From Azospirillum thermophilum (lineage in GTDB: Bacteria > Pseudomonadota > Alphaproteobacteria > Azospirillales > Azospirillaceae): a DNA stretch of 64,000 bases. Of the stretch, positions 1 through 64,000 are shown in pieces (positions within the stretch are counted from its first letter, which is position 1; each line of letters opens with the position of its first letter). A program made the position numbers and the translations under genes. The stretch spans positions 186,001-250,000 of the forward strand of contig NZ_CP029357.1 of NCBI RefSeq assembly GCF_003130795.1. Reading direction: 5' to 3'. Below the pieces are notes generated by a model. It made no database searches. It worked only from the letters and a program-made list of their open reading frames with translations, and was not told the DNA's origin.

Positions 1-1
1 G

Positions 2-559
2 TCCGTCGACGTCCGGGTGATCGCCGCGACGCACCGCAACCTCGTCGATCTGGTCAAGGCGGGCCGCTTCCGCGACGACCTCTATTTCCGGCTGAACGGC
101 GCGGTCTTCACCCTGCCGCCGTTGCGCCAGCGAGGCGACCTCGTCTGGCTGATCGACCGTCTGCTGGCGGAGCGCAGCCGGCATGACGGCGTCGAGTACA
201 GCATCGCCGCCCCGGCGCTGGCGGCGTTGCGCGCCCATTCCTGGCCCGGCAACGTGCGCGAGCTGGTGAACGCGCTGGACTATGCCTGCGCCGTCTGCGA
301 CGACGGCACGATCGATCTGGCCGACCTGCCCGAGCCGGTGCAGCACAGCGGCGCCTTCGATGCCTGGCCGGCCGGCGATCCTCCCGCCGCGGACTGCTCC
401 CGCCACGGGGAGGAGGAGCCGGCGGAGCGGCTGCGCGAGGTGCTGCGCCGCCGCCGCTGGAACGTATCGGCAGCCGCCCGCGATCTGGGGGTCGACCGCT
501 CCACCATCCACCGGCAGATGCGCCGCTACGGCATCGTCGCGCCGCACCGGCAGTCCTGA
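2..559 (+). CDS. acoR: AcoR-type sigma-54-dependent activator (3' part; gene enters from left edge)
   Basis: These are the C-terminal 185 residues of a sigma-54-dependent enhancer-binding protein. The sensor domain, Walker A and GAFTGA loop lie outside the window. Visible are the end of the AAA+ domain (VIAATHRNL, FRDDLYFRLNG, PPLRQRGD), the HSWPGNVREL stretch typical of these activators, a variable linker, and a Fis-type helix-turn-helix at the very end (SAAARDLGVDRSTIHRQM). It sits directly upstream of acoX-acoA-acoB-acoC on the same strand, with a -24/-12 promoter and dyad sequences in between. This is the usual place for AcoR, which activates acetoin catabolism genes in response to acetoin. 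The family is certain; the name AcoR rests on the neighbours. Confidence 0.9.
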   Translation, partial: SVDVRVIAATHRNLVDLVKAGRFRDDLYFRLNGAVFTLPPLRQRGDLVWLIDRLLAERSRHDGVEYSIAAPALAALRAHSWPGNVRELVNALDYACAVCDDGTIDLADLPEPVQHSGAFDAWPAGDPPAADCSRHGEEEPAERLREVLRRRRWNVSAAARDLGVDRSTIHRQMRRYGIVAPHRQS

Positions 560-574
560 GGCGCCGCGCTCCGC

Positions 575-590
575 TGCAACACCTGTTGCA
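575..590 (+). promoter_or_regulatory. Upstream activator site 1 (dyad) for the aco promoter
   Basis: TGCAACACCTGTTGCA has perfect 7-base inverted arms (TGCAACA / TGTTGCA) around CC. It begins 16 bases after the acoR stop and lies about 115 bases upstream of the -24/-12 element, an ordinary distance for a sigma-54 enhancer. A second, imperfect copy follows at 610-624. The likely ligand is the Fis-type helix-turn-helix of the adjacent AcoR; that assignment is inference. Confidence 0.65.
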
Positions 591-609
591 TGGCCCCTGC
601 CACAGGCGA

Positions 610-624
610 TGCAACAGGTGATGC
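610..624 (+). promoter_or_regulatory. Upstream activator site 2 (imperfect dyad)
   Basis: TGCAACAGGTGATGC repeats the left arm of the dyad at 575-590 exactly and keeps most of the right arm. Start-to-start spacing between the two sites is 35 bases, a little over three helical turns, so bound activator dimers would lie roughly on the same face of the DNA. It is placed between acoR and the sigma-54 promoter at 703-718. Confidence 0.55.
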
Positions 625-702
625 GGCCGCCACAGCCGGCGTCCCCGACGGCTCCCCCGGCAAGGCCTTGGGAGTCCTGGACAGTTCATCAAACGAACAA
701 TC

Positions 703-718
703 TGGCACGGCAGTTGCT
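703..718 (+). promoter_or_regulatory. Sigma-54 (-24/-12) promoter of the aco operon
   Basis: TGGCACGGCAGTTGCT matches the sigma-54 consensus TGGCAC-N5-TTGCW at every defined position, with GG at 704-705 and GC at 716-717 in the required spacing. It lies between the acoR stop and the GTG start of acoX at 758, so transcription would begin about 30 bases before that start. The neighbouring regulator is a sigma-54 activator, which supports the call. Confidence 0.88.
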
Positions 719-757
719 GATGTACCCCCGAAACGCAGGATCGAGGGAGAGTGCATC

Positions 758-1810
758 GTGGCTCCGGTCGTCGGGATCATCGCCAATCCGGTGTCCGCCC
801 GGGACATCCGCCGGGTCGTCGCCAACGCGGCCGGCCTGCAGATCGCCGACCGCGCCAACATCGTGCTGCGGGTGCTGGCGGCCCTGAAGGCCTGCGGCAT
901 AGAGGACGCGGTGATGATGCCGGAACAGGGCGGCATCGGCAGCCATGTCGAGCGCGGCCTCACCCGCGCCCGGCTGCGGGGCGAGGCGACCTATCCGGCG
1001 CTGCGCCGCCTGGACATGCCGGTCACCGGCACCGTCGCCGACACCCACCGCGCGGCGGCCGAGATGCGGCGCCTCGGCGTCTCGGCCATCGTCGTGCTGG
1101 GCGGCGACGGCACGCACCGGGCGGTGGTCGCCCATTGCGGCGCCGTGCCGGTCGCCGGCATCTCGACCGGCACGAACAACGCCTTTCCCGAACACCGCGA
1201 GCCGACCATCACCGGGCTCGCCACCGGGCTCGCCGTCACCGGCCTCATCCCGGCCCCGGTGGCCTTCGCCGCCAACAAGCGCATCGACGTCACGGTCAAC
1301 GACGCGGACGAGCCGGAGATCGCCCTGGTCGACGTGGCTCTGGTGACCGAGCGCTATGTCGGCGCCCGCGCGCTGTGGAGGCCCGAGAGCTTCCGCGAGC
1401 TCTACGTCACCTTCGCCGATCCGCAGGTGATCGGCATGTCGGCCATCGCCGGCCTCGTCGAGCCGGTGGAGCGCGGGGAGAGCGGCGGGCTGATGCTGCG
1501 CCTCGCCCCGGCGGACAGCCGGGCGGAGGGCATCGTCCTGCAGGCACCCATCGCCCCCGGCCTGATGGCGCGGATCGGCGTCACCGACTGGCGCCGCATG
1601 CCGGCCGGCGTGCCCTTCCTGCCGGAGGCGAAGGCCGGTTCCATCGCGCTCGACGGCGAGCGGGAGATTTCCTTTTCGGTGCGGGACCGGGTGCGCCTGA
1701 CGCTCCGGGACGAGGCATTCCGCACCGTGGACGTGGGCGGCTGCATGCGGCACGCCGCCCTCAACAGGCTGCTGGCCGGCGTACCCGCGCCGGTCGCCGC
1801 AGCGCTCTGA
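758..1810 (+). CDS. acoX: AcoX, acetoin-operon ATP-NAD kinase-like protein
   Basis: A 350-residue protein of the diacylglycerol/NAD-kinase-like superfamily found as the first gene of many acetoin operons. The nucleotide-binding motif VVLGGDGTHR is near the middle, followed by GISTGTNNAFP, both typical of NAD-kinase-like folds. I chose GTG at 758 because AGGGAGA lies just upstream at the right spacing and homology begins at VAPVVGIIANP; an upstream in-frame extension would run across the promoter. Its exact reaction is not established in the family. Its constant association with acoABC suggests a role in cofactor supply or regulation of acetoin dehydrogenase. First gene behind the sigma-54 promoter. 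Confidence 0.88.
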   Translation: MAPVVGIIANPVSARDIRRVVANAAGLQIADRANIVLRVLAALKACGIEDAVMMPEQGGIGSHVERGLTRARLRGEATYPALRRLDMPVTGTVADTHRAAAEMRRLGVSAIVVLGGDGTHRAVVAHCGAVPVAGISTGTNNAFPEHREPTITGLATGLAVTGLIPAPVAFAANKRIDVTVNDADEPEIALVDVALVTERYVGARALWRPESFRELYVTFADPQVIGMSAIAGLVEPVERGESGGLMLRLAPADSRAEGIVLQAPIAPGLMARIGVTDWRRMPAGVPFLPEAKAGSIALDGEREISFSVRDRVRLTLRDEAFRTVDVGGCMRHAALNRLLAGVPAPVAAAL

Positions 1811-1845
1811 CCCCCCTCAAGAACAATCGCATGGGAGAAACGACC

Positions 1846-2829
1846 GTGACCGACAACCCCTATCCGCTGAGCAAGGCGGACCTGCTGCAGGCCTACCGGA
1901 CCATGCGGACGATCCGCGAGTTCGAGGAGCGGCTGCACATCGACTTCGCCAAGGGCGACATCCCCGGCTTCGTCCACCTCTATGCCGGCGAGGAGGCCTG
2001 CGCCACCGGCATCATGATGCACCTCAACGACAACGACCGCATCGCCTCCACCCACCGCGGCCACGGCCACTGCATCGCCAAGGGCGTCGACGTCCACGAG
2101 ATGATGGCGGAGATCTACGGCCGTGCCACCGGCGCCTGCCGGGGCAAGGGCGGCTCCATGCACATCGCCGACCTGTCCAAGGGCATGATGGGCGCCAACG
2201 GCATCCTGGGGGCCGGGGCGCCGCTGATCTGCGGTGCGGCGCTGGCCGCCAAGGTGCGCGGCGACGGCGGGGTCGGCATCACCTTCGTCGGCGACGGCGC
2301 CTCCAACCAGGGCACCTTCCTGGAGAGCATGAACCTCGCGGCGGTGTGGAACCTGCCGGTCATCTTCGTGGTGGAGAACAACGGCTATGCCGAATCCACC
2401 GCGATGGAGTGGGCGGTCGCCTGCGACAGCTACATCGACCGCGCCACCGGCTTCGGTCTGCCGGGCGTCACGGTCGACGGCACCGACTTCTTCGCGGTGT
2501 ACGAGGCGGCGGGCGAGATCATCCGGCGCGCCCGCGAAGGCGGTGGCCCGGCGCTGCTCGAATGCAACATGGTCCGCTTCTACGGGCATTTCGAAGGCGA
2601 CGCCCAGACCTACCGCGCCAAGGGCGAGGTGGAGAACCTGCGCGCCACCCGCGACTGCCTGACCCTGCTGGGCGAGCGGGTGACCGAGGCCGGCGTCGTC
2701 TCCCGCGACGAGCTGCAGGCCATCGACCGCGAGGTCGCGGCCCTGATCGAGGACGCGGTGCGCTGCGCGAAGGCGGCGCCGCAGCCGGTCGCGGCCGACC
2801 TGCTGACCGACGTCTACGTCACCTACTGA
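1846..2829 (+). CDS. acoA: Acetoin dehydrogenase E1 component, alpha subunit (TPP-dependent)
   Basis: A 327-residue E1-alpha subunit. With AcoB it cleaves acetoin using thiamine diphosphate, releasing acetaldehyde and passing the C2 unit to the lipoyl arm of AcoC. The TPP-binding motif starts at GDGASNQG (about residues 149-156) and ends at VVENNGYAEST (about 176-186). HRGHGH and GRATGACRGKGGSMH are typical active-site stretches of this family. The start is uncertain: ATG 1831 is in frame, but GGGAGAAA at 1833-1840 is a good ribosome site for GTG 1846, where homology begins (TDNPYPLSKADLL). Follows acoX by 35 bases and precedes acoB by 35. Confidence 0.95.
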   Translation: MTDNPYPLSKADLLQAYRTMRTIREFEERLHIDFAKGDIPGFVHLYAGEEACATGIMMHLNDNDRIASTHRGHGHCIAKGVDVHEMMAEIYGRATGACRGKGGSMHIADLSKGMMGANGILGAGAPLICGAALAAKVRGDGGVGITFVGDGASNQGTFLESMNLAAVWNLPVIFVVENNGYAESTAMEWAVACDSYIDRATGFGLPGVTVDGTDFFAVYEAAGEIIRRAREGGGPALLECNMVRFYGHFEGDAQTYRAKGEVENLRATRDCLTLLGERVTEAGVVSRDELQAIDREVAALIEDAVRCAKAAPQPVAADLLTDVYVTY

Positions 2830-2864
2830 GACCGATAAAGGTCCGCGAGACCGGAGGAAACACC

Positions 2865-3902
2865 ATGTCGCGCAAGATCAGCATGAAGCAGGCGATCAAC
2901 GAGGCGCTGGACCTCGAGATGCGCCGCGATCCCACCGTCATCCTGATGGGGGAGGACATCGTCGGCGGCACCGGCGCGCCCGGCGAGGACGACGCCTGGG
3001 GCGGCGTGCTCGGCGTCACCAAGGGGCTCTACGCCAAGCACGGCAACCGGCTGATGGACACGCCGCTGTCGGAGTCCGCCTATATCGGGGCGGCGATCGG
3101 GGCCGCCGCCTGCGGCCTGCGCCCGGTGGCGGAGCTGATGTTCATGGACTTCATGGGCGTCTGCTTCGACCAGATCTTCAACCAGGCGGCCAAGTTCCGC
3201 TACATGTTCGGCGGCAAGGCGGAGACGCCGGTGGTCATCCGCGGCATGGTCGGCGCCGGCTTCCGCGCCGCGGCCCAGCACTCGCAGATGCTGACCCCGC
3301 TGTTCACCCACATTCCCGGCCTGAAGGTCGTCTGTCCCTCCAACGCCTATGACGCCAAGGGGCTGCTGATCCAGTCGATCCGCGACAACGACCCGGTTCT
3401 GTTCTGCGAGCACAAGAACCTCTACGGGCTGGAGACGGAGGTTCCGGCCGAGTCCTACGCCATCCCCTTCGGCGAGGCGAATGTGCTGCGCGACGGCGAC
3501 GACGTCACCATCGTCAGCTACGGCCTGACCGTCCACCGCGCCATGGACGCGGCCGATGCGCTGGCGCGCGAGAAGGTCGAGGCCGAGGTGATCGACCTGC
3601 GCACCCTGTCGCCCATCGACTGGGACACCATCATCGACAGCGTGGAGCGCACCGGACGGCTGGTGGTGGTGGACGAGGCGCATCCGCGCTGCAACCTCGC
3701 CACCGACATCGCCGCCTTCGTCGGCCAGAACGCCTTCGGCGCGCTGAAGGCGGGGGTGCGGATGGTCTCCGCCCCGCACACGCCGGTGCCCTTCTCGCCC
3801 GTCCTCGAAGACCTCTACATCCCCAGCGCCGATGCCATCGCCGCGGCGGCCCGCCGGACGCTGGAGCCGGCCGGCCAGTCCCGCAGCACCATCGCCGCCT
3901 GA
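2865..3902 (+). CDS. acoB: Acetoin dehydrogenase E1 component, beta subunit
   Basis: A 345-residue transketolase-type E1-beta subunit, the partner of AcoA in the E1 heterotetramer. The pyrimidine-binding N-terminal domain carries MGEDIVGGTGAPGEDDAWGG and the conserved ESAYIGAAIGAA. The C-terminal domain includes DVTIVSYGLTVHRA, VIDLRTLSPIDWDT and DEAHPRCNLATDIAAFV. The insert GGTGAPGEDD separates acetoin from pyruvate E1-beta subunits by memory of the family. The ATG is preceded by GGAGG at 2853-2857. Length and order (A then B) match acetoin operons elsewhere. Confidence 0.95.
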   Translation: MSRKISMKQAINEALDLEMRRDPTVILMGEDIVGGTGAPGEDDAWGGVLGVTKGLYAKHGNRLMDTPLSESAYIGAAIGAAACGLRPVAELMFMDFMGVCFDQIFNQAAKFRYMFGGKAETPVVIRGMVGAGFRAAAQHSQMLTPLFTHIPGLKVVCPSNAYDAKGLLIQSIRDNDPVLFCEHKNLYGLETEVPAESYAIPFGEANVLRDGDDVTIVSYGLTVHRAMDAADALAREKVEAEVIDLRTLSPIDWDTIIDSVERTGRLVVVDEAHPRCNLATDIAAFVGQNAFGALKAGVRMVSAPHTPVPFSPVLEDLYIPSADAIAAAARRTLEPAGQSRSTIAA

Positions 3903-3918
3903 ATCCGGAGCCGAGTTC

Positions 3919-5052
3919 ATGTCCCTGTCGAACGAGCGCATCAAGCCCATCGTCATGCCCAAATGGGGCCTGTCCATGTCGGAAGGCAAGGTCACCGGCT
4001 GGCTGAAGCAGCCGGGCGCCACCGTCAAGCTGGGCGACGACCTGCTGGAGGTCGAGACCGACAAGATCACCAACGTCGTGGAGGCCGGCGAGACCGGCAT
4101 CCTGCGCCGCGTGCTGGGTGAAGAAGGCAACATCTATCCGGTGAAGGCGCTGATCGCCGTGCTGTCGGAACCCGACGTGCCGGACGAGGAGATCGACGCC
4201 TTCATCGCCGGCTACGCCGCGCCGTCCGGCGACGAGGACGGGGAGGGCGCCGACGCCGGTCCGCGCTACGAGTTCGTCGAGACGGCGGCGGGCTCCATCC
4301 GCTACGCCAGGCGCGGCGAGGGCGAGCCGACGGTGCTGCTGGTCCATGGCTTCGGCGGCGACCTCGACAACTGGCTGTTCACCATCGACGCGCTGGCGGA
4401 GACCGCCACCGTCTATGCGCTGGACCTGCCCGGGCACGGGCAGTCGGCCAAGTCGCTGGCCGACCCGTCGCTCTCCGGCCTGTCGCGGGCGGTGCTGGAC
4501 TTCATGGACGCGGTCGGCATCGGGCGCGCCCATCTCGTCGGCCATTCGATGGGCGGGGCGGTCGCCATGCGCACGGCACTCGACGCCCGCGACAGGGTGG
4601 GCTCCCTCTCGCTGATCTGCTCCGCCGGGCTGGGGGAGGAGGTCAACCGCGACTACATCGACGGCTTCGTCAAGGCCTCGTCCCGGCGCGACCTGAAGCC
4701 GGTGCTGGAGATCCTGTTCGCCGATCCGGGGCTGGTCAGCCGCCAGATGGTCGACGACCTGCTGAAGTACAAGCGGCTCGATGGGGTGGACGGCGCGCTG
4801 CGCGCCCTGTCCGGCGCGCTGTTCGAGGGCGGGCGGCAGGCCGACCGGCTCGCCGGGGAGCTGGCGGAGACCGGCATCCCCATCCTGGTCGTGTGGGGCG
4901 AGAAGGACCGCGTCATCCCCGCCGCCCATGCCGCCGGCCTCGGCTCGGCGGCGCGGGTGGAGGTGATCCCGAACGCCGGCCACATGGTCCAGATGGAAGC
5001 GGCCGGCAAGGTCAACGCCCTCGTCAAGGATCACATCGCCGAAGCCATCTGA
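3919..5052 (+). CDS. acoC: Acetoin dehydrogenase E2, dihydrolipoyllysine acetyltransferase with alpha/beta-hydrolase domain
   Basis: A 377-residue AcoC. Residues about 8-85 form a biotinyl/lipoyl domain with the attachment lysine in EVETDKITNV (K49). A short acidic linker (about 100-112) leads into an alpha/beta-hydrolase domain with VHGFGGDLDNW (oxyanion strand), the nucleophile elbow GHSMGGA, the acid in WGEKDRVI and the base in PNAGHMVQM. This is the acetoin-type architecture: the chloramphenicol-acetyltransferase-like E2 core and the E3-binding domain of pyruvate dehydrogenase are absent. It transfers the acetyl group to CoA. The lipoate on K49 could be made by the LipA at the end of the operon. 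No E3 gene lies in the window. Confidence 0.94.
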   Translation: MSLSNERIKPIVMPKWGLSMSEGKVTGWLKQPGATVKLGDDLLEVETDKITNVVEAGETGILRRVLGEEGNIYPVKALIAVLSEPDVPDEEIDAFIAGYAAPSGDEDGEGADAGPRYEFVETAAGSIRYARRGEGEPTVLLVHGFGGDLDNWLFTIDALAETATVYALDLPGHGQSAKSLADPSLSGLSRAVLDFMDAVGIGRAHLVGHSMGGAVAMRTALDARDRVGSLSLICSAGLGEEVNRDYIDGFVKASSRRDLKPVLEILFADPGLVSRQMVDDLLKYKRLDGVDGALRALSGALFEGGRQADRLAGELAETGIPILVVWGEKDRVIPAAHAAGLGSAARVEVIPNAGHMVQMEAAGKVNALVKDHIAEAI

Positions 5053-5072
5053 TCCCTTCCACCTCCCAGGAG

Positions 5073-5093
5073 GCCGGCGCCCCGCGCGCCGGC
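5073..5093 (+). other. GC hairpin between acoC and the SDR gene
   Basis: Perfect 8-base arms GCCGGCGC / GCGCCGGC around CCCGC, in the 56-base gap between acoC and the next gene. There is no T-run, so it is more likely an mRNA stability or processing stem, or partial attenuator, than a full terminator. Genes on both sides belong to one pathway. Confidence 0.4.
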
Positions 5094-5108
5094 CGCAGGA
5101 GACCTCTG

Positions 5109-5894
5109 ATGCCAGACCTCAAGGACAGGTGCATCGCCATCACCGGGGCCGGCCGCGGCATCGGTGCCGCCATCGCCCGCGCGCTCGCCGCCGACGGCGC
5201 CCGGCTGACCATCGCCGACATCACGGGGGAGGACGCGCGGCAGGTCGCCGACGCCATCCGTGCCGAGGGCGGCACCGCCATCGCCGTCGCCGTCGACGTC
5301 CGCGACCGCGCCGCGGTCCGCCGGATGATCGACGAGACCGTCAAGGCCCACGGACGGCTGGACGTCCTCTTCAACAACGCCGGCATCGCCCAGACCAAGC
5401 CCTTCCTCGACATCACCGAGGAGGACTGGCACACCGTCACCGACGTCAACGCGCTCGGCGTGCTGATCGGCATGCAGGAGGCGATCAAGACCTTCCGCGC
5501 CCAGGGCGGCGGCGGCAAGATCGTCAACACCGCCTCGATCGCCGGCAAGCAGGGCTACGAGCCGCTCGCCCACTACTCCGCCAGCAAATTCGCCGTCGTC
5601 GCCCTGACCCAGGCGGCCGCCCGCGCCTTCGGCAAGGACGGGATCACCGCCAACGCCATCTGTCCCGGCGTGGTGGCGACGCCGATGTGGAAGATCATCG
5701 ACCAGGGCTTCCGCGACACCGGCCTCACCAGGACCGAGAACGAGGCCTTCGACATGTTCGCCGCCGGGGCCGTGTTGGGACGGCCGTCGGCACCCGAGGA
5801 TCTGGTCGGCGTCGCACGCTTCCTCGCCTCGTCGGACTCGGACTTCATGACCGGCCAGTCGCTGATGGTCGACGGCGGCATGGTCTTCGTCTGA
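5109..5894 (+). CDS. Short-chain dehydrogenase, acetoin/diacetyl reductase ((S,S)-butanediol dehydrogenase, BudC type)
   Basis: A 261-residue classical SDR. The NAD-binding motif TGAGRGIG is at about residues 13-20, NNAG precedes the central strand, and the catalytic YSASK has Y156 and K160. The C-terminal half (AICPGVVATPMWKIIDQGF, GRPSAPEDLVG, MTGQSLMVDGGMVFV) closely resembles BudC acetoin reductases as I remember them. It would interconvert acetoin with 2,3-butanediol or diacetyl, feeding the acetoin dehydrogenase. AGGAG at 5097-5101 supports ATG 5109. The position in the aco operon supports the assignment; stereospecificity cannot be read from sequence. Confidence 0.87.
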   Translation: MPDLKDRCIAITGAGRGIGAAIARALAADGARLTIADITGEDARQVADAIRAEGGTAIAVAVDVRDRAAVRRMIDETVKAHGRLDVLFNNAGIAQTKPFLDITEEDWHTVTDVNALGVLIGMQEAIKTFRAQGGGGKIVNTASIAGKQGYEPLAHYSASKFAVVALTQAAARAFGKDGITANAICPGVVATPMWKIIDQGFRDTGLTRTENEAFDMFAAGAVLGRPSAPEDLVGVARFLASSDSDFMTGQSLMVDGGMVFV

Positions 5895-5940
5895 GCGCAG
5901 GACCTCCCATCCGATAAAAAAACACCTGGAAGGAAACGCC

Positions 5941-7037
5941 ATGAGCATCGCGACCAGCATGAAGGCCGCCGTCTGGCACGGCCGCAACGACATCCGCGTG
6001 GAGCAGGTGCCGCTGCCCGACCCCCGCCCGCCGGCTGGGTGCAGATCAAGGTGCATTGGTGCGGCATCTGCGGGTCCGACCTGCACGAATATGTCGCCGG
6101 CCCGGTCTTCATCCCCGTCGACCAGCCCCATCCGCTGACCGGCCTGAAGGGGCAGTGCATCCTGGGCCACGAGTTCAGCGGCGAGATCCTCCGGCTGGGC
6201 GAGGGGGTCGAGGGCTTCGCCGTGGGCGACCGGGTGGCGGCCGACGCCTGCCAGCATTGCGGCACCTGCTATTACTGCAAGCACGGCATGTACAACATCT
6301 GCGAGAAGCTGGCCTTCACCGGGCTGATGAACAACGGCGCCTTCGCCAGCTACGTCAACGTTCCGGCCGAGCTTCTCTACAAGCTGCCGGAGGGCTTCCC
6401 GACCGAGGCCGGCGCCCTGATCGAGCCGCTGGCGGTCGGCATGCACGCGGTGAAGAAGGCCGGCTCCATCGTCGGGCAGACGGTGGTGGTGGTCGGCGCC
6501 GGCACGATCGGGCTCTGCACCATCATGTGCGCGCGGGCGGCCGGCGCGGGGCGGGTGATCGTCCTGGAGATGTCGGCCGCGCGCAAGCGGAAGGCCATGG
6601 AGGTCGGCGCCACCGTCGTGCTCGACCCCAAGGAATGCGACGCGGTGGCGGAGGTGAAGGCGCTGACCGGCGGCTACGGCGCCGATGTCTCCTTCGAGTG
6701 CATCGGCAACCGCAACACCGCCAAGCTCACCCTCGACGTGATCCGCAAGGCCGGCAAGGCCGTGCTGGTCGGCATCTTCGAGGAGCCGAGCGAGTTCAAT
6801 TTCTTCGAGATCGTGGCGACGGAAAAACAGGTGATCGGCTCGCTGGCCTACAACGGCGAATTCGCCGACGTCATCAGCTTCATCGCCGACGGGCGGCTCG
6901 ACGTCCAGCCGCTGATCACCGGGCGCATCACGCTGGACGAGATCGTCTCCAGCGGCTTCGAGGAGCTGGTCCACAACAAGGACCGCAACGTGAAGATCAT
7001 CGTCCGCCCGGCCGAGCTGATGGAGATGGCGGGATGA
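5941..7037 (+). pseudogene. 2,3-butanediol dehydrogenase (zinc MDR family), interrupted by a -1 frameshift near 6033-6040
   Basis: Two overlapping reading frames encode one medium-chain zinc alcohol dehydrogenase. Frame A, from ATG 5941, gives [20 protein letters not shown] and ends its homology at DPRPPA. Frame B resumes at [18 protein letters not shown] (from 6039) and continues to the stop at 7037. One extra base near CCGCCGGCTGGG would fuse them into a normal protein of about 365 residues. The rest is intact: catalytic-zinc CGICGSD and GHEFSG, structural-zinc cysteines [18 protein letters not shown], Rossmann motif [10 protein letters not shown]. No slippery heptamer is visible, so programmed frameshifting is unlikely. 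It is either a true lesion or a sequencing error. Translation from GTG 6039 alone would lose the first strands of the GroES-like domain. Role: oxidation of butanediol to acetoin. Confidence 0.85.
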
Positions 7038-7981
7038 CGGCCGCGCCCGCAGCAACCACCCTGTCCGGGCCGGTCCATCAGGCGGACCGGCCGTCCTGGC
7101 TGCGCGCCCGCGCGCCTGCCGGCGGGACCTACGAGGACACCCGCGCGCTGGTCCGCCGCAAGGCGCTGCACACCGTCTGCGAGGAGGCCGCCTGTCCCAA
7201 CATCGGCGAATGCTGGAGCAAGCGGCACGCGACCGTGATGATCCTGGGCAGCGTGTGCACGCGGGCCTGTGCCTTCTGCAACGTGGCGACCGGCCGGCCG
7301 GACAGGCTCGACCCCCACGAGCCCGACCGGCTGGCCGAGACGGTGGTGGAGATGGGGCTGCGCCACGTCGTCATCACGTCTGTCGACCGCGACGATCTGG
7401 AGGACGGCGGGGCGGGGCAGTTCGTCCGCTGCATCGGGCGGATCCGCGCCGCCTCCCCCGCCACGACAATCGAAATCCTGACCCCCGACTTCCGCAACAA
7501 GGCCGGAGCCATCGAGGCGGTCGCCGATGCGCGGCCCGACGTCTACAACCACAATCTGGAGACCGTGCCGCGGCTCTACCGCACCGTCCGGCCGGGCGCG
7601 CGCTACTACCACTCGCTGCGGCTGCTCGACCGGGTGAAGGAGCGGCAGCCGGAGACCTTCACCAAGTCCGGCATCATGCTGGGGCTGGGCGAGGAGCGGG
7701 CGGAGGTGCTGCAGGTGATGGACGACCTGCGGGCGGCCGGGGTCGATTTCCTGACCATCGGCCAGTACCTCCGGCCGACGCCGCGCCATCATCCGGTGGT
7801 GCGCTATGCCCCGCCGGAGGAGTTCGCGGAGTATGAGAGTGTCGCGCGGGCCAAGGGCTTCCTGATGGTCTCCGCAAGCCCCCTGACCCGGTCCTCCTAC
7901 CATGCCGGGCGGGACTTCATGGAGCTGCAGCGGGCGCGCCGCGCCCAGGCGGCGCCGGCGGCCGACGGGCTTCCGGCCTGA
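7034..7981 (+). CDS. lipA: Lipoyl synthase, acetoin-operon copy
   Basis: A 315-residue radical-SAM lipoyl synthase that inserts two sulfurs into octanoyl-lysine. The auxiliary cluster cysteines are C49, C54 and C60 ([12 protein letters not shown]); the radical-SAM cluster is CTRACAFC with C75, C79 and C82. The C-terminal RSSYHAG supplies the serine ligand expected for LipA. ATG 7034 overlaps the stop of the butanediol dehydrogenase (ATGA), so it is translationally coupled. The expected target is K49 of AcoC. A housekeeping lipA presumably exists elsewhere, making this a pathway-dedicated paralogue, as in some other acetoin operons. It is the last gene of the operon, and the next gene converges 25 bases away. 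Confidence 0.93.
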
Positions 7982-8006
7982 CGGCGGGAGGCGGGGCGGG
8001 CTCCGC

Positions 8007-9110
8007 TCAGCCCCGCATCTCCTCCTCCATCAGCGCGTCGTCGCCGTCGACCGTGCCTGAGCCGCCCGCGACCGGCGGGACGGTGTCGCGCTCCACCAGC
8101 GGGCAATCCATCTTCACCTGCATCGGGCGCGGGGCACGCCCCTGGATGACCTCCGAGATCAACTGCTCCACCGCCCAGCGGCCCATCTCGTAGTTCGGCA
8201 GCAGCACGGTGGTCAGCGGCGGGCGGGTGTGCTGGGCGATCTCCTGGTCGTCGAAGCCGATCACGGCAATGTCGTCGGGCACCCGCAGCCCCAGTTCCTT
8301 CAGGGCCTCCAGACAGCCGACCGCCATCAGGTCGTTGCCGCAGAAGATCGCCGTCGGCGGGCGGGGCTCGCTCATCAGGGAGCGGGTGTGCCGGTAGCCG
8401 CTGCTGGGCGACCATTCCCCCTCGCGCACCATCTGCGGGTCGACCGGCAGATCGGCGGTCGCCAGTGCCTGCCGGTATCCCTTGTAGCGGTCGCGCGCCG
8501 CATCCATCCACGGTTCGCCGTTGATGAAGCCGATGCGGCTGTGCCCGGCACGGATCAGCCGTTCGGTCGCCGCATGGCCACCCGCCACATCCCCCGGAAT
8601 GACCGAGGAACGGCTGCGGTCCGCGGTGGTGCAGTTCAGCAGCACGGTCGGGATGCCGTCCAGCAAGGGCGGCAGCTCCACCTTGCGCGTGAAGATGGTC
8701 GAATAGACGATCCCCACCAGCGCCGGGTTGGCGAGAAGGGCCGCCAGGGACGCCGCTTCCAGCTCCGGATTGCTGCGGGTGGTGTGGACGGCGACGACGC
8801 AGTCATGCTCCCACGCCGCCTCCCGCGCGCCGTCGACCGACTGGACCGGATGCGGGCTGGTCGAGATCTCGTCCACCAGATAGCCGATCAGCGTCTTGGG
8901 CACCGGGCCGCTCGCCGGCAGCGGCTGGTGGCCGCGCGGCTCGAACTGGTAGCCGATCGCCCGCACCGCCTCCCACACCCGCTGCCGCGTCGCCTCGGAG
9001 ATGCGCGCGCCCGTCATGTTGTTCAGCACGAGCGACACGCTGGACTGCGAGACCCCGGCCAGCTTGGCCACGTCGGTCATCGTCGGTCGTCGTCTGCGTT
9101 CCGATCCCAC
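8007..9110 (-). CDS. LacI-family transcriptional regulator of the sugar ABC operon
   Basis: About 367 residues. The N-terminal helix-turn-helix is textbook LacI (MTDVAKLAGVSQSSVSLVLN then ISEATRQRV), followed by a periplasmic-binding-protein-like effector domain ending LISEVIQGRAPRPMQVKMDC. Start choice: GTG 9110 has GGGGAAG at good spacing. ATG 9080 begins exactly at the helix-turn-helix, and ATG 9140 is further upstream without a clear ribosome site. It is divergent from the sugar importer at 9345, so it most likely represses that operon and is relieved by the imported sugar or a derivative. The C-terminal acidic tail (about 20 residues) is unusual but short. Confidence 0.9.
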   Translation of the reverse strand: MGSERRRRPTMTDVAKLAGVSQSSVSLVLNNMTGARISEATRQRVWEAVRAIGYQFEPRGHQPLPASGPVPKTLIGYLVDEISTSPHPVQSVDGAREAAWEHDCVVAVHTTRSNPELEAASLAALLANPALVGIVYSTIFTRKVELPPLLDGIPTVLLNCTTADRSRSSVIPGDVAGGHAATERLIRAGHSRIGFINGEPWMDAARDRYKGYRQALATADLPVDPQMVREGEWSPSSGYRHTRSLMSEPRPPTAIFCGNDLMAVGCLEALKELGLRVPDDIAVIGFDDQEIAQHTRPPLTTVLLPNYEMGRWAVEQLISEVIQGRAPRPMQVKMDCPLVERDTVPPVAGGSGTVDGDDALMEEEMRG

Positions 9111-9344
9111 CGCTGCTTCCCCCTGGCCACGGCCCGGCATTGCTAATTATTACCATGTCATGATCGCTCCAAACAGAGGCTTTGGCAGCGCTACCCCTGA
9201 CCGGTGCCGCAATACTTTAGCGCATGTTGACCAATAAAATTACCTCGCGCATGCTGCGCCCCTGTCGATGCTCCGCTTAGCAAACAAACCAAAAGGCGCC
9301 ATCCCGATGCGGACCGGGCGGGCTGCGAGACAGGAGGGAAGACC
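9111..9344. promoter_or_regulatory. Divergent control region between the LacI regulator and the sugar ABC operon
   Basis: A 234-base region, more AT-rich than its surroundings. The best operator candidate is GGCAGCGCTACC at 9184-9195, a near-palindrome centred on GCGC as many LacI-family operators are. TTGACC at 9227-9232 is a possible -35 toward the importer, and TAATAATT read on the minus strand near 9146-9153 is a possible -10 toward the regulator. None of these is strong by itself. A sequence ending GGAGGGAAGACC precedes the ATG at 9345. Confidence 0.4.
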
Positions 9345-10328
9345 ATGATCACGTTCGACGTGCGGCGCCTCGCCGTGGGTCTGGCATGCGCGGCCGCCAC
9401 CTTCGTGGCGGCATCGGCGGGGGCGCAGGGCTTGCCGGCGATGAAGCAGAAAGAGACCTACAAGGTCGGCTTCGCCCAGACGGAGAGCAACAACCCCTGG
9501 CGCATCGCCCAGACCGAGAGCATGAAGGCCGAGGCCGCGAAGCGGGGCTGGCAGCTCGTCTACACCGATGCGGCCGGCTCGGCCGCCAAGCAGGTGGCCG
9601 ACGTCGACAGCATGATCGCCCAGGGCGTCGACCTGATCTTCCTGGCCCCGCGCGAGGAGAAGCCGCTGGTGCCCGCCGTCATGAAGGCGAAGCGCGCCGG
9701 GATTCCGGTCATCCTGCTCGACCGGACGGTCGACGAGAGCGTCGCCAAGGCCGGCCGCGACTATGTCACCTTCATCGGCTCCGACTTCGTCGAGGAAGGG
9801 CGCCGTGCCGCGCAATGGCTGGTCAAGGCGACCAACGGCAACGCCAGGATCATCCAGCTCGAAGGGACCGCCGGCTCGTCCCCCGCCAACGACCGCCGCA
9901 AGGGCTTCGAGGAGGTGATCGCCAAGAATCCGGGGATGAAGATCGTCGCCAGCCAGTCCGGCGATTTCGTCCGGGACAAGGGGCGGCAGGTCACCGAGAC
10001 GCTGCTGCAGGCCCATCCCGACGCCACCGCCATCTACGCCCACAACGACGAGATGGTGATCGGCGCCATCGCCGCGGTCGAGGCGGCGGGCAGGACGCCG
10101 GGCAAGGACATCCGGCTCGTCTCGATCGACGGCACCCGCGACGCGCTGCAGGCGATCATCGACGGCAAGCTCGGAGCCACCGTCGAATGCAGCCCGCGCT
10201 TCGGCCCGAAGGCCTTCGATACCGCGCTGCGCTATGCGAAGGGCGAGAAGATCGAGCCGAAGATCATCAACGAGGACCAGTTCTTCGACGCCTCCAACGC
10301 CGCGGCGAAGATCGGCGAGGCATTCTGA
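9345..10328 (+). CDS. ytfQ: Sugar ABC transporter periplasmic binding protein (YtfQ family)
   Basis: A 327-residue periplasmic binding protein of the ribose/galactofuranose type. A signal peptide covers about residues 1-27, cleaved after AASAGA. The mature protein starts its first strand at YKVGFAQTESNNPWR and carries DLIFLAPREEKPL, IQLEGTAGSSPANDRRKGF, SQSGDFVRDKG, YAHNDEMVIGAI and SIDGTRDALQAI, all in the order seen in E. coli YtfQ. Sugar specificity (galactofuranose or another aldose) cannot be fixed from sequence. First gene of a four-gene importer whose order (binding protein, ATPase, two permeases) is that of ytfQRT-yjfF. Confidence 0.92.
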   Translation: MITFDVRRLAVGLACAAATFVAASAGAQGLPAMKQKETYKVGFAQTESNNPWRIAQTESMKAEAAKRGWQLVYTDAAGSAAKQVADVDSMIAQGVDLIFLAPREEKPLVPAVMKAKRAGIPVILLDRTVDESVAKAGRDYVTFIGSDFVEEGRRAAQWLVKATNGNARIIQLEGTAGSSPANDRRKGFEEVIAKNPGMKIVASQSGDFVRDKGRQVTETLLQAHPDATAIYAHNDEMVIGAIAAVEAAGRTPGKDIRLVSIDGTRDALQAIIDGKLGATVECSPRFGPKAFDTALRYAKGEKIEPKIINEDQFFDASNAAAKIGEAF

Positions 10329-10432
10329 TCCGGAGCGCGGCGCCCGGTCCGGCCGTCCGGGCGCCGACGGGGCCGATCCCGGTCCCAGGACCACCCCCGG
10401 TCTCAGGACCAACAACCTGTGGATCAAGCGTG

Positions 10433-11974
10433 ATGGGCGCATCTCCACTGCTGTCGATGCGCGGCATCGGCAAGCATTTCGCCGGGGTCGCGGCATTGAC
10501 CGATGCTTCCCTGGAGGTCGGGCGCGGCGAGGTGCATGCGCTGATCGGCCAGAACGGGGCGGGGAAATCCACCCTCATCAAGATCCTGACCGGCGCCTAC
10601 CGCCGCGACGTCGGCGAGGTGCTGTTCGACGGCCGGCCTATCGATCCGTCCTCGCCCAAGGACGCCCGGCGCCTGGGAATCAGCACCATCTACCAGGAGG
10701 TCAACCTCGTCCCCTTCCGCTCGGTCGCCGAGAACGTCTTTCTCGGCCGCGAGCCGCGCCGGTTCGGGCTGATCGACTGGCGCCGGGTGCATGACCGCGC
10801 GGCGGAGCTGCTCCGCCGCTTCGGGATCGAGATCGACGTGCGCCGGCCCCTCGGCAGCTACAACATCGCCGTTCAGCAGATGGTCGCCATCGCCCGCGCC
10901 GTGTCGTTCGATGCCAGGCTGGTGGTGATGGACGAGCCCACCTCCTCCCTCGACGAGCAGGAGGTGGAGATCCTCTTCGGCGTCATCCGCCAACTGAAGG
11001 AAAGCGGCGTCTCGGTCATCTTCGTCAGCCATCGCCTCGACGAGCTCTATGCCGTCTGCGACCGCGTCACCGTCATGCGCGACGGCCGCACGGTGGCCGC
11101 CAGCGCCATGCGGGACATCGGCAAGCTGGAACTGGTCTCCACCATGCTCGGCCGCCGCATGACCGAGGTGGAGCGCGGCGGCGCCACCGGATTCACCGGA
11201 TCGGCCCATCACGGGCGGGAACCGCTGCTGGCGGTCGAAGGGCTGCGGCAGGGCCGCCGGGTGCAGGACGCCAGCGTCGAGCTGCGGGCCGGCGAGATCG
11301 TCGGGCTGGCCGGGCTGCTCGGCTCCGGCCGGACGGAGGTCGCCCGGGTGCTGTTCGGGGCCGATGCCCTGGAGGGCGGGACGTTGCGCCTGAACGGCCG
11401 TCCCGTGCGCTTCCAGAGTCCCGCCGACGCGATCCGCGCCGGCATCGGCTTCTGCTCGGAGGACCGCAAGAGCGAGGGCATCATCCCCGACATGTCGATC
11501 CGCGAGAACATGACGCTGGCGCTGTTGCCGGCCATGTCGCGGGCCGGCATCGTCGACACCTACCACCAGCAGTCGGTCGTCTGGACCTTCATCCGCCGGC
11601 TGGGCATCAAATGCGCCTCGCCGGACCAGAAGATCCGCGAGCTGTCGGGCGGCAACCAGCAGAAGGTGCTGCTCGCCCGCTGGCTCTGCATGAACCCGAA
11701 GGTGCTGCTGCTCGACGAGCCGACGCGCGGCATCGACGTCGGCGCCAAGGCGGAAATCCAGGCGCTGATCCAGGAGCTGGCGGACGGCGGCATGGGCGTC
11801 CTGATGATCTCGTCCGAACTGGAGGAACTCGTCGAGGGGGCGGACCGCGTCGTGGTGCTGCGCGACGGCCGCACGGTCGCGGAACTGGATGGCGATGCGG
11901 TGAGCGAGCCGGCGCTGATGCACGCCATGGCGCACGGCCACTCCCAGGATCCGGCGGAGACCGCCCATGGCTGA
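10433..11974 (+). CDS. ytfR: Sugar ABC transporter ATPase, double-domain (YtfR family)
   Basis: A 513-residue fusion of two ABC domains. Domain 1 (about 5-240) has Walker A GQNGAGKSTLIKIL and Walker B LVVMDEPTSSLD. Its signature is degenerate (YNIAVQQMVAIARAV), as in YtfR. Domain 2 (about 255-500) has a degenerate Walker A GLLGSGRTEVARVLFG but an intact signature LSGGNQQKVLLARWL and Walker B VLLLDEPTRGIDVG. GIGFCSEDRKSEGII is diagnostic of the ribose-type family. GTG 10430 is an equally possible start. It energises the two permeases that follow. The gap from the binding-protein gene is about 100 bases. Confidence 0.92.
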   Translation: MGASPLLSMRGIGKHFAGVAALTDASLEVGRGEVHALIGQNGAGKSTLIKILTGAYRRDVGEVLFDGRPIDPSSPKDARRLGISTIYQEVNLVPFRSVAENVFLGREPRRFGLIDWRRVHDRAAELLRRFGIEIDVRRPLGSYNIAVQQMVAIARAVSFDARLVVMDEPTSSLDEQEVEILFGVIRQLKESGVSVIFVSHRLDELYAVCDRVTVMRDGRTVAASAMRDIGKLELVSTMLGRRMTEVERGGATGFTGSAHHGREPLLAVEGLRQGRRVQDASVELRAGEIVGLAGLLGSGRTEVARVLFGADALEGGTLRLNGRPVRFQSPADAIRAGIGFCSEDRKSEGIIPDMSIRENMTLALLPAMSRAGIVDTYHQQSVVWTFIRRLGIKCASPDQKIRELSGGNQQKVLLARWLCMNPKVLLLDEPTRGIDVGAKAEIQALIQELADGGMGVLMISSELEELVEGADRVVVLRDGRTVAELDGDAVSEPALMHAMAHGHSQDPAETAHG

Positions 11975-12965
11975 ACTGAGCCTGAGCAAGCGCAGCGAAG
12001 CCCCTGCCCGGCGGATGGGCCGCCGGATGCGGGACTGGGGGGCGCCGCTCGCCCTGCTGGCCCTGCTGGTCTTCAACGTCGCCGTGACGCCGAACTTCCT
12101 GACCTGGCAGACCTTCTTCGTCAACCTGACGCAGGTCGCGACCATCGTGATCGTCGCCGTCGGGATGACGCTGGTCATCGCCACGGGGGGGATCGACCTG
12201 TCGGTCGGCTCGCTCATGGCGATCGCCGGGGCGCTCGCCCCGCTGATCCTCGGAGGAAGCCTGTTCGGCCCGCTCGACCCGACCACGGCGGTCGCGCTGG
12301 CGCTCGGGGTGCCGGTGCTGGTCACGGCGGCGCTCGGTCTCTTCAACGGCGTCCTCGTCACCGGCTTCCGCATCCAGCCGATCATCGCGACCCTGGTCCT
12401 GTTCATCGCCGGGCGGGGCATCGCGCAGGTGATGACCAACGGCAATCTGCAGACCTTCTCCAACCCGTCCTTCCAGTGGATCGGGCTGGGGCGGATCTCC
12501 GGGGTGCCGGTGCAGGCGGTCCTGATGGTCGTCATCGTGCTCGCCATGGCCTGGGTGCTGCGCGCCACCGTCTATGGCCGCCACGTGCTGGCGACCGGCG
12601 GCAACGAAGGGGCGGCGCGTCTGGCGGGCATCCCGGTGGCGCGGGTCAAGCTGGCCGTCTACGCCATCAGCGGGCTGCTGTCGGGCATCGCCGGCCTGAT
12701 CGTCATCTCCATCAACTCGTCGGCCGACGCCAACCTGATCGGCCTCGGCATGGAGCTGGACGCCATCGCCGCCGTGGCGGTCGGCGGCACGCTGCTGACC
12801 GGCGGACGGGCGACGGTGATCGGCACGCTGCTCGGCGCGCTCATCATCCAGCTCGTCCGCTACACGCTGCTCGCCAACGGGGTGCCGGATGCCGCCGCCC
12901 TGGTGGTCAAGGCCGCGATCATCCTGCTGGCCGTCTGGCTGCAACGTCAGGGAGCATCCCGATGA
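11967..12965 (+). CDS. ytfT: Sugar ABC transporter permease (YtfT family)
   Basis: A 332-residue inner-membrane permease of the ribose/xylose type with about nine to ten hydrophobic segments. The family motifs GMTLVIATGGIDLSVGSLMAIAG (split here only for description) and ATGGNEGAARLAGIPV, the latter including the EAA-like loop that docks on the ATPase, are present. The start overlaps the end of the ATPase gene by eight bases, indicating translational coupling. It works with the YjfF-type permease as a heterodimer. Confidence 0.91.
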   Translation: MAELSLSKRSEAPARRMGRRMRDWGAPLALLALLVFNVAVTPNFLTWQTFFVNLTQVATIVIVAVGMTLVIATGGIDLSVGSLMAIAGALAPLILGGSLFGPLDPTTAVALALGVPVLVTAALGLFNGVLVTGFRIQPIIATLVLFIAGRGIAQVMTNGNLQTFSNPSFQWIGLGRISGVPVQAVLMVVIVLAMAWVLRATVYGRHVLATGGNEGAARLAGIPVARVKLAVYAISGLLSGIAGLIVISINSSADANLIGLGMELDAIAAVAVGGTLLTGGRATVIGTLLGALIIQLVRYTLLANGVPDAAALVVKAAIILLAVWLQRQGASR

Positions 12966-13984
12966 CCGCCCCGACCACCACCCCGATCACCGCCGGATCC
13001 ATGCCTCCTCGCCGCCGCAGCCTCGGCGCGGCCCGTGCCGCCAGCCTGATCGGCCGGCAGGGGGTGCTGGTGGCGCTGTTGCTGCTGATCCTGTTCGGGG
13101 CGCTGCGCTACGACAATTTCCTCGGCTCCTACAACGTGCTGAGCCTGTTGCGCTACAACGCCATGTTCGCGCTGGTGGCGCTCGGCATGTGCTTCGTCAT
13201 CATGACCGGCGGGATCGATCTGTCGGTCGGGGCCGTCGCCGCCATGGCGAGCGTCGTGTCCGCCCTGGTCAGCCCCTACGGGCTGGTGCCGGCGCTCGCC
13301 GCCGGAATCGGGGCGGGGCTGCTGACCGGGCTGGTCAACGGTCTCGTCATCGCCTGGGGCGGCATCCTGCCCTTCATCACCACGCTGGCGACGATGCTCG
13401 CGGCCAACGGGATGGCGCTGCTGCTCGCCGGCAACCAGTCCGTCTCCGTGTCGTGGGAGGGCCTGTTCATCGAGCTCGGCCAGGGCGACCTGTTCGGCCT
13501 GCCGGTCCCGGCCCTGATCGCCGCCGCCGCCTACCTGCTCGGCTCGCTGGCGCTGAACTACACGGCCTTCGGCCGCAACACGCTGGCGGTCGGCGGCAAC
13601 GAGGAGGCGGCGCGCCTGATGGGCCTGCCGGTCCGGCGCGTGAAGATCGCCGTCTACGTCCTCTCCGGCGGGCTGGCCGGGCTGGCCGGGGTGATCCTGG
13701 CATCGCAGTTCGGCGCCGGCCAGCCGACCGAGGGGGCGGGGTGGGAGCTGTTCGCCATCGCCGCCGTGGTGGTGGGCGGAACGCTGCTCACCGGCGGCAT
13801 CGGCTCGGTCGGCGCCACGCTGTCGGGCGTCCTGCTGCTCGGCCTGATCTTCAACATCCTGAATTTCGAGAACGGCCGCGGGGCCATCAGCCTGAGTGCC
13901 TACTGGCAATCGGTGATCCGCGGTCTCTTCCTGCTCGTCGTCGTCGTTCTGCAAAGCCGCCTGACGGCGCGGCGGACCGGCTGA
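12962..13984 (+). CDS. yjfF: Sugar ABC transporter permease (YjfF family)
   Basis: A 340-residue second permease. It shows the same architecture as its neighbour, with FVIMTGGIDLSVGAVAAMAS and the coupling loop AVGGNEEAARLMGLPV. ATG 12962 overlaps the preceding stop (ATGA). About 30 N-terminal residues rich in Pro/Thr precede the first membrane segment (GVLVALLLLILFGAL). A heterodimer of YtfT- and YjfF-like subunits is the known arrangement of this importer subfamily. Confidence 0.91.
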   Translation: MTAPTTTPITAGSMPPRRRSLGAARAASLIGRQGVLVALLLLILFGALRYDNFLGSYNVLSLLRYNAMFALVALGMCFVIMTGGIDLSVGAVAAMASVVSALVSPYGLVPALAAGIGAGLLTGLVNGLVIAWGGILPFITTLATMLAANGMALLLAGNQSVSVSWEGLFIELGQGDLFGLPVPALIAAAAYLLGSLALNYTAFGRNTLAVGGNEEAARLMGLPVRRVKIAVYVLSGGLAGLAGVILASQFGAGQPTEGAGWELFAIAAVVVGGTLLTGGIGSVGATLSGVLLLGLIFNILNFENGRGAISLSAYWQSVIRGLFLLVVVVLQSRLTARRTG

Positions 13985-14031
13985 CGGGACTTCTCCACCA
14001 CCGCGCGTTTTCCTGAGGGAGCACTGCCACC

Positions 14032-14829
14032 ATGACCGGCCGCTATGATTCCGCCACCCTCGACGCCCTGGCCGAGACCGTCAGGCGCGACAGCTATGTC
14101 GTCCTGAAGGACCATCTGCCGAAGGCGACGCTGCAAGCCTGGAGGGAGGCGTTCCAGCCCCTGTTCGACCGCCATGTCGAACGGGAGGGGCACATGCAGA
14201 ACCGCGGCAAGGGCCGCTTCTACGTCACCTTGCCGTTCGACGCCCCGTTCGCGGACCCGGAAATCTTCGAGGACGAGGATATCCTGGGCGTCGTCCAGCG
14301 CCTCGTCGGCCCCGACCCGGTGTTCTGCCAGCTTGCGACCGACACGCCGGTTCTGGGATCGGAGCATCAGGAGATCCATCGCGACACGCCGCCCCTGTTC
14401 CCGGAATGGGGCCGCGAGACGCCGTCCTTCCAGCTCGCCGTGAACTTCGCGCTGTGCGACGTCACGCTGGAGAACGGTCCGATCGAGATCGCCAGGGGAA
14501 CCCACCTGATGAACCGGGACGAGGCCCTGGCGAAGATCAGGTCCGGCGAGATCCCGCTGGAGACGGTGCCGATGGCGCTGGGCGACGTGATGATCCGCGA
14601 CGTCCGTCACCTGCACCGCGGAACGCCCAACCGCACCGATCAGCCGCGGCCGATGGTCGTGCTGGGCTACAGCCGCCGCTGGCTGTTCCGTCCGGAGGTC
14701 AGCATCCGCGTTCCGCGTTCCGTCCACGCCCGCCTGTCCGATCGCGCCCGCCATCTGCTGCGCTTCAACCCGGTGGTCGACAGTCTCGACGACGGCCAGA
14801 CGGAGCAGTATCAGGCCTTCGCCTACTGA
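14032..14829 (+). CDS. Phytanoyl-CoA dioxygenase (PhyH) family protein
   Basis: A 265-residue Fe(II)/2-oxoglutarate-dependent oxygenase of the PhyH family. The metal-binding HxD is in EIHRDTPP (H116, D118), the distal histidine in RHLHRGTPNR (H195), and an arginine suitable for 2-oxoglutarate follows in DQPRPMVVLGYSRRW. Many bacterial PhyH proteins act on small polar substrates rather than phytanoyl-CoA. Placed 47 bases after the last permease with GAGGGAG upstream, it is probably co-transcribed with the importer and may hydroxylate the imported compound. Substrate unknown. Confidence 0.85.
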   Translation: MTGRYDSATLDALAETVRRDSYVVLKDHLPKATLQAWREAFQPLFDRHVEREGHMQNRGKGRFYVTLPFDAPFADPEIFEDEDILGVVQRLVGPDPVFCQLATDTPVLGSEHQEIHRDTPPLFPEWGRETPSFQLAVNFALCDVTLENGPIEIARGTHLMNRDEALAKIRSGEIPLETVPMALGDVMIRDVRHLHRGTPNRTDQPRPMVVLGYSRRWLFRPEVSIRVPRSVHARLSDRARHLLRFNPVVDSLDDGQTEQYQAFAY

Positions 14830-14842
14830 TCCCTGAATCCGG

Positions 14843-14875
14843 ACGGGCGCCGGCCGGTGGCACGGCGCCCGTTTG
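14843..14875 (+). terminator. Intrinsic terminator after the sugar operon
   Basis: Perfect 10-base arms ACGGGCGCCG (14843-14852) and CGGCGCCCGT (14863-14872) around a 10-base loop, followed by TTT. It lies between two convergent genes, 13 bases after the oxygenase stop and 16 before the end of the chemoreceptor gene, so it could serve both directions. Confidence 0.75.
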
Positions 14876-14888
14876 ATCCACCGCGTCC

Positions 14889-16838
14889 TCAGCCGGCGCG
14901 GACCTCGCTGATGAAGCGCTCGACCTCCTGCGACAGCCGTTCGGAGTCGCGGAACAGGGTGCCGGCGGCGTCGAGCACCTGATGGGCGGCGGTACCGGTG
15001 CCGTCGGCGATCTGCTGCACGCCGCCGATGTTGTGCGAGATCTCCTGCGTTCCCGCCGCCGCCTGCTGCACGTTGCGGGCGATCTCGCGGGTGGCCGCGT
15101 CCTGCTCCTCCACCGCCGCCGCGATGGTGGTCGACACCTCGTTGATCTGCGTCACCACCGCGGCGATCGCCGCGATGGCGCCGACCGCCCCGTTCGTCGC
15201 CTCCTGCATCGAGGCGATCTGGGCAGAGATCTCCTCGGTCGCCCGCGCCGTCTGGGTCGCCAGATGCTTGACCTCCGACGCCACGACGGCGAAGCCCTTG
15301 CCGGCCTCTCCCGCCCGCGCCGCCTCGATGGTGGCGTTCAGCGCCAGCAGGTTGGTCTGGCTGGCGATCTCGTTGATCAGATGCACCACCGCGCCGATGT
15401 TGCGCGCCTGGTCGGCCAGGAGCTGCACGTTGCGCGACGCCTCGTCGGAGCGCTGGGCCGCCTGCTGGGCGACCTGGCTGGAGTGGTTGACCTGCCGGGT
15501 GATCTCGCCGATCGAGCTGGTCATCTCCTCCGCCGAGGCCGCCACCGTCTGCACGTTGACCGAGGCCTCCTCGGCCGCCGCGGCGACGGCGGTGGCGCGC
15601 AGCCGGCCGTCCTCCGCCATGTCGGAGAGCTGCTGCGAGTTGGACTTCATGCGGCTCGCCGCCGAAGTGACCTGGCCGACGATCGCCTTGACGTTGGCCT
15701 CGAAGGTGTCGGCCATGCGGCGCAGGGCGCCGCGCTTTTCCTGCTCCGCCTGCTCGCGGGTGCGCCGGACCTCCTCCTCCATGGCGCGGTTGTGGGCGAG
15801 GGTCTCCTTGAAGATCTCCAGCGAGCGGGCCATGGCGCCGATCTCGTCGCGGCGGTCGAGCGCCGGGATGGTGACGGTGAGGTCGCCGGCGCTGAGCCGC
15901 GACATCGCCCGGGTCATGCTGGTGATCGGCCGGGCGACGATGCGCACGATCAGCAGGCCGAGCAGCGGCACGACGAAGACGATGGCGCCGATGACGGTGG
16001 CGGTCAGCGCCTTGGAGAGCAGACGCATCGGCGCCATCACCTTCTCCTGGTCCATCGACACGCCGACGTACCAGGTGAGGCTGGGCAGCCCCTCGATGCG
16101 GTAGAAGCTGACGAGCTGGCTGTTATCGGCAATGGTGGCGCCGCCGGCCGGCTTGTAGCCGGAGGGTTTCATCACCTTGGCCTCGTCGGGATGCACCAGC
16201 ACCTTGCCGTCGCCGTCCACCAGGAAGACGAAGCCCTTGCCGCCCAGCTCGATCGAGCGCAGGAAGGACTGCAGGGCATCCATCGACAGGTCGGCCCCGG
16301 CGACGCCCCGCAGCTTCCCGTCGGCGGTGACCGGCATGGACGCGCCGATGACGATCTTCTTCGTCCGGGCGTCCTGATAGGGCTCCGACATGGTCAGGCC
16401 GTTGACCCTGACCGCCGACTGGTACCAGGGCCGCTTGCGCGGGTCGTAGCCGGCGGGAAATTCCGCGGCGACGGAGGAGACCATGCGGCCGTCCGCCTCG
16501 GCGCCGAAATAGACCTCGGAGAAGACGTCGCCGAGCGTCTTGCGCGACACCAGCGACAGCAGCGCACCGGGCTCAGCACCGGTGATGTCCTCCGTGACGG
16601 TGCGGACGAGGATCAGCCGGCCGTCCAGCCATTTCTGGATGCCGTCGGCGGCGCCGACGCCGGCCGCCCGCACCTTCTCATCGAGCTCGGTCTGGAGCGA
16701 CTGGGACGACAGCAGATAAATCCAGAGTCCGAGCACGCCGACCGACAGCGTGATCAGCGCGGTGGCAGCCATCAGGATCTTGTGGATGAACTTTTTCTGC
16801 GGTGCTGTGCCGGTCAAGGCGGTCGATGGCTGCTTCAT
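14889..16838 (-). CDS. Methyl-accepting chemotaxis protein with periplasmic Cache domain
   Basis: A 649-residue transmembrane chemoreceptor. TM1 is about residues 19-43. A periplasmic double-Cache region spans about 48-275 ([61 protein letters not shown]), the type that binds amino acids or small organic acids. TM2 is about 281-305. HAMP follows, then the methyl-accepting signalling domain with the hairpin tip [20 protein letters not shown]. It would couple to CheA/CheW. Ligand unknown; the neighbouring serine and acetyl-phosphate-type genes make an amino-acid or carboxylate ligand plausible. Confidence 0.93.
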
Positions 16839-16951
16839 GATGGTCCTCTACGCGATGGCGCGCCTTGACCGGCGCCGCCACGGCGGGCCGTGGCAGCGTC
16901 CTGGTGGTGGCGTCTTGGGTGGCGACTTCTTGATCGGGGGCATGGCGGCGG

Positions 16952-17887
16952 TCATTCCGCCGCCAGCGACGGCCTGCGGCGCGACGTGGCGAGCAGCGAG
17001 GCGATGGCGCAGCAGGTCAGGCGCGCCCGCATCGTGTCGGCGCGGCTGGCGAGGATCACCGGCACCTCGGCGCCCAGCACGATGCCGGACTCCAGATCCA
17101 GCGCCGGCAGGTCCGGACCGGCCTCCCTCTCGACCACCTCGGTCATCAGATCCTCGGCGTCGGGGCTTCCCTGCATGATGGCCTCGACCTTGCCGACCCG
17201 GGCCAGCGTGACGGCGGTTTCGGCCGCCGAGTGATCGTGGTCGACGCCGATCAGGTGGTAGGGGCGGAGGTCGAGCTGACAGAGGGCGGCCACCGAGCAG
17301 ATCGTCGCGGCCGGGCCGATCAGCACCGGGTCGATCAGCCCGGCCTCGGCCGCCGCGACGGCGGTCTGCAGCGTGTCCTCGTCGCAGGGATGGACGATCG
17401 CGGTGCGCAGCGGCGGCAGGCCGGCGCATCCCGCCAGCAGGGCGGCATGCCGGTCGTAGCGGTGCGCCTGCATCTGCGCCGCCGGGCGGGTCCCGCCGAT
17501 GGGGGCGATGACCTCGGCGGTGCCGCTGGCGACGATCTCGTCGTCCTGGTTGGTGCAGGTGCAGTCGAAGGCGACCGCGGTCCCGTCCGCCCGCTTCCCG
17601 GTGACCGTGACGGTCGCGGTGACGGCCTCGCCCAGCCGCACCGGCCGTTCGACCCGCAGGCGCTGGTCCTGCTGCAGCGCCCCGGCGCCGGGCAGAAGGC
17701 CTTCCAGCACGCCGGAGACCATCCAGCCGATCCACAGGGCGGATCCGCCGGCCGGTTCGAAATGGCTGTCGGCGTCATCGGAGAGGATGGTGCACAGCTC
17801 GGCATCCATGGCGGTGAACCGGCTCGTCAGGCTGGCCGTCTGGCCGATGCGCAGGGCGGAGACCTGTTCGATTTGGGTGGAATGCAT
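16952..17887 (-). CDS. MaoC-like hydratase / phosphate acetyl(butyryl)transferase fusion with internal deletion
   Basis: A 311-residue protein whose relatives (bifunctional enoyl-CoA hydratase/phosphate acetyltransferase) are about 470 residues by memory. Residues about 1-140 are a MaoC-like hot-dog domain (FTAMDAELCTILSDDADSHF, CTNQDDEIVASGTAEVI). A phosphotransacetylase domain then begins normally (LRTAIVHPCDEDTLQTAV, DPVLIGPAATI, VEAIMQGSPDAEDLMTEVV). It jumps in frame, just after VEREAG, to the extreme C-terminal motif GIVLGAEVPVILASRADTMR. The missing 120 or more residues hold the core of the active site, so the transferase is probably dead. ATG 17887 was chosen because homology starts there; an upstream ATG at 17950 adds 21 residues. 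No acetate kinase gene is adjacent. Confidence 0.75.
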   Translation of the reverse strand: MHSTQIEQVSALRIGQTASLTSRFTAMDAELCTILSDDADSHFEPAGGSALWIGWMVSGVLEGLLPGAGALQQDQRLRVERPVRLGEAVTATVTVTGKRADGTAVAFDCTCTNQDDEIVASGTAEVIAPIGGTRPAAQMQAHRYDRHAALLAGCAGLPPLRTAIVHPCDEDTLQTAVAAAEAGLIDPVLIGPAATICSVAALCQLDLRPYHLIGVDHDHSAAETAVTLARVGKVEAIMQGSPDAEDLMTEVVEREAGPDLPALDLESGIVLGAEVPVILASRADTMRARLTCCAIASLLATSRRRPSLAAE

Positions 17888-17946
17888 GACGCGATGCTCC
17901 GTATGGCGGGAGGTCGGAGTCCCCGACCGCCCCATTGGGCTGATCG

Positions 17947-17979
17947 GCATGACCTCTCACGCAAACCGGGAGGTCATGC
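17947..17979 (-). other. 10-base perfect stem-loop between sdaA and the MaoC/Pta gene
   Basis: GCATGACCTC (17947-17956) and GAGGTCATGC (17970-17979) form a perfect stem around a 13-base loop, 19 bases beyond the sdaA stop on the minus strand. A second small stem (GGTCGG 17912-17917 / CCGACC 17923-17928) follows. No T-run is present, so this may be a rho-independent-like pause, an mRNA 3' stabiliser or an operator. Confidence 0.45.
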
Positions 17980-17997
17980 GTCCTCGGATGACGGCCC

Positions 17998-19410
17998 TCA
18001 CGCGGCCCAGACGACGGTGTCGGCGTCCTGCGGGGCGGTCTGGGCAGCGGGGTTGGGGAGGACCTTGACGGCGAGGCCGCCGCAGGAGGTTTCGCGGTAC
18101 TTGGGGTCCATGTCCTTGCCGGTCTCGAACATCGTCTCGATCACCTTGTCGAGCGAGACCAGCGGCTCGCTGGTGCGGTGCAGCGCCATGCGCGTCGCGT
18201 TGATCGCCTTCATCGCGCCCATCGCGTTGCGCTCGATGCAGGGGATCTGCACCTGGCCGCCCACCGGGTCGCAGGTCAGGCCCAGATTGTGCTCCATCGC
18301 CACCTCGGCGGCGACGCAGACCTGCTCGGGGCTGCCGCCCATCAGGTCGGCCAGGCCGCCCGCCGCCATCGAGCAGGCGACCCCGACCTCGCCCTGGCAG
18401 CCGACCTCGGCGCCGGAGATCGAGGCGTTGGTCTTGTACAGCGCCCCGATCGCGGCCGAGGCGAGGAAGAAGCGCATGCAGGCCTCCTCGTCCACCGGCT
18501 TGATGAAGTGGTGGTAGTAGGCCAGCACCGCCGGCACGATGCCGCAGGCCCCGTTGGTCGGCGCCGTCACCACCCGGCCGCCCGAGGCGTTCTCCTCGCT
18601 CACCGCGAAGGCGAACATGTTCACCCAGTCCACCACGTTCATCGGGTCGCGCGACAGCGCCTCCGACGAGGCGAGCTGGCGGCGCAGCAGGGCCGCGCGC
18701 CGCGGCACCCGCAGCGGCCCGGGCAGCACGCCCTCGGTCGCCATGCCGCGCTCCATGCAGGCGCGCATCGTCTGCCAGATGCGGCTGAAATAGTCGCGGA
18801 TCTCCTGGCGGCCGTGCAGCCGCAGCTCGTTCTCCAGCACCAGCCCGGAGAAGGACAGGCCGGTGGCCCGGCAATGGGCCAGCAGCTCGGCCGCCGTGGC
18901 GTAGGGATAGGGCAGCTCGGCCGCCTGCGGCGCCGGCCGGCCGAAAGTCTCCTCGTCGACGATGAAGCCGCCGCCGATCGAATAGTAGGTCTTGGCCAGC
19001 AGCTCCTCCTCGCCGTCGAAGGCGCGGATGGTCAGGCCGTTCTCGTGGCGGGGCAGGTTGGAGCGGTGGAAGGTGATGGCGGTGGCGGGGAAGTCGACCG
19101 GCCGGCCCTGCGGCCCGAGCGGCAGGCGGCGGCTGGCCCGCACCTGCTGGAGGAAGCCGGGGATGGCGTCGATGTCCACCGTGTCGGGCAGGTTGCCGGC
19201 CAGCCCGAGGATCAGCGCCACGTCGGTGTGGTGGCCCTTGCCGGTGAGGGCGAGCGAGCCGTAGACGTCGACCGCCACCCGGCCGGTGCGCTCGAGCCGG
19301 CCGGAGGCCGCCAGATCGTCGACGAACTGCCGGGCGGCCTTCATCGGCCCGACGGTGTGGGAGCTGGAGGGGCCGATGCCGATCTTGTAGAGGTCGAACA
19401 TGCTGATCAT
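17998..19410 (-). CDS. sdaA: L-serine ammonia-lyase (iron-sulfur, single chain)
   Basis: A 470-residue L-serine deaminase converting L-serine to pyruvate and ammonia. The N-terminal half carries FDLYKIGIGPSSSHTVGPMKAA, the family's hallmark. The C-terminal catalytic half holds the cluster cysteines in GLTCDPVGGQVQIPCIERN and SCGGLAVKVLP, plus APTNGACGIVPAVL. Full length relative to E. coli SdaA/SdaB. GGAAGGA precedes ATG 19410. It lies 72 bases downstream of the serine permease gene, so uptake and deamination are one operon. Its product, pyruvate, is the signal sensed by the divergently encoded BtsS. Confidence 0.96.
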   Translation of the reverse strand: MISMFDLYKIGIGPSSSHTVGPMKAARQFVDDLAASGRLERTGRVAVDVYGSLALTGKGHHTDVALILGLAGNLPDTVDIDAIPGFLQQVRASRRLPLGPQGRPVDFPATAITFHRSNLPRHENGLTIRAFDGEEELLAKTYYSIGGGFIVDEETFGRPAPQAAELPYPYATAAELLAHCRATGLSFSGLVLENELRLHGRQEIRDYFSRIWQTMRACMERGMATEGVLPGPLRVPRRAALLRRQLASSEALSRDPMNVVDWVNMFAFAVSEENASGGRVVTAPTNGACGIVPAVLAYYHHFIKPVDEEACMRFFLASAAIGALYKTNASISGAEVGCQGEVGVACSMAAGGLADLMGGSPEQVCVAAEVAMEHNLGLTCDPVGGQVQIPCIERNAMGAMKAINATRMALHRTSEPLVSLDKVIETMFETGKDMDPKYRETSCGGLAVKVLPNPAAQTAPQDADTVVWAA

Positions 19411-19482
19411 GGCGGAGGTCCTTCCTGTGTCGGCCTGGGCCGCCTTCCCCGGTGGGGGAGAGGCGGCGGCCGGTCCGGCGGT

Positions 19483-20757
19483 TCAGAGGCTGAGCAGGGA
19501 GTAGAGGATGGCGGAGATGGCGACCGAACCGATGAAGAGGACCACGACGTTGCCCGGCTGGCCGGCATATTTGCGCATCGCGGGGACCTTGCGGATGGCG
19601 TACATCGGCATGATGAAGAGCAGGGAGGCGATGATCGGGCCGCACAGGGATTCGATCATGCCGAGGATGCTGGGGTTGAGGGTGGCGGCGATCCAGACGG
19701 CGGCGACCATGAACAGGGCGCTGAAGCGGTTGATCGCCTTGAGGTCGACGGCCTTGCCCTGGCCGCGCAGATGCTGGGAGATCAGGCCGTTGAGGCCTTC
19801 GCGGGCGCCGAGATAGTGGCCGAAGAAGGACTTGGTGATGGCGACGAAGGCGACGGCCGGGGTGAGGTAGGCCATCAGGGGGTTGTCGAACTTGTTGCCG
19901 AGGTAGGAGAGGATGGAGATGTTCTGCGCCTTGGCGTTGGCGAGGTCCTGGGGGGTGAGGCTGAAGACGCAGCTGAAGACGAAGAACATGACGACCAGGA
20001 CCATCATGACGGCGGCGTACTTCTCGATCTGGTCGGACTTGGCCTCGGCCTCGTCGCGGTACTGGTGCTGCTGGGCGACGACGAAGCGGGAGATGGCGGG
20101 GGAGTGGTTGAAGGAGAAGACCAGGGCGGGGATGCTCAGCCACAGGGTGAGGCTGAAGGTGCCGACGCTGGGGGTCTCGTTGAGGATGGCGCCGTTCCAG
20201 TCGGGGGCGAGGTAGAGGGCGATGCCGATGAGGACGAGGACGAAGGGATAGACCAGCCAGCTCATGACGCGCACGACCATCTGCTCGCCGAGCTTGATGA
20301 CGGCCATCAGGCCGAGGATGAGGCCGAGGGAGAGCAGGATGCGCGGGGGCGGCACCATGCCGAGCTGGTGGACCATGAAGCTCTGGACGGTGTTGGTGAG
20401 GCCGACGCCGTAGATGAGCAGGATGGGCAGGATGGTGAAGAAGTAGAGCAGGGTGATGAGCTTGCCGGCGGTGGCGCCGAAATGCTCCTCGACGACCTCG
20501 GTGATGTCGCTGCCGGGCTTGGAGGAGGAGAGGATGAAGCGGCACAGGCCGCGGTGGGCGAGGTAGGTCATGGGGAAGGCGATGGCCGCCATGGTGGCGA
20601 GCGGCCAGAAGCCGCCGAGGCCGGCGTTGATCGGCAGGAACAGGGTTCCCGCGCCGATGGCGGTGCCGAACAGCCCGAGCATCCACATCGTGTCGTGCTT
20701 GGACCAGGGCAGGGTCGGGTTGCCCAGCCTTGTGGTTTCGGTTGAGATACTGACCAT
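19483..20757 (-). CDS. sdaC: Serine/proton symporter (HAAAP family)
   Basis: A 424-residue inner-membrane transporter with about eleven hydrophobic segments, closely matching E. coli SdaC as I remember it: [83 protein letters not shown]. It imports L-serine (and perhaps threonine) with protons. ATG 20757 was chosen over a much longer upstream reading frame because AGGAGG sits at the right distance and homology begins there. First gene of sdaC-sdaA. A tandem box resembling the BtsR target lies about 140-165 bases upstream. Confidence 0.95.
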
Positions 20758-21139
20758 GGCGATGCCTCCTGCGAGCCCGTGACGCCGGATGGTTCGTCCA
20801 TCCCGGTGCGGCTGCGGTTGATTGACTGGAGGCAGCCTAGCAAGGACAAAGGCCCGCTTCCGGGCCCAACGCCGGAACGGTGGAATAGCAGAATGAGCGG
20901 TGGAATGCGCAAATGAGCGGAGACGCCAAGGGCGGCAGCCGGGGCCGGGGAGAAAGCGCCGTGCGCCGAACGTCGCAACCCGGTCCGGGCCCATGCTTCT
21001 CTCTGGCGTTTTGGCCGGCGATGTTCCACTAGATGCGCCTCGCGCCACCACCTGTCACCACTCACCGCCGGGGGGCAGACCTTCCGGAAGCGCGGGCCCG
21101 AAGCGCAGGCCCGACGCGCGGGTATGAGGAGCCGTTCCG
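20758..21139. promoter_or_regulatory. Divergent control region sdaC / btsS
   Basis: A 382-base intergenic region separating sdaC (minus) and btsS (plus). It holds the ribosome site of sdaC, the tandem repeat at 20881-20921 and a short GC-rich inverted repeat (GGCCCG...CGGGCC, 20851-20867) downstream of that repeat on the sdaC side. I see no open reading frame of its own worth calling. No convincing -35/-10 pair was found for btsS. Confidence 0.6.
20881..20921 (-). promoter_or_regulatory. Tandem BtsR-like binding site upstream of sdaC
   Basis: Two 20-base units stand head to tail: TGGAATAGCAGAATGAGCGG (20881-20900) and TGGAATGCGCAAATGAGCGG (20901-20920). Read on the minus strand, toward sdaC, they present TCCGCTCA (20921-20914) then ACCGCTCA (20901-20894), one start every 20 bases. 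The known E. coli BtsR (YehT) target, from memory, is ACC(G/A)CT(C/T)A repeated with a 13-base spacer. Here the spacer is 12. Direct repeats two helical turns apart are typical of LytTR-domain regulators. A weaker third copy (GGAACGG) precedes them. Confidence 0.72.
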
Positions 21140-22834
21140 ATGTCCGTCGATCTCCTGGGCCTCTCGCTGTTCCTGCTGCAGCAGATGTGCGTCTATCTGG
21201 TGGTGGCCTATCTGCTGAGCCGGACGAAGATCTTCATCCCGCTCACCCACGTCACCATCCGGCCGCCGCACAAGCTGACCTGCTACGTCATCTTCTCGCT
21301 GTTCTGCATCATGGGAACCATCCTCGGCATGCCGGTGGTCCACGCCATCGCCAACACGCCGGCGATCGGCGCCACGCTCGGCGGGCTTCTCGGCGGGCCG
21401 CTGGTCGGGCTGGCGGTCGGGGTGACCGGCGGTCTGCACCGCTATTCGCTGGGCGGCGCCTTCGCGCTCGCCGCCGGCATCGACATCGTGGTGCAGGGGC
21501 TGCTGGGCGGCCTCGTCCACCGCCATCTGGTCCGGCAGGGCAGGATCCGCACCCTGTTCGACCCCTACAAGGCCGGCGCCCTCACCTTCATCGGCGTGGT
21601 CCTGGAACTGCTGATCGACCTCGCGGTGGCGAAGCCCTTCGACCAGACGCTGGAGATCGTCCGGCTGATCGCCATCCCGGAGCTGATCGCCAACTCGCTG
21701 GGGGCGGCGATGTTCATGGGCATCCTGCTCGACCGCCGCGCGCTGATCGAGCGGCAGTCCAGCATCTTCTCGGCCAAGGCGCTCGCCATCGCGGCGCGGG
21801 CCGACGGCGTGCTGCGCCGCGGCTTCAACCAGGAGAACAGCCAGACCGTCGCCCGCATCATCTACGAGGAGACGGGAGTCGGCGCGGTCGCCATCACCGA
21901 CCGCGAGAAGATCCTGGCCTTCATCGGCATCGGCGACGACCACCATCTCCCCGGCACGCCGATCTCCTCGGCCAGCACGCTGGAGGCCATCACCTACAAC
22001 CAGGTCATCTATGCCGACGGCAACGAGGTGGCCTACCAGTGCTCGATCAGCCCGACCTGCCGGCTCGGGTCCTCGCTGGTCATCCCGCTGGTCGGCGAGG
22101 ACAACCACGTCATCGGCACGATCAAGCTCTACGAGCCGAAGAGCAAGCTGTTCTCCACCATCAACCGCACGCTGGGCGAGGGCATCGCCAAGCTGCTGTC
22201 CAGCCAGATCCTGGCCGGCCGCTACGAGCAGCAGAAGGCCCTGCTCGCCCAGGCGGAGATCAAGCTGCTGCACGCCCAGGTCAACCCGCACTTCCTGTTC
22301 AACGCGCTGAACACCATCGCGGCGGTCACCTGCGACGACCCGGAGAAGGCGCGCGACCTGATCGGCGACCTCTCGACCTTCTTCCGCATGAACCTGAAGC
22401 GGCCGAGCGAGGAGGCCTCGCTGTCGGAGGAGATCGAGCATGTGAACGCCTACCTGCAGATCGAGCTCGCCCGCTTCTCCGACCAGCTCACGGTCGAGGT
22501 CGACATCCCGGACTCGCTCGGCTGGGTGCGGCTGCCGACCTTCACGCTCCAGCCTGTCGTGGAAAATTCCATCAAGCACGGCACGTCCCAGTTGCTGCGT
22601 CCCGGCCGCGTTTCCATAAAGGCCCGTCAGGACGGGGAAGATCTCGTTCTCGATGTGGAAGACAACGCCGGGCTTTACGAGCCGAAACCGGCGGGCAAGG
22701 GCCTCGGCATGAGCCTTGTCGACCGCCGCATCAAGAACTGTTTCGGCGCGTCCTATGGTGTTACCGTCACGTCCGAGCGCGACGTCTTCACCCGCGTCTC
22801 GATCCGGGTCCCTCTGGAGGCCGCTTCCAAATGA
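21140..22834 (+). CDS. btsS: Pyruvate-sensing histidine kinase BtsS (LytS family)
   Basis: A 564-residue sensor kinase, nearly the length of E. coli BtsS (YehU). The N-terminal 5TM-LYT membrane domain (about 1-205) includes LLQQMCVYLVVAYLLSRT, CIMGTILGMPV and GVTGGLHRYSLGG. A GAF domain follows (GAVAITDREKILAFIGIGDD, SLVIPLVGED). The His_kinase domain has the phospho-acceptor in HAQVNPHFLFNALNTI and an HATPase with VVENSIKHG and GKGLGMSLVDRR. In E. coli BtsS responds to extracellular pyruvate. ATGA overlap with btsR shows coupling. It is divergent from sdaC-sdaA, whose reaction yields pyruvate. Confidence 0.94.
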   Translation: MSVDLLGLSLFLLQQMCVYLVVAYLLSRTKIFIPLTHVTIRPPHKLTCYVIFSLFCIMGTILGMPVVHAIANTPAIGATLGGLLGGPLVGLAVGVTGGLHRYSLGGAFALAAGIDIVVQGLLGGLVHRHLVRQGRIRTLFDPYKAGALTFIGVVLELLIDLAVAKPFDQTLEIVRLIAIPELIANSLGAAMFMGILLDRRALIERQSSIFSAKALAIAARADGVLRRGFNQENSQTVARIIYEETGVGAVAITDREKILAFIGIGDDHHLPGTPISSASTLEAITYNQVIYADGNEVAYQCSISPTCRLGSSLVIPLVGEDNHVIGTIKLYEPKSKLFSTINRTLGEGIAKLLSSQILAGRYEQQKALLAQAEIKLLHAQVNPHFLFNALNTIAAVTCDDPEKARDLIGDLSTFFRMNLKRPSEEASLSEEIEHVNAYLQIELARFSDQLTVEVDIPDSLGWVRLPTFTLQPVVENSIKHGTSQLLRPGRVSIKARQDGEDLVLDVEDNAGLYEPKPAGKGLGMSLVDRRIKNCFGASYGVTVTSERDVFTRVSIRVPLEAASK

Positions 22835-23550
22835 TCAACGTCCTCATCGTCGATGACGAGCCGCTGGCTCGCAAGGAGCTTCGCCGTGTCCTCTCCAAGG
22901 CCGAGGACATCGCCATCATCGGGGAATGCAGCAACGCCATCGACGCGGTGGGCATGATCAACCGGGAGAAGCCGGACGTCGTCTTCCTCGACATCCAGAT
23001 GCCGCGGGTCAGCGGGATCGAGATGCTGAGCATGCTCGACCACGAGAAGATGCCCCACATCGTCTTCCTGACCGCCTACGACGAATACGCGGTGCAGGCC
23101 TTCGAACAGCACGCCTTCGACTATCTGCTGAAACCGGTCAACCAGGCCCGCCTCGACAAGACGCTGCAGCGCCTGCGCCGCGACCGCGAGCCGCAGAAGA
23201 TCGGCCTGCTGCCCGGCGCCAACCAGCTCCGCCAGATCCCCTGCTTCGGCCAGCACCATGTCCAGCTCCTGCGGATGGAGGAGGTGGAGTATGTCGCCTC
23301 GGGCATCAGCGGGGTCTATGTCGTCGCCACCGACGGCAGCGAGAAGCCGACCGCCCTGCCGCTGCACATCCTGCAGGACCGCACGCCGCTGCTGCGCTGC
23401 CACCGGCAGTATCTCGTCAACGTCGACTATATCGAGAAGATCAACTTCCTGGAAAACGGCCTCGCCGAGATCCACACCAGGCGCGGCCACGTCATCCCGG
23501 TCAGCCGCCGTTTCTTCCCCCAGATCAAGGAGCGGCTCGGCATCCTGTGA
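22831..23550 (+). CDS. btsR: LytTR-family response regulator BtsR
   Basis: A 239-residue response regulator. The receiver domain (about 1-118) has the acidic pair DDE, phospho-acceptor D54 in VVFLDIQMPR, T in FLTAYDEYA and K in YLLKPV. The C-terminal LytTR DNA-binding domain (about 140-238) has the family signature LLRCHRQYLVNVDYI and VPVSRR. Sequence follows E. coli BtsR (YehT) throughout. It is coupled to btsS by a four-base ATGA overlap. Its predicted target is the tandem ACCGCTCA-like repeat in front of sdaC. Confidence 0.94.
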   Translation: MINVLIVDDEPLARKELRRVLSKAEDIAIIGECSNAIDAVGMINREKPDVVFLDIQMPRVSGIEMLSMLDHEKMPHIVFLTAYDEYAVQAFEQHAFDYLLKPVNQARLDKTLQRLRRDREPQKIGLLPGANQLRQIPCFGQHHVQLLRMEEVEYVASGISGVYVVATDGSEKPTALPLHILQDRTPLLRCHRQYLVNVDYIEKINFLENGLAEIHTRRGHVIPVSRRFFPQIKERLGIL

Positions 23551-23551
23551 C

Positions 23552-23582
23552 GCGCCGCCGCCGCCGCCCAGTCCGGCGGCGC
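23552..23582 (+). terminator. GC hairpin after btsR
   Basis: GCGCCGCCG (23552-23560) pairs with CGGCGGCGC (23574-23582) around a 13-base loop, starting two bases after the btsR stop. There is no T-run. It is a candidate transcript end for btsSR. Confidence 0.4.
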
Positions 23583-23740
23583 GGCATGCGGCCGGCGGCT
23601 CCTTGCCCTGCAAAGGCCGGGCTACCCGCGCGCACCTTCCCCTGCTAGGCTTCGCGTCCGACGTGCAGGACGGGGGCGGGAATGTCGATCGCAGGGAAAC
23701 GGGGATCCATGTTCGCGGGCCGCGACGCGGCGAGGCGGCG

Positions 23741-24595
23741 ATGAGGGGGCCCGACCGTCACGCGATCCGCCGCCACGCGATCCGCCGCCGCGCCCTGTTC
23801 GGCCTGCCGCTGGCCGTCGCCGCCCTGCACCCGGCGGTCGGCCCCGCCCTGGCGGCGGGAAAGCCGCGCAGCCACGCCGCGACCTACGGCTATGCCCCCT
23901 TCGCGACGGAGCATCTGATCCCCGGCGCCGACCTCGACCTCTCCACGGTCGATCCGGACCACCCCGCCGCCCGGGTGATCGCCCTGACCATCGACGACGG
24001 CCCCGACCCGCAGGACCTGCGCATCCTGGAGGTGCTGCGCCGCCACGGCGCCGGGGCGACCTTCTTCTTCATCGGGCGCAAGCTGGACCGGCAGCATGAT
24101 CTGACCACCCAGGTCGCCGCGTCGGGCCACGAGATCGGCAGCCATAGCTGGGAGCATCCGATGATGACGGACCTGCCGCCGGCCGGCCAGCTCCGCAGCC
24201 TGGACGCCACCAATGCCGCGTTCGGCCGGATCGGCCTCCGCCCGGCGTGGTTCCGTCCGCCCTATGGCGACTTCGACGCGGCGGTCGAGGCGGCGGCCCG
24301 CGCCCGCGGCCTGCAGACCGTGCTGTGGACCGTCGACAGCCAGGACTGGAAGGGGACCGACGCCGCGACCATCGGCCGCCGGGTGGTCGACCGTCTCCAT
24401 CCCGGCGCGGTCGTGCTGATGCACAGCACCAAACCCGCCTCGCTGCAGGCCCTGCCGGACATCCTGGCGGCCGGGGCCAGCCGGGGCTACCGCTTCGTCA
24501 CCCTGTCGGCGTGGCGGGAGGCGATGCGGCAGGCGGTCACCGTCCCGATGGCGCTCCATCTCGGGGAGCCCGGTCGCCCAGCAGCTCCGCGATGA
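23741..24595 (+). CDS. Polysaccharide deacetylase (NodB domain), exported
   Basis: A 284-residue carbohydrate esterase family 4 protein. The N-terminus has RRRALFGLPLAVAALHPAVG, a twin-arginine-like signal that would be cut near ALA at about residue 38. The NodB domain contains motif 1 TIDDGPD (D85, D86), metal-binding SHSWEHPM (H135, H139), RPPYGDFD, WTVDSQDWK and VVLMHST. It would remove N-acetyl groups from a cell-wall or extracellular glycan. ATG 23741 follows GAGG. Its last 59 bases overlap the end of the convergent gene at 24537. Confidence 0.87.
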   Translation: MRGPDRHAIRRHAIRRRALFGLPLAVAALHPAVGPALAAGKPRSHAATYGYAPFATEHLIPGADLDLSTVDPDHPAARVIALTIDDGPDPQDLRILEVLRRHGAGATFFFIGRKLDRQHDLTTQVAASGHEIGSHSWEHPMMTDLPPAGQLRSLDATNAAFGRIGLRPAWFRPPYGDFDAAVEAAARARGLQTVLWTVDSQDWKGTDAATIGRRVVDRLHPGAVVLMHSTKPASLQALPDILAAGASRGYRFVTLSAWREAMRQAVTVPMALHLGEPGRPAAPR

Positions 24596-25022
24596 CGAAA
24601 CCGGGCAGGCGGGCGAGCGCGGAATCGTCGCGCCCGCTCTCCTCCTGCCAGGACCGGTGCCGCTCCATGGCCCGGCGCAGCAGATCGGCGCGCCGGGCCG
24701 CCGGGGCCGCCGCCAGCGCCGTGTCCAGGCTGGTCAGATAGGGCGGGAAGGCCGCCTCCGGACCGGCGAGGCCGACCTCCCGGCCCTCCGGATCGAACCA
24801 CGCCTCGGCCGGGCCGGTGTCCTCGCGCGGCGGGATCACCATGCCGCCGGCATAGCCGGTGGGCTGCACCACCTTCCAGCCCTTGCGGCTCGGCCCGGTC
24901 GTCCAGCCGAGCGCCCGCGCCACGGCGATCGTCTCGCTGCGCCCCGGCACCTGCCGGGTGATGCGGACCAGCAGGTCGGCCAGATCGTCGGCCGGATCGG
25001 GCGTCGGCGCGGAACCGGGCAT
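24537..25022 (-). CDS. Hypothetical protein, 161 residues
   Basis: I do not recognise a family. The protein opens with PADDLADLLVRITRQVPG, continues with ALGWTTGPSRKGWKVVQPTG and PAEAWFDPEGREVGLAGPEA, and has an alanine-rich helical segment near residues 105-125. No signal peptide or membrane segment. ATG 25022 has GGAGAG just upstream; an ATG at 25034 adds four residues. It is divergent from the DUF3750 gene and converges with the deacetylase, overlapping it by 59 bases. Coding is supported by base composition and a complete frame, but not by homology I can name. Confidence 0.6.
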   Translation of the reverse strand: MPGSAPTPDPADDLADLLVRITRQVPGRSETIAVARALGWTTGPSRKGWKVVQPTGYAGGMVIPPREDTGPAEAWFDPEGREVGLAGPEAAFPPYLTSLDTALAAAPAARRADLLRRAMERHRSWQEESGRDDSALARLPGFVIAELLGDRAPRDGAPSGR

Positions 25023-25143
25023 GGCTCTCTCCATCGGCGGGCGCGGGCAAAGGGGGTAGGGACTGAACCGCGCGGATGGTCACCTTCGTACAACAGAAGC
25101 GGACCGTCCCGCGATGATAGCATCGGGGACGCGCTGAAACGAT

Positions 25144-26004
25144 ATGGGCCAAGCGAAACGGCCCAAGCGAAACAGGCCGAACGGGGCGGGGAAGGCGGTG
25201 AAGGTGCTGCTGCTGGGTTTTCTGGTGACTCTGGTCCTGCTGCTCGCCGGGCCGGCCTATGTGATCGCCTCCGGCGCCGCGTCGCTCGGCGTCGACTGGA
25301 CCAGGGCGGACCGACGGCCGGCCGGGCTCGCCCCCGATGCCGCCACGACGCCGGAGGCGGTGGTGCAGGTCTATGCCGCGCGCGCCCTGTCCTGGCGGGG
25401 CGCCTTCGGCGTGCATCCCTGGTTCGCGGTCAAGCCGGCGGGGGCGGGGAGCTACACGGTCTACGAGGTGATCGGCTGGCGGCTCTACCGCGGCCTGCCG
25501 GTCGTGTCGGTCAGCAACCGCGACCCGGACGGGCGCTGGTTCGGCTCCCAGCCCGCCGTGCTGGCCGAACTGCGCGGCGCCGCGGCCGAGGCGGCGATCC
25601 CCAGGATCGCGGAGGCCGCCGCGAGCTACCCCTATCCGCGGGACTACCGGGTCTGGCCCGGCCCCAACAGCAACACCTTCGCCGCCTGGGTCGGGCGGGC
25701 GGTGCCGGAACTGCGGCTCGACCTGCCGTCCACCGCGCTCGGCAAGGACTATCTCGGCGGCAGCCTGATCGCGCGGGCGCCCAGCGGCACCGGCTGGCAG
25801 CTCAGCCTGTTCGGCGTCGCCGGCATCCTGCTGGCGGTGGAGGAGGGGCTGGAGGTCAACCTGCTCGGCCTGACGGTCGGCGTCGATCCGCTCGACCTCG
25901 CGGTGAAGCTGCCGGGGCTGGGCCGCATCGCGCTGCGCCCCGACGCCCCGGTCATTCCCCCGCCGGCACGGACGGCGGACGCCCCGGCGGACGGAACCGG
26001 CTGA
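25144..26004 (+). CDS. DUF3750 family protein, membrane-anchored
   Basis: A 286-residue protein with a basic N-terminus (KRPKRNRPNG) followed by one strong membrane segment (about 20-42, VLLLGFLVTLVLLLAGPAYV). The body has the DUF3750 pattern as I remember it: VQVYAARALSWRGAFGVHPW, YTVYEVIGWRLY, SYPYPRDYRVWPGPNSNTF, LPSTALGKDYLGG. The conserved WPGPNSNTF and GKDY blocks suggest a catalytic or binding pocket on the periplasmic side. Function unknown. Alternative downstream starts would remove the anchor, so ATG 25144 is kept. Confidence 0.8.
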   Translation: MGQAKRPKRNRPNGAGKAVKVLLLGFLVTLVLLLAGPAYVIASGAASLGVDWTRADRRPAGLAPDAATTPEAVVQVYAARALSWRGAFGVHPWFAVKPAGAGSYTVYEVIGWRLYRGLPVVSVSNRDPDGRWFGSQPAVLAELRGAAAEAAIPRIAEAAASYPYPRDYRVWPGPNSNTFAAWVGRAVPELRLDLPSTALGKDYLGGSLIARAPSGTGWQLSLFGVAGILLAVEEGLEVNLLGLTVGVDPLDLAVKLPGLGRIALRPDAPVIPPPARTADAPADGTG

Positions 26005-26028
26005 GAGGGGGGCCGACGGCGCGGGCCG

Positions 26029-27429
26029 TCAGAAGCCGTTGCGCCGCGCCACCTCCCGGTACCAGAAGGCGCTCTTCTTCGGGACGCGGCGCATCGTCTC
26101 GCGGTCGATGAACAGGAAGCCGTAGCGCTTCTTGTAGCCGTTCAGCCAGCTGAAGTTGTCCATCAGCGCCCACATGTAATAGCCGCGGACGTTCATGCCG
26201 TCGGCGATGGCGCCGTGGATGACCTCCAGATGCTCGCGGACGAAGTCGATGCGGTACTGGTCGTCCACCGTGCCGTCGGCGTCCAGCGTCTCCTGCGCGC
26301 CGATGCCGTTCTCCGTCACGTAGATCGGCAGGCCGGGGCGGTACCGGTGGGCGCGGGCCAGCAGGTCGCGCAGGCCCGGCGGATAGATCTCCCACGCCCA
26401 GTCCGTATAGCGGCCCTTCGGATTCCTGACGAACTTGAACAGCCCCTTGATCGAGAAGTGGCAGTCCTCGTCCCTGTTGCCGGAGGTGTTGAGGCCGAAC
26501 AGCGTCTCCGTCGCGTCGGCCGAGGCATAATGCGGGAAATAGTAGTTCACGCCGATGAAATCGACGCTGTCCGCGGCGACCATGTCGAGGTCCTCGCGCC
26601 GCATCTCCGGCAGGATGTGGTTGCGGCGGTAGAGCTCCACCGCATCCTCGGGGAACCGGCCGAGCAGGGCGGGGTCGATGAACCAGCGGTTGTAGACGGC
26701 GTCGGCGATCCGCGCGGCCTCGGCGTCGCGCGGGCTGTCGGTCGCCGGATAGACCGGGCACATGTTCTGCACGATGCCGATCTTCCCGTCGCCGCCCAGC
26801 CCGTGGAACAGCGCCACGGTGCGGGCATGCGTGACCATCAGGGTATAGGCGACCTGCACGGCGGCCCTGTAGTCGTGCTTCAGCGGCGGGTGCAGGGCGG
26901 TGACATAGCCGTTCAGCGTCGACCAGGACGGCTCGTTGAAGGTGGCCCACAGCTTGACCTGATCGCCGAACGCCTCGAAGCACACCCGCGCATAGCGCAG
27001 GAAGGCGTCCATCGTCGCCGGATTCTCCCAGCCGCCCGCCCGGGCCAGCGGCTGCGGCAGGTCCCAGTGGTAGAGCGTGACGTTCGGCTCGATGCCCGCC
27101 TCGATCAGGGCGGCGAACAGGCGGCGGTAGAAGGCGACGCCGGCCTCGTTCACCGCCCCCGTCCCGTCGGGGATGATGCGCGGCCAGGCGATCGACAGGC
27201 GATAGCCGGTATGGCCCAGCGCCTTCATCAGCGCCACATCCCCGGCCCAGCGGTGATAATGGTCGCAGGCGAGGTCGGGCGTCGCCTGCTGCCAGATCCG
27301 CTCGGGATGCTCGCGGCAGAAGACGTCCCACTGCGAATCCCCGCGGCCGTCCTCGCGCGTCGCCCCTTCGATCTGCAGCGCGGCGGTGGCGGAGCCCCAT
27401 ACGAAGCCCTGGGGAAACTGGAATTCCAT
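26029..27429 (-). CDS. Beta-glucosidase, glycoside hydrolase family 1
   Basis: A 466-residue GH1 enzyme that hydrolyses beta-linked glucosides or related disaccharides. The fold opens with FPQGFVWGSATAALQIEGA. The acid/base glutamate is in WATFNEPSW (E166) and the nucleophile in YVTENGIG (E373). GYRLSIAWPRIIP and GYYMWALMDNFSWLNGY (aglycone and glucose contacts) are present. No signal peptide, so cytoplasmic. AGGAAGGA precedes ATG 27429. It stands alone between the DUF3750 gene (convergent) and the Nudix gene (divergent). Confidence 0.94.
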   Translation of the reverse strand: MEFQFPQGFVWGSATAALQIEGATREDGRGDSQWDVFCREHPERIWQQATPDLACDHYHRWAGDVALMKALGHTGYRLSIAWPRIIPDGTGAVNEAGVAFYRRLFAALIEAGIEPNVTLYHWDLPQPLARAGGWENPATMDAFLRYARVCFEAFGDQVKLWATFNEPSWSTLNGYVTALHPPLKHDYRAAVQVAYTLMVTHARTVALFHGLGGDGKIGIVQNMCPVYPATDSPRDAEAARIADAVYNRWFIDPALLGRFPEDAVELYRRNHILPEMRREDLDMVAADSVDFIGVNYYFPHYASADATETLFGLNTSGNRDEDCHFSIKGLFKFVRNPKGRYTDWAWEIYPPGLRDLLARAHRYRPGLPIYVTENGIGAQETLDADGTVDDQYRIDFVREHLEVIHGAIADGMNVRGYYMWALMDNFSWLNGYKKRYGFLFIDRETMRRVPKKSAFWYREVARRNGF

Positions 27430-27662
27430 ATGCCGGTCCTTCCTGTCATCCGCCGGACCGGGGTCGGCAAGGTCCGGAGGGTGGCCAAGTCTGGAGGCCG
27501 CCGCCGCGCTTGGGAATTGCCCATTCGGTAGGGCCGGCCTACCGGTGCCGCCGCCAAGCCGGGGCTAGGCCGTTGGCAGGCGAATGAGTATGGTGCGCGC
27601 CCTTGTCGGGTCGGCGGCGATCTGCCGAACCCGGCGGACCGTGAAGAGGGGAGGGACGGGGG

Positions 27663-28115
27663 ATGGGCATCAGGGAACCGCGTGTCGGCTGCGGAGCGGC
27701 GGTGCTGTCCGGGCGGCGCATCCTCCTGCTGCGCCGCCGCAAGGATCCGGAGGCCGGCTGCTGGGGCCTGCTCGGCGGCAAGGTCGACTGGATGGAGCCG
27801 GTGGAACAGGCCGCCATCCGCGAGGCGCGGGAGGAGATGGGGATCGTCATCCGGCCCGACCGGCTGCTCTGCGTCGTCGACCACATCGAACCGGACAAGG
27901 GCGAGCCCTGGACCGGCGAGCACTGGGTGGCCCCCGTCTACCTCGTCACGGACTTCGAGGGCGAACCCCGCATCCGGGAACCCGACAAGCACTCCGACTG
28001 GGGCTGGTTCGCGCTGGACGCGCTGCCGGACGACCTGACGGTCGCCGTTCGCTTCGCCGTGCGTGCGCTGGGCCACACCCCTCCGGTTACGACCGGCCGG
28101 CCGGCCGCTCCTTAA
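27663..28115 (+). CDS. Nudix hydrolase
   Basis: A 150-residue Nudix protein. The full box G-x5-E-x7-REuxEExGu is present as GKVDWMEPVEQAAIREAREE followed by MGI. It is preceded by RILLLRRRKDPEAGCWGLLG and followed by VDHIEPDKGEPWTGEHWVAP, as in ADP-ribose or nucleotide-sugar pyrophosphatases and MutT-like dCTP enzymes. Hydrolyses a nucleoside diphosphate linked to another group; substrate not assignable. GAGGGG upstream supports ATG 27663. Confidence 0.9.
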   Translation: MGIREPRVGCGAAVLSGRRILLLRRRKDPEAGCWGLLGGKVDWMEPVEQAAIREAREEMGIVIRPDRLLCVVDHIEPDKGEPWTGEHWVAPVYLVTDFEGEPRIREPDKHSDWGWFALDALPDDLTVAVRFAVRALGHTPPVTTGRPAAP

Positions 28116-28217
28116 CTTTCGGCTGTCTGGACAACGTCCCAGCGCAATGCTTGGTTAACACTGACGCCGGGTCCGCCGGGGCCGGCGGCCGGGATCGGAA
28201 CAGGGAAGGGATGCCTC

Positions 28218-29222
28218 ATGGACAAGCTTCACGCCATGCGCGTCTTCGTCCGGGTGGTCGAGGCCAACAGCTTCTCCAAGGCGGCCGACACGCTGGGCCT
28301 GCCGCGCGCCTCGGTCACCACCACCATCCAGAATCTGGAGGCCTCGCTCGGCGTGCGGCTGCTGCAGCGCACGACGCGGCGGCTGAACCTGACGCTGGAC
28401 GGTGCCGCCTATCTGGAAGGAGCCAACCGCATCCTGTCCGAGCTGGAGGAGCTGGAATCGACCTTCACCACCGCCAGCAAGATGCCGCGCGGCCGGCTGC
28501 GGGTGGACATGCCGGGCGCCATCGGGCGGCTGGTCATCATCCCGTCGATCCACGAGTTCCACCAGCAATATCCCGAGATCGACGTCATGATCGGCCTCAG
28601 CGACCGGCCCATCGACCTGATCCAGGAGGGGGTGGACTGCGTCATCCGGCTCGGCCGGCTGGAGGATTCGAGCCTGGTGGCGCGCCGCATCGGCGCCATG
28701 CAGCAGGTCACCTGCGCCAGCCCGGAATATCTCGCCGCCCGCGGCGCGCCGCAGACCATCGCCGACCTGGAGAACCACGTCGCGGTCAACTACTTCGGCA
28801 GCCGCACCGGACGCACCGTCAACATGTGCTTCCAGAGCGACGGCGAGACCATCGAGGTGCCGATGAAGAGCGTCGTCTCCGTCAACGACGCCGACGCCTA
28901 CGTCACCTGCGGGCTGGAGGGTCTCGGCCTGTTCCAGCCGGGCCGCTTCATGGTGCTGCCGCATCTGCGCAGCGGCGCCCTGCGCGAGGTGCTGCGCGAC
29001 TGGCGCCCGCCGCCCAAGCCGATCTCCGCCGTCTATCCGCAGAACCGCCACCTCTCGCCCAAGGTCCGCGTCTTTGTGGATTGGCTGGTCGAGCTGTTCG
29101 AGCGCTGCCCCCTGCTGCAGGGCGAGGACGAGGGCGACGAGGTCTGCGCCACCGGCCGCCTCGACCGCCCGGCCCCCGCGCCGGAGCTGGAGACCGAGAC
29201 CACCTGCGACTGCGTGGCGTGA
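28218..29222 (+). CDS. LysR-family transcriptional regulator
   Basis: A 334-residue regulator. The winged helix-turn-helix is at about 4-62 (MRVFVRVVEANSFSKAADTL, LPRASVTTTIQNLE, LLQRTTRRLNLT), followed by a substrate-binding domain (GRLRVDMPGAIGRLVIIPSI onwards). The C-terminus has an extra 35-residue acidic tail. It is of the single-gene-adjacent, CrgA/DmlR-like subgroup often found beside RND efflux and SDR genes, and the RND operon starts about 540 bases downstream in the same direction. GGGAAGGG precedes ATG 28218. Confidence 0.92.
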   Translation: MDKLHAMRVFVRVVEANSFSKAADTLGLPRASVTTTIQNLEASLGVRLLQRTTRRLNLTLDGAAYLEGANRILSELEELESTFTTASKMPRGRLRVDMPGAIGRLVIIPSIHEFHQQYPEIDVMIGLSDRPIDLIQEGVDCVIRLGRLEDSSLVARRIGAMQQVTCASPEYLAARGAPQTIADLENHVAVNYFGSRTGRTVNMCFQSDGETIEVPMKSVVSVNDADAYVTCGLEGLGLFQPGRFMVLPHLRSGALREVLRDWRPPPKPISAVYPQNRHLSPKVRVFVDWLVELFERCPLLQGEDEGDEVCATGRLDRPAPAPELETETTCDCVA

Positions 29223-29329
29223 GGGAGCGCGGCAACGCACCGGATGGCCCGGTTGAACAGCGGGCCCGGTTGTACGGATGGCCCCTCCGGCTTAAGCTGG
29301 CGCTCGCGTATCCGGTAAGGAAGCGAACC

Positions 29330-29599
29330 ATGCAGATCGCGCGCAAGCCATCGGGACTTGGCTCCCTGCTGATCGACGGCGCTCCCGTTCTGACGCGGCG
29401 TCTCGGCCCCGTCGGCTTGGCCGTCGTCTGTGGCGCCTGCTGCTCGCTGGTCGCTCTGGCGATCCTCTGGGGAGCCGCTCATGCCGGCGGCCTTCGGCAA
29501 GGCCCGGCGGTCCTGTCCTTTCCGGTTGTCCTGGCGGCCTGCCTGGGCGCGCGGACCGGCTGGACCGCCTGGCGGCGCGCCTTCGACGCCCGGCGCTGA
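29330..29599 (+). CDS. Small membrane protein, 89 residues
   Basis: No family recognised. Two hydrophobic stretches (about 28-50 and 57-73) are separated by a short loop with a charged residue (HAGGLRQG), and the C-terminus is basic (RTGWTAWRRAFDARR), so both ends are probably cytoplasmic. AAGGAAG lies six bases before ATG 29330. It lies between the LysR gene and the RND operon and is in no obvious operon. Confidence 0.6.
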   Translation: MQIARKPSGLGSLLIDGAPVLTRRLGPVGLAVVCGACCSLVALAILWGAAHAGGLRQGPAVLSFPVVLAACLGARTGWTAWRRAFDARR

Positions 29600-29761
29600 C
29601 GGGCCTCCGCCCATCCGCATCCCCTGATGAACAGAGCCCATCACCGGTCGCTGATTGTTCGCGGACGGTGAATTGTGTTCCCGGTCCGGTGATCTTTATC
29701 CGACCGTCCCCGTCGGACAGACTTCCCTCCGTTGCAGTGCGGGAGGGGCGGTCGCCGCCGG

Positions 29762-30643
29762 ATGCCGATGGGACGGTTCGCAGGACAGCTTGACGGGCGG
29801 GAGATCGCCGGCGCCGCACCGGGCGTCCGGCTCTCGGTCGCCGAGCGTGTCATCGCCGGCCACGCCCAGGACATCGCGCTGCGGCTCTACCGCCCGCTCG
29901 CCCTGGCGGTGGCCGCTGCGCCGGTGCTGCCGGCCGTCCTGTGGTTCCACGGCGGCGGCTTCACCACCGGCTCGCTCGACGAGGCGGAGGCGGCGGCTGC
30001 GGCCGTGGCGGAGGGGGTGCCGGCCCTCGTCGTCTCGGTCGGCTACTCGCTGGCCCCGGCCTTCCCCTTCCCGGCGGCCATCGAGGACGCCCGGCGGACC
30101 GCCTGCTGGGTGGCGGGGGAGGCCGCGTCGCTCGGCGTCCGCCGCACCGGCATCGGCGTCGCCGGCCATGACGCCGGCGCCCACATCGCGGCGGCCCTGA
30201 CCCTGATCGCCCGCGACCAGGGCCATCCGTTCATCGCCGGGCAGGCGCTGCTCGCCCCGATGCTCGACCCCAGCCTCACGCGCATCGCGGAGGAGCGGGA
30301 CGGGCAGGAGGATCTCCGCAAGGCCTATGGCGAGGCGGTGCGGGAATGCGGCCGCTGCTTCCGCGCCTATCTGCCGGTCGCCACGCAGCGGCTGCATCCC
30401 TATGCGGCGCTGCTCGACTGCCGGCGGCTCGACCGGCTGCCGCCGGCGCTGATCGTCACCGCGGGCAACGACCCGCTGCGCCGGGAATCGGAACGCTATG
30501 CCTGCCGGCTGGCCGAGGCCGGCGTCGCGGCGCAGGTCCTGCGCTTCGCCGACGCCAGCCGCGCCGGGCTCGCCCGTCACGCCGGGGCGCTGTCCGCCGT
30601 CTCCCAGTTCCTGCGGCGCCGCCTGACCGGCGCCGAACCCTGA
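29762..30643 (+). CDS. Alpha/beta-hydrolase fold protein (HSL-like) lacking the nucleophile serine
   Basis: A 293-residue relative of hormone-sensitive-lipase type esterases. The oxyanion motif WFHGGGFTTGSLDEAE and the acid-turn VTAGNDPLR are intact. At the nucleophile elbow, where the family has G-D-S-A-G, this protein reads AGHDAGAHIAAAL, so Asp replaces Ser. The usual HGF histidine region is also atypical (FADASRAGLARHAGAL). It is probably a pseudo-enzyme or uses different chemistry. ATG 29762 is preferred to TTG 29732; ATG 29768 is possible. It precedes the RND adaptor gene by 32 bases and is likely part of that operon. Confidence 0.78.
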   Translation: MPMGRFAGQLDGREIAGAAPGVRLSVAERVIAGHAQDIALRLYRPLALAVAAAPVLPAVLWFHGGGFTTGSLDEAEAAAAAVAEGVPALVVSVGYSLAPAFPFPAAIEDARRTACWVAGEAASLGVRRTGIGVAGHDAGAHIAAALTLIARDQGHPFIAGQALLAPMLDPSLTRIAEERDGQEDLRKAYGEAVRECGRCFRAYLPVATQRLHPYAALLDCRRLDRLPPALIVTAGNDPLRRESERYACRLAEAGVAAQVLRFADASRAGLARHAGALSAVSQFLRRRLTGAEP

Positions 30644-30675
30644 CCCCAACCCTGACCCCAACCCCGAACCCCAGG

Positions 30676-31881
30676 ATGCCGCTCATGTCCGGACATCGTA
30701 CGAAGCTCGCCCTGCTCCTGGCGGCCGGTGTGTTCATCGCCGCCGGCGCTGCCCTCAACGTTTCCCGCAGCCCCGCCGACGCCCAGACCGCGGAGGCCCC
30801 GCAGGCGCCGCCCGCGCCCGAGGTGGACGTCGCCCCCGTGCTGTCCCGGCCGGTCACCGACTGGCAGTCCTACTCCGGCCGGCTGGAGGCGGTCGACCGG
30901 GTGGAGGTCCGGCCCCAGGTGCCGGGCACCATCACCGCCGTCCATTTCCGCAACGGCTCGCTGGTCAGGCAGGGCGACGTCCTGTTCACCATCGACCCGC
31001 GCCCCTACGAGGCGGAGGTCGCCCGCGCCGAAGCCCAGGTGGCCGCCGCCCAGGCGCGCGTCCGCTTCACCGCCGCCGACCTCGACCGCGCCCAGCGCCT
31101 GATCAGGGACGACACCATCTCCCGCCAGTCGCTCGACGGCAAGGAGAACGCCGCCCGCGAGGCCGCCGCCAACCTGAAGGCGGCGCAGGCGGCCCTCGAC
31201 CTCGCGCGGCTCAATCTCGGCTACACCCGCGTCACCGCCCCGGTCGCCGGCCGCGTCTCGCGCGCCGAGCGCACGGTCGGCAACGTGGTGGCGGCCGGCG
31301 CCGCGGCGGAGCCGCTGACCACGCTGGTCTCGGTCTCGCCGATCTACGCCGCCTTCGAGGTGGACGAGCAGACCTATCTGCGCCACATCGCCTCGGTCCG
31401 CGATTCCCGCGACATCCCGGTGCAGCTCGGCCTCGCCAACGAGGAGGGCTATTCCCGCGAGGGCAAGGTGGAGCATGTCGACAACCGGCTCGACGTCGTG
31501 TCCGGCACGATCCGGGTGCGCGCACGCTTCGACAATCCCGACGGGATGCTGGTCCCCGGCCTTTACGCCCGCGTCAAGGTCGGCGGCGGCGCGCCGAAGG
31601 AGTCGCTGCTGGTGGACGAGCGCGCCATCGGCACCGACCAGGACAAGAAGTTCGTCCTCGCCGTCACGGCCGACGACACCGTGGAATACCGCCAGGTGAA
31701 GCTCGGCACCCTGCAGGACGGTCTGCGCGTGGTGACGACGGGGCTCGCCGCCGGCGACCGCGTGATCGTCAACGGCCTGCAGCACGCCCGTCCCGGCACC
31801 CGCATCCGCCCGAAGATGGTCGCCATGGGCGCCGACCGGCCCCGCACGCAGACGGTTTCCGTCGCCGCCTCCGGTCCCTGA
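30676..31881 (+). CDS. RND efflux periplasmic adaptor subunit (HlyD/AcrA family)
   Basis: A 401-residue membrane-fusion protein linking the inner-membrane pump to an outer-membrane channel. An N-terminal uncleaved or cleaved hydrophobic segment is at about 10-30 (no lipobox cysteine). The barrel-sandwich half-motifs are RVEVRPQVPGTITAVHFRNG and LGYTRVTAPVAGRVSRAE. Between them is an alanine-rich alpha-hairpin (about 115-185), then a beta-barrel (IPVQLGLANEEGYSREG) and membrane-proximal domain. Preceded by a short tandem of CTGACCCCAAC repeats (30643-30668). Start could also be ATG 30685. No outer-membrane factor gene follows. Confidence 0.93.
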   Translation: MPLMSGHRTKLALLLAAGVFIAAGAALNVSRSPADAQTAEAPQAPPAPEVDVAPVLSRPVTDWQSYSGRLEAVDRVEVRPQVPGTITAVHFRNGSLVRQGDVLFTIDPRPYEAEVARAEAQVAAAQARVRFTAADLDRAQRLIRDDTISRQSLDGKENAAREAAANLKAAQAALDLARLNLGYTRVTAPVAGRVSRAERTVGNVVAAGAAAEPLTTLVSVSPIYAAFEVDEQTYLRHIASVRDSRDIPVQLGLANEEGYSREGKVEHVDNRLDVVSGTIRVRARFDNPDGMLVPGLYARVKVGGGAPKESLLVDERAIGTDQDKKFVLAVTADDTVEYRQVKLGTLQDGLRVVTTGLAAGDRVIVNGLQHARPGTRIRPKMVAMGADRPRTQTVSVAASGP

Positions 31882-31908
31882 CGACACCGCCCACCCGCGA
31901 GATCCGTC

Positions 31909-34900
31909 ATGAACATCTCAAAGTTCTTCATCGACCGGCCGATCTTCGCCGGCGTGCTGTCGGTCGCCCTGTTCCTCGCCGGGCTGATCGCGCTGTTCCG
32001 GCTGCCCATCTCGGAATATCCCGAGGTGGTGCCGCCCTCCGTCGTCGTGCGCGCCCAGTTCCCCGGCGCCAACCCCAAGGTCATCGCCGAGACCGTCGCC
32101 TCGCCGCTGGAAGAGCAGATCAACGGCGTCGAGAACATGCTCTACATGCAGTCGCAGGCGAACAGCGACGGCAACATGGCGCTGACCGTCACCTTCCGGC
32201 TCGGCACCGATCCGGACAAGGCGCAGCAGCTCGTGCAGAACCGGGTGGCGCAGGCCCTGCCGCGCCTGCCGCAGGACGTGCAGCGGCTGGGCGTCACCAC
32301 GGTGAAGAGCTCGCCGACCCTGACCATGGTCGTGCACATCCTGTCGCCCAACGACCGGTACGACATGACCTACCTGCGCAACTACGCGCTGCTCAACGTC
32401 AAGGACCGGCTGACCCGCGTCGCCGGCGTCGGCGAGGTGCAGATCTGGGGCGCCGGCGACTATGCCATGCGCGTCTGGCTCGACCCGCAGAAGGTGGCGC
32501 AGCGCGGGCTGACCGCCGGCGACGTGGTGGCGGCGATCCGCGAGCAGAACATCCAGGTGGCGGCCGGCGTCATCGGCGCCTCGCCGACGCTGCCCGACGT
32601 GCCGCTGCAACTCTCCATCAACGCGCAGGGACGGCTGAAGACGCCGGAGGAGTTCGCCGGCATCGTGCTGAAGACCGGGGCCGACGGCGGCGTCACCTAT
32701 CTGCGCGACGTGGCGCGGGTGGAGCTGGCCGCCGCCCAGTACGGCCTGCGCTCGCTGCTGAACAACAAGCCGGCGGTGGCGCTCGGCATCAACCAGACGC
32801 CGGACGCCAACGCGCTCTCCATCTCCGACGAGGTGCGGCGCGTCATGGCGGAGTTGAAGGCCGACATGCCGGAAGGCGTCGACTATTCCATCGTCTACGA
32901 CCCGACCCAGTTCGTGCGGTCGAGCATCGAGGCCGTCATCCACACGCTGCTGGAGGCCATCGCGCTGGTCGTCCTGGTGGTCATCGTCTTCCTGCAGACC
33001 TGGCGCGCCTCGATCATCCCGCTGCTGGCGGTGCCGGTGTCGATCGTCGGCACCTTCTCGCTGATGCTGGCCTTCGGCTATTCGATCAACGCGCTGTCGC
33101 TGTTCGGCATGGTGCTGGCCATCGGCATCGTGGTCGACGACGCCATCGTCGTGGTGGAGAATGTCGAGCGCAACATCTCCGCCGGCCTGTCCGCCCGCGA
33201 CGCCACCTACAAGGCGATGCAGGAGGTCAGCGGCCCGATCATCGCCATCGCGCTGACGCTGGTCGCCGTCTTCGTCCCGCTGGCCGCCATGCCCGGCCTG
33301 TCGGGCGAGTTCTACAACCAGTTCGCGATGACCATCGCGATCTCCACCGTCATCTCGGCCTTCAACTCGCTGACCCTGTCGCCGGCGCTGTCCGCCATCC
33401 TGCTGCGCGGCCACGACCAGCCGCAGGACCGGCTGACCCGCGTCATGAACCGGGTCTTCGGCGGCTTCTTCCGCCTGTTCAACCGCGTCTTCCACCGTGC
33501 CTCCGAAGGCTACGGCCGCGGCGTCGGCGGGGTGGTGCGGCGCAAGGGCGTGATGATGCTGCTCTATGTCGGGCTGATCGGGCTGACCGTCCTGCTCGGC
33601 CGCGCGGTGCCCACCGGCTTCGTTCCCCTGCAGGACAAGGAATATCTCATCAGCTTCGCCCAGCTTCCGACCGGCGCCTCGCTCGACCGGACGGAGGCGG
33701 TGATCCGCGAGATGACCGACATCGCGCTCGCCCGCCCCGGCGTCGAGAGCGCGGTGGCCTTCCCCGGCCTGTCGGTCAACGGCTTCACCAACAGCTCCAG
33801 CGCCGGCATCGTCTTCGTCACGCTGAAGCCCTTCGCCGAGCGCAAGGATCCCGCCCTGTCGGCCAACGCCATCGCCGGCGACCTGCAGAAGCGCTATGCC
33901 GGGCTGAAGGAGGCCTTCGTCGCCATCTTCCCGCCGCCGCCGGTGATGGGTCTCGGCACGCTGGGCGGCTTCAAGATGCAGATCGAGGACCGCGGGTCGC
34001 TGGGCTACGAGGCGCTGAACGCCGCCGTCGGCGCCTTCGTCGCCCGGGCAAGGCAGACGCCGGAGCTGGGGCCGACCTTCTCCAGCTACCAGATCAACGT
34101 GCCGCAGCTCGACGTCAACCTCGACCGCGTGAAGGCCAAGCAGCTCGGCGTCTCGGTCGGCGAGGTGTTCGAGACGATGCAGGTCTATCTCGGCTCGCTC
34201 TACGTCAACGACTTCAACGCCTTCGGCCGCGTCTACCAGGTGCGGGTGCAGGCCGACGCCCCCTTCCGCGCCCAGGCCGACGACATCGGCCAGTTGAAGA
34301 CCCGCAACGACAGGGGGACCATGGTCCCGCTCTCCTCGCTGGTCACCGTCAACCAGAGCTACGGGCCGGAGATGGTGGTCCGCTACAACGGCTACACCGC
34401 CGCCGACATCAACGGCGGCCCGGCGCCGGGCTTCTCGTCCGGCCAGGCGGAGGCGGCGGCCGAGCGCATCGCGGCCGAGGTGCTGCCGCGCGGCGTGAAG
34501 TTCGAGTGGACCGACCTGACCTACCAGCAGATCCTCGCCGGCAACACCGCGCTGTGGGTGTTCCCGATCAGCGTGCTGCTGGTCTTCCTGGTGCTGGCGG
34601 CCCAGTACGAGAGCCTGACGCTGCCGCTCGCCATCCTGCTGATCGTGCCGATGAGCCTGATGTCGGCGCTGGGCGGCGTCTGGCTGACCGGGGGCGACAA
34701 CAACATCTTCACCCAGATCGGCTTCATGGTGCTGGTCGGCCTGTCGGCGAAGAACGCCATCCTGATCGTCGAGTTCGCCCGCGAGCTGGAGCTTCAGGGC
34801 CGCAGCGTCGTCCAGGCCGCCATCGAGGCCAGCCGCCTGCGGCTGCGTCCCATCCTGATGACCTCCATCGCCTTCATCATGGGCGTGGTGCCGCTGGTCG

Positions 34901-35094
34901 TCTCGACCGGGGCGGGGGCCGAGATGCGGCACGCCATGGGTGTGGCGGTCTTCTTCGGCATGCTGGGCGTCACCCTGTTCGGGCTGGTGCTGACCCCGGT
35001 GTTCTACGTGCTGCTGCGCCGGCTGGCCGGGGCGGGGCGGCGCTCCTCCGCGGTTCCCGGCGACGGGCACATGGCCGCCGCCGCGGGCGACTGA
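31909..35094 (+). CDS. RND multidrug efflux permease, HAE1 family
   Basis: A 1061-residue inner-membrane pump (MexF/AcrB class). It starts MNISKFFIDRPIFAGVLSV, has the 12-helix arrangement with two large periplasmic loops, and carries the proton-relay region GMVLAIGIVVDDAIVVVENV in TM4 with the paired aspartates. It also carries GFVPLQDKEYLIS and FMVLVGLSAKNAILIVEFA (TM10 lysine). Length is normal. It exports hydrophobic or amphipathic compounds using the proton gradient. It follows the adaptor gene by 27 bases. A partner channel must be encoded elsewhere. Confidence 0.96.
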   Translation: MNISKFFIDRPIFAGVLSVALFLAGLIALFRLPISEYPEVVPPSVVVRAQFPGANPKVIAETVASPLEEQINGVENMLYMQSQANSDGNMALTVTFRLGTDPDKAQQLVQNRVAQALPRLPQDVQRLGVTTVKSSPTLTMVVHILSPNDRYDMTYLRNYALLNVKDRLTRVAGVGEVQIWGAGDYAMRVWLDPQKVAQRGLTAGDVVAAIREQNIQVAAGVIGASPTLPDVPLQLSINAQGRLKTPEEFAGIVLKTGADGGVTYLRDVARVELAAAQYGLRSLLNNKPAVALGINQTPDANALSISDEVRRVMAELKADMPEGVDYSIVYDPTQFVRSSIEAVIHTLLEAIALVVLVVIVFLQTWRASIIPLLAVPVSIVGTFSLMLAFGYSINALSLFGMVLAIGIVVDDAIVVVENVERNISAGLSARDATYKAMQEVSGPIIAIALTLVAVFVPLAAMPGLSGEFYNQFAMTIAISTVISAFNSLTLSPALSAILLRGHDQPQDRLTRVMNRVFGGFFRLFNRVFHRASEGYGRGVGGVVRRKGVMMLLYVGLIGLTVLLGRAVPTGFVPLQDKEYLISFAQLPTGASLDRTEAVIREMTDIALARPGVESAVAFPGLSVNGFTNSSSAGIVFVTLKPFAERKDPALSANAIAGDLQKRYAGLKEAFVAIFPPPPVMGLGTLGGFKMQIEDRGSLGYEALNAAVGAFVARARQTPELGPTFSSYQINVPQLDVNLDRVKAKQLGVSVGEVFETMQVYLGSLYVNDFNAFGRVYQVRVQADAPFRAQADDIGQLKTRNDRGTMVPLSSLVTVNQSYGPEMVVRYNGYTAADINGGPAPGFSSGQAEAAAERIAAEVLPRGVKFEWTDLTYQQILAGNTALWVFPISVLLVFLVLAAQYESLTLPLAILLIVPMSLMSALGGVWLTGGDNNIFTQIGFMVLVGLSAKNAILIVEFARELELQGRSVVQAAIEASRLRLRPILMTSIAFIMGVVPLVVSTGAGAEMRHAMGVAVFFGMLGVTLFGLVLTPVFYVLLRRLAGAGRRSSAVPGDGHMAAAAGD

Positions 35095-35177
35095 GCGGCC
35101 GGTCCGGAACCTTCCTCAGGCTTGCGGGGTTGAGCCGGCATCCCCGCAAGCCGGCCCTCATGTCTGAAGGATCCCCC

Positions 35178-35969
35178 ATGGCCCGCAGCTCCATCCGCCC
35201 CCTGGCGATCGTCACCGGCGCGTCCAGCGGCATCGGCCGCGAGCTTGCCAGGCTCTGCGTCGGGAACGGCTTCGACCTCGTCATCGCCGCCGACACGCCC
35301 GACATCGAGGAGGCCGCGCGCGAGTTGCGCGCCTCCGGCGCCTCGGTCGATGCCGTCCAGGCCGACCTCGCCACGCTGGACGGCGTCGATACCCTGTGGG
35401 CGGCGGTGAAGGGCCGGCCGGTCGACGCGCTGCTCGCCAACGCCGGACACGGGCTCGGCCACGGCTTCCTCGATCAGGACTTCGCCGAGGTCCGCCACGT
35501 CATCGACACCAACGTCACCGGCACCCTCTACCTGATCCGGAAGGCCGGGCGCGGCATGCGCGAGCGCGGGCAGGGCCGCATCCTCATCACCGGCTCGGTC
35601 GCCGGCTTCATGCCCGGCAGCTTCCAGGCGGTCTACAACGGCACCAAGGCCTTCATCGATTCCTTCTCCTTCGCCCTGCGCGAGGAGCTGAAGGACAGCG
35701 GCGTCACCGTCACCTGCCTGATGCCCGGCCCGACCGATACCGAGTTCTTCGAGCGCGCCGACATGACGGACACCGCCGTCGGCCAGGGGAAGAAGGACGA
35801 CCCGGCGATGGTCGCGCAGACCGGCTTCGACGCCATGATGCGCGGCGACGGCGACGTGGTCGCCGGCTGGAAGAACAAGCTGCAGACCGCGATGGCGACG
35901 GTCACCCCCTCGGGCGTGCTCGCCGCCCAGCACCGCAAGATGGCCGAGCCCGGCTCCGGCACCCACTGA
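35178..35969 (+). CDS. SDR family oxidoreductase
   Basis: A 263-residue short-chain dehydrogenase. VTGASSGIGRELA binds the dinucleotide, LANAGHG follows, and the catalytic stretch is ITGSVAGFMPGSFQAVYNGTKAF with Y-x3-K. The C-terminal MPGPTDTEFFERADM is of the DltE/YqjQ-like group. Substrate unknown. GAAGGA before ATG 35178 favours this start over ATG 35160. It comes 83 bases after the RND permease and is commonly found with such pumps, possibly detoxifying a carbonyl substrate. Confidence 0.9.
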   Translation: MARSSIRPLAIVTGASSGIGRELARLCVGNGFDLVIAADTPDIEEAARELRASGASVDAVQADLATLDGVDTLWAAVKGRPVDALLANAGHGLGHGFLDQDFAEVRHVIDTNVTGTLYLIRKAGRGMRERGQGRILITGSVAGFMPGSFQAVYNGTKAFIDSFSFALREELKDSGVTVTCLMPGPTDTEFFERADMTDTAVGQGKKDDPAMVAQTGFDAMMRGDGDVVAGWKNKLQTAMATVTPSGVLAAQHRKMAEPGSGTH

Positions 35970-35991
35970 CCCGTGCGCCTGCGGACGGGCG

Positions 35992-36031
35992 GGGCAGGGC
36001 TGCCGTTTGCGCGCGTAGGGCAGCCATGCCC
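35992..36031 (+). terminator. Imperfect long hairpin after the SDR gene
   Basis: Arms GGGCAGGGCTGCC (35992-36004) and GGCAGCCATGCCC (36019-36031) pair with a single mismatch around a 14-base loop, 23 bases after the SDR stop. No T-run. It is a likely end of the RND operon transcript. Confidence 0.45.
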
Positions 36032-36197
36032 GAGGGCCGGTTGACACCCCCGGGTCCGCCGGGCAGGACTCAAGGACACTGTTCGTCCTGATCGGTCCGC
36101 CTGACCGCCTCCGTCCCCCGGCGCGGCGCAGGCCTTCCGGAGCGCGCCACGGGCACGGCGCCTCGCGGACGGACCGGAAACCCTGCGGAGATCTCGG

Positions 36198-37370
36198 GTG
36201 CAGACTGTCCAGACCGGGCCGGCCCGGCACCATTGGCTCGGCGTCGCCGCGGCGGCGGCCGGCGTGTTCACGCTGGTGACCAGCGAGATGCTGCCGGTCG
36301 GGATCCTGCCGGCCGTCGCGGCGGAGATGGGGGTGACCGACGGGACGGTCGGCCTGATGGTCACCGCCCCCGGCCTCGTCGCCGCCGCCGCCTCGCCGCT
36401 GCTGATGCTGGCGATCGGCCGGCTCGACCGCCGCCTCTACCTCTGCCTGCTGATGGCCCTGCTGACCGTCGCCAACCTCGTCACCGCGGCGGCCCCCGGC
36501 TTCGCGGTGCTGCTCGGCGCGCGGCTCCTGGTCGGGCTCAGCATCGGCGGATTCTGGGCGCTCGCCGGCAGCCTCGCCCCGCGCCTCGTCCCGCCGGAAT
36601 CGGTGGGGCGGGCGATGGCGCTGATCTTCGGCGGCGTCGCCGCGGCCTCGGTTCTCGGCGTGCCGGCGGGCACCCTGCTGGGCGAGCTGGCCGGCTGGCG
36701 GCTGACCTTCGTCGCGGCGGCGGTCCTCGCGGCCGTGGTGCTGGCCGGGCTCGCCCTGTCGCTGCCGCGGCTGCCGGCGACCCAGCCGGTGCGGCTGGCG
36801 AGCCTGCCGGCGGTCCTGCGCATCGAGGGGGTGCGGGTCGGCATCCTGTCCACCGCCCTGCTGGTGACCGGCCACTTCGCCGCCTACACCTTCGTCAACC
36901 CGATCCTGCAGCAGCTTTCCGGCATCGACGCCGGCCTGGTCGGCCCGCTTCTGCTGGTCTACGGCGTCGCCGGCATCGTCGGCAACGCGGTCGCCGGCGG
37001 GACCGCCGCGCGGGACGTGCGCCGGACGCTGATCGTCATCGTCGCCGCACTCTCCGCCACCCTGCTGCTGATGCCGCTGCTCGGCGCCGGCCCGGTCGGC
37101 GGTGTGGCCATGCTGGTGCTGTGGGGACTGTCCTATGGCGGCGTCTCGGTCAGCCTGCAGACGCTGATCGTCAAGACCGCCCCGCGGGCGACCGAGGCGG
37201 CGTCCTCCCTCTTCGCCGGGACCTTCAACCTGTCGATCGCGCTCGGCGCGCTGATCGGCGGCTGGACGGTCGACGGCGTCGGCCCGGCCAGCGTGCTGTG
37301 GCTCGGCGGGGCGTTCGTCCTGCTGACCGCCGCCGTGATGGTGCCCGCCCGGATCGCCGTCCGCGCCTGA
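36198..37370 (+). CDS. MFS transporter (DHA1, AraJ-like efflux)
   Basis: A 390-residue major-facilitator protein with twelve predicted hydrophobic segments. The N-terminal signature TSEMLPVGILPAVAAEMGVT, motif A-like IGRLDRRLY after TM2 and LLGARLLVGLSIGGFWALAG in TM4 fit the drug/sugar:proton exporter family. GTG 36198 has GGAG seven bases upstream and is the only start that matches the homology. It is transcribed alone; the next gene converges. Confidence 0.9.
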   Translation: MQTVQTGPARHHWLGVAAAAAGVFTLVTSEMLPVGILPAVAAEMGVTDGTVGLMVTAPGLVAAAASPLLMLAIGRLDRRLYLCLLMALLTVANLVTAAAPGFAVLLGARLLVGLSIGGFWALAGSLAPRLVPPESVGRAMALIFGGVAAASVLGVPAGTLLGELAGWRLTFVAAAVLAAVVLAGLALSLPRLPATQPVRLASLPAVLRIEGVRVGILSTALLVTGHFAAYTFVNPILQQLSGIDAGLVGPLLLVYGVAGIVGNAVAGGTAARDVRRTLIVIVAALSATLLLMPLLGAGPVGGVAMLVLWGLSYGGVSVSLQTLIVKTAPRATEAASSLFAGTFNLSIALGALIGGWTVDGVGPASVLWLGGAFVLLTAAVMVPARIAVRA

Positions 37371-37405
37371 GGCCAAGGTGCCCGAGGGCAGGGCAGGGGA
37401 CCTCC

Positions 37406-38167
37406 CTAGCAGGCCGGGTCGACGAGCGCCGCGAGCCGCTCCAGCCCGGCCGGCGTGAAGGTCACCACGCGTCCGTCCTCGCGCCGCGCCCAGCCGGCCT
37501 CCAGGATGCGCGCCAGGATGGCGGCGCCCAGCGCGCCGCCCAGATGGTCGCGGCGCTCGCTCCAGTCCAGGCAGGCCCGGCACAGCGGCCGGCGCCCCTT
37601 CTCCAGCCGCCCCAGGTCGAGCCCGAACCCGGCGAAGACGGCGCGTCCCTTGTCGGTCAGCGCCAGCGCCCTGTCCCCACCGATCACGTCCCCACCGATC
37701 ACGTCCCCGCCGATCACGTCCCCACCGATCACCTCCCCGGCGATCAGCCCCTGCCGCCGCGCGCCGGCCAGCAGCTCCACCCCGCGCTCCCCGGCGAGAT
37801 GGTCGTAGCAGACGCGTGCCGAGCGCAGCGCCGCATCCTTCGGGCCCGTCCGCACCCGCGTCGCGCCGGTGCGCTGGGCAAGCCCCATCAGCGCCTCCAG
37901 CACCTGCGCCACGTCCGTGCCGGAGAGGCGGAAATAGCGGTGGCGCCCCTGCTTCTCGGCGACCAGCAGCCGGGCGGCCTCCAGCTTGGCGAGGTGGCCG
38001 CTGGCGGTCTGCAGGGTGACCCCCGCGACCCCGGCCAGCTCGCTCACGGTCAGCGCCCGGCCGTCCATCAGGGCGGTCAGGATGTTGGCCCGCGCCGGAT
38101 CGCCGAGCAGGGCGGCGACCGATGCGATGACGGGGCCTTCCTTCATGGATGGTTCGATCGCTTTCAT
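37406..38167 (-). CDS. ArsR-family winged-helix regulator with internal VIGGD repeat
   Basis: A 253-residue regulator. The N-terminal ArsR-type domain is LLGDPARANILTALMDGRAL, then TVSELAGVAGVTLQTASGHL and GRHRYFRLSG. The long C-terminal domain (RVCYDHLAGERGVELL, LCRACLDWSERRDHLGGALG) is typical of a subgroup of larger ArsR-like proteins. In the loop between the two halves of the C-terminal domain, VIGGD is repeated four times (nucleotides 37674-37735), an insertion I do not recall in relatives. ATG 38167 is followed by a second ATG at 38146. It is divergent from the NIPSNAP/ABM pair, which it probably represses. Confidence 0.88.
   Translation of the reverse strand: MKAIEPSMKEGPVIASVAALLGDPARANILTALMDGRALTVSELAGVAGVTLQTASGHLAKLEAARLLVAEKQGRHRYFRLSGTDVAQVLEALMGLAQRTGATRVRTGPKDAALRSARVCYDHLAGERGVELLAGARRQGLIAGEVIGGDVIGGDVIGGDVIGGDRALALTDKGRAVFAGFGLDLGRLEKGRRPLCRACLDWSERRDHLGGALGAAILARILEAGWARREDGRVVTFTPAGLERLAALVDPAC
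37674..37735 (-). repeat. 15-bp tandem repeat coding VIGGD x4
   Basis: About four copies of TCCCCACCGATCACG on the plus strand, with one G-for-A change in the third copy and decay at the right edge. The unit is a multiple of three, so copy-number change keeps the frame of the ArsR-like regulator and only lengthens a loop. Confidence 0.9.
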
Positions 38168-38168
38168 A

Positions 38169-38186
38169 CTTCGACGCTAGCCGAAG
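38169..38186. promoter_or_regulatory. Inverted repeat at the ArsR start (candidate operator)
   Basis: CTTCG (38169-38173) and CGAAG (38182-38186) flank GCTAGC in CTTCGACGCTAGCCGAAG, starting two bases upstream of the regulator's ATG and between it and the divergent NIPSNAP/ABM genes. The position is suitable for autoregulation. Arms are short, so confidence is limited. Confidence 0.4.
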
Positions 38187-38247
38187 CGACGCCGCCGCTC
38201 AATCCGCTATCAAGGGGGTGTCCATCCCCATCGGAGACCGTCTCCCC

Positions 38248-38355
38248 ATGATCACCTGCTTCATCCGCTGCGAGATCGATCCGTTCAAGGTCGCCGCCTT
38301 CGACACCTGCGCCCGCAACCGGGGCCTCGCGTCCGCCCCCATGCACGGAGCTTGA
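38248..38355 (+). pseudogene. NIPSNAP-family remnant (internal deletion)
   Basis: A 35-codon reading frame beginning MITCFIRCEIDPFKVAAFDT, the usual N-terminus of bacterial NIPSNAP proteins (about 100 residues). After CARNRG it passes directly into LASAPMHGA, which resembles the normal C-terminal tail. About 65 residues of the dimeric alpha-beta barrel are missing without a frame change. It would not fold as a NIPSNAP domain. It lies seven bases before the ABM gene and is divergent from the ArsR-like regulator, the usual order of this cassette by memory. Could also be a collapsed assembly. Confidence 0.6.
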
Positions 38356-38362
38356 GCGAGCC

Positions 38363-38875
38363 ATGATCGCGGTGATCTTCGAAGTCCGGCCGGCCGAGGG
38401 CGAGACCGGGCACTATCTCGACCTCGCCGCGGCCCTGCGCGACGAGCTGTCCGGCATCGACGGCTTCCTGTCGATCGAGCGCTTCCAGAGCCTGACCGAT
38501 CCGGGCAAGCTGCTGTCGCTCTCCTTCTGGCGCGACGAGGAGGCGGTCCGGCAGTGGCGGACCCGCGCCTCCCACCGCGCGACGCAGGCCAAGGGGCGCG
38601 GCGGGGTCTTCGCCGACTACCGCCTGCGCGTCGCCACCGTCATCCGCGACTACGGCCTGCACGACCGCGCCGAGGCCCCGCCGACAGCCGGGACGTTCAC
38701 GGGACCGGATCCGGGGCGGGGACGACCTGATCCTCGACTTCACCCGCGGGGAGGACGTGAGCCGCTCGTCCGGGCGGCTCCCCGACGGGGCGTCAGGTCA
38801 GCCGTCCCTCGAAGAATCCGTATTGGATATAGTGCCTGGTGGCGGCGGCCGTGTCGTTGCCGAAGGCGGCCTTGA
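38363..38875 (+). CDS. Antibiotic biosynthesis monooxygenase (ABM) domain protein with frameshifted tail
   Basis: Residues 1-105 are a complete ABM domain: MIAVIFEVRPAEGETGHYLD, GIDGFLSIERFQSLTDPGKL, LSLSFWRDEEAVRQWRTRAS and GRGGVFADYRLRVATVIRDY. Such dimeric ferredoxin-fold proteins act as heme- or quinone-related monooxygenases or as stress proteins. After DRAEAPP the current frame reads TAGTFTG and runs on, arginine-rich, to 38875, overlapping the RTX gene by 83 bases. Adding one base near 38683 gives DSRDVHG and a stop at 38730, matching relatives, so the last 65 residues are probably frameshift junk. Confidence 0.75.
   Translation: MIAVIFEVRPAEGETGHYLDLAAALRDELSGIDGFLSIERFQSLTDPGKLLSLSFWRDEEAVRQWRTRASHRATQAKGRGGVFADYRLRVATVIRDYGLHDRAEAPPTAGTFTGPDPGRGRPDPRLHPRGGREPLVRAAPRRGVRSAVPRRIRIGYSAWWRRPCRCRRRP
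38715..38759 (+). other. Possible RTX/M10-type C-terminal fragment
   Basis: In a third plus-strand frame the sequence reads GGDDLILDFTRGEDV. This closely resembles the closing stretch of hemolysin-type and serralysin domains (GGDD-x-I-x-DF-x-PGED). It has no start codon or upstream repeats in frame, so it could be a fossil of a former RTX gene end, or chance. It lies just beyond the 3' end of the minus-strand RTX gene. Confidence 0.3.
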
Positions 38876-41800
38876 GGTCGGCATATCTGTCGAGATAATG
38901 CTGTGCGTCGAAGGTGATTCCCCGCCCCTCGCGCAGGCCGTAGGACAGGTAATGATGGGCCGCGGCCTCGGCATCGGTTCCGAAGGCTCCGATCAGGTCG
39001 CTGTAGGAGGCGGTATAGCTCAGGGCGTCGAAGATGATGCCGCGCCCCTCGTCGCGGCCGTATTCGAGATAATGGTGGACCGCGGCCGCGCCGTCGCTGC
39101 CGAAGGCGGCCCGCAGGTCGCTGTAGGAGGCCAGATAGGCCCAGGGGTTGAACCGGCTCTGCTCGATCGGCACCGCCGGTCCCGCCCCGATCCGCACCCG
39201 CTCGATGCCCGACAGCACGTCCTCTCCGTCGGGGCCGAAGGCGCGTTCGGTGCCGTCGATGTCACGCCAGACGATGGTGCCGGCGGCGAACACCGCCGTG
39301 TCCTCGCCGGCTCCGCCGATCAGCGTGTCGTTGCCCAATCCGCCGGTGATGATGTCCTCGATGCCGGTGCCCTGCAGGATCTCCGCCGCCGCCGTGCCGT
39401 TCACGACCGCGGCTTCCAGGTTGCGCCCCTGGGCGTAGCCTTCCAGAATGAACTGTCGGGTGGCCGCAACCGTGTCGTCGCCGAAGGCGGCCTTCAGATC
39501 GGCATATTTGTCGAGATAACGGTGCGCGTCGAAGACGATGCCCCGCCCTTCGCTGCGGCCATGTTCGAGATAGTGCCGGGCTGCGGCATCGACGTTGGTT
39601 CCGAAAGCTCCGATCAGGTCGCTGTAGGAGGCGGTATAGCTCAGGGTGTCGAAGATGATGCCGCGTCCCTCGTCGCGGCCGTATTCGAGATAATGGCGGA
39701 CCGCGGCCGCGCCGTCGCTGCCGAAGGCGGCCCGCAGGTCGCTGTAGGAGGCCAGATAGGCCCAGGGGTTGAACCGGCTCTGCTCGATCGGCACCGCCGC
39801 TCCCGCCCCGATCCGCACCCGCTCGATGCCCGACAGCACGTCCTCTCCGTCGGGGCCGAAGGCGCGTTCGGTGCCGTCGATGTCACGCCAGACGATGGTG
39901 CCGGCGGCGAACACCGCCGTGTCCTCGCCGGCTCCGCCGATCAGCGTGTCGTTGCCCAATCCGCCGGTCAGCGTGTCGTTGCCGTCGCCGCCGCTCAGGC
40001 TGTCATTGCCGCTGCCGCCGGCGATCGCGTTGGCCAGGCTGTTGCCGGTGCCGGTGAAGGCGCCCGAGCCGAAGTAGGCCAGGTTCTCGAGGTTGGAGGT
40101 CTCGCCCAGCGTGTAGCCGCTCAGTGACGTGCGCACCGTGTCGATACCGCCATTCGCGATCTCGACGACGATATCGGCGCTGCTGTCCACGATGTAGACG
40201 TCGTCGCCGACGCCGCCGATCAGACTGTCGTTGCCCGCGCCGCCGTCCAGAGTATCGTTGCCTGCGCCGCCGCTCAGGTTGTCATTGCCGCTGCCGCCGG
40301 CGATCGCGTTGGCCAGGCTGTTGCCGGTGCCGGTGAAGGCGCCCGAGCCGATGAAGGCCAGGTTCTCGAGGTTGGAGGTCTCGCCCAGCGTGTAGCTGCC
40401 GAGCGACGTGCGCACCGTGTCGATACCGCCGTTCGCCGTCTCGACGACGATATCGGCGCTGCTGTCCACGATGTAGACGTCGTCGCCGGCGCCGCCGATC
40501 AGACTGTCGTTGCCCGCACCGCCGTCCAGCGTGTCGTTGCCCAATCCGCCGGTCAGCGTGTCGTTGCCCGCACCGCCGCTCAGGCTGTCATTGCCGCTGC
40601 CGCCGGCGATCGCGTTGGCCAGGCTGTTGCCGGTGCCGGTGAAGGCGCCCGAGCCGATGAAGGCCAGGTTCTCGAGGTTGGAGGTCTCGCCCAGCGTGTA
40701 GCTGCCGAGCGATGTGCACACCGTGTCGATACCGCCGTTCGCGATCTCGACGACGATATCGGCGCTGCTGTCCACGATGTAGACGTCGTCGCCGGCGCCG
40801 CCGATCAGACTGTCGTTGCCCGCGCCGCCGTCCAGCGTGTCGTTGCCGGCTCCGCCCGACAGCGTGTCGCTGAGCACGCCACCGGTGATCGCGTTGGCCA
40901 GGCTGTTGCCGGTGCCGGTGAAGGCGCCCGAGCCGATGAAGGCCAGGTTCTCGAGGTTGGAGGTCTCGCCCAGTGTGTAGCTGCTCAGCGACGTGCGCAC
41001 CGTGTCGTTGCCGCCGTTCGCCATCTCGATGATGGTATCGGCGCTGCTGTCCACGATGTAGACGTCGTCACCGGCGCCGCCGACCAGCGTATCGCTGCCC
41101 TCCCTGCCGTCCAGCGTGTCGTTCCCGTCCCTGCCTTCCAGGCGATTGGCCAGGTCGTTGCCCGTGCCGGTGAATGCGCTCCCGCCGGTGTAGATCAGGG
41201 TCTCCACCCAAGGCGTGAGTTTGTAGCTGTCCAGTGAGGTGCGCACTGTATCATTGCCCCCGCCTCCCACTTCGTTGACGATATCGTTGACATTGTCTAC
41301 GACGTATATGTCGTCACCCGCTCCGCCATCGAAACTGTCGCCGCCGGTCCCACCGTCCAGGCTGTCGTTGCCCGTGCCGCCGTCCAGCATATCGTTCCCG
41401 TCACCACCCAGCAGGACATCGTTGCCGTCGCCACCAATCAGGTTGTCGCTTCCGCCGGCGCCCAACAACGTGTCGTTGCCGCTTCCGCCGGTGAGCGTGT
41501 CGTTCCCGTCACCACCGGTGATCACGTTGGCCAAGCTGTTGCCGGTGCCGTTGAAGGCGCCGGAACCGATGAACGTCAGCTGCTCCAGATTGTTGCTCAG
41601 GCTGTAATTGGCGACGCGGGCCCGCACCTCATCGAAACCCGAATTGACCTGCTCGAAGACCACATCGGCAACGTCATCGACATAGTACACGTCATCACCG
41701 GCCCCACCCGACAGCGTGTCGATCCCCCCACCGCCGTCCAGCGTATCATTGCCACTCCCGGAGGTGATGACATTGTTCTTCAGGTTCCCGGTGCCGATGA

Positions 41801-42602
41801 AGGTTACAATGTCGGTACCGGCGTATGTCAGATTCTCAACCTCTTCCTTGTCTGCCAACGTGTATTCGGTCAGGGAGGTGCGTATCTCGTCAATGCCTTC
41901 CCCCGCCTTCTCGATGATGCGGATGTTTTTATCACTGATGATATAGAGGTCGTCGCCGCCACCACCGGCCAACGTCGATCCTTCCGGGCCCCAGAGGCGA
42001 TTGTTCAACGCGTTGCCGATGCCGGTGAATGGGCCGTTGCCGGTGTAGGTCAGCTTCTCCACGCCGTCGGGAAGAGTATAGGTGGAGAGGGTGGTGTACA
42101 CCTCGTCGATGCCGGCCCCGGCGGCCTCGACAATGGTCACGCCTTCGCCATACACCATGTAGATGTCGTTGCCGTTGCCCCCTTCGAGCGTGTCCTCCCC
42201 CTTCGCGCCCTCCAGCGTGTCGTTGCCATCCTTTCCCTTGATATGATTGGCCAACGCATTGCCGGTCCCGCGGAACGCTCCCGGACCGGTGTAGGTCAGG
42301 TTCTCCACGTCGGGGGTGCTTGCCAAGCTGTAGCTGCTGAGGCTGGTGCGCACCTCATCGATGCCTTCGCCGGCCAGCTCCGTGATGCGGTCGCTGTTGC
42401 TGTCGACGATGTAGACGTCGTTTCCCGCGCCACCAACCATGGAGTCGTCGCCGGAACCGCCATCCAGGATGTCGTCGCCGTCGCCGCCGATCAGCGTATC
42501 GTTGCCCGCGAAGCCGTACAGCGCGTCGTTGCCCGTCAGGCCCTCCAGCAGATCGTTGCCACTGGTACCGTACAGCGTGTCGTTGCCCGGAGTGCCCAAC
42601 AT
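38793..42602 (-). CDS. Large RTX calcium-binding protein (hemolysin-type repeats)
   Basis: 1269 residues, built almost wholly of repeats. It starts with RTX nonapeptides (GNDTLYGTSGNDLLEGLTGN). About nine modules of roughly 93-102 residues follow, each a run of GGxGxDxL nonapeptides, then DDVYIVDSSAD, a variable TVRTSLSSYTL and NLENLAFIGSGAFTGTGNSL. The C-terminal third has two copies of a block containing AVFAAGTIVWRDIDGTERAF, each followed by three approximately 38-residue units of the type YSDLRAAFGSDGAAAVRHYL. There is no N-terminal signal peptide; type I secretion via the C-terminus is expected, with Ca2+-induced folding outside the cell. Probably an adhesin or biofilm/S-layer-like protein. 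No type I secretion genes are adjacent. AAGGGAA precedes ATG 42602. Confidence 0.92.
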   Translation of the reverse strand: MLGTPGNDTLYGTSGNDLLEGLTGNDALYGFAGNDTLIGGDGDDILDGGSGDDSMVGGAGNDVYIVDSNSDRITELAGEGIDEVRTSLSSYSLASTPDVENLTYTGPGAFRGTGNALANHIKGKDGNDTLEGAKGEDTLEGGNGNDIYMVYGEGVTIVEAAGAGIDEVYTTLSTYTLPDGVEKLTYTGNGPFTGIGNALNNRLWGPEGSTLAGGGGDDLYIISDKNIRIIEKAGEGIDEIRTSLTEYTLADKEEVENLTYAGTDIVTFIGTGNLKNNVITSGSGNDTLDGGGGIDTLSGGAGDDVYYVDDVADVVFEQVNSGFDEVRARVANYSLSNNLEQLTFIGSGAFNGTGNSLANVITGGDGNDTLTGGSGNDTLLGAGGSDNLIGGDGNDVLLGGDGNDMLDGGTGNDSLDGGTGGDSFDGGAGDDIYVVDNVNDIVNEVGGGGNDTVRTSLDSYKLTPWVETLIYTGGSAFTGTGNDLANRLEGRDGNDTLDGREGSDTLVGGAGDDVYIVDSSADTIIEMANGGNDTVRTSLSSYTLGETSNLENLAFIGSGAFTGTGNSLANAITGGVLSDTLSGGAGNDTLDGGAGNDSLIGGAGDDVYIVDSSADIVVEIANGGIDTVCTSLGSYTLGETSNLENLAFIGSGAFTGTGNSLANAIAGGSGNDSLSGGAGNDTLTGGLGNDTLDGGAGNDSLIGGAGDDVYIVDSSADIVVETANGGIDTVRTSLGSYTLGETSNLENLAFIGSGAFTGTGNSLANAIAGGSGNDNLSGGAGNDTLDGGAGNDSLIGGVGDDVYIVDSSADIVVEIANGGIDTVRTSLSGYTLGETSNLENLAYFGSGAFTGTGNSLANAIAGGSGNDSLSGGDGNDTLTGGLGNDTLIGGAGEDTAVFAAGTIVWRDIDGTERAFGPDGEDVLSGIERVRIGAGAAVPIEQSRFNPWAYLASYSDLRAAFGSDGAAAVRHYLEYGRDEGRGIIFDTLSYTASYSDLIGAFGTNVDAAARHYLEHGRSEGRGIVFDAHRYLDKYADLKAAFGDDTVAATRQFILEGYAQGRNLEAAVVNGTAAAEILQGTGIEDIITGGLGNDTLIGGAGEDTAVFAAGTIVWRDIDGTERAFGPDGEDVLSGIERVRIGAGPAVPIEQSRFNPWAYLASYSDLRAAFGSDGAAAVHHYLEYGRDEGRGIIFDALSYTASYSDLIGAFGTDAEAAAHHYLSYGLREGRGITFDAQHYLDRYADLKAAFGNDTAAATRHYIQYGFFEGRLT
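38980..39347 (-). repeat. Near-identical DNA duplication, copy 1 (partner 39601-39968)
   Basis: About 368 bases recur 621 bases away with only a few mismatches inside the RTX gene. They code the GLGNDTLIGGAGEDTAVFAA block and the first two YSDL units. The near-identity implies a recent duplication or ongoing gene conversion, and a risk of collapse in short-read assembly. Confidence 0.85.
39601..39968 (-). repeat. Near-identical DNA duplication, copy 2 (partner 38980-39347)
   Basis: Second copy of the 368-base block, offset 621 bases. Between the copies lie a third, more divergent repeat unit (YLDKYADLKAAFGDD) and a connecting segment NGTAAAEILQGTGIEDIITG. Confidence 0.85.
40021..41160 (-). 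repeat. Tandem RTX modules of 279-306 bp
   Basis: Four consecutive modules have landmark GCGATCGCG (or GTGATCGCG) starts at about 40021, 40300, 40606 and 40885, so periods are 279, 306 and 279 bases. The 27-base difference equals one extra nine-residue RTX repeat. Modules nearer the N-terminus (above 41160) are progressively more diverged. Confidence 0.85.
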
Positions 42603-43227
42603 GAGAATTCCCTTTTTGGAGAGTAGCGGGTCGCCGCACCCGTTCCATAACAGTCATCAGGCTGTTTTTCAACCAAGGGCTTTTCTCTCCGGAGGGTCTT
42701 GCCGAATGTGTTCAGGACATGCGTACGCAACAACCAAAACGAGATTCAATTAGCAAATAACAAAATTTGATTCTGCATTCAACAAAAATGATAAATGATT
42801 GCTCATCATGCTGATAAAGCGCAGTATAACTCGTACTAATGGCGTCCAAAAACCTACCTTGAATACTGTAATTATATTCATCAGGACCACACGATGCGGT
42901 CCTTTCGAGGCCATACGGGATGCGGCAGCGCCTTTGGACGAAATGGCGCGGTAAGGGCGGGGGAGGCGCGTCGGAGTCACGCCGGCCCGCCGCGCCGTCG
43001 CAACCGTGGCGGAAGGCCGACACTTCCATATTACGCCGGACTGACATTTTGACATTGCGCCTACAGGCAAAAACGGCATAAGGAGCCTTATGGAAATTAT
43101 CTCGCCGCCGCACCGTCGCCGGGGCCGTCGCGGCGCGGCTCCGCCCGGACTGCCGCGGCTCTTGCCGCACCGGCCGATCGGCGGGAGGATGGGTGCGGAC
43201 CCGACCGCGCGGGGGCGAGTGCTTTCC
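42603..43227. promoter_or_regulatory. Leader and control region between the RTX gene and the XRE regulator (AT-rich core 42715-42890)
   Basis: A 625-base region. From about 42715 to 42890 the DNA is strikingly AT-rich compared with all flanking sequence (for example CAATTAGCAAATAACAAAAT), which suggests a promoter and long untranslated leader for the RTX gene or a recently acquired insert. Near 43077-43092 is a perfect dyad treated separately. In-frame extensions of the XRE gene up to 43090 look non-coding (Arg/Pro-rich, before any conserved residue). I see no other gene. Confidence 0.55.
43077..43092. promoter_or_regulatory. Perfect dyad CATAAGG-AG-CCTTATG, candidate XRE operator
   Basis: Seven-base perfect inverted arms around AG, about 135 bases upstream of the XRE start. 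The half-site GCATAAG recurs in a second dyad at 43790-43804, in front of the epimerase gene. Confidence 0.55.
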
Positions 43228-43770
43228 ATGACGACACCTCTCTTCGGCCGCACCCTGCGGCGGCTGCGCGTCCTGCGCGGCATGAAGCAGGCGCATCTGG
43301 CGGACCTGCTCGGCGTCACCCAGGCCACCGTCTCGCGCTGGGAGCGCGGCGACCTCGCCATGACGCCGGCCCAGGCCGCGGCGGCGGAACGGCGGCTGGT
43401 GAGCGCGCCGGATCCGGCGCAGGACGCGGCGCTCAGGCGGCTGGTCGAAAGCTCCGGCCTCAAGGTCCATCTGATCTGCGACCGCACGCACCGGCTGCTC
43501 GCCGCGTCGCCGGCCCGGCGGGCGGAATGGCGCGGCGATCCCGCCGATTTCCTCGGCCGCTCGCTGCTGCTCTTTGCCACGCCGGAGATCCTGGCCGAGG
43601 AGGAGCGGCTCGACGCGCTCGGCTGGCGCGACGGCCGTCTCGCCTCCCTGGCGGTGGAGACCGGCAGCAACGGCGACGCGCTGCTGCCGATCCGGCCGGG
43701 CCGGGCGCTGTGGGAACGGCTGCCGCTCGCCGACGGCAGCCCCGCCCGGCTGGTCACCACCCTGTCCTAG
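43228..43770 (+). CDS. XRE-family transcriptional regulator
   Basis: About 180 residues. The helix-turn-helix lies at 8-62 (FGRTLRRLRVLRGMKQAHLA, DLLGVTQATVSRWERGDLAM). A C-terminal PAS-like sensor stretch follows (LVESSGLKVHLICDRTHRLL, DFLGRSLLLFATPEILAEEE). Start: ATG 43228 fits homology; GTG 43219 would add three residues. The pairing of an XRE domain with a small ligand-sensing domain suggests a metabolite-responsive repressor. It lies 105 bases upstream of the epimerase gene on the same strand, and dyads precede both genes. Confidence 0.85.
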   Translation: MTTPLFGRTLRRLRVLRGMKQAHLADLLGVTQATVSRWERGDLAMTPAQAAAAERRLVSAPDPAQDAALRRLVESSGLKVHLICDRTHRLLAASPARRAEWRGDPADFLGRSLLLFATPEILAEEERLDALGWRDGRLASLAVETGSNGDALLPIRPGRALWERLPLADGSPARLVTTLS

Positions 43771-43789
43771 CCGGTCGCACCGCCCCTTG

Positions 43790-43804
43790 CGCATATCTTA
43801 TGCG
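43790..43804. promoter_or_regulatory. Dyad CGCATA-TCT-TATGCG before the epimerase gene
   Basis: Perfect six-base arms around TCT. The minus strand reads CGCATAAGATATGCG, sharing GCATAAG with the dyad at 43077-43092. It is placed 72 bases before the epimerase ATG, suitable for control by the XRE regulator. Confidence 0.55.
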
Positions 43805-43875
43805 TGGCCGGCGCCGCGGCTCCGCCGCTAGCCTCCCCGGCACGAACGCCGTTCCGCACAGGGAGACGACCAGCG

Positions 43876-44835
43876 ATGAGCATTCTCGTGACCGGCAGCG
43901 CCGGCCATCTCGGCGAGGCCCTGATGCGCCGGCTGCGCGCCGACGGGCAGGCGGCGGCGGGGCTCGACCTCAAGCCGTCGCCCTTCACCGACCATGTCGG
44001 CTCGATCGGCGACCGCGCCGTCGTCCGCCGCAGCCTGGACGGCGTCGCGACGGTCCTGCACGCCGCCACCCTGCACAAGCCGCATGTCGACACCCACAGC
44101 TATGGGCAGTTCCTCGACACCAACCTGGCCGGCACGCTGACCCTGCTGGAGGAAGCGGCGGCGGCCGGCGTCCGCTCCGTCGTCTTCACCAGCACCACCA
44201 GCGCCTTCGGCCTCGCCCTCAGCCCGGCCGAGGGCGAGCCCGCCGCCTGGATCACCGAGGAGGTGACGCCGGTGCCCAAGAACATCTACGGCGTCACCAA
44301 GGTCGCGGCGGAGAGCCTGTGCGAGCTGTTCGCCCGCCGGCACGGCCTGCCGGTGATCGTGCTGCGCACCAGCCGCTTCTTCCCCGAGCCCGACGACGAT
44401 CCCGCCGTGCGCAGCCGTTACGACACGCTGAATGCCCAGGCGAACGAGCTGCTGCACCGCCGCGCCGACCTCGCCGACATCGTGGAGGCGCATCTGCTGG
44501 CCGCCGGGCGGGCCGCGGAGATCGGCTTCGCGCGCTACATCGTCTCCGCCACCAGCCCCTTCACCCGCGACGACCTCGCGGAGCTGCGCCGCGACGCCGC
44601 CGCGGTGGTCCGCCGCCTCTTCCCGGACGCCGAAGCCCTCTACCGCGCCCGCGGCTGGCGGCTGTTCCCCGGCGTCGACCGCGTCTACGTCAATGACCGG
44701 GCGCGGCGGGATCTCGGATGGCGGCCACGCTACGATTTCCGCCACATGCTCGACTGCCTCGCCGCCGGGACGGAGTTCCGCAGCCCGCTCGCCCTGGCGG
44801 TCGGCAGCAAGGGCTACCATGACGGGACCCGCTAG
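43876..44835 (+). CDS. NAD(P)-dependent epimerase/dehydratase (extended SDR)
   Basis: A 319-residue extended SDR. The dinucleotide motif is LVTGSAGHLGEALMRRL; FTSTTSAFGLALSP and the catalytic YGVTKVAAE (Y-x3-K) follow. The C-terminal substrate-binding part includes VLRTSRFFPEPDDDP and GWRPRYDFRHMLDCL. Likely acts on a nucleotide sugar, an aldonate or a related polyol; not resolvable further. Start ATG 43876 follows CAGGGAGACGA. It follows the XRE regulator with a dyad in between. Confidence 0.88.
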   Translation: MSILVTGSAGHLGEALMRRLRADGQAAAGLDLKPSPFTDHVGSIGDRAVVRRSLDGVATVLHAATLHKPHVDTHSYGQFLDTNLAGTLTLLEEAAAAGVRSVVFTSTTSAFGLALSPAEGEPAAWITEEVTPVPKNIYGVTKVAAESLCELFARRHGLPVIVLRTSRFFPEPDDDPAVRSRYDTLNAQANELLHRRADLADIVEAHLLAAGRAAEIGFARYIVSATSPFTRDDLAELRRDAAAVVRRLFPDAEALYRARGWRLFPGVDRVYVNDRARRDLGWRPRYDFRHMLDCLAAGTEFRSPLALAVGSKGYHDGTR

Positions 44836-44858
44836 CCGGCCGGCCCGCGGGCATCGGC

Positions 44859-45242
44859 TCACGTCATCGCGAAGACGCCGCGGATCGCCCGCACGAGATC
44901 CGCGCCGGCCACCGGCTTGGTCAGCAGCGCCATGACGCCGGGCTCGCTGCCCTGAAGCTCGCGCAGGCCGCCCGGCGGCGGCGAACCGGTGACCACCACG
45001 ACCGGCAGGCAGGGCCACTCCCGGCGCAGGCTGCGGATCATCCGTCCGCCGTCGAGCTGCGGCATGTTCAGGTCGGTCACCACGACGTCGAACGGGGCGC
45101 GTTCGAACGCCTCCAGCCCCTCGCGCCCGTTGCCGACGCAGGTCACGCGATAGCCCGCCTGCTCGCAGACGGCCGCCAGGGCCATCGCGCTCACCGCCTC
45201 GTCCTCGACCAGCAGAACCCGCAGATGATGGGAAACGATCAT
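44859..45242 (-). CDS. Single-domain response regulator
   Basis: A 127-residue stand-alone receiver domain: acidic cluster VLLVEDEAVSAMA, phospho-acceptor in DVVVTDLNMPQLDGG, VVVVTGSPPP and the K in LLTKPVAGADL. No output domain, so it acts by protein contact (CheY-like or phosphorelay shuttle). No kinase is adjacent; the hybrid and HWE kinases about 10 kb away are possible partners. ATG 45242 converges on the epimerase gene. Confidence 0.9.
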   Translation of the reverse strand: MIVSHHLRVLLVEDEAVSAMALAAVCEQAGYRVTCVGNGREGLEAFERAPFDVVVTDLNMPQLDGGRMIRSLRREWPCLPVVVVTGSPPPGGLRELQGSEPGVMALLTKPVAGADLVRAIRGVFAMT

Positions 45243-45365
45243 TCAAACCCGATCCGGCAACCGGGTGCAGCGCACCCTCGCTGCTGCAACATAGCGGGAT
45301 ATGCCGGCGCGCCCCAAACACAGTCGGTGACAAGATGATGACGGATGTGACAGGACATCCGTGCC

Positions 45366-45758
45366 CTACCCTTCGCTGCGGCCCCGCCCTTCACGGTCAC
45401 GCTCGTACCGCCTGGCGAGCGGAAAGGCCGGCAGCCAGGACTCGCGGCGGATGGTCCAGCTTTCGTAGGTCGGCACCAGCCGGTCCGGCGCATCCAGGGC
45501 GCCGAGATGCAGTTCCACCTCGTCCCCGGACCGTGCGAACACGGACGAGCCGCAGTCGGGACAGAAGAACCGCCCGGCATAGCCGCGCGGCTCCCCCTCG
45601 ATCGTCACCGCATCCTCGGGGAACACGGCGGCGGCATAGAACAGGGCGCCATGATGCTTGCGGCAGTCGAGGCAGTGGCAAATCCCGACCCGGTATGGCA
45701 GCCCCGTCGCCACGACCCGGATTTTGCCGCACAGGCAGCCGCCGGTGAAGCGGTCCAT
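45366..45758 (-). CDS. GFA family (glutathione-dependent formaldehyde-activating-like) zinc protein
   Basis: A 130-residue Mss4-fold zinc protein. Cysteines in GGCLCGKIRVV, GICHCLDCRKHHGA and FFCPDCGSSVF form the two zinc sites of the GFA/CENP-V family. GGAGGTGCGG precedes ATG 45758. Formaldehyde-glutathione chemistry is claimed for one member only; most are uncharacterised, so the family name is all that can be said. It stands alone. Confidence 0.88.
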   Translation of the reverse strand: MDRFTGGCLCGKIRVVATGLPYRVGICHCLDCRKHHGALFYAAAVFPEDAVTIEGEPRGYAGRFFCPDCGSSVFARSGDEVELHLGALDAPDRLVPTYESWTIRRESWLPAFPLARRYERDREGRGRSEG

Positions 45759-45851
45759 GCCGCACCTCCTCCCCGCTCAGATCCTCCTGTTGTTTAGATT
45801 CAATACCATCACCCTTGCAACCCATTACGTGGAGGAAGGCGGCCAGCCCGC

Positions 45852-46694
45852 TCAGAAGGACAGCAGCGTCGGCTTGCGGTCCTGCAGGATGTCGGTCATC
45901 CGGATCTCGACGGCGGCGCGGCTCTGCGGGTGGGTCAGGATGTAGAAGCGCTCCTCCGCCACCGCCTCGAACACGGAGTCGGCCACCTGCTCCGGCGTGA
46001 TGCCGGCCTCCACCGCCTTCAGGATGGCGAGGCCGGCCTTCTGCGACACCCCGCTCAGCGTCGCCGGGTCGACGCGGTCGGCCTCGGCGCGGTGGCGGCT
46101 CGAGTCCGCGATGCGCGTCTTCACCCAGGAGGGGCAGAGCACCGACACGCCGATCGGCGCGCCGCGCAGCGTCAGGTCGTGGTGCAGCCCTTCCGATACC
46201 GTGACGACGGCGAACTTGCTGGCGTTGTAGGCGGCCAGCGCCGGCACCGACAGCAGCCCGGCAATCGAGGCGGTGTTGACGATGTGGCCCGGCTGCCCGC
46301 CCTCCAGCATGCGCGGCACGAAGGCGCGCAGCCCGTTGGTGACGCCGTGGAAGTTCACCCCCATCACCCAGTCCCAGTCCCTGGGCGTCGTCTCCCACAC
46401 GCTCTTGGCGACCGCCACCCCGGCATTGTTGACCAGCAGATGGACGGCGCCGAAGCGGGCGAAGGCGGCGTCGGCCAGCGCGTCGACCGCCTGCGGGTCG
46501 GACACGTCGGTGCGCAGCGCCAGGCAGGCCGTCCCCGCCGCCGCCATCTCGCCGGCCAGCGCGTCCAGCCCGCCCTGGTCGATGTCGGCGAGGACGAGGC
46601 TCATCCCCTCCCCCGCCGCCCTGCGGGCGATGGCCCGGCCGATGCCCTCGGCGGCGCCGGTGATCACGGCGACCTTGCCGGACAGCTCCTTCAT
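45852..46694 (-). CDS. SDR family oxidoreductase
   Basis: A 280-residue short-chain dehydrogenase with ITGAAEGIGRAIARRAA, NNAGVAVAKS, and catalytic YNASKFAVVTVSEGLHHDL (Y-x3-K). The C-terminal extension (VDPATLSGVSQKAGLAILKA) matches a group annotated as cyclopentanol/acetoacetyl-type SDRs. GAGGAAGTGCC precedes ATG 46694. Last gene of the five-gene cluster with a kinase and an acyl-CoA dehydrogenase. It may oxidise the hydroxyacyl product of that pathway. Confidence 0.9.
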   Translation of the reverse strand: MKELSGKVAVITGAAEGIGRAIARRAAGEGMSLVLADIDQGGLDALAGEMAAAGTACLALRTDVSDPQAVDALADAAFARFGAVHLLVNNAGVAVAKSVWETTPRDWDWVMGVNFHGVTNGLRAFVPRMLEGGQPGHIVNTASIAGLLSVPALAAYNASKFAVVTVSEGLHHDLTLRGAPIGVSVLCPSWVKTRIADSSRHRAEADRVDPATLSGVSQKAGLAILKAVEAGITPEQVADSVFEAVAEERFYILTHPQSRAAVEIRMTDILQDRKPTLLSF

Positions 46695-46729
46695 GGCACT
46701 TCCTCCCCTTCCGGTTCTTTTGCGTCGCG

Positions 46730-47503
46730 TCAGGCGATCAGATAGCCGCCGTCCACATTCAGGCAGGCGCCGGTGGTGTAGCTCGCGGCGTCCGACGCCA
46801 GATACAGGATGGCGCCGGCCATCTCGTCGGGCCGGGCGACCCGCTTCATCGGGACATGGGCCAGCACGGTGTCCAGCACCGCCTTGTTCTTCACCAGCGC
46901 CGCGGCGAACTTCGTGTCGGTCGCCCCCGGCAGCAGGGCGTTCACCCGGATGCCGTCGGGCGCGCATTCCTTGGCGAAGGCCTTGGTCATCGAGAGGACC
47001 GCCGCCTTGGTGATCGAATAGATGCCCTGGTGGAGCGCCGGGATCTCGCCGTTGACCGAGGCGACGTTGACGATGGCGCCGCCGCGCCCGCCGCGGGCCA
47101 TCAGCCGGGCGCCGCCCGCCGACATGAAGAAATAGCCGCGGATGTTCACGTCCACCGTCTTCTGGAAGGCGGCGGGGTCGGTGTCGACGATCGGCCCGTA
47201 ATGCGGGTTGGTCGCCGCGTTGTTCACCAGGATGTCCAGCCGCCCGTGCCGGTCGGCGATGGCGGCGAAGACGGCGTCGATGTCGGCCAGTTCGCCGATG
47301 TGGCAGGCGATGGCCTCGGCCGAGCCGCCCTCGGCCCTGATGCTCTCGGCCACCGCCTGGCAGGCGTCCAGCTTGCGGCTGGACACGATGACATGGGCGC
47401 CCGACGCCGCCAGCAGCCGGGCCGCGGACTCGCCGATGCCCCGGCTGGCGCCGGTCACCAGCGCGATCTTGCCACTCAGGTCGAAAAGGTCTTTGCGGTC
47501 CAT
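46730..47503 (-). CDS. SDR family oxidoreductase (glucose/3-oxoacyl reductase-like)
   Basis: A 257-residue classical SDR: LVTGASRGIGESAARLLA, NNAATNPHYGP, and catalytic YSITKAAVLSMTKAFAKECA. The C-terminus LASDAASYTTGACLNVDGGY is the FabG-like ending. The first residues DLSGKIALVTGAS give the start at ATG 47503. It is 17 bases from the histidine-phosphatase gene upstream and 35 bases from the next SDR, so one transcript is likely. NNAA in place of NNAG is a mild variation. Confidence 0.9.
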   Translation of the reverse strand: MDRKDLFDLSGKIALVTGASRGIGESAARLLAASGAHVIVSSRKLDACQAVAESIRAEGGSAEAIACHIGELADIDAVFAAIADRHGRLDILVNNAATNPHYGPIVDTDPAAFQKTVDVNIRGYFFMSAGGARLMARGGRGGAIVNVASVNGEIPALHQGIYSITKAAVLSMTKAFAKECAPDGIRVNALLPGATDTKFAAALVKNKAVLDTVLAHVPMKRVARPDEMAGAILYLASDAASYTTGACLNVDGGYLIA

Positions 47504-47520
47504 GGCGGGTGCGTCCTGTC

Positions 47521-48234
47521 CTATCGAAGGGTGAGGAGGCCGGCGTCGCAGGCCGCCTCCAGATGGCCGGTGGCGTTGAAGCTGCCGAGGCTGAGCCGCC
47601 CGCGGCCGTGCAGCAGCGTGGTCACCCCGGTGTTGGCGATCACCGCGTTGAGGTCGAGCGTCCCGCGGTCCGACAGCCCCAGCACCTGCTGGCAGGCCAC
47701 CGCGACCGGCCCGCCGGAGGTGAACACCCAGACGCTGCCCGACGGTGCCCGCTCGATCGCGCGGCGCAGCCCGGCGGCGCAGCGCTCGCGAAAGGCCGTC
47801 CAGCTCTCGCGGTAGTCGCCGCCGTGGCCGCCGTGGCCGCCGGCGGTCCAGCGCTCCAGGCTCCGCACGAACAGCGCCTGGAAGGCGCGGCGCGGGTCGT
47901 CCTGCCCGCGCAGGAAGGCGGCGAGCGCGCCGGGCGCGCGCAGCTCCGGACGCAGGGCGCCCAGCACGTCGAGATGGTCGAACTCGTCGAAGGCGGCATC
48001 CTCGACCGTCTCGACCGGCCGTCCCTCCTCCGGCTTCCAGGCGGCGAGGCAGGCCTCGGCGGTCTCGCGGTGGCGGCGCAGGCTGCCGCGCAGGACGAGG
48101 TCGGCGTCCTGCCCCGTCCGGCGCAGCCATGCCCCCAGCGCCACCGACTGGCGCATCCCCGTCTCCGACAGCCGGTCGTAATCCTCGGCCAGGAAGCTCG
48201 CCTGCCCGTGCCGCACCAGACGGATCCGGCCCAT
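47521..48234 (-). CDS. Histidine phosphatase family protein
   Basis: A 237-residue phosphoglycerate-mutase-like phosphatase. The phospho-histidine motif is IRLVRHGQASFLAEDYDRLS; the second basic residue and catalytic acid fall in VLRGSLRRHRETAEACLAAW; the second histidine region is SVWVFTSGGPVAVACQ, where the usual GH is GG. That substitution of the second active-site His deserves checking. It sits four bases after the APH-type kinase stop, so it is co-translated with a phosphotransferase. It could remove phosphate from a pathway intermediate. Confidence 0.85.
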   Translation of the reverse strand: MGRIRLVRHGQASFLAEDYDRLSETGMRQSVALGAWLRRTGQDADLVLRGSLRRHRETAEACLAAWKPEEGRPVETVEDAAFDEFDHLDVLGALRPELRAPGALAAFLRGQDDPRRAFQALFVRSLERWTAGGHGGHGGDYRESWTAFRERCAAGLRRAIERAPSGSVWVFTSGGPVAVACQQVLGLSDRGTLDLNAVIANTGVTTLLHGRGRLSLGSFNATGHLEAACDAGLLTLR

Positions 48235-48238
48235 CGGC

Positions 48239-49318
48239 TCAGCCCGCGGCGGCGATGATGGACCGGCAGCGCCGCTCCAGATAGTTCACCGCCATGCCGA
48301 AGCCGGCGAACTGCGGGTTGCGGGTCTTGCCCTCGCTGTAGCGCTGGTAGATCTGCTGGGCGATCACCGCCAGCCGGAACAGGCCGAACACCAGGTAGAA
48401 GTCGAACCCCGCCACCGGCAGGCCGGTCCGCTCGCCGTAATAGTCCACCACCTCCCGGCGCGTCAGCATGCCCGGCAGATGGGTCGGCTGCCGCCGCAGG
48501 GAGAGGAACTCGCGCTCGTCGCCGGCCTCCACCCAGTAGGCGAGCGCCCCGCCGAGGTCCATCAGCGGATCGCCCAGCGTCGCCATCTCCCAGTCCAGCA
48601 CCCCGATCACCTCCAGCGGGTCGTCCGGGTCCAGCACGACGTTGTCGAAGCGGAAGTCGTTGTGGATGACCCGGATCGCCACCTCGCCCTCCGGCATCCG
48701 CCCGCCGATCCAGGCCATCACCTCCTCGAAATCGGCGACGTCCGCCGTCCTGGCGCGGCGGTAGCGCTCCTGCCAGCCCTCGACCTGCCGCCTGACATAG
48801 CCCTCGCCCTTGCCGAGATGGCCGAGCCCGGCGGCGGCGGGGTCGATGCGGTGCAGCTCGATCAGCTTGTCCACGACGGTGAGGCAGAGCCGCCGCGTCT
48901 CCTCCGGCGTCAGGTCCAGGCCGGGCGGCAGGTCGCGGCGCGGGATGATGCCGGCGATCCGCTCCATCACGTAGAAGGCGCAGCCCAGCACCGCCGGGTC
49001 CTCGCACACCGCCACCACGGCCGGCACATAGGGGTAGACCGGCTTCAGCGAGCGCATCACCCCCGCCTCGCGCAGCATGTCGTGGGCGCTGCCGCCGCGG
49101 GCGCCGAAGGGCGGGCGGCGCAGGATCAGGTCGCGGCCGGGATAGCGCAGCCCGTAGGTCAGGTTGGAGGCGCCGCCGGCGAACTGCCCGACCTCCGGCG
49201 TGCCGGACAGGCCGGGCACCGCCCCCTTCAGGAAGCCGTCCACCGCGGCGACGTCCAGCTCCTCCCCGGCGCGCACCGGCCCTGCCCTGTCGATCGCCGT
49301 CGCATCGATCCGTCCCAT
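48239..49318 (-). CDS. Phosphotransferase family protein (APH fold; ACAD10/LvaA-like kinase)
   Basis: A 359-residue aminoglycoside-phosphotransferase-fold kinase. The catalytic loop is VIHNDFRFDNVVLDP (H-x-D...N) and the metal motif VLDWEMATLGDPLMDLGG. The N-terminal region QFAGGASNLTYGLRYPGRDL matches the subgroup adjacent to acyl-CoA dehydrogenases, homologous to the kinase half of human ACAD10/ACAD11 and to Pseudomonas LvaA, which phosphorylates 4-hydroxyacyl-CoA. Directly upstream (54 bases) is an ACAD10-type dehydrogenase. Substrate by inference: a hydroxyacyl-CoA. Confidence 0.88.
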   Translation of the reverse strand: MGRIDATAIDRAGPVRAGEELDVAAVDGFLKGAVPGLSGTPEVGQFAGGASNLTYGLRYPGRDLILRRPPFGARGGSAHDMLREAGVMRSLKPVYPYVPAVVAVCEDPAVLGCAFYVMERIAGIIPRRDLPPGLDLTPEETRRLCLTVVDKLIELHRIDPAAAGLGHLGKGEGYVRRQVEGWQERYRRARTADVADFEEVMAWIGGRMPEGEVAIRVIHNDFRFDNVVLDPDDPLEVIGVLDWEMATLGDPLMDLGGALAYWVEAGDEREFLSLRRQPTHLPGMLTRREVVDYYGERTGLPVAGFDFYLVFGLFRLAVIAQQIYQRYSEGKTRNPQFAGFGMAVNYLERRCRSIIAAAG

Positions 49319-49372
49319 GCGTCCCGCTCCTCCCCGTCGTTCTTTCGTTGCTTCGCGTCCCGTCGGCCCGCC

Positions 49373-50602
49373 TCAGCCCTTCCCCAGCCCCAGCCGGGCG
49401 GCGTAGGGCTTCAGCGCCAGCTTGGCGATGGAGGCGCGGTGGACCTCGTCCGGCCCGTCGGCGATGCGCAGGACGCGGGCGTTGGCGAACAGCTCGGTCA
49501 GCGGGACATCGTCGCTGACGCCGGCGCCGCCATGCATCTGGATCGCCTGGTCGACCACCATCTGGGCGACCGAGGGCGCCACCACCTTGATCTGCGAGAT
49601 CTCGCTCATCGCCCCCTTGACCCCGACCGTGTCCATCATCCAGGCCGCCTTCAGGGTCAGCAGCCGCGCCTGGTCGATCGCCATGCGGGCGTTGGCGATG
49701 ATGTCGCCGTTGCCGCCCAGCGCCGCCAGCGGCTTGCCGAAGGCGGTGCGCGTCAGCGACCGCTCGCACATCAGGTCGAAGGCGCGCTCCGCCACGCCGA
49801 TGGCGCGCATGCAGTGGTGGATGCGCCCCGGCCCCAGCCGCCCCTGCGCGATCTCGAAGCCGCGGCCCGGCCCGGCGATCACGTTCGACACCGGCACCCG
49901 CACGTCGGTGAAGCTCACCTCGCCATGGCCGTGCGGCGGGTGCAGCGCGCCGAACACCGGCAGCATCCGCTCGATGACCACGCCCGGCGTGTCGAGCGGC
50001 ACGATCACCATCGAATGGCGCTGGTGCTTGGGCGCCTGCGGATCGGTCAGCCCCATGAAGATGACGAAGCGGCAGTCGGGGTGGCCGATGCCGGTGCTCC
50101 ACCATTTGCGGCCGTTCAGCACCATCTCGTCGCCGTCCACCACGGCGGTCGCCCGCATGTTGGTCGCGTCGGAGGAGGCGACCTCCGGCTCCGTCATGCA
50201 GAAGGCGGAGCGGATGCGCCCCTCCAGCAGCGGCAGCAGCCAGCGCTCCTTCTGCGCGGCGGAGCCGTACTTGACCAGCACCTCCATGTTGCCGGTGTCC
50301 GGGGCGTTGCAGTTGAACACCTCCGGCGCGATGGGCGAGCGGCCCATGATCTCGGCCAGCGGAGCGTATTCGACGTTGGACAGGCCGGCGCCATGCTCCG
50401 GCTCCGGCAGGAACAGGTTCCACAGCCCGGCCGCCCGCGCGCGCCCCTTCAGCTCCTCCATCACCGGCGGCACCCGCCAGGGCCGGTCGCCGCGGTCGAG
50501 CTGGGCGGCATAGACCGCCTCGGCCGGATAGACATGCTCGGCCATGAAGGCGTTCAGGCGCTCGATGAACTCCCTGGCCCGGGCGGAATGTTCGAAATTC
50601 AT
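49373..50602 (-). CDS. Acyl-CoA dehydrogenase family protein (ACAD10/11-like)
   Basis: A 409-residue flavoprotein. FAD-binding elements [20 protein letters not shown] and [20 protein letters not shown] are present, as are the middle barrel and C-terminal helices. Near the C-terminus, [20 protein letters not shown] leads to [19 protein letters not shown]; the base position normally Glu in straight-chain dehydrogenases reads Asp within ADGPDEVH, as in ACAD10/ACAD11 and LvaC as I remember them. ATG 50602 fits homology ([12 protein letters not shown]); the upstream extension is not conserved. First gene of a minus-strand cluster, divergent from a LysR regulator. Confidence 0.9.
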
Positions 50603-50700
50603 GACGGTGCCCCTTCCTCGCGGGCGTTTGCCTTGCACCGACTCTAGCCGCGTGGAAAAATGAATCAAATGATGAGTCTTCATGCAGTACTATAAACGCC
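50603..50700. promoter_or_regulatory. Divergent promoter region with LysR-type dyad
   Basis: A 98-base intergenic region. ATGAA (50660-50664) and TTCAT (50679-50683) form an interrupted inverted repeat enclosing AT-rich sequence, the size and shape of a LysR-family binding site. It lies just upstream of the LysR start at 50701. Confidence 0.4.
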
Positions 50701-51615
50701 ATGCATGTCAGCCGGCTCGACCTGAACCTCTTCGTCGTCCTCGACGCGATCTATGCCGAGGGCAACATCACCCGCGCGGCGCGCAGCCTGAACCTGACGC
50801 AGCCGGCGCTCAGCCATGCGCTCGGCCGGCTGCGCGCGGTGTTCGACGACCCGCTGTTCGTCCGCCAGGGCAGCGTCATGATGCCGACGCCGCTGACCCG
50901 CTCGCTGATCGGGCCGGTGCAGCAGGCGTTGAGGACGCTCAGCACCTCGGTGCAGCAGTGCCGCGACTTCGACCCGGCCGCCACCCGGCGCAGCTTCACC
51001 ATCGGCGTGCGCGACGTTCTCGAATCCAAGCTGCTGCCGCCGCTGATCGGCGCGCTGAGGACGGCCGCCCCGCTGATCGACCTGTCCTCCGTCCGCGCCG
51101 ACCGGCGGGAGCTGGAATCGGAACTCGCCGCCGGCTCGCTCGACATGGCGGTGGACGTGCTGCTGACCCTGTCCGGCGGGGTGCGGCGCGCCCGGCTGCT
51201 CAGCGACCGGCTGGTGGTGGTCGCCCGCGACGGGCACCCCGCGCTCGACGGTCCTCCCGACCTGGAAACCTATCTGGCGCAGAGCCACATCCTGGTGTCG
51301 TCGCGCCGCAAGGGCATGGGGCTGGAGGACGTGGAGCTCGCCCGCATCGGCCGCCACCGCCGCATCGCCCTGCGCTGCCAGCATTATTACGCCGCCTGCC
51401 GGGTGGTGGCGGACAGCGACCTGCTGCTGACGATGCCCGAGCATTACGCCCACTCGGCCAACCGCAACCTGCCCAACCGCGTCTTCCCCGTCCCCTTCGA
51501 CACGCCGCCGCTCGACGTATACCTTTACTGGCACGAGACGGCGGACCACGACCCGGCCAACCGCTGGCTGCGCGACCTTCTGCTGACCCTGTTCGCCGCC
51601 CCCGCTTCCCCGTGA
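50701..51615 (+). CDS. LysR-family transcriptional regulator (NodD/NahR-like subgroup)
   Basis: A 304-residue regulator. RLDLNLFVVLDAIYAEGNIT, RAARSLNLTQPALSHALGRL and LFVRQGSVMMPTP give a helix-turn-helix of the subgroup to which NodD, NahR and LeuO belong. The effector domain follows (SFTIGVRDVLESKLLPPLIG). ATG 50701. Divergent from the acyl-CoA dehydrogenase cluster, it is its likely activator and may respond to the substrate acid or CoA thioester. Confidence 0.91.
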   Translation: MHVSRLDLNLFVVLDAIYAEGNITRAARSLNLTQPALSHALGRLRAVFDDPLFVRQGSVMMPTPLTRSLIGPVQQALRTLSTSVQQCRDFDPAATRRSFTIGVRDVLESKLLPPLIGALRTAAPLIDLSSVRADRRELESELAAGSLDMAVDVLLTLSGGVRRARLLSDRLVVVARDGHPALDGPPDLETYLAQSHILVSSRRKGMGLEDVELARIGRHRRIALRCQHYYAACRVVADSDLLLTMPEHYAHSANRNLPNRVFPVPFDTPPLDVYLYWHETADHDPANRWLRDLLLTLFAAPASP

Positions 51616-51638
51616 CCCCCAGCCGACAGGACGACCCG

Positions 51639-52217
51639 ATGCCCAGCGAGACGCCCGCCGACCTGCTGCGCCGCCATCCCGGCGCCATCATCCAGCCCTT
51701 CAAGGGCGTCTGGCCGCGCATCGCCGAAGACGCCTACGTCGCCCCCGGCGCCGTGGTGGTCGGCGACGTGGAGATCGCGGCGGAGGCCAGCGTCTGGTAC
51801 GGCTGCGTGCTGCGCGGCGACGACCATTTCATCCGCGTCGGGCCGCGCAGCAACATCCAGGACGGCACCGTCATCCACGTCATGCTCGACGCCCATCCGA
51901 CGATCATCGGCGCCGACGTGGTGGTCGGCCACGGTGTCCGCATGCACGGCTGCACGGTGGAGGACGGGGCGCTCGTCGGGATCGGCGCCGTGGTGCTGGA
52001 CGGCGCGGTGATCGAAGGCGGCGCCATGCTCGCCGCCGGGGCGGTGCTCACCCCGCGCAAGCGCATTCCCGCGGGTCAGCTCTGGGCCGGCAGCCCGGCC
52101 AAGATGATGCGCGAGGTGACGGCGCAGGAGCGAGAGTTCATCGCCTTCGACATCCGCCACTATGCCGGCCTCGCCCGCGCCCACCGCGACGCGGCGCGGG
52201 AGGTCGCGGCCCTGTAG
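51639..52217 (+). CDS. Gamma-carbonic anhydrase family protein
   Basis: A 192-residue left-handed beta-helix protein. The hexapeptide-like repeats (APGAVVVGDVEIAAEASVWY, GCVLRGDDHFIRVG) and zinc-ligand region (DGTVIHVMLDAHPTIIGADV, VVGHGVRMHGC) keep three histidines of the Cam/CamH/YrdA type, and the C-terminal helix is typical. CamH-like members may be zinc hydratases or have other roles. ATG 51639 is 24 bases after the LysR stop, so probably co-transcribed. Whether it participates in the acyl-CoA pathway is unclear. Confidence 0.9.
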   Translation: MPSETPADLLRRHPGAIIQPFKGVWPRIAEDAYVAPGAVVVGDVEIAAEASVWYGCVLRGDDHFIRVGPRSNIQDGTVIHVMLDAHPTIIGADVVVGHGVRMHGCTVEDGALVGIGAVVLDGAVIEGGAMLAAGAVLTPRKRIPAGQLWAGSPAKMMREVTAQEREFIAFDIRHYAGLARAHRDAAREVAAL

Positions 52218-52232
52218 GGCGCCGGCGGACGG

Positions 52233-52250
52233 CGGCGCGCTCTTGCGCCG
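52233..52250. terminator. Hairpin between convergent gamma-CA and HD-GYP genes
   Basis: CGGCGC and GCGCCG pair around GCTCTT, 16 bases after the gamma-CA stop and ten before the end of the convergent gene. No T-run, so termination is tentative. Confidence 0.35.
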
Positions 52251-52259
52251 TCACACCAT

Positions 52260-52964
52260 TCAGCCCGATACCATGCCGGCATCGGCATCGGCATCGGCAT
52301 AGGCGCCGGCGATGCCGCACACCTCGTCCCAGCGCTCGACCAGGACCTGCACGCAGTCGGGGTCGAAGTGGCTGCCGCTGTGCTCGACGATGTGGCGGCG
52401 CGCCGTCGCCAGCGGCCAGGCGGGCTTGTAGGGGCGGACGCTGGTCAGCGCGTCGAACACGTCGGCGAGCGCCGTGATCCGTCCGACCAGCGGAATCTCC
52501 GTCCCCGCCAGCCCCTGCGGATAGCCGGAGCCGTCGAACTGCTCGTGATGGGTCAGCGCGATCTCCGCCGCCACGGTCAGCAGCGGCGACGAGCTGCCGG
52601 CCAGGATCTCATAGCCGTAGACGGTGTGCTGCCGCATCACCGCCACCTCCTCCTGCGTCAGCGGGCCGGGCTTCAGCAGGACGCTGTCGGGGATGCCGAT
52701 CTTGCCGACGTCGTGCATCGGCGCCGCGGCGTGGATCAGCCGGACCTCGCCGGCCGGCCGGCCGATCCCCTCGGCGATCAGGCGGGAATAGCTCGCCATG
52801 CGGGCCAGATGGTTGCCGGTTTCCGGATCGCGGTGCTCGGCGGCGCGGGACAGGCACAGGATGGTGTCGCGCTCCAGATCCTCCACGGCGCGCGTCGCGT
52901 CGTGCACGCGCAGCCTGAACAGCCTGCGCAGCCGCGTCAGGAAATCGCCGGTGTCGATCGTCAT
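52260..52964 (-). CDS. HD-GYP domain protein (putative c-di-GMP phosphodiesterase)
   Basis: A 234-residue protein that is almost only an HD-GYP domain. Metal motifs: HRDPETGNHLARMASYS, APMHDVGKIGIPD (HD), MRQHTVYGYEIL, THHEQFDGSGYPQGLAG (GYP) and ALADVFDALTSVRPYKP. These are the full set expected for cyclic-di-GMP hydrolysis. A short N-terminal helix replaces the usual receiver domain. The C-terminus ends AYADADADAGMV, coded by a GGCATC-type hexanucleotide repeat near 52275-52300. ATG 52964. A small unrecognised gene lies just upstream. Confidence 0.92.
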   Translation of the reverse strand: MTIDTGDFLTRLRRLFRLRVHDATRAVEDLERDTILCLSRAAEHRDPETGNHLARMASYSRLIAEGIGRPAGEVRLIHAAAPMHDVGKIGIPDSVLLKPGPLTQEEVAVMRQHTVYGYEILAGSSSPLLTVAAEIALTHHEQFDGSGYPQGLAGTEIPLVGRITALADVFDALTSVRPYKPAWPLATARRHIVEHSGSHFDPDCVQVLVERWDEVCGIAGAYADADADAGMVSG

Positions 52965-53003
52965 GCCGTTCCTCCATCGCTGTCCGCGGGGTCCGGCGCG
53001 GTC

Positions 53004-53303
53004 TCAGGGGGCCGGCGGGCTGCCGCCGAGCCGGCCGGGCAGCGCGATGCGCGCGCCGTGCGGCGTCAGGGTCAGCGTGATCCCCATGCGGCGCAGGAAC
53101 TCCATCGCCGCCGTCCGCTGCGCCCCCTCCGTCAGGGCGACGGCCAGCAGATGCTCGCGCAGCACCCAGCGCCGGCGGTCGGTCCGCGCCCGGACATAGA
53201 GGTCGTAGAGATGGATCGCCGAGCGGCGGCGCCTGGAGGGCTGGGCGGATGACCGGGGCCGGTCGGTTTTCCCGTCCGAAGGAAGCGTCCTGGTGGTGGC
53301 CAT
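53004..53303 (-). CDS. Hypothetical basic protein, 99 residues
   Basis: Not recognised. The N-terminal third is basic and low complexity (TDRPRSSAQPSRRRRSAIHL); the rest looks like a small folded unit (LYDLYVRARTDRRRWVLREH, LLAVALTEGAQRTAAMEFLR, RMGITLTLTPHGARIALPG). It precedes the HD-GYP gene by 39 bases in the same direction. No strong ribosome site before ATG 53303. It might be a small partner protein or a spurious frame. Confidence 0.4.
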   Translation of the reverse strand: MATTRTLPSDGKTDRPRSSAQPSRRRRSAIHLYDLYVRARTDRRRWVLREHLLAVALTEGAQRTAAMEFLRRMGITLTLTPHGARIALPGRLGGSPPAP

Positions 53304-53809
53304 GGCCGGCAGCGCCCCTGCGCGAAGCTGGTGGAAATGACCTCAAGAGTCTTGCGGAGAAACGGGGGGCCGGCCAGCCGCCGCGACGGATGACACCCCG
53401 GAGGCGGAGACGGCCCTCCCCCGCCGCGTTCCGTCGGGCCATCGGCCTAGGACCGGTGGCGGATCGGGCCGGAACAGCCCTTACCGCCGGTTGACGAGTC
53501 GCCGGCCCCCACCGCTTTTCCGGCGCGCCATCCCTCGAAAGTATCGGTTGGCACCCGATACCATCATACCATAGTGTGCATGACTGTTTCGCGGCAACGG
53601 CTGCCGAAAATTGTTTCGGTATTGAAATTGACCTTTATTTCCGGCGATCTCCATATTATCCAGCGGGACCGGCAGAGCTGACGCCGTATCCCGCCGGGTA
53701 ATATTGATGCCACCCCTATGCCGGATTGTTTCTCTCGGCTATCGTTGCGGATAATCCCTTGCCCGCTCCCCGACCATCCGCCGCGTGAACGCCAGGACCC
53801 CGCCCGATC
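53304..53809. promoter_or_regulatory. Intergenic region before the HWE kinase, with dyad at 53541-53561
   Basis: 506 bases between two divergent units. The left half is GC-rich with no gene I can support. The right half (about 53530-53760) is noticeably AT-richer and contains a perfect 7-base inverted repeat, GTATCGG (53541-53547) / CCGATAC (53555-53561), around TTGGCAC. It is a probable regulator site or part of the promoter for the sensor kinase at 53810. Confidence 0.5.
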
Positions 53810-55498
53810 ATGCCGTTGACGTACCGGCTTTTCATCCTGGCCCTGGTCGCGATCCTGCCGGCTCTGGCCGCCATCGCCTACAACGAGCATGACCTGCGCG
53901 TAACGCGCGAGGCCGAGACGCGCGAGCAGGCGATCGCCGCCGCGCGGCTCGCCGCCTACGAGATCGACCGCATCGTCCTCGGGCTGGAGCAGCTCTACAT
54001 CGCCATCGGTCAGACCGAGGGGGTGCAGCGGCTCGACGGGCCGGCCTGTTCCGGCTATCTCGCCGCCCTCGTGCCGCAGGAACCGCATCTGCTGCGCATC
54101 GGCATCCTCGACGGCGACGGCCGCTTGCGCTGCGCCAGTGCCGGGGAGGGCGGCGACTTCGACTATGGCGACCGTTCCTACCTGCGCGACGCGCTGGGCG
54201 GCCGGTCGCTGGTGGTCGGCCATTATGCGGTGGACCGGCCGACCGGCCAGCCGACCCTGCCCGTCGCCATGCCGCTGACGCTCGCCGGCGGCGCGCGGGC
54301 GGTGATCGTCGGGGCCATCAACCTCTCCTGGTTCGGCGCCCGCATCGCCGAGCGCGGCATCCCGGACGGCGGCGCCCTGACCATCGCCGACAGCCGGGGC
54401 ACGATCATCGCCCGCAACCCCCTGCCGGAGCAGTTCGTCGGCACCCGCATTCCCGAGCCCTTCCTGCGGCTGGTCCGGGCGGACCGGCCGGGGGCGGAGG
54501 TCGTGCTGAGCCAGGACGGCACGCGCCGCATCCTCGGCTATTTCCCGCCGGCCATCCCGCCCGGCCGCGGCTTCTACGTCAGCGCCGGCCTGTCGGAGGA
54601 GCAGGCGGCCGCTCCGATCAGCCGCGCCTTCCAGCGCGGGCTGGCGCTGGCGATGCTCGGGGTGATCGTCGCGGTCGCCTCGGCCTGGGCGGCCGGCCAT
54701 TACTTCGTCCGGCGGCCGGTCACCCGCATCCTGCGCACCATCGACGCCTGGCGCGGCGGCGACGGCAAGGCGCGCACCGGCATGGTCCGCCAGGGCGACG
54801 AGCTGGCGGCCATCGGGGCGGAGATCGACCAGCTCATGGACGAGGTGGCCGCGCGCCAGCACCACCAGCAGCTCCTCATCAACGAGCTGAACCACCGCGT
54901 GAAGAACACGCTGGCCACCGTGCAGGCGATCGCGCTGCTGACCCTGAAGGACGACGTGCCGGTGGCCGATTCGCGCGAGGCCTTCCAGTCGCGGCTCGTG
55001 GCACTGGCGCAGACCCACGACGTGCTGACGCGGGAGAACTGGCAGCAGGCCGACCTCGCCACGGTGGTGGAGCAGACGGTGGCCCCCTATGTCCGGCCGG
55101 GCGCCAACCAGTTCCAGCTCGGCGGGCCGGCGGTGGCGATGCCGCCGCGCATGGCGCTCGCCCTGTCCATGGCGATCCACGAGCTGTGCACCAACGCCGC
55201 CAAGTACGGCGCCCTGTCCTGCGCCGAGGGCACCGTCACCGTCGCCTGGACGGCGGAGGAGACGCAGGACGGCACGCTGCTGCGCCTGGACTGGCGGGAG
55301 GCTGGCGGCCCGCCGGTGATGCCGCCCGTGCGCACCGGCTTCGGCACCCGCCTGATCAGCCGCCAGCTCGCCAGGGAGCTGAACGGCACGGTCGACCTCG
55401 ACTTCGCGCCGGCCGGCCTCGCCTGCCGCGTCGCCTGCCTGCTCCCGGCGGACTTCGCGCTGGAGGCCGGCCCGCTCCTGCCGGCGGGTGCGGGCTAG
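53810..55498 (+). CDS. Sensor histidine kinase, HWE/HisKA_2 family, with periplasmic Cache domain
   Basis: 562 residues. TM1 is about 7-24. A periplasmic Cache-like region spans to about 270 (YGDRSYLRDALGGRSLVVG, GAINLSWFGARIAERGIPDG) and TM2 is about 281-302. A HAMP-like linker follows (RRPVTRILRTIDAWRGGDGK). The kinase core is of the HWE/HisKA_2 type: phospho-acceptor H362 in LLINELNHRVKNTLATVQAI, N-box IHELCTNAAKYGAL, and LRLDWREAGGPPV. HWE kinases are common in alphaproteobacteria. No response regulator is adjacent. Ends seven bases before the convergent hybrid kinase. Confidence 0.92.
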   Translation: MPLTYRLFILALVAILPALAAIAYNEHDLRVTREAETREQAIAAARLAAYEIDRIVLGLEQLYIAIGQTEGVQRLDGPACSGYLAALVPQEPHLLRIGILDGDGRLRCASAGEGGDFDYGDRSYLRDALGGRSLVVGHYAVDRPTGQPTLPVAMPLTLAGGARAVIVGAINLSWFGARIAERGIPDGGALTIADSRGTIIARNPLPEQFVGTRIPEPFLRLVRADRPGAEVVLSQDGTRRILGYFPPAIPPGRGFYVSAGLSEEQAAAPISRAFQRGLALAMLGVIVAVASAWAAGHYFVRRPVTRILRTIDAWRGGDGKARTGMVRQGDELAAIGAEIDQLMDEVAARQHHQQLLINELNHRVKNTLATVQAIALLTLKDDVPVADSREAFQSRLVALAQTHDVLTRENWQQADLATVVEQTVAPYVRPGANQFQLGGPAVAMPPRMALALSMAIHELCTNAAKYGALSCAEGTVTVAWTAEETQDGTLLRLDWREAGGPPVMPPVRTGFGTRLISRQLARELNGTVDLDFAPAGLACRVACLLPADFALEAGPLLPAGAG

Positions 55499-55505
55499 GG
55501 TCCGC

Positions 55506-58500
55506 TCACGCCGGCTCGCGTTCGCGCAGGGCGTCGATGGTGGCGCGCAGCAGATCGCCCAGCCCGGCGGCCAGCCGCCGCGCCTCCGCCGGTTCCGCCG
55601 TCTCGATGGTCAGGGCGAAGTCGCCGAGCCGCGCCGCCCCGGCGTTCCACGCCACGCCCTTCAGCGTGTGGGCCGGCAGCCGGTGGTCCTCGCCGGCATC
55701 CAGCGCCCGGATCAGGGCGTCGACCTGCTCCTGCGCCGCCACCTCCAGGAAGCGCACCGTCTCGCCCCAGCGGGCCGGCCCCAGCGCCCCCTCCAGCATG
55801 CGCACCTGCTCCTCGTCCAGCAGGCCGGCCAGCCGGCCGGAGGACGGCAGATGCACCCGGCTGCGCGTCGCCTCCATCACCGAGGTCATCTCGGCGAACA
55901 GCACCGCCGGGCGCACCGGCTTCGGCACATAGCCGTCCATGCCGGCCGCCGCGCAGTCCGGCCGCGCCGTGCCGGAGGCCTGCGCCGTCAGCGCGATCAC
56001 CGGGACGAGGCCGGCGGGCGGCGGCAGCGCGCGGATGCGCCGCGTCGCCGCCATGCCGTCCAGCACCGGCATCTGGATGTCCATCAGGATCAGGTCGAAC
56101 CCGCCGGAGGCGGCCAGCCGCACGGCCTCCTCGCCGTCGGCCGCCGTCACCACCGTGTGGCCGGACCGCTCCAGCAGCATCCGCACGATGTCGCGGTTGA
56201 TGGCGTTGTCGTCCACCGCCAGCACCCGCATCGGCGGCAGCGCATGCGTCCCCGCGGCGGCCTCCGTCTCCTCCGTGCGCAGCAGGGCCGGGTCGCCCTC
56301 CCCGCAGGCGATGGTGAAGCGGAAGACGCTGCCGCGGCCGGGGGCGCTGTCCACCGTGATGTCGCCGCCCAGCAGCAGGCACAGCTCGCGGCAGATCGCC
56401 AGCCCCAGCCCGGTGCCGCCGAAGCGCCGGGTGATCGATCCGTCGGCCTGGGTGAAGCGGTCGAACAGGCTGGGCAGCACCTCGGGGTTGATGCCGATCC
56501 CGGTATCCTCCACCTCGAAGTCCAGCAGGAACCGCCCGTCCTCCAGGTCCCGGCCGCGCCGGCCGCGGATCGCCACATGGCCGGCCTCGGTGAACTTGAT
56601 GGCGTTGCCGATCAGGTTGAACAGGATCTGGCGCAGCCGCGCCCCGTCGGTCACCACCGCGTCCGGCGTGCGCGGCAGCAGCCGCCAGGACAGGCGCAGC
56701 CCCTTCTCCTCCGCCCGCGGGCGCAGCACCTGCACCACCGCCTCCAGCAGCGCCGCGGGAGAGACCGTGGCCGTCTCCACCGTCACCCGTCCGGCCTCCA
56801 GCTTGGAGAAGTCGAGGATGTCGTCCAGCAGGCCCAGCAGCCCCTCCGCCGACTGCCGGGCGATGTCCGCCAGCCGCTTCTGCTCCGGCTCCAGCGGCTC
56901 GGCGCCCAGCAGGGTCACCGTCCCCAGCACCCCGTTCATCGGCGTGCGGATCTCGTGGCTGATGGTCGCCAGGAACTCGCTCTTCATGCGGCTGGCATGC
57001 TCGGCGCTGTCGCGGGCGCGCCGCAGCTCCGCCTCGATCTGCTTGCTGGCGGAGATGTCGCGGACGATCCCGATGAAGAACTCGTCGCCGCCGCTGCGCC
57101 AGTTGGACAGCGCGATCTCCACCGGCAGCAGCGTCCCGTCGGCGCAGCGCGCGGTCAGCTCCCGCAGCGTCCCGACCGGCGTCTTCCGGCCGCTCCGGCG
57201 ATAGGCGCGGTAATAGCCGGGATGCTCCGCGGCATAGGGCTCCGGCATCAGCATGGCGATGTTGTTGCCGCAGACCTCCACCTCGCTCCAGCCGAACAGC
57301 CGCTCCGCCGCGGGGTTGAAGCCGACGACGGTGCCCTCGGCGTCCGTCACGATGATCGGCTGGCCGACCGCCTTGAACATCGCGCGGTAGCGCCGCTCGC
57401 TCGCCGCCAGGGCGCGTTCCGCCCGCCGGCGGTCGGTGATGTCGGAGCCCGATCCGCGATAGCCCTGGAACTGCCCCTGCGGATCGAAGACCGGCGTGCC
57501 GCTGACCGACCAGATCCGCCGCTCGCCCTCCGGGGTCTCCACCGCATACTCGAAGCCGCGGAAGGGCTCGTGCCGGTCCAGCGTCTCCTGGTGGCGGCGC
57601 CAGTGCTCCTCGTCGCCGGGCTCGCGCAGCGCCACCTCGTCGCGGCGGCGGCCGACGATGCGGTCGCCGATGCCGGACGGCCCCTGCGGCCCGCCGGAAT
57701 AGCCGGTGAAGCGCAGGTCCGGCCCCATCTCCCAGAACCAGTCCGACGCCGTCTCCACGATGTCGCGCAGCCGCTGCTCGCTGCCGCTCAGCCGCTCGGC
57801 CGTCTCGGCCAGCGCCGCGGCGACGCGCGCCTGCCGCCGCGCCTGCCAGGAGACCAGCAGAGCCACCACCAGCAGCAGCCCGCTGACCGCCCCGGCGCCG
57901 CTCAGGTAGGTCTGCCGGCGCGCCCGCACGTCGGCCAGGAACTCCGCCTCCTCGAAGCCGGCCAGCACGATCAGCGGATAGCCCGGCACCTCGCGGAACC
58001 CCAGCAGCCGCGTCACCCCGTCGATGGTGCTGACGCTGCGCTGGAATCCCTCCGGCGCGGCGGTCGCGGCGGCGAAGACGGGGGAGCCGGACAGGTCCTG
58101 CCCGATGATCGTCTCATCCATCACCGAGCGGGCGCGCAGGATGCCGTCGCGCCCCAGGATGGTGACGACGCCGCGCCTGCCCACCTCCAGGTCGTCGAAG
58201 GTCCGGCTGAAATAGAAGGGGTCGAGCGAGATGACGATCATCCCGGCGAACCGCCCGTCCGGCCCGTCGATGCGGCGGCTGAGCTGGATCGACCATTTGC
58301 CCGACGCCCGGCCGTAGACCGGCCGGCTGATGAACAGCCCCTGGACCCTGCCCTCCTTGTGGACGCGGAAATGCTCGCGGTCGGCCAGGTTCACCCGCGG
58401 CGGCGGCCCGTCGACGCTGGTCTGCACGAGGTCGCCCTTCTCGTCGGTGTAGGCGAGCTGCAGCAGAAGCTCCGACCCCTCCACCGCGTTGCGCAGCACG

Positions 58501-58814
58501 GCGCCCAGGTCCGGATTGTTGAAGCCGAAGCGGCCGAGGTCGAAGGCCAGGAACGCCAGGATCTGGTCGGCGCCGGAGATGGCGCGGACGGTCTGCTCGG
58601 CGATCGAGCGGGTCAGGTTCGCGGTGTCGCGCCGCGCCCGCTCCATCGCCTCCTTGCCCTCGCGGTCGCTCAGCGCCAGGGCGGCCGCCCACACCGCGAC
58701 CGCCAGGATGATCCCGCCGATCCACACCGAAACGGCAAGGCGAAGGGCCGGACTGCCCGCCGCATCGCTCGGCCCGCCGCCTTGGCCCGGCTTCTCTCCC
58801 GCAGACCAGATCAT
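55506..58814 (-). CDS. Hybrid sensor histidine kinase (dCache-PAS-PAS-HisKA-HATPase-REC-Hpt)
   Basis: About 1102 residues. TM1 is about 27-48. A periplasmic double Cache (SADQILAFLAFDLGRFGFNN, NLADREHFRVHKEGRVQGLF, ISLDPFYFSRTFDDL) runs to about 290, then TM2. Two PAS domains follow, the second with GFNPAAERLFGWSEVEVCGN. HisKA has H620 in SHEIRTPMNGVLG, and the HATPase has IGNAIKFTEAG and FGGTGLGLAIC. A receiver domain has D912 (LILMDIQMPV) and a C-terminal Hpt domain has H1049 (AHTLKGVAWNAG). This is a full His-Asp-His relay needing an external regulator, perhaps a single-domain receiver such as that at 44859. ATG 58814 is chosen; the frame is open to 58910 only via TTG. Confidence 0.92.
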   Translation of the reverse strand: MIWSAGEKPGQGGGPSDAAGSPALRLAVSVWIGGIILAVAVWAAALALSDREGKEAMERARRDTANLTRSIAEQTVRAISGADQILAFLAFDLGRFGFNNPDLGAVLRNAVEGSELLLQLAYTDEKGDLVQTSVDGPPPRVNLADREHFRVHKEGRVQGLFISRPVYGRASGKWSIQLSRRIDGPDGRFAGMIVISLDPFYFSRTFDDLEVGRRGVVTILGRDGILRARSVMDETIIGQDLSGSPVFAAATAAPEGFQRSVSTIDGVTRLLGFREVPGYPLIVLAGFEEAEFLADVRARRQTYLSGAGAVSGLLLVVALLVSWQARRQARVAAALAETAERLSGSEQRLRDIVETASDWFWEMGPDLRFTGYSGGPQGPSGIGDRIVGRRRDEVALREPGDEEHWRRHQETLDRHEPFRGFEYAVETPEGERRIWSVSGTPVFDPQGQFQGYRGSGSDITDRRRAERALAASERRYRAMFKAVGQPIIVTDAEGTVVGFNPAAERLFGWSEVEVCGNNIAMLMPEPYAAEHPGYYRAYRRSGRKTPVGTLRELTARCADGTLLPVEIALSNWRSGGDEFFIGIVRDISASKQIEAELRRARDSAEHASRMKSEFLATISHEIRTPMNGVLGTVTLLGAEPLEPEQKRLADIARQSAEGLLGLLDDILDFSKLEAGRVTVETATVSPAALLEAVVQVLRPRAEEKGLRLSWRLLPRTPDAVVTDGARLRQILFNLIGNAIKFTEAGHVAIRGRRGRDLEDGRFLLDFEVEDTGIGINPEVLPSLFDRFTQADGSITRRFGGTGLGLAICRELCLLLGGDITVDSAPGRGSVFRFTIACGEGDPALLRTEETEAAAGTHALPPMRVLAVDDNAINRDIVRMLLERSGHTVVTAADGEEAVRLAASGGFDLILMDIQMPVLDGMAATRRIRALPPPAGLVPVIALTAQASGTARPDCAAAGMDGYVPKPVRPAVLFAEMTSVMEATRSRVHLPSSGRLAGLLDEEQVRMLEGALGPARWGETVRFLEVAAQEQVDALIRALDAGEDHRLPAHTLKGVAWNAGAARLGDFALTIETAEPAEARRLAAGLGDLLRATIDALREREPA

Positions 58815-58980
58815 CCAACCGCCCCCGCCCGACCGAAACACCAGCTCCGCGTGTCGGGCGGCAATCTTCGGCAAGAGCAGACTGCATCGCCGCACCAACA
58901 GTTCGGTCAATATACCGGGACGGGTCCTTTCAAAGACTTAACGACACCCGGACTAGGGGTTTTCCCTCATCGCTCCTCCA

Positions 58981-60534
58981 TCACGCGAAGCTCTTGCGCA
59001 ATTCGCGCTTCAGCAGCTTTCCCGCGGTGTTGCGGGGAAGCTGGTCGAGGAACTCGATCCGCTTGGGCAGCTTGAAGTGCGCCAGATGGCCGCGGCAATG
59101 CTCGATCAGCTCCTCCGGCGTCACGCTCCGCCCTTCGCGCAGCACGATGAAGGCGCTGATCGCCTCGATCCATTTCGGATCCGGCAGGGCCACCACCGCC
59201 ACCTCCGCCACCGCCGGGTGGGTGTAGAGCGCCTCCTCCACCTCGCGGCTGGCGACCAGCACGCCGCCGGTGTTGATGACGTCCTTGATGCGGTCGACGA
59301 TGTAGAGATAGCCCTCCTCGTCGAGATAGCCGACGTCGCCGGAATGGAACCAGCCGCCGGCGAAGGCCTCCGCCGTCTCCGCCTCCTTGCCCCAATAGCC
59401 GGCCATGAGCTGCGGCGAGCGGTGGACGATCTCGCCATGGGTGCCCGGCGGCACGTCGCGCATCTCCGGATCGACCACCCGCGTCTCGACGTTCAGCACC
59501 GGCCGCCCCGCCGAGGCCGGGCGCGCCTCGTGCTCCTCCGGGCGCAGCACGGTGGCGAGCGGCCCGATCTCGCTCTGGCCGTAGCAGTTGTAGACGCCGG
59601 CGTTCGGCAGGCGCTGCCGCAGTTCCTGCAGCACCGGCACCGGCATGATCGAGGCGCCGTAATAGAGCTTCTGCAGCGACCCCAGCTCGTGCCGGTCGAA
59701 GTCGCCGTGGCGCAGCAGCCCCACCCACACCGTCGGCGGCGCGAAGAAGGAGGTGATGCGGTGCCGCTCGATCAGCTCCAGGCAGCGCTTCAGCGCCGGC
59801 GCCTGGATCAGCAGCGTCGTCGCGCCGATCAGCAGCTGCGGCATCAGGAAGACGTGCATCTGCGCCGAATGGTAGAGCGGCAGCGCCGCCAGCGACCGGT
59901 CGCCGCGCTCGAAGCCGCAGTCGTGGATGGCGCTCTGGTACTCCGCCAGCAGCGCGCCGTGGGTCATCATCGCCCCCTTGGGCGCCGCCGTGGTGCCGGA
60001 GGTGTAGAGAAGCTGCGCCACGTCGTCGGCCGACACCTGCGCCGTCACCTCGTCCGGCGCCGTCCCGTCCAGCGCTACCGCCAGGACATCCAGGGCGAGA
60101 CCGTCCGGCGCCTCCGGCCCGCCGGTCAGGCTGCCGTACAGCTCGACCCGGCCGGTGGCGCGCACGCCCTCCAGGCTGGCGCCGAGGTCGGCGTCGAACA
60201 GCACCATCCGGGCGCCCGACTGCCCGACGATGTAGGACAGCTCCTCCCCGGTCAGGGCGTAGTTGACCGGCACATGGATGAATCCGCCGACGGCGCAGCC
60301 CAGCCAGGCCACCACATAGGCGTCGGAGTTGCGGCCATAGGCCGCCACCCGGTCGCCCGGCCGCAGACCGAGGTCGGACAGCCGCCGCGCCACCCGGCGG
60401 GCGGCGGTGCGCAGCCCGGCGAAGCTCCACTCCCGCCCCTCGCAGGTCAAGGCGGTGCGCGCGCCGTTGCGCCGGGCGGTGCGGTCCAGCGCCGCGCCGA
60501 TGCTGTTGGTCCGGGTGATGGCGATGCTGTCCAT
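58981..60534 (-). CDS. AMP-dependent acyl-CoA synthetase (ANL superfamily)
   Basis: 517 residues. The P-loop LLYTSGTTAAPKGAMMTH, core motif NCYGQSEIGPLATVL, hinge YIVDRIKDVINTGG and C-terminal NTAGKLLKRELRKSF with the catalytic lysine are all present. It activates a carboxylic acid to its CoA thioester via an adenylate. Divergent from a TetR regulator that is followed by a hydroxyacid dehydrogenase and a beta-keto acid cleavage enzyme, so the acid may belong to that pathway. Related to long- and medium-chain ligases; chain length not predictable. Confidence 0.93.
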   Translation of the reverse strand: MDSIAITRTNSIGAALDRTARRNGARTALTCEGREWSFAGLRTAARRVARRLSDLGLRPGDRVAAYGRNSDAYVVAWLGCAVGGFIHVPVNYALTGEELSYIVGQSGARMVLFDADLGASLEGVRATGRVELYGSLTGGPEAPDGLALDVLAVALDGTAPDEVTAQVSADDVAQLLYTSGTTAAPKGAMMTHGALLAEYQSAIHDCGFERGDRSLAALPLYHSAQMHVFLMPQLLIGATTLLIQAPALKRCLELIERHRITSFFAPPTVWVGLLRHGDFDRHELGSLQKLYYGASIMPVPVLQELRQRLPNAGVYNCYGQSEIGPLATVLRPEEHEARPASAGRPVLNVETRVVDPEMRDVPPGTHGEIVHRSPQLMAGYWGKEAETAEAFAGGWFHSGDVGYLDEEGYLYIVDRIKDVINTGGVLVASREVEEALYTHPAVAEVAVVALPDPKWIEAISAFIVLREGRSVTPEELIEHCRGHLAHFKLPKRIEFLDQLPRNTAGKLLKRELRKSFA

Positions 60535-60770
60535 GGCGTGCGTTTCCTCCCCCTGCGTTCCGGTCGTGCTTTTTCGGCTGCCGTCCGCGGTCCCTGCCGG
60601 CGGACGCCAACATACCTGTTGGAAGCCATGTTACTTACGGGTAGGATACTCGCGACCGATCGCCTGTTCAACAGTTGGCTGGGCCACCAGAATGGCGGGC
60701 CTGGACGGGGAACCGGGCGGCGTGCGAGGACTGGGCGAAGGACCGGATGCAGCAAAGGACTGACCGCGCC

Positions 60771-61508
60771 ATGTCGGACGCCTCCCTCAGCGATTCTCCC
60801 TGGAAGCCCACCCCCGACCGCCGGACCGAGCGGGAGGCCAAGCGCATCGCCGTTCTGCGCACCGCCGCCCGCGCCTTCAACGAGATGGGCTACCACACCA
60901 CCTCGCTCGACGACATCGCGCGGCGGCTCAACGTCACCAAGCCGACCATCTACTACTATGTCCGGAACAAGGAGGAGATCCTGTTCGAATGCGTCCGCAT
61001 CGGGCTGGAGATGCTGGACGAGGCGTCGAACGAGGTGATGGGCCACGGCGGCAGCGCGCACGAGGAGCTGATCGCCGTGATGCGCCGCTATGTCGAGATC
61101 GTCACCATGGATTTCGGCATGTGCGTGATCCGCGTCGGCGAGGAGCCGCTGACCGAGGACAGCCGCCGCACGCTGCGCGGCCTGAAGCGCAGCATCGACC
61201 GCAAGTTCCGCGGCCTGATCGAACGCGGCGTGGCGGAGGGCTCCATCGGCCCCTGCGACCCGAAGATCGCCGCCTTCACGCTGGCCGGCGCCCTGAGCTG
61301 GATCGCCCGCTGGTACCGGCCGGACGGCGATCTGTCGGTGGAGGAGATCGCCGACGGCTGCATCGCCCTGCTGATGACCGGGCTGGCGGCGGGGACGCCG
61401 CCGCGCGCCCGGACGCAGGCCGGCCAGAAACAACCCAACGGGACATCCAGGGGGAGAAGGGGGGAGAATGACCACCGAGAAGAGGACGCCGGATCCGGCG
61501 GAGGTTGA
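60771..61508 (+). CDS. TetR/AcrR-family regulator
   Basis: About 245 residues. The TetR DNA-binding domain is VLRTAARAFNEMGYHTTSLD, DIARRLNVTKPTIYYYVRNK and EEILFECV. The C-terminal ligand domain belongs to the FadR/KstR2-like group controlling acyl-CoA metabolism (FRGLIERGVAEGSIGPCDPK, AGALSWIARWYRPDGDLSVE). ATG 60771 is preferred (AAAGGA upstream); ATG 60747 adds eight residues. Its 3' end overlaps the next gene by 41 bases. Divergent from the acyl-CoA synthetase; likely represses both directions. Confidence 0.9.
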   Translation: MSDASLSDSPWKPTPDRRTEREAKRIAVLRTAARAFNEMGYHTTSLDDIARRLNVTKPTIYYYVRNKEEILFECVRIGLEMLDEASNEVMGHGGSAHEELIAVMRRYVEIVTMDFGMCVIRVGEEPLTEDSRRTLRGLKRSIDRKFRGLIERGVAEGSIGPCDPKIAAFTLAGALSWIARWYRPDGDLSVEEIADGCIALLMTGLAAGTPPRARTQAGQKQPNGTSRGRRGENDHREEDAGSGGG

Positions 61509-62442
61509 CCGCGTCGCCGTCATCGGCGCCGGCACCATCGGGGCGGGCTGGACCGCCCTGTTCCTGGCCCGCGGCCTGAGCGTCGCCGTCAGCGATCCCG
61601 ACCCGGCGGCCGAAAGGGCGGTGCAGCAGTATATCGACCGCGCCTGGCCGGCGCTGGAACGGCTGGGCCTGTCGCCCGGCGCCAGGCGCGACAACTGGTT
61701 CTTCCACACCGACCCGGGCGTCGCCGCCCGCGGCGCCCGCTTCGTCCAGGAAAGCGCCCCGGAGCGCGCCGCGGTCAAGCGCGAGATTTACGGGATCCTG
61801 GAGGACATCGTCGGCGACGGCGTGGTCATCGCCTCCAGCACCTCCGGCCTGATGATGAGCGACCTGCAGGCCGCCTGCCGCCTGCCCCGGCGCTTCGCGG
61901 TCGGCCATCCCTTCAACCCGCCGCACCTCATCCCGCTGGTCGAGGTGGTCGGCGGCGACCGCACGGCGCCCGAGACGCTCGACTGGCTGATGGCCTTCTA
62001 CCGCCGTGTCGGCAAGCGGCCGATCCGGCTGAACCGCGAGGTGCCCGGCCATCTCGCCAACCGGCTGCAGGCCGCGCTGTGGCGCGAGGCGGTGCATGCC
62101 GTCGCCAGCGGCCTCGCCAGCGTCGAGGACGTCGACACCGCCATTTCCGAGGGGCCGGGCCTGCGCTGGGCTCTGATGGGGCCGGCGATGATCTTCAACC
62201 TCGCCGGCGGCCCCGGCGGGATGGCCCATTTCCTCGACCACATCGGCCCGTCGATGGAGGGCTGGTGGCGCGATCTCGGCAGCCCGGCGATGACGCCGGA
62301 GATCGCCCGCCGGCTGGCCGAAGGGGTCGCGGCGGAGGCGCACGGCCGCACCACCGCCGAGATCGCCGCGGAGCGCGACCGGCTGCTGCTCGCCCTGATC
62401 GAGCTGCTGCAGCGCGAGCGCGCCGCCGCTGCTCCAGCCTGA
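61468..62442 (+). CDS. 3-hydroxyacyl-CoA dehydrogenase-family protein (carnitine dehydrogenase / lambda-crystallin type)
   Basis: A 324-residue NAD-dependent 3-hydroxyacid dehydrogenase. Rossmann motif VAVIGAGTIGAGWTALFLAR; FVQESAPERAAVKREIY; catalytic region SSTSGLMMSDLQAACRLPRR then VGHPFNPPHLIPLVEVVG; C-terminal domain with LRWALMGPAMIFNLAGGPGG. Short single-chain members of this group act on L-carnitine or L-gulonate-like 3-hydroxyacids instead of CoA esters. A BKACE gene follows, the same partner as in carnitine degradation, so oxidation of carnitine or an analogue to its 3-keto form is plausible but unproven. ATG 61468 overlaps the TetR gene by 41 bases. Confidence 0.85.
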   Translation: MTTEKRTPDPAEVDRVAVIGAGTIGAGWTALFLARGLSVAVSDPDPAAERAVQQYIDRAWPALERLGLSPGARRDNWFFHTDPGVAARGARFVQESAPERAAVKREIYGILEDIVGDGVVIASSTSGLMMSDLQAACRLPRRFAVGHPFNPPHLIPLVEVVGGDRTAPETLDWLMAFYRRVGKRPIRLNREVPGHLANRLQAALWREAVHAVASGLASVEDVDTAISEGPGLRWALMGPAMIFNLAGGPGGMAHFLDHIGPSMEGWWRDLGSPAMTPEIARRLAEGVAAEAHGRTTAEIAAERDRLLLALIELLQRERAAAAPA

Positions 62443-62498
62443 AGAAGGGGCTGGCCGAAAGACCGCCTGACGAAGAAACGAAACCGGAGGGACGATCC

Positions 62499-63431
62499 AT
62501 GAAGCGTGCCGACAAGGTCATCATCACCTGCGCCGTCACCGGCTCCATCCACACCCCCACCATGTCGCCGCACCTGCCGGTGACGCCGGACGAGATCACC
62601 GCCCAGGCGGTGGCGGCGGCGGAGGCCGGGGCGGCGATGCTGCATCTCCACGCCCGCGATCCGCAGACCGGCAAGCCCAGCCCCTCGCCCGACCTGTTCA
62701 TGGAGTTCCTGCCGCGCATCAAGCAGCAGACCGGCGCCATCCTGAACATCACCACCGGCGGCGGGCTGGGCATGACGCTGGACGAGCGTCTGGCGGCGGC
62801 CAGGCGGGCGCAGCCGGAGGTGGCGTCGATGAACATGGGCTCGATGAACTTCAACATCTCCGGCGCCGCCGCGAAGTTCGACAGCTTCAGGCACGATTGG
62901 GAGCGCCCCTATCTGGAGGGCACCAGGGACCTGATCCTCTCCAACACCTTCGCCCAGATCGAGCGGGGGATGCGCGAGCTGGGCGACCTCGGCACCCGCT
63001 TCGAGTTCGAGTGCTACGACGTCAGCCACCTCTACAACCTCGCCCATTTCGCCGAGCGCGGCATCGTCGAGCCGCCCTTCTTCATCCAGTGCATCTTCGG
63101 CATCCTCGGCGGCATCGGCGCCGACCCGGAGAACCTGATGCACATGCGCACGACGGCCGACCGGCTGTTCGGCAGCGACTACTACCTCTCGGTCCTGGCC
63201 GCCGGGCGCCACCAGATGCCCTTCGTGACGATGAGCGCCATCCTCGGCGGCAACGTCCGCGTCGGGCTGGAGGACAGCCTCTATGCCGGCAAGGGCAGGC
63301 TCGCCACCTCGAACGCCGAGCAGGTCGCCAGGATCCGCCGCATCCTCGACGAGTTGAGCCTGGAGGTCGCCACGCCCGACGAGGCCCGCGCGATGCTCCG
63401 GACCAAGGGCGGCGACAACGTCGCGTTCTGA
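62499..63431 (+). CDS. BKACE family beta-keto acid cleavage enzyme (DUF849)
   Basis: A 310-residue zinc TIM-barrel. Zinc ligands are in AAMLHLHARDPQTGKPSPS (H-x-H), with GAILNITTGGG and FIQCIFGILGGIGADPENL around the acetyl-CoA/keto-acid site; GGNVRVGLEDSLYAGKG near the C-terminus is the family hallmark. It condenses a beta-keto acid with acetyl-CoA to give acetoacetate and a new CoA ester. Substrates differ widely (3-keto-5-aminohexanoate, dehydrocarnitine and others). CCGGAGGGACG precedes ATG 62499. Follows the dehydrogenase by 56 bases. Confidence 0.93.
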   Translation: MKRADKVIITCAVTGSIHTPTMSPHLPVTPDEITAQAVAAAEAGAAMLHLHARDPQTGKPSPSPDLFMEFLPRIKQQTGAILNITTGGGLGMTLDERLAAARRAQPEVASMNMGSMNFNISGAAAKFDSFRHDWERPYLEGTRDLILSNTFAQIERGMRELGDLGTRFEFECYDVSHLYNLAHFAERGIVEPPFFIQCIFGILGGIGADPENLMHMRTTADRLFGSDYYLSVLAAGRHQMPFVTMSAILGGNVRVGLEDSLYAGKGRLATSNAEQVARIRRILDELSLEVATPDEARAMLRTKGGDNVAF

Positions 63432-63465
63432 CGGGGGCGCCTTCTGATTGGGGCCGCCTTCCGAC

Positions 63466-63489
63466 GGGGCCGCATGCCGACGCGGCCCC
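63466..63489 (+). other. GC hairpin between BKACE and binding-protein genes
   Basis: Perfect 8-base arms GGGGCCGC / GCGGCCCC around an 8-base loop, 35 bases after the BKACE stop. Without a T-run it may be a partial attenuator that raises binding-protein output relative to the enzymes, or an mRNA end. Confidence 0.4.
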
Positions 63490-63556
63490 CATCCGCCGGG
63501 CACCGAGCCCGATCCATAACCGCGTCAAATCATAATCAAGGAACAGGAGGAAACGC

Positions 63557-64000
63557 ATGAACCGTCTGGTGCTCATGGCCGGAGTCTGTGCCGCCGCCCT
63601 CACCGCCGGGGCCGCCCTGGCGCAAACCGCCCCGGCCCAAATCTCCGACGACAAGGTCAAGATCGCCGTGCTCAACGACATGGCCGGCGTCTATGCCGAC
63701 CCCACCGGCATGGGATCGGTCGAGGCGGTGCGCATGGCGGTGGAGGAGATGGGCGGCAAGGTCGCCGGCAAGCCCGTCGAGGTCATCTTCGCCGACCACC
63801 AGAACAAGCCCGACGTCGGCGCCTCGCTCGCCAACAAATGGATCGATACCGAGCAGGTGGACGTGATCGTCGACGTCCCGACCTCGTCGGTGGCGCTGGC
63901 GGTGCAGGAGATCACCCGGCAGAAGAACCGCGTCTTCCTGATCTCCGGCGGCGGCGCGGCGCAGCTCACCGGCCCCGCCTGTTCGCCGACCACGGCGCAC
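63557..64000 (+). CDS. ABC transporter substrate-binding protein, branched-chain amino acid type (5' part; runs off right edge)
   Basis: The first 148 residues of a LivK-type periplasmic binding protein. A signal peptide (MNRLVLMAGVCAAALTAGAA) ends after ALA at about 22. The mature chain starts DDKVKIAVLNDMAGVYADPT and has VEVIFADHQNKPDVGASLAN, DVIVDVPTSSVALAVQEI and RVFLISGGGAAQLTG, typical of family members that bind aromatic or carboxylic compounds. GGAGGAAACGC precedes ATG 63557. It follows the BKACE gene in the same direction and may supply the substrate of that pathway. Confidence 0.9.
   Translation, partial: MNRLVLMAGVCAAALTAGAALAQTAPAQISDDKVKIAVLNDMAGVYADPTGMGSVEAVRMAVEEMGGKVAGKPVEVIFADHQNKPDVGASLANKWIDTEQVDVIVDVPTSSVALAVQEITRQKNRVFLISGGGAAQLTGPACSPTTAH

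Follow-up and report, generated by a model that had tools for sequence, protein, structure and literature searches.

A BtsS/BtsR paralog linked to the serine genes sdaC-sdaA in Azospirillum, with altered residues in the pyruvate pocket

The closest described relative of the system studied here is BtsS/BtsR (YehU/YehT) of E. coli, a pyruvate-binding sensor kinase and its regulator whose target, btsT, is unlinked to btsSR. Pyruvate sensing by E. coli BtsS requires Arg72, Arg99, Cys110 and Ser113, where Arg99 is the modelled contact of the pyruvate carboxylate and Arg72 is modelled on the carbonyl oxygen (PMC10653868). These positions were identified by mutagenesis in E. coli and by a model that, as its authors caution, may hold errors; in the view of the same authors, other ligands, for instance lactate, may be bound by LytS kinases in which the Cys/Ser positions differ (PMC10653868). 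Upstream of E. coli btsT lies GCCGCTCA N12 ACCGCTTA N13 ACCACTCA, with boxes identical to those of the yjiY/YehT oligonucleotide given in PMC4847170; a TAnnnT was sought there at 36–68 nt and is absent. A second E. coli pair, YpdA/YpdB (PyrS/PyrR) with its target yhjX, is likewise a LytS/LytTR system acting at two direct repeats, but it differs in motif (GGCATTTCAT) and target and is set apart by its description in PMC4847170.

Serine breakdown is joined to BtsS in E. coli physiologically. Serine is first deaminated and acts on BtsS in the form of pyruvate (PMC5431176, PMC9765748), so that it is serine-derived pyruvate that activates the sensor; as described in PMC9765748, serine import is independent of BtsS-YpdB, and the sdaBC transcript dropped early after acid. 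The genes themselves are far apart, btsSR from sdaCB, as an earlier note on the present DNA had stated, and neither strand of the 566 bp preceding E. coli sdaC contains a box pair with two or fewer mismatches.

The sdaCA and btsSR genes and their promoter array

The window, that is, the whole stretch of 64,000 nucleotides of Azospirillum thermophilum DNA that was analysed, contains the following features.

17998..19410, minus strand: sdaA, L-serine ammonia-lyase, which makes pyruvate (TIGR00720, 712 bits, cut-off 345; PF03313 and PF03315)
19483..20757, minus strand: sdaC, serine/threonine transporter (TIGR00814, 547 bits, cut-off 526)
20834..20839, minus strand: -10-like hexamer TAGGCT, placed 42 nt after box 3 begins
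20874-20881, minus strand: BtsR-type box 3, ACCGTTCC, 20 bp from box 2 and in the same register
20894-20901, minus strand: BtsR-type box 2, ACCGCTCA, 20 bp from box 1
20914-20921, minus strand: BtsR-type box 1, TCCGCTCA, at -164/-165 relative to the start of sdaC in 10/10 Azospirillum
21140..22834, plus strand: btsS paralog of the sdaCA-linked clade (PF07694, 153 bits; PF06580, 88 bits)
22831..23550, plus strand: btsR paralog of the sdaCA-linked clade, a LytTR response regulator (NF008677, PF04397, Asp54)

Profile matches and coordinates bear out the gene calls of the earlier note and the divergent placement of the two pairs. The locus shares with E. coli btsSR the kinase and regulator families, the domain order, His382 and Asp54, Arg99, and direct boxes of the NCCRCTYA type at 20–21 bp. 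BtsR passes the NCBIfam BtsR equivalog NF008677 (364.9 bits, cut-off 246), and Asp54 is retained in 54/54 BtsR rows. BtsS has a 5TM-5TMR_LYT sensor and a His_kinase domain (Pfam), with GAF scoring under the Pfam cut-off only; a PDB search matched its kinase part alone (6swj). The phospho-acceptor His382 is present in all 14 sdaCA-linked BtsS and in all 49 BtsS overall.

A tandem box facing sdaC had been proposed, and its two members do stand 20 bases apart, but the array is a triple whose third box had been missed. The assignment to the BtsR type is supported, and the promoter layout matches that of the CstA-type arrays described below. In the window the single box ACCRCTYA (2 found, 3.8 expected) is not significant, and the same is true of two boxes with 3 mismatches allowed (5 matches against 7.3 expected); at this chance level the third box and a comparison across genomes are needed. 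A search for all three boxes, with as many as 3 mismatches tolerated, gives one match in the window, at zero mismatches, against 0.04 expected. A sigma-70 consensus scan returned no match, and the -10 call is therefore made solely from conserved position. Two further candidates were taken as chance: a single ACCACTCA at 21057-21064 (plus strand) near btsS, which is absent from the other eight intergenic regions compared, and a stem-loop at 20850-20867 between box 3 and the -10 hexamer, for which the other nine linkers show by eye no clear counterpart. Rfam gave a sub-threshold match only (15.8 bits, gathering threshold 53).

Conservation of the linkage and the array

SdaC is present in 10 of the 45 Azospirillum genomes searched and in none of 37 other genomes of the order. 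Exactly the same ten have a full BtsR with 77% or more identity to that of the window, with relatedness left in the count. One further genome (G022) has a truncated sdaCA-clade BtsR left, without sdaC. Each of the ten has the three-box array upstream of sdaC. Among the matches listed for the 45 genomes, the exact pattern occurs ten times, always upstream of sdaC and nowhere else; these ten represent nine genomes, the window's own having two copies, and the tenth sdaC genome, G041, carries the array with one mismatch. When 3 mismatches are allowed, at least one match appears in 41/45 genomes and chance matches are common, the reversed pattern used as control giving 25 matches, of which a single genome accounts for 14.

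The same four genes occur co-directionally, as sdaC-sdaA-btsS-btsR, in Telmatospirillum, Rhodoplanes, Pleomorphomonas and two Paludibacterium. Counting these loci with the ten Azospirillum, three boxes in 20/20 register lie upstream of sdaC in 15/15, and the -10-like hexamer comes 41–42 nt after box 3 begins in 15/15 promoters (14 scored by pattern and G027 by eye). In Rhodoplanes, Pleomorphomonas and Paludibacterium the boxes have a degenerate form, NCCGYTCR. The proposal that btsSR is tied to sdaCA thus gains from the matching set of genomes, the four-gene set in four further genera and the constant array, and at the level of sequence comparison an evolutionary linkage of BtsSR to sdaCA in some soil bacteria is well supported.

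It is conceivable that the cassette merely travels together by horizontal transfer, with no regulatory coupling and an incidental repeat. The distribution is indeed patchy, since among 385 genomes of the class sampled only the window's own had a BtsS above threshold, and the cassette copies sit on large plasmids. Nevertheless, mean pairwise identity among the ten Azospirillum is 0.93 in the boxes, 0.83 in the spacers, 0.65 in the linker and 0.38 in the 60 nt upstream, so the boxes are far more conserved than the adjacent DNA. The array also outlives changes of gene order: sdaC and btsSR are divergent in 8/10, but the array is retained where they are co-directional (G029) and where btsSR is displaced by 11 kb (G041). 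Loss of the repeat in relatives keeping the gene order, which would have spoken against the earlier proposal, was looked for, and the repeat is retained throughout. Its geometry is moreover common to CstA promoters, and joint transfer without regulatory coupling is extremely unlikely.

The other BtsSR paralog and the pocket of the sensor

Nine of the ten sdaC genomes carry both BtsSR paralogs. In Azospirillum the other btsR lies within 13 kb of a linked CstA-type gene in 32/38 genomes, whereas in 6 no such gene is that close; in the window's own genome the distance is 15 kb. Upstream of this CstA type a relaxed three-box array with zero mismatches was found in 17/17 Azospirillum genomes checked, while an array with at most 1 mismatch was found upstream of the other CstA type in 0/23 and in 0/2100 shuffled sequences. 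TAnnnT follows at 41–43 nt from the start of box 3 in 17/18 CstA-type promoters. The two paralogs thus resemble each other in having triple boxes at a similar distance to the -10 element, but differ in that the array of the other pair precedes a CstA-family gene and is spaced 21/20 or 21/21, against 20/20 at sdaC. Outside the genus, 12 of the 27 BtsR loci fetched have a strict box pair upstream of a CstA-family gene (Pfam CstA in 12/12), and in 15/27 the pair is absent from the fetched stretch. The box pairs in the loci L045, L046 and L051 face no nearby gene start.

Alternatively, the sdaC array could be read by the other BtsR through cross-talk. The boxes at the promoters of both paralogs are near-identical, apart from the difference in spacing. 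However, one genome (G027) has the sdaCA-clade BtsR only, yields no CstA match and still retains the array, and sdaC is missing from the 29 Azospirillum genomes that have the other BtsR alone, which makes cross-talk very unlikely. The same distribution bears on the suggestion that the system was "rewired" from the btsT route. That description is too simple, as 9/10 genomes hold both paralogs and it is the second, specialised paralog that the sdaC array accompanies.

The sensors differ as well. In E. coli numbering, the 14 sdaCA-linked BtsS have P72, A110 and D/G113 without exception, whereas the other BtsS have R72, C110 and S113 in 35/35, 11 of them Azospirillum paralogs; R99 is common to all 49 aligned. 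The window BtsS has P, R, A and D at positions 72, 99, 110 and 113. Two sequences were left out of the alignment, the BtsS of L034 (unresolved bases) and that of L107 (313 aa), and no BtsS was matched in L105, L106 and L117. The other Azospirillum BtsS has all four pyruvate residues in every readable row, 9 of its 21 loci stopping short of position 72 and L024 covering only 117 and 154. Of 180 columns conserved in the other BtsS, 11 differ throughout the sdaCA-linked clade; the transmembrane sensor accounts for 10 of these, and three of the four binding residues are among the 11 (P = 6.7e-4; 0.008 within the sensor alone). All members inherit these changes from one stem, so they count as one event and not 14. 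The sdaCA-linked BtsS (14) and BtsR (15) form one clade each (SH-aLRT 100) in trees made by quick searches, in which the outgroup named for rooting did not form one side of a branch. The other Azospirillum BtsSR is a sister clade in the BtsS tree; its clade is unsupported in the BtsR tree.

According to the earlier note, a pyruvate sensor controls the serine operon through the product of that operon. This would agree with the overall similarity, with the BtsR equivalog match, with the retention of Arg99, His382 and Asp54, and with the route by which serine acts on E. coli BtsS. The loss of R72, C110 and S113 from every sdaCA-linked sensor argues against it, as does the presence in 9/10 genomes of a paralog keeping the pyruvate residues in the rows read, and feedback by pyruvate is in our view unlikely. 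A different small carboxylate (another amino acid such as alanine, threonine or D-serine, or else lactate) may be sensed instead, with sdaCA as one output among several. The pocket is clearly altered, its acidic residue at 113 is not universal (Gly in 3/14, so that Asp113 cannot be the sole contact of an amino group), and other ligands, lactate among them, are suggested in PMC10653868 for LytS kinases with altered Cys/Ser positions. Nevertheless, the linkage to sdaCA spans two classes, presence matches within the genus, and the exact array has its listed matches at sdaC only; another ligand with several outputs is somewhat unlikely.

A probable serine module

We consider it fairly probable, from the sequences compared, that sdaC-sdaA and btsS-btsR make up a single serine regulon, complete in itself: a BtsS of altered specificity, with L-serine as its probable ligand, would drive sdaCA via BtsR. 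BtsS would be a membrane sensor kinase whose pocket was re-specified from pyruvate, most likely to extracellular L-serine; serine is named solely from the target and the pocket chemistry. Ligand-bound BtsS would phosphorylate its partner BtsR. This regulator would bind the three direct boxes, which repeat every 20 bp and of which the third begins 42 nt ahead of the -10 element of sdaC, and would activate, rather than repress, serine import and deamination. A wider and more tentative possibility is that this alpha- and betaproteobacterial clade of LytS-type seven-helix kinases, whose partner regulators go under the name BtsR in databases, consists of L-serine sensors, ligand and target having changed together after duplication. 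The pocket would then have lost the arginine modelled on the carbonyl oxygen and gained new acids, D113 in most members and E154 in all, while the regulator would have retained its DNA code and the array been placed upstream of sdaC. We know of no serine-binding LytS protein for comparison.

The two paralogs are a natural pair, in the same cell in 9/10 genomes, with different pockets and different targets, and so open the specificity code of LytS-type membrane sensors to direct test. Whether changed Cys/Ser positions mean new ligands is left open in PMC10653868, and the sdaCA-linked clade offers a concrete case. The database name BtsR carries pyruvate sensing onto a system, for instance in A. 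lipoferum 4B, that probably does not sense pyruvate; having lost most of the pyruvate pocket, the sdaCA-linked sensor probably senses something else, most likely serine.

The sdaCA-btsSR locus and its three-box array

The stretch under study maps to G000:C6:186001-250000, contig C6 of the organism's own genome in the searched set. Gene calls in the window bear out the earlier note's claim that sdaC-sdaA and btsS-btsR are divergent neighbours. The first two boxes that it placed upstream of sdaC are present as described, but the array has a third box that was missed.

Features of the locus (window coordinates)
sdaC, sdaA: minus strand, divergent from btsS, btsR (plus strand)
20921-20874, reading toward sdaC: array TCCGCTCA-N12-ACCGCTCA-N12-ACCGTTCC
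20839-20834: -10-like hexamer TAGGCT, 42 nt past the start of the third box

With up to 3 mismatches allowed, the three-box pattern has one match with 0 mismatches in the window against 0.04 expected. In 15/15 sdaC upstream regions examined the boxes stand in 20/20 register, and a -10-like hexamer follows 41 or 42 nt past the start of box 3 (the hexamer of one genome, G027, TAAGTT, was missed by the pattern scan and identified in the printed sequence). Invariant columns among ten Azospirillum amount to 19/24 in the boxes, 12/24 in the spacers, 4/34 in the linker and 1/60 upstream. Rhodoplanes, Pleomorphomonas and Paludibacterium have degenerate boxes (NCCGYTCR), which a strict NCCRCTYA scan therefore misses. 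A. lipoferum 4B (L238:4782-4870) carries five in-register boxes upstream of sdaC, at spacings of 21, 20, 20 and 20.

A second array and sdaCA copy, with its sdaC frame split in two pieces, lies about 217 kb from the window copy (G000:C6:424067-427016, L098:5068-8017; 2.95 kb, 99.8% identical to window 17992-20942). An ORF directly downstream of sdaA (16952-17950, minus strand) matches, below the cut-off, the first part of a bifunctional enoyl-CoA hydratase/phosphate acetyltransferase; a 51% similar ORF also follows sdaA in fetched loci L039 and L041, and it looks like a conserved shortened fusion. A polysaccharide deacetylase gene adjoins btsR (about 23690-24595, plus strand). Of 11 loci with the other btsS, 6 have a similar gene upstream of it (L045, L046, L047, L049, L050, L051), but none was found next to the second btsSR of the window's own genome (L043).

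Distribution of the module

SdaC occurs in 10 of 45 Azospirillum genomes, and exactly these 10 also have a full BtsR with 77% identity or more to that of the window; a wider search of the order (82 genomes including the 45) gave no further SdaC. The layout is divergent in eight of the ten, and named strains that show it include A. lipoferum 4B (plasmid AZO_p2) and Azospirillum sp. B510 (pAB510b). The four genes are co-directional (sdaC-sdaA-btsS-btsR) in G029, and in G041 btsSR lies about 11 kb off with its orientation turned. A second BtsR type (63-68% identity) is found in 38 genomes, including 9 of the 10 with SdaC. Another genome, G022, holds a truncated BtsR of the sdaCA-linked clade (residues 129-239, L096:10101-10433). 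Neither btsS nor sdaCA was matched in the fetched 19 kb around it, nor SdaC anywhere in the genome, which suggests a remnant left by joint loss.

When GTDB species genomes were scanned with SdaC, 79 loci were retained, drawn from the best 80 of 411; among these, BtsS lies inside the fetched flank in 8. All 9 loci with SdaC of at least 71% identity are the sdaCA-btsSR module, the ninth being the G041 contig, and the 70 less similar loci have BtsS in none of their fetched flanks, some of which are cut by contig ends. The five of the nine that fall outside the genus set are all co-directional in the order sdaC-sdaA-btsS-btsR; they come from a Telmatospirillum MAG, Rhodoplanes serenus, Pleomorphomonas oryzae and two Paludibacterium. 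The linkage proposed earlier is thus real and conserved, and the repeat that was to be sought in relatives accompanies it.

No account of the module was found in the open-access literature, nor any paper joining LytTR with sdaC or BtsR with sdaA. Within that literature BtsS and sdaC meet in PMC9765748 alone, and serine, LytTR and serine dehydratase in one Listeria study. The covered parts of PMC5552118, on gamma-proteobacterial BtsS/BtsR, show no sdaCA link. PMC4618731 credits 4B and B510 with two LytTR regulators and each A. brasilense strain with one, and describes one lytSR pair adjoining an efflux pump; this pair belongs to the second BtsSR type. Further related literature includes PMC4847170, PMC7730263 and PMC11508082.

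Assignment of the box to the BtsR type

BtsR was found at E 1e-60 or better in 27 of 398 genomes of a phylum-wide sample, and 27 loci were fetched (26 besides the window's own genome, and G065 from the same family). A strict box pair precedes a gene matching Pfam CstA in 12 of these; the other 15 show no strict pair in the fetched stretch, and sdaCA is in 0 of the 27 stretches. Azospirillum has two CstA types. In 32 of 38 genomes no more than 13 kb separates the 612-aa type from the second btsR, and a relaxed three-box array with 0 mismatches stands about 120 nt before the start of this type in 17/17 genomes checked, spaced 21/20 or 21/21 (G035 is listed as 20/21 and fits 21/21 too). Upstream of the other type the best match has at least 3 mismatches in 23/23, and none of 2100 shuffled sequences comes as close as 1 mismatch. 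TAnnnT occurs 41-43 nt after the last box start in 17 of 18 CstA-type promoters (12 extra-genus, 5 genus, E. coli), E. coli btsT being the sole exception. Since the sdaC and CstA-type promoters are alike in boxes and in distance to the -10-like element, the sdaC promoter copies the BtsR promoter design, although its spacing is 20/20 rather than the 21/20 or 21/21 of the Azospirillum CstA-type array.

Further box pairs near the other btsSR type face no nearby gene start (L045:838, L046:12877, L051:1679). On a Burkholderia savannae plasmid (L241), btsSR, whose sensor has all four pyruvate residues, adjoins pta, ackA and the gene of a formate/nitrite channel, which may represent a third sort of target; no triple array was found there at up to 1 mismatch.

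The altered sensor and its proposed ligand

The sdaCA-linked proteins form one clade (SH-aLRT 100) in both the BtsS tree (49 rows) and the BtsR tree (54 rows), sister in the former to the other Azospirillum clade. According to the covered parts of PMC10653868, pyruvate sensing by E. coli BtsS requires Arg72, Arg99, Cys110 and Ser113; Arg72 could not be exchanged, C110A and S113G are among the variants without btsT induction, and the authors model the carboxylate as held by Arg99 and the carbonyl oxygen by Arg72. All four residues are kept in 35/35 other BtsS rows. The sdaCA clade keeps Arg99 and has Pro72 and Ala110 in 14/14, Asp113 in 11 and Gly113 in 3, with E117Q and Q154E likewise in 14/14. 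The other BtsS have 180 columns with at least 95% conservation; 11 of these are changed clade-wide, 10 within the sensor domain, and the 11 include 3 of the 4 pocket residues (P = 6.7e-4; 0.008 on the sensor domain alone). The new residues are in turn conserved across two classes, which favours a new function over decay. BtsR keeps Asp54 in 54/54 rows, and 3 of 75 conserved sites differ throughout the sdaCA clade, including E204K.

The earlier note had assumed pyruvate as the ligand, so that the serine operon would be under feedback by its own product. That BtsS still senses pyruvate here is unlikely, as pyruvate would have to act through a pocket changed at positions where single changes abolish the E. 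coli response; the assumption is probably wrong. Judged from its residues, a pocket that binds a carboxylate, lacks the carbonyl-oxygen contact and has added acids would suit an amino acid, and L-serine is the simplest candidate because sdaCA are the partner genes. For E. coli BtsS, no competition with pyruvate binding is reported from L-serine, D-serine or glycine, and there serine acts once converted to pyruvate (PMC5431176 and PMC9765748); the E. coli wiring therefore differs from the serine sensing proposed for the sdaCA-linked BtsS. In the proposed scheme, external serine would signal through BtsS and BtsR to the array, and more SdaC and SdaA would be made.
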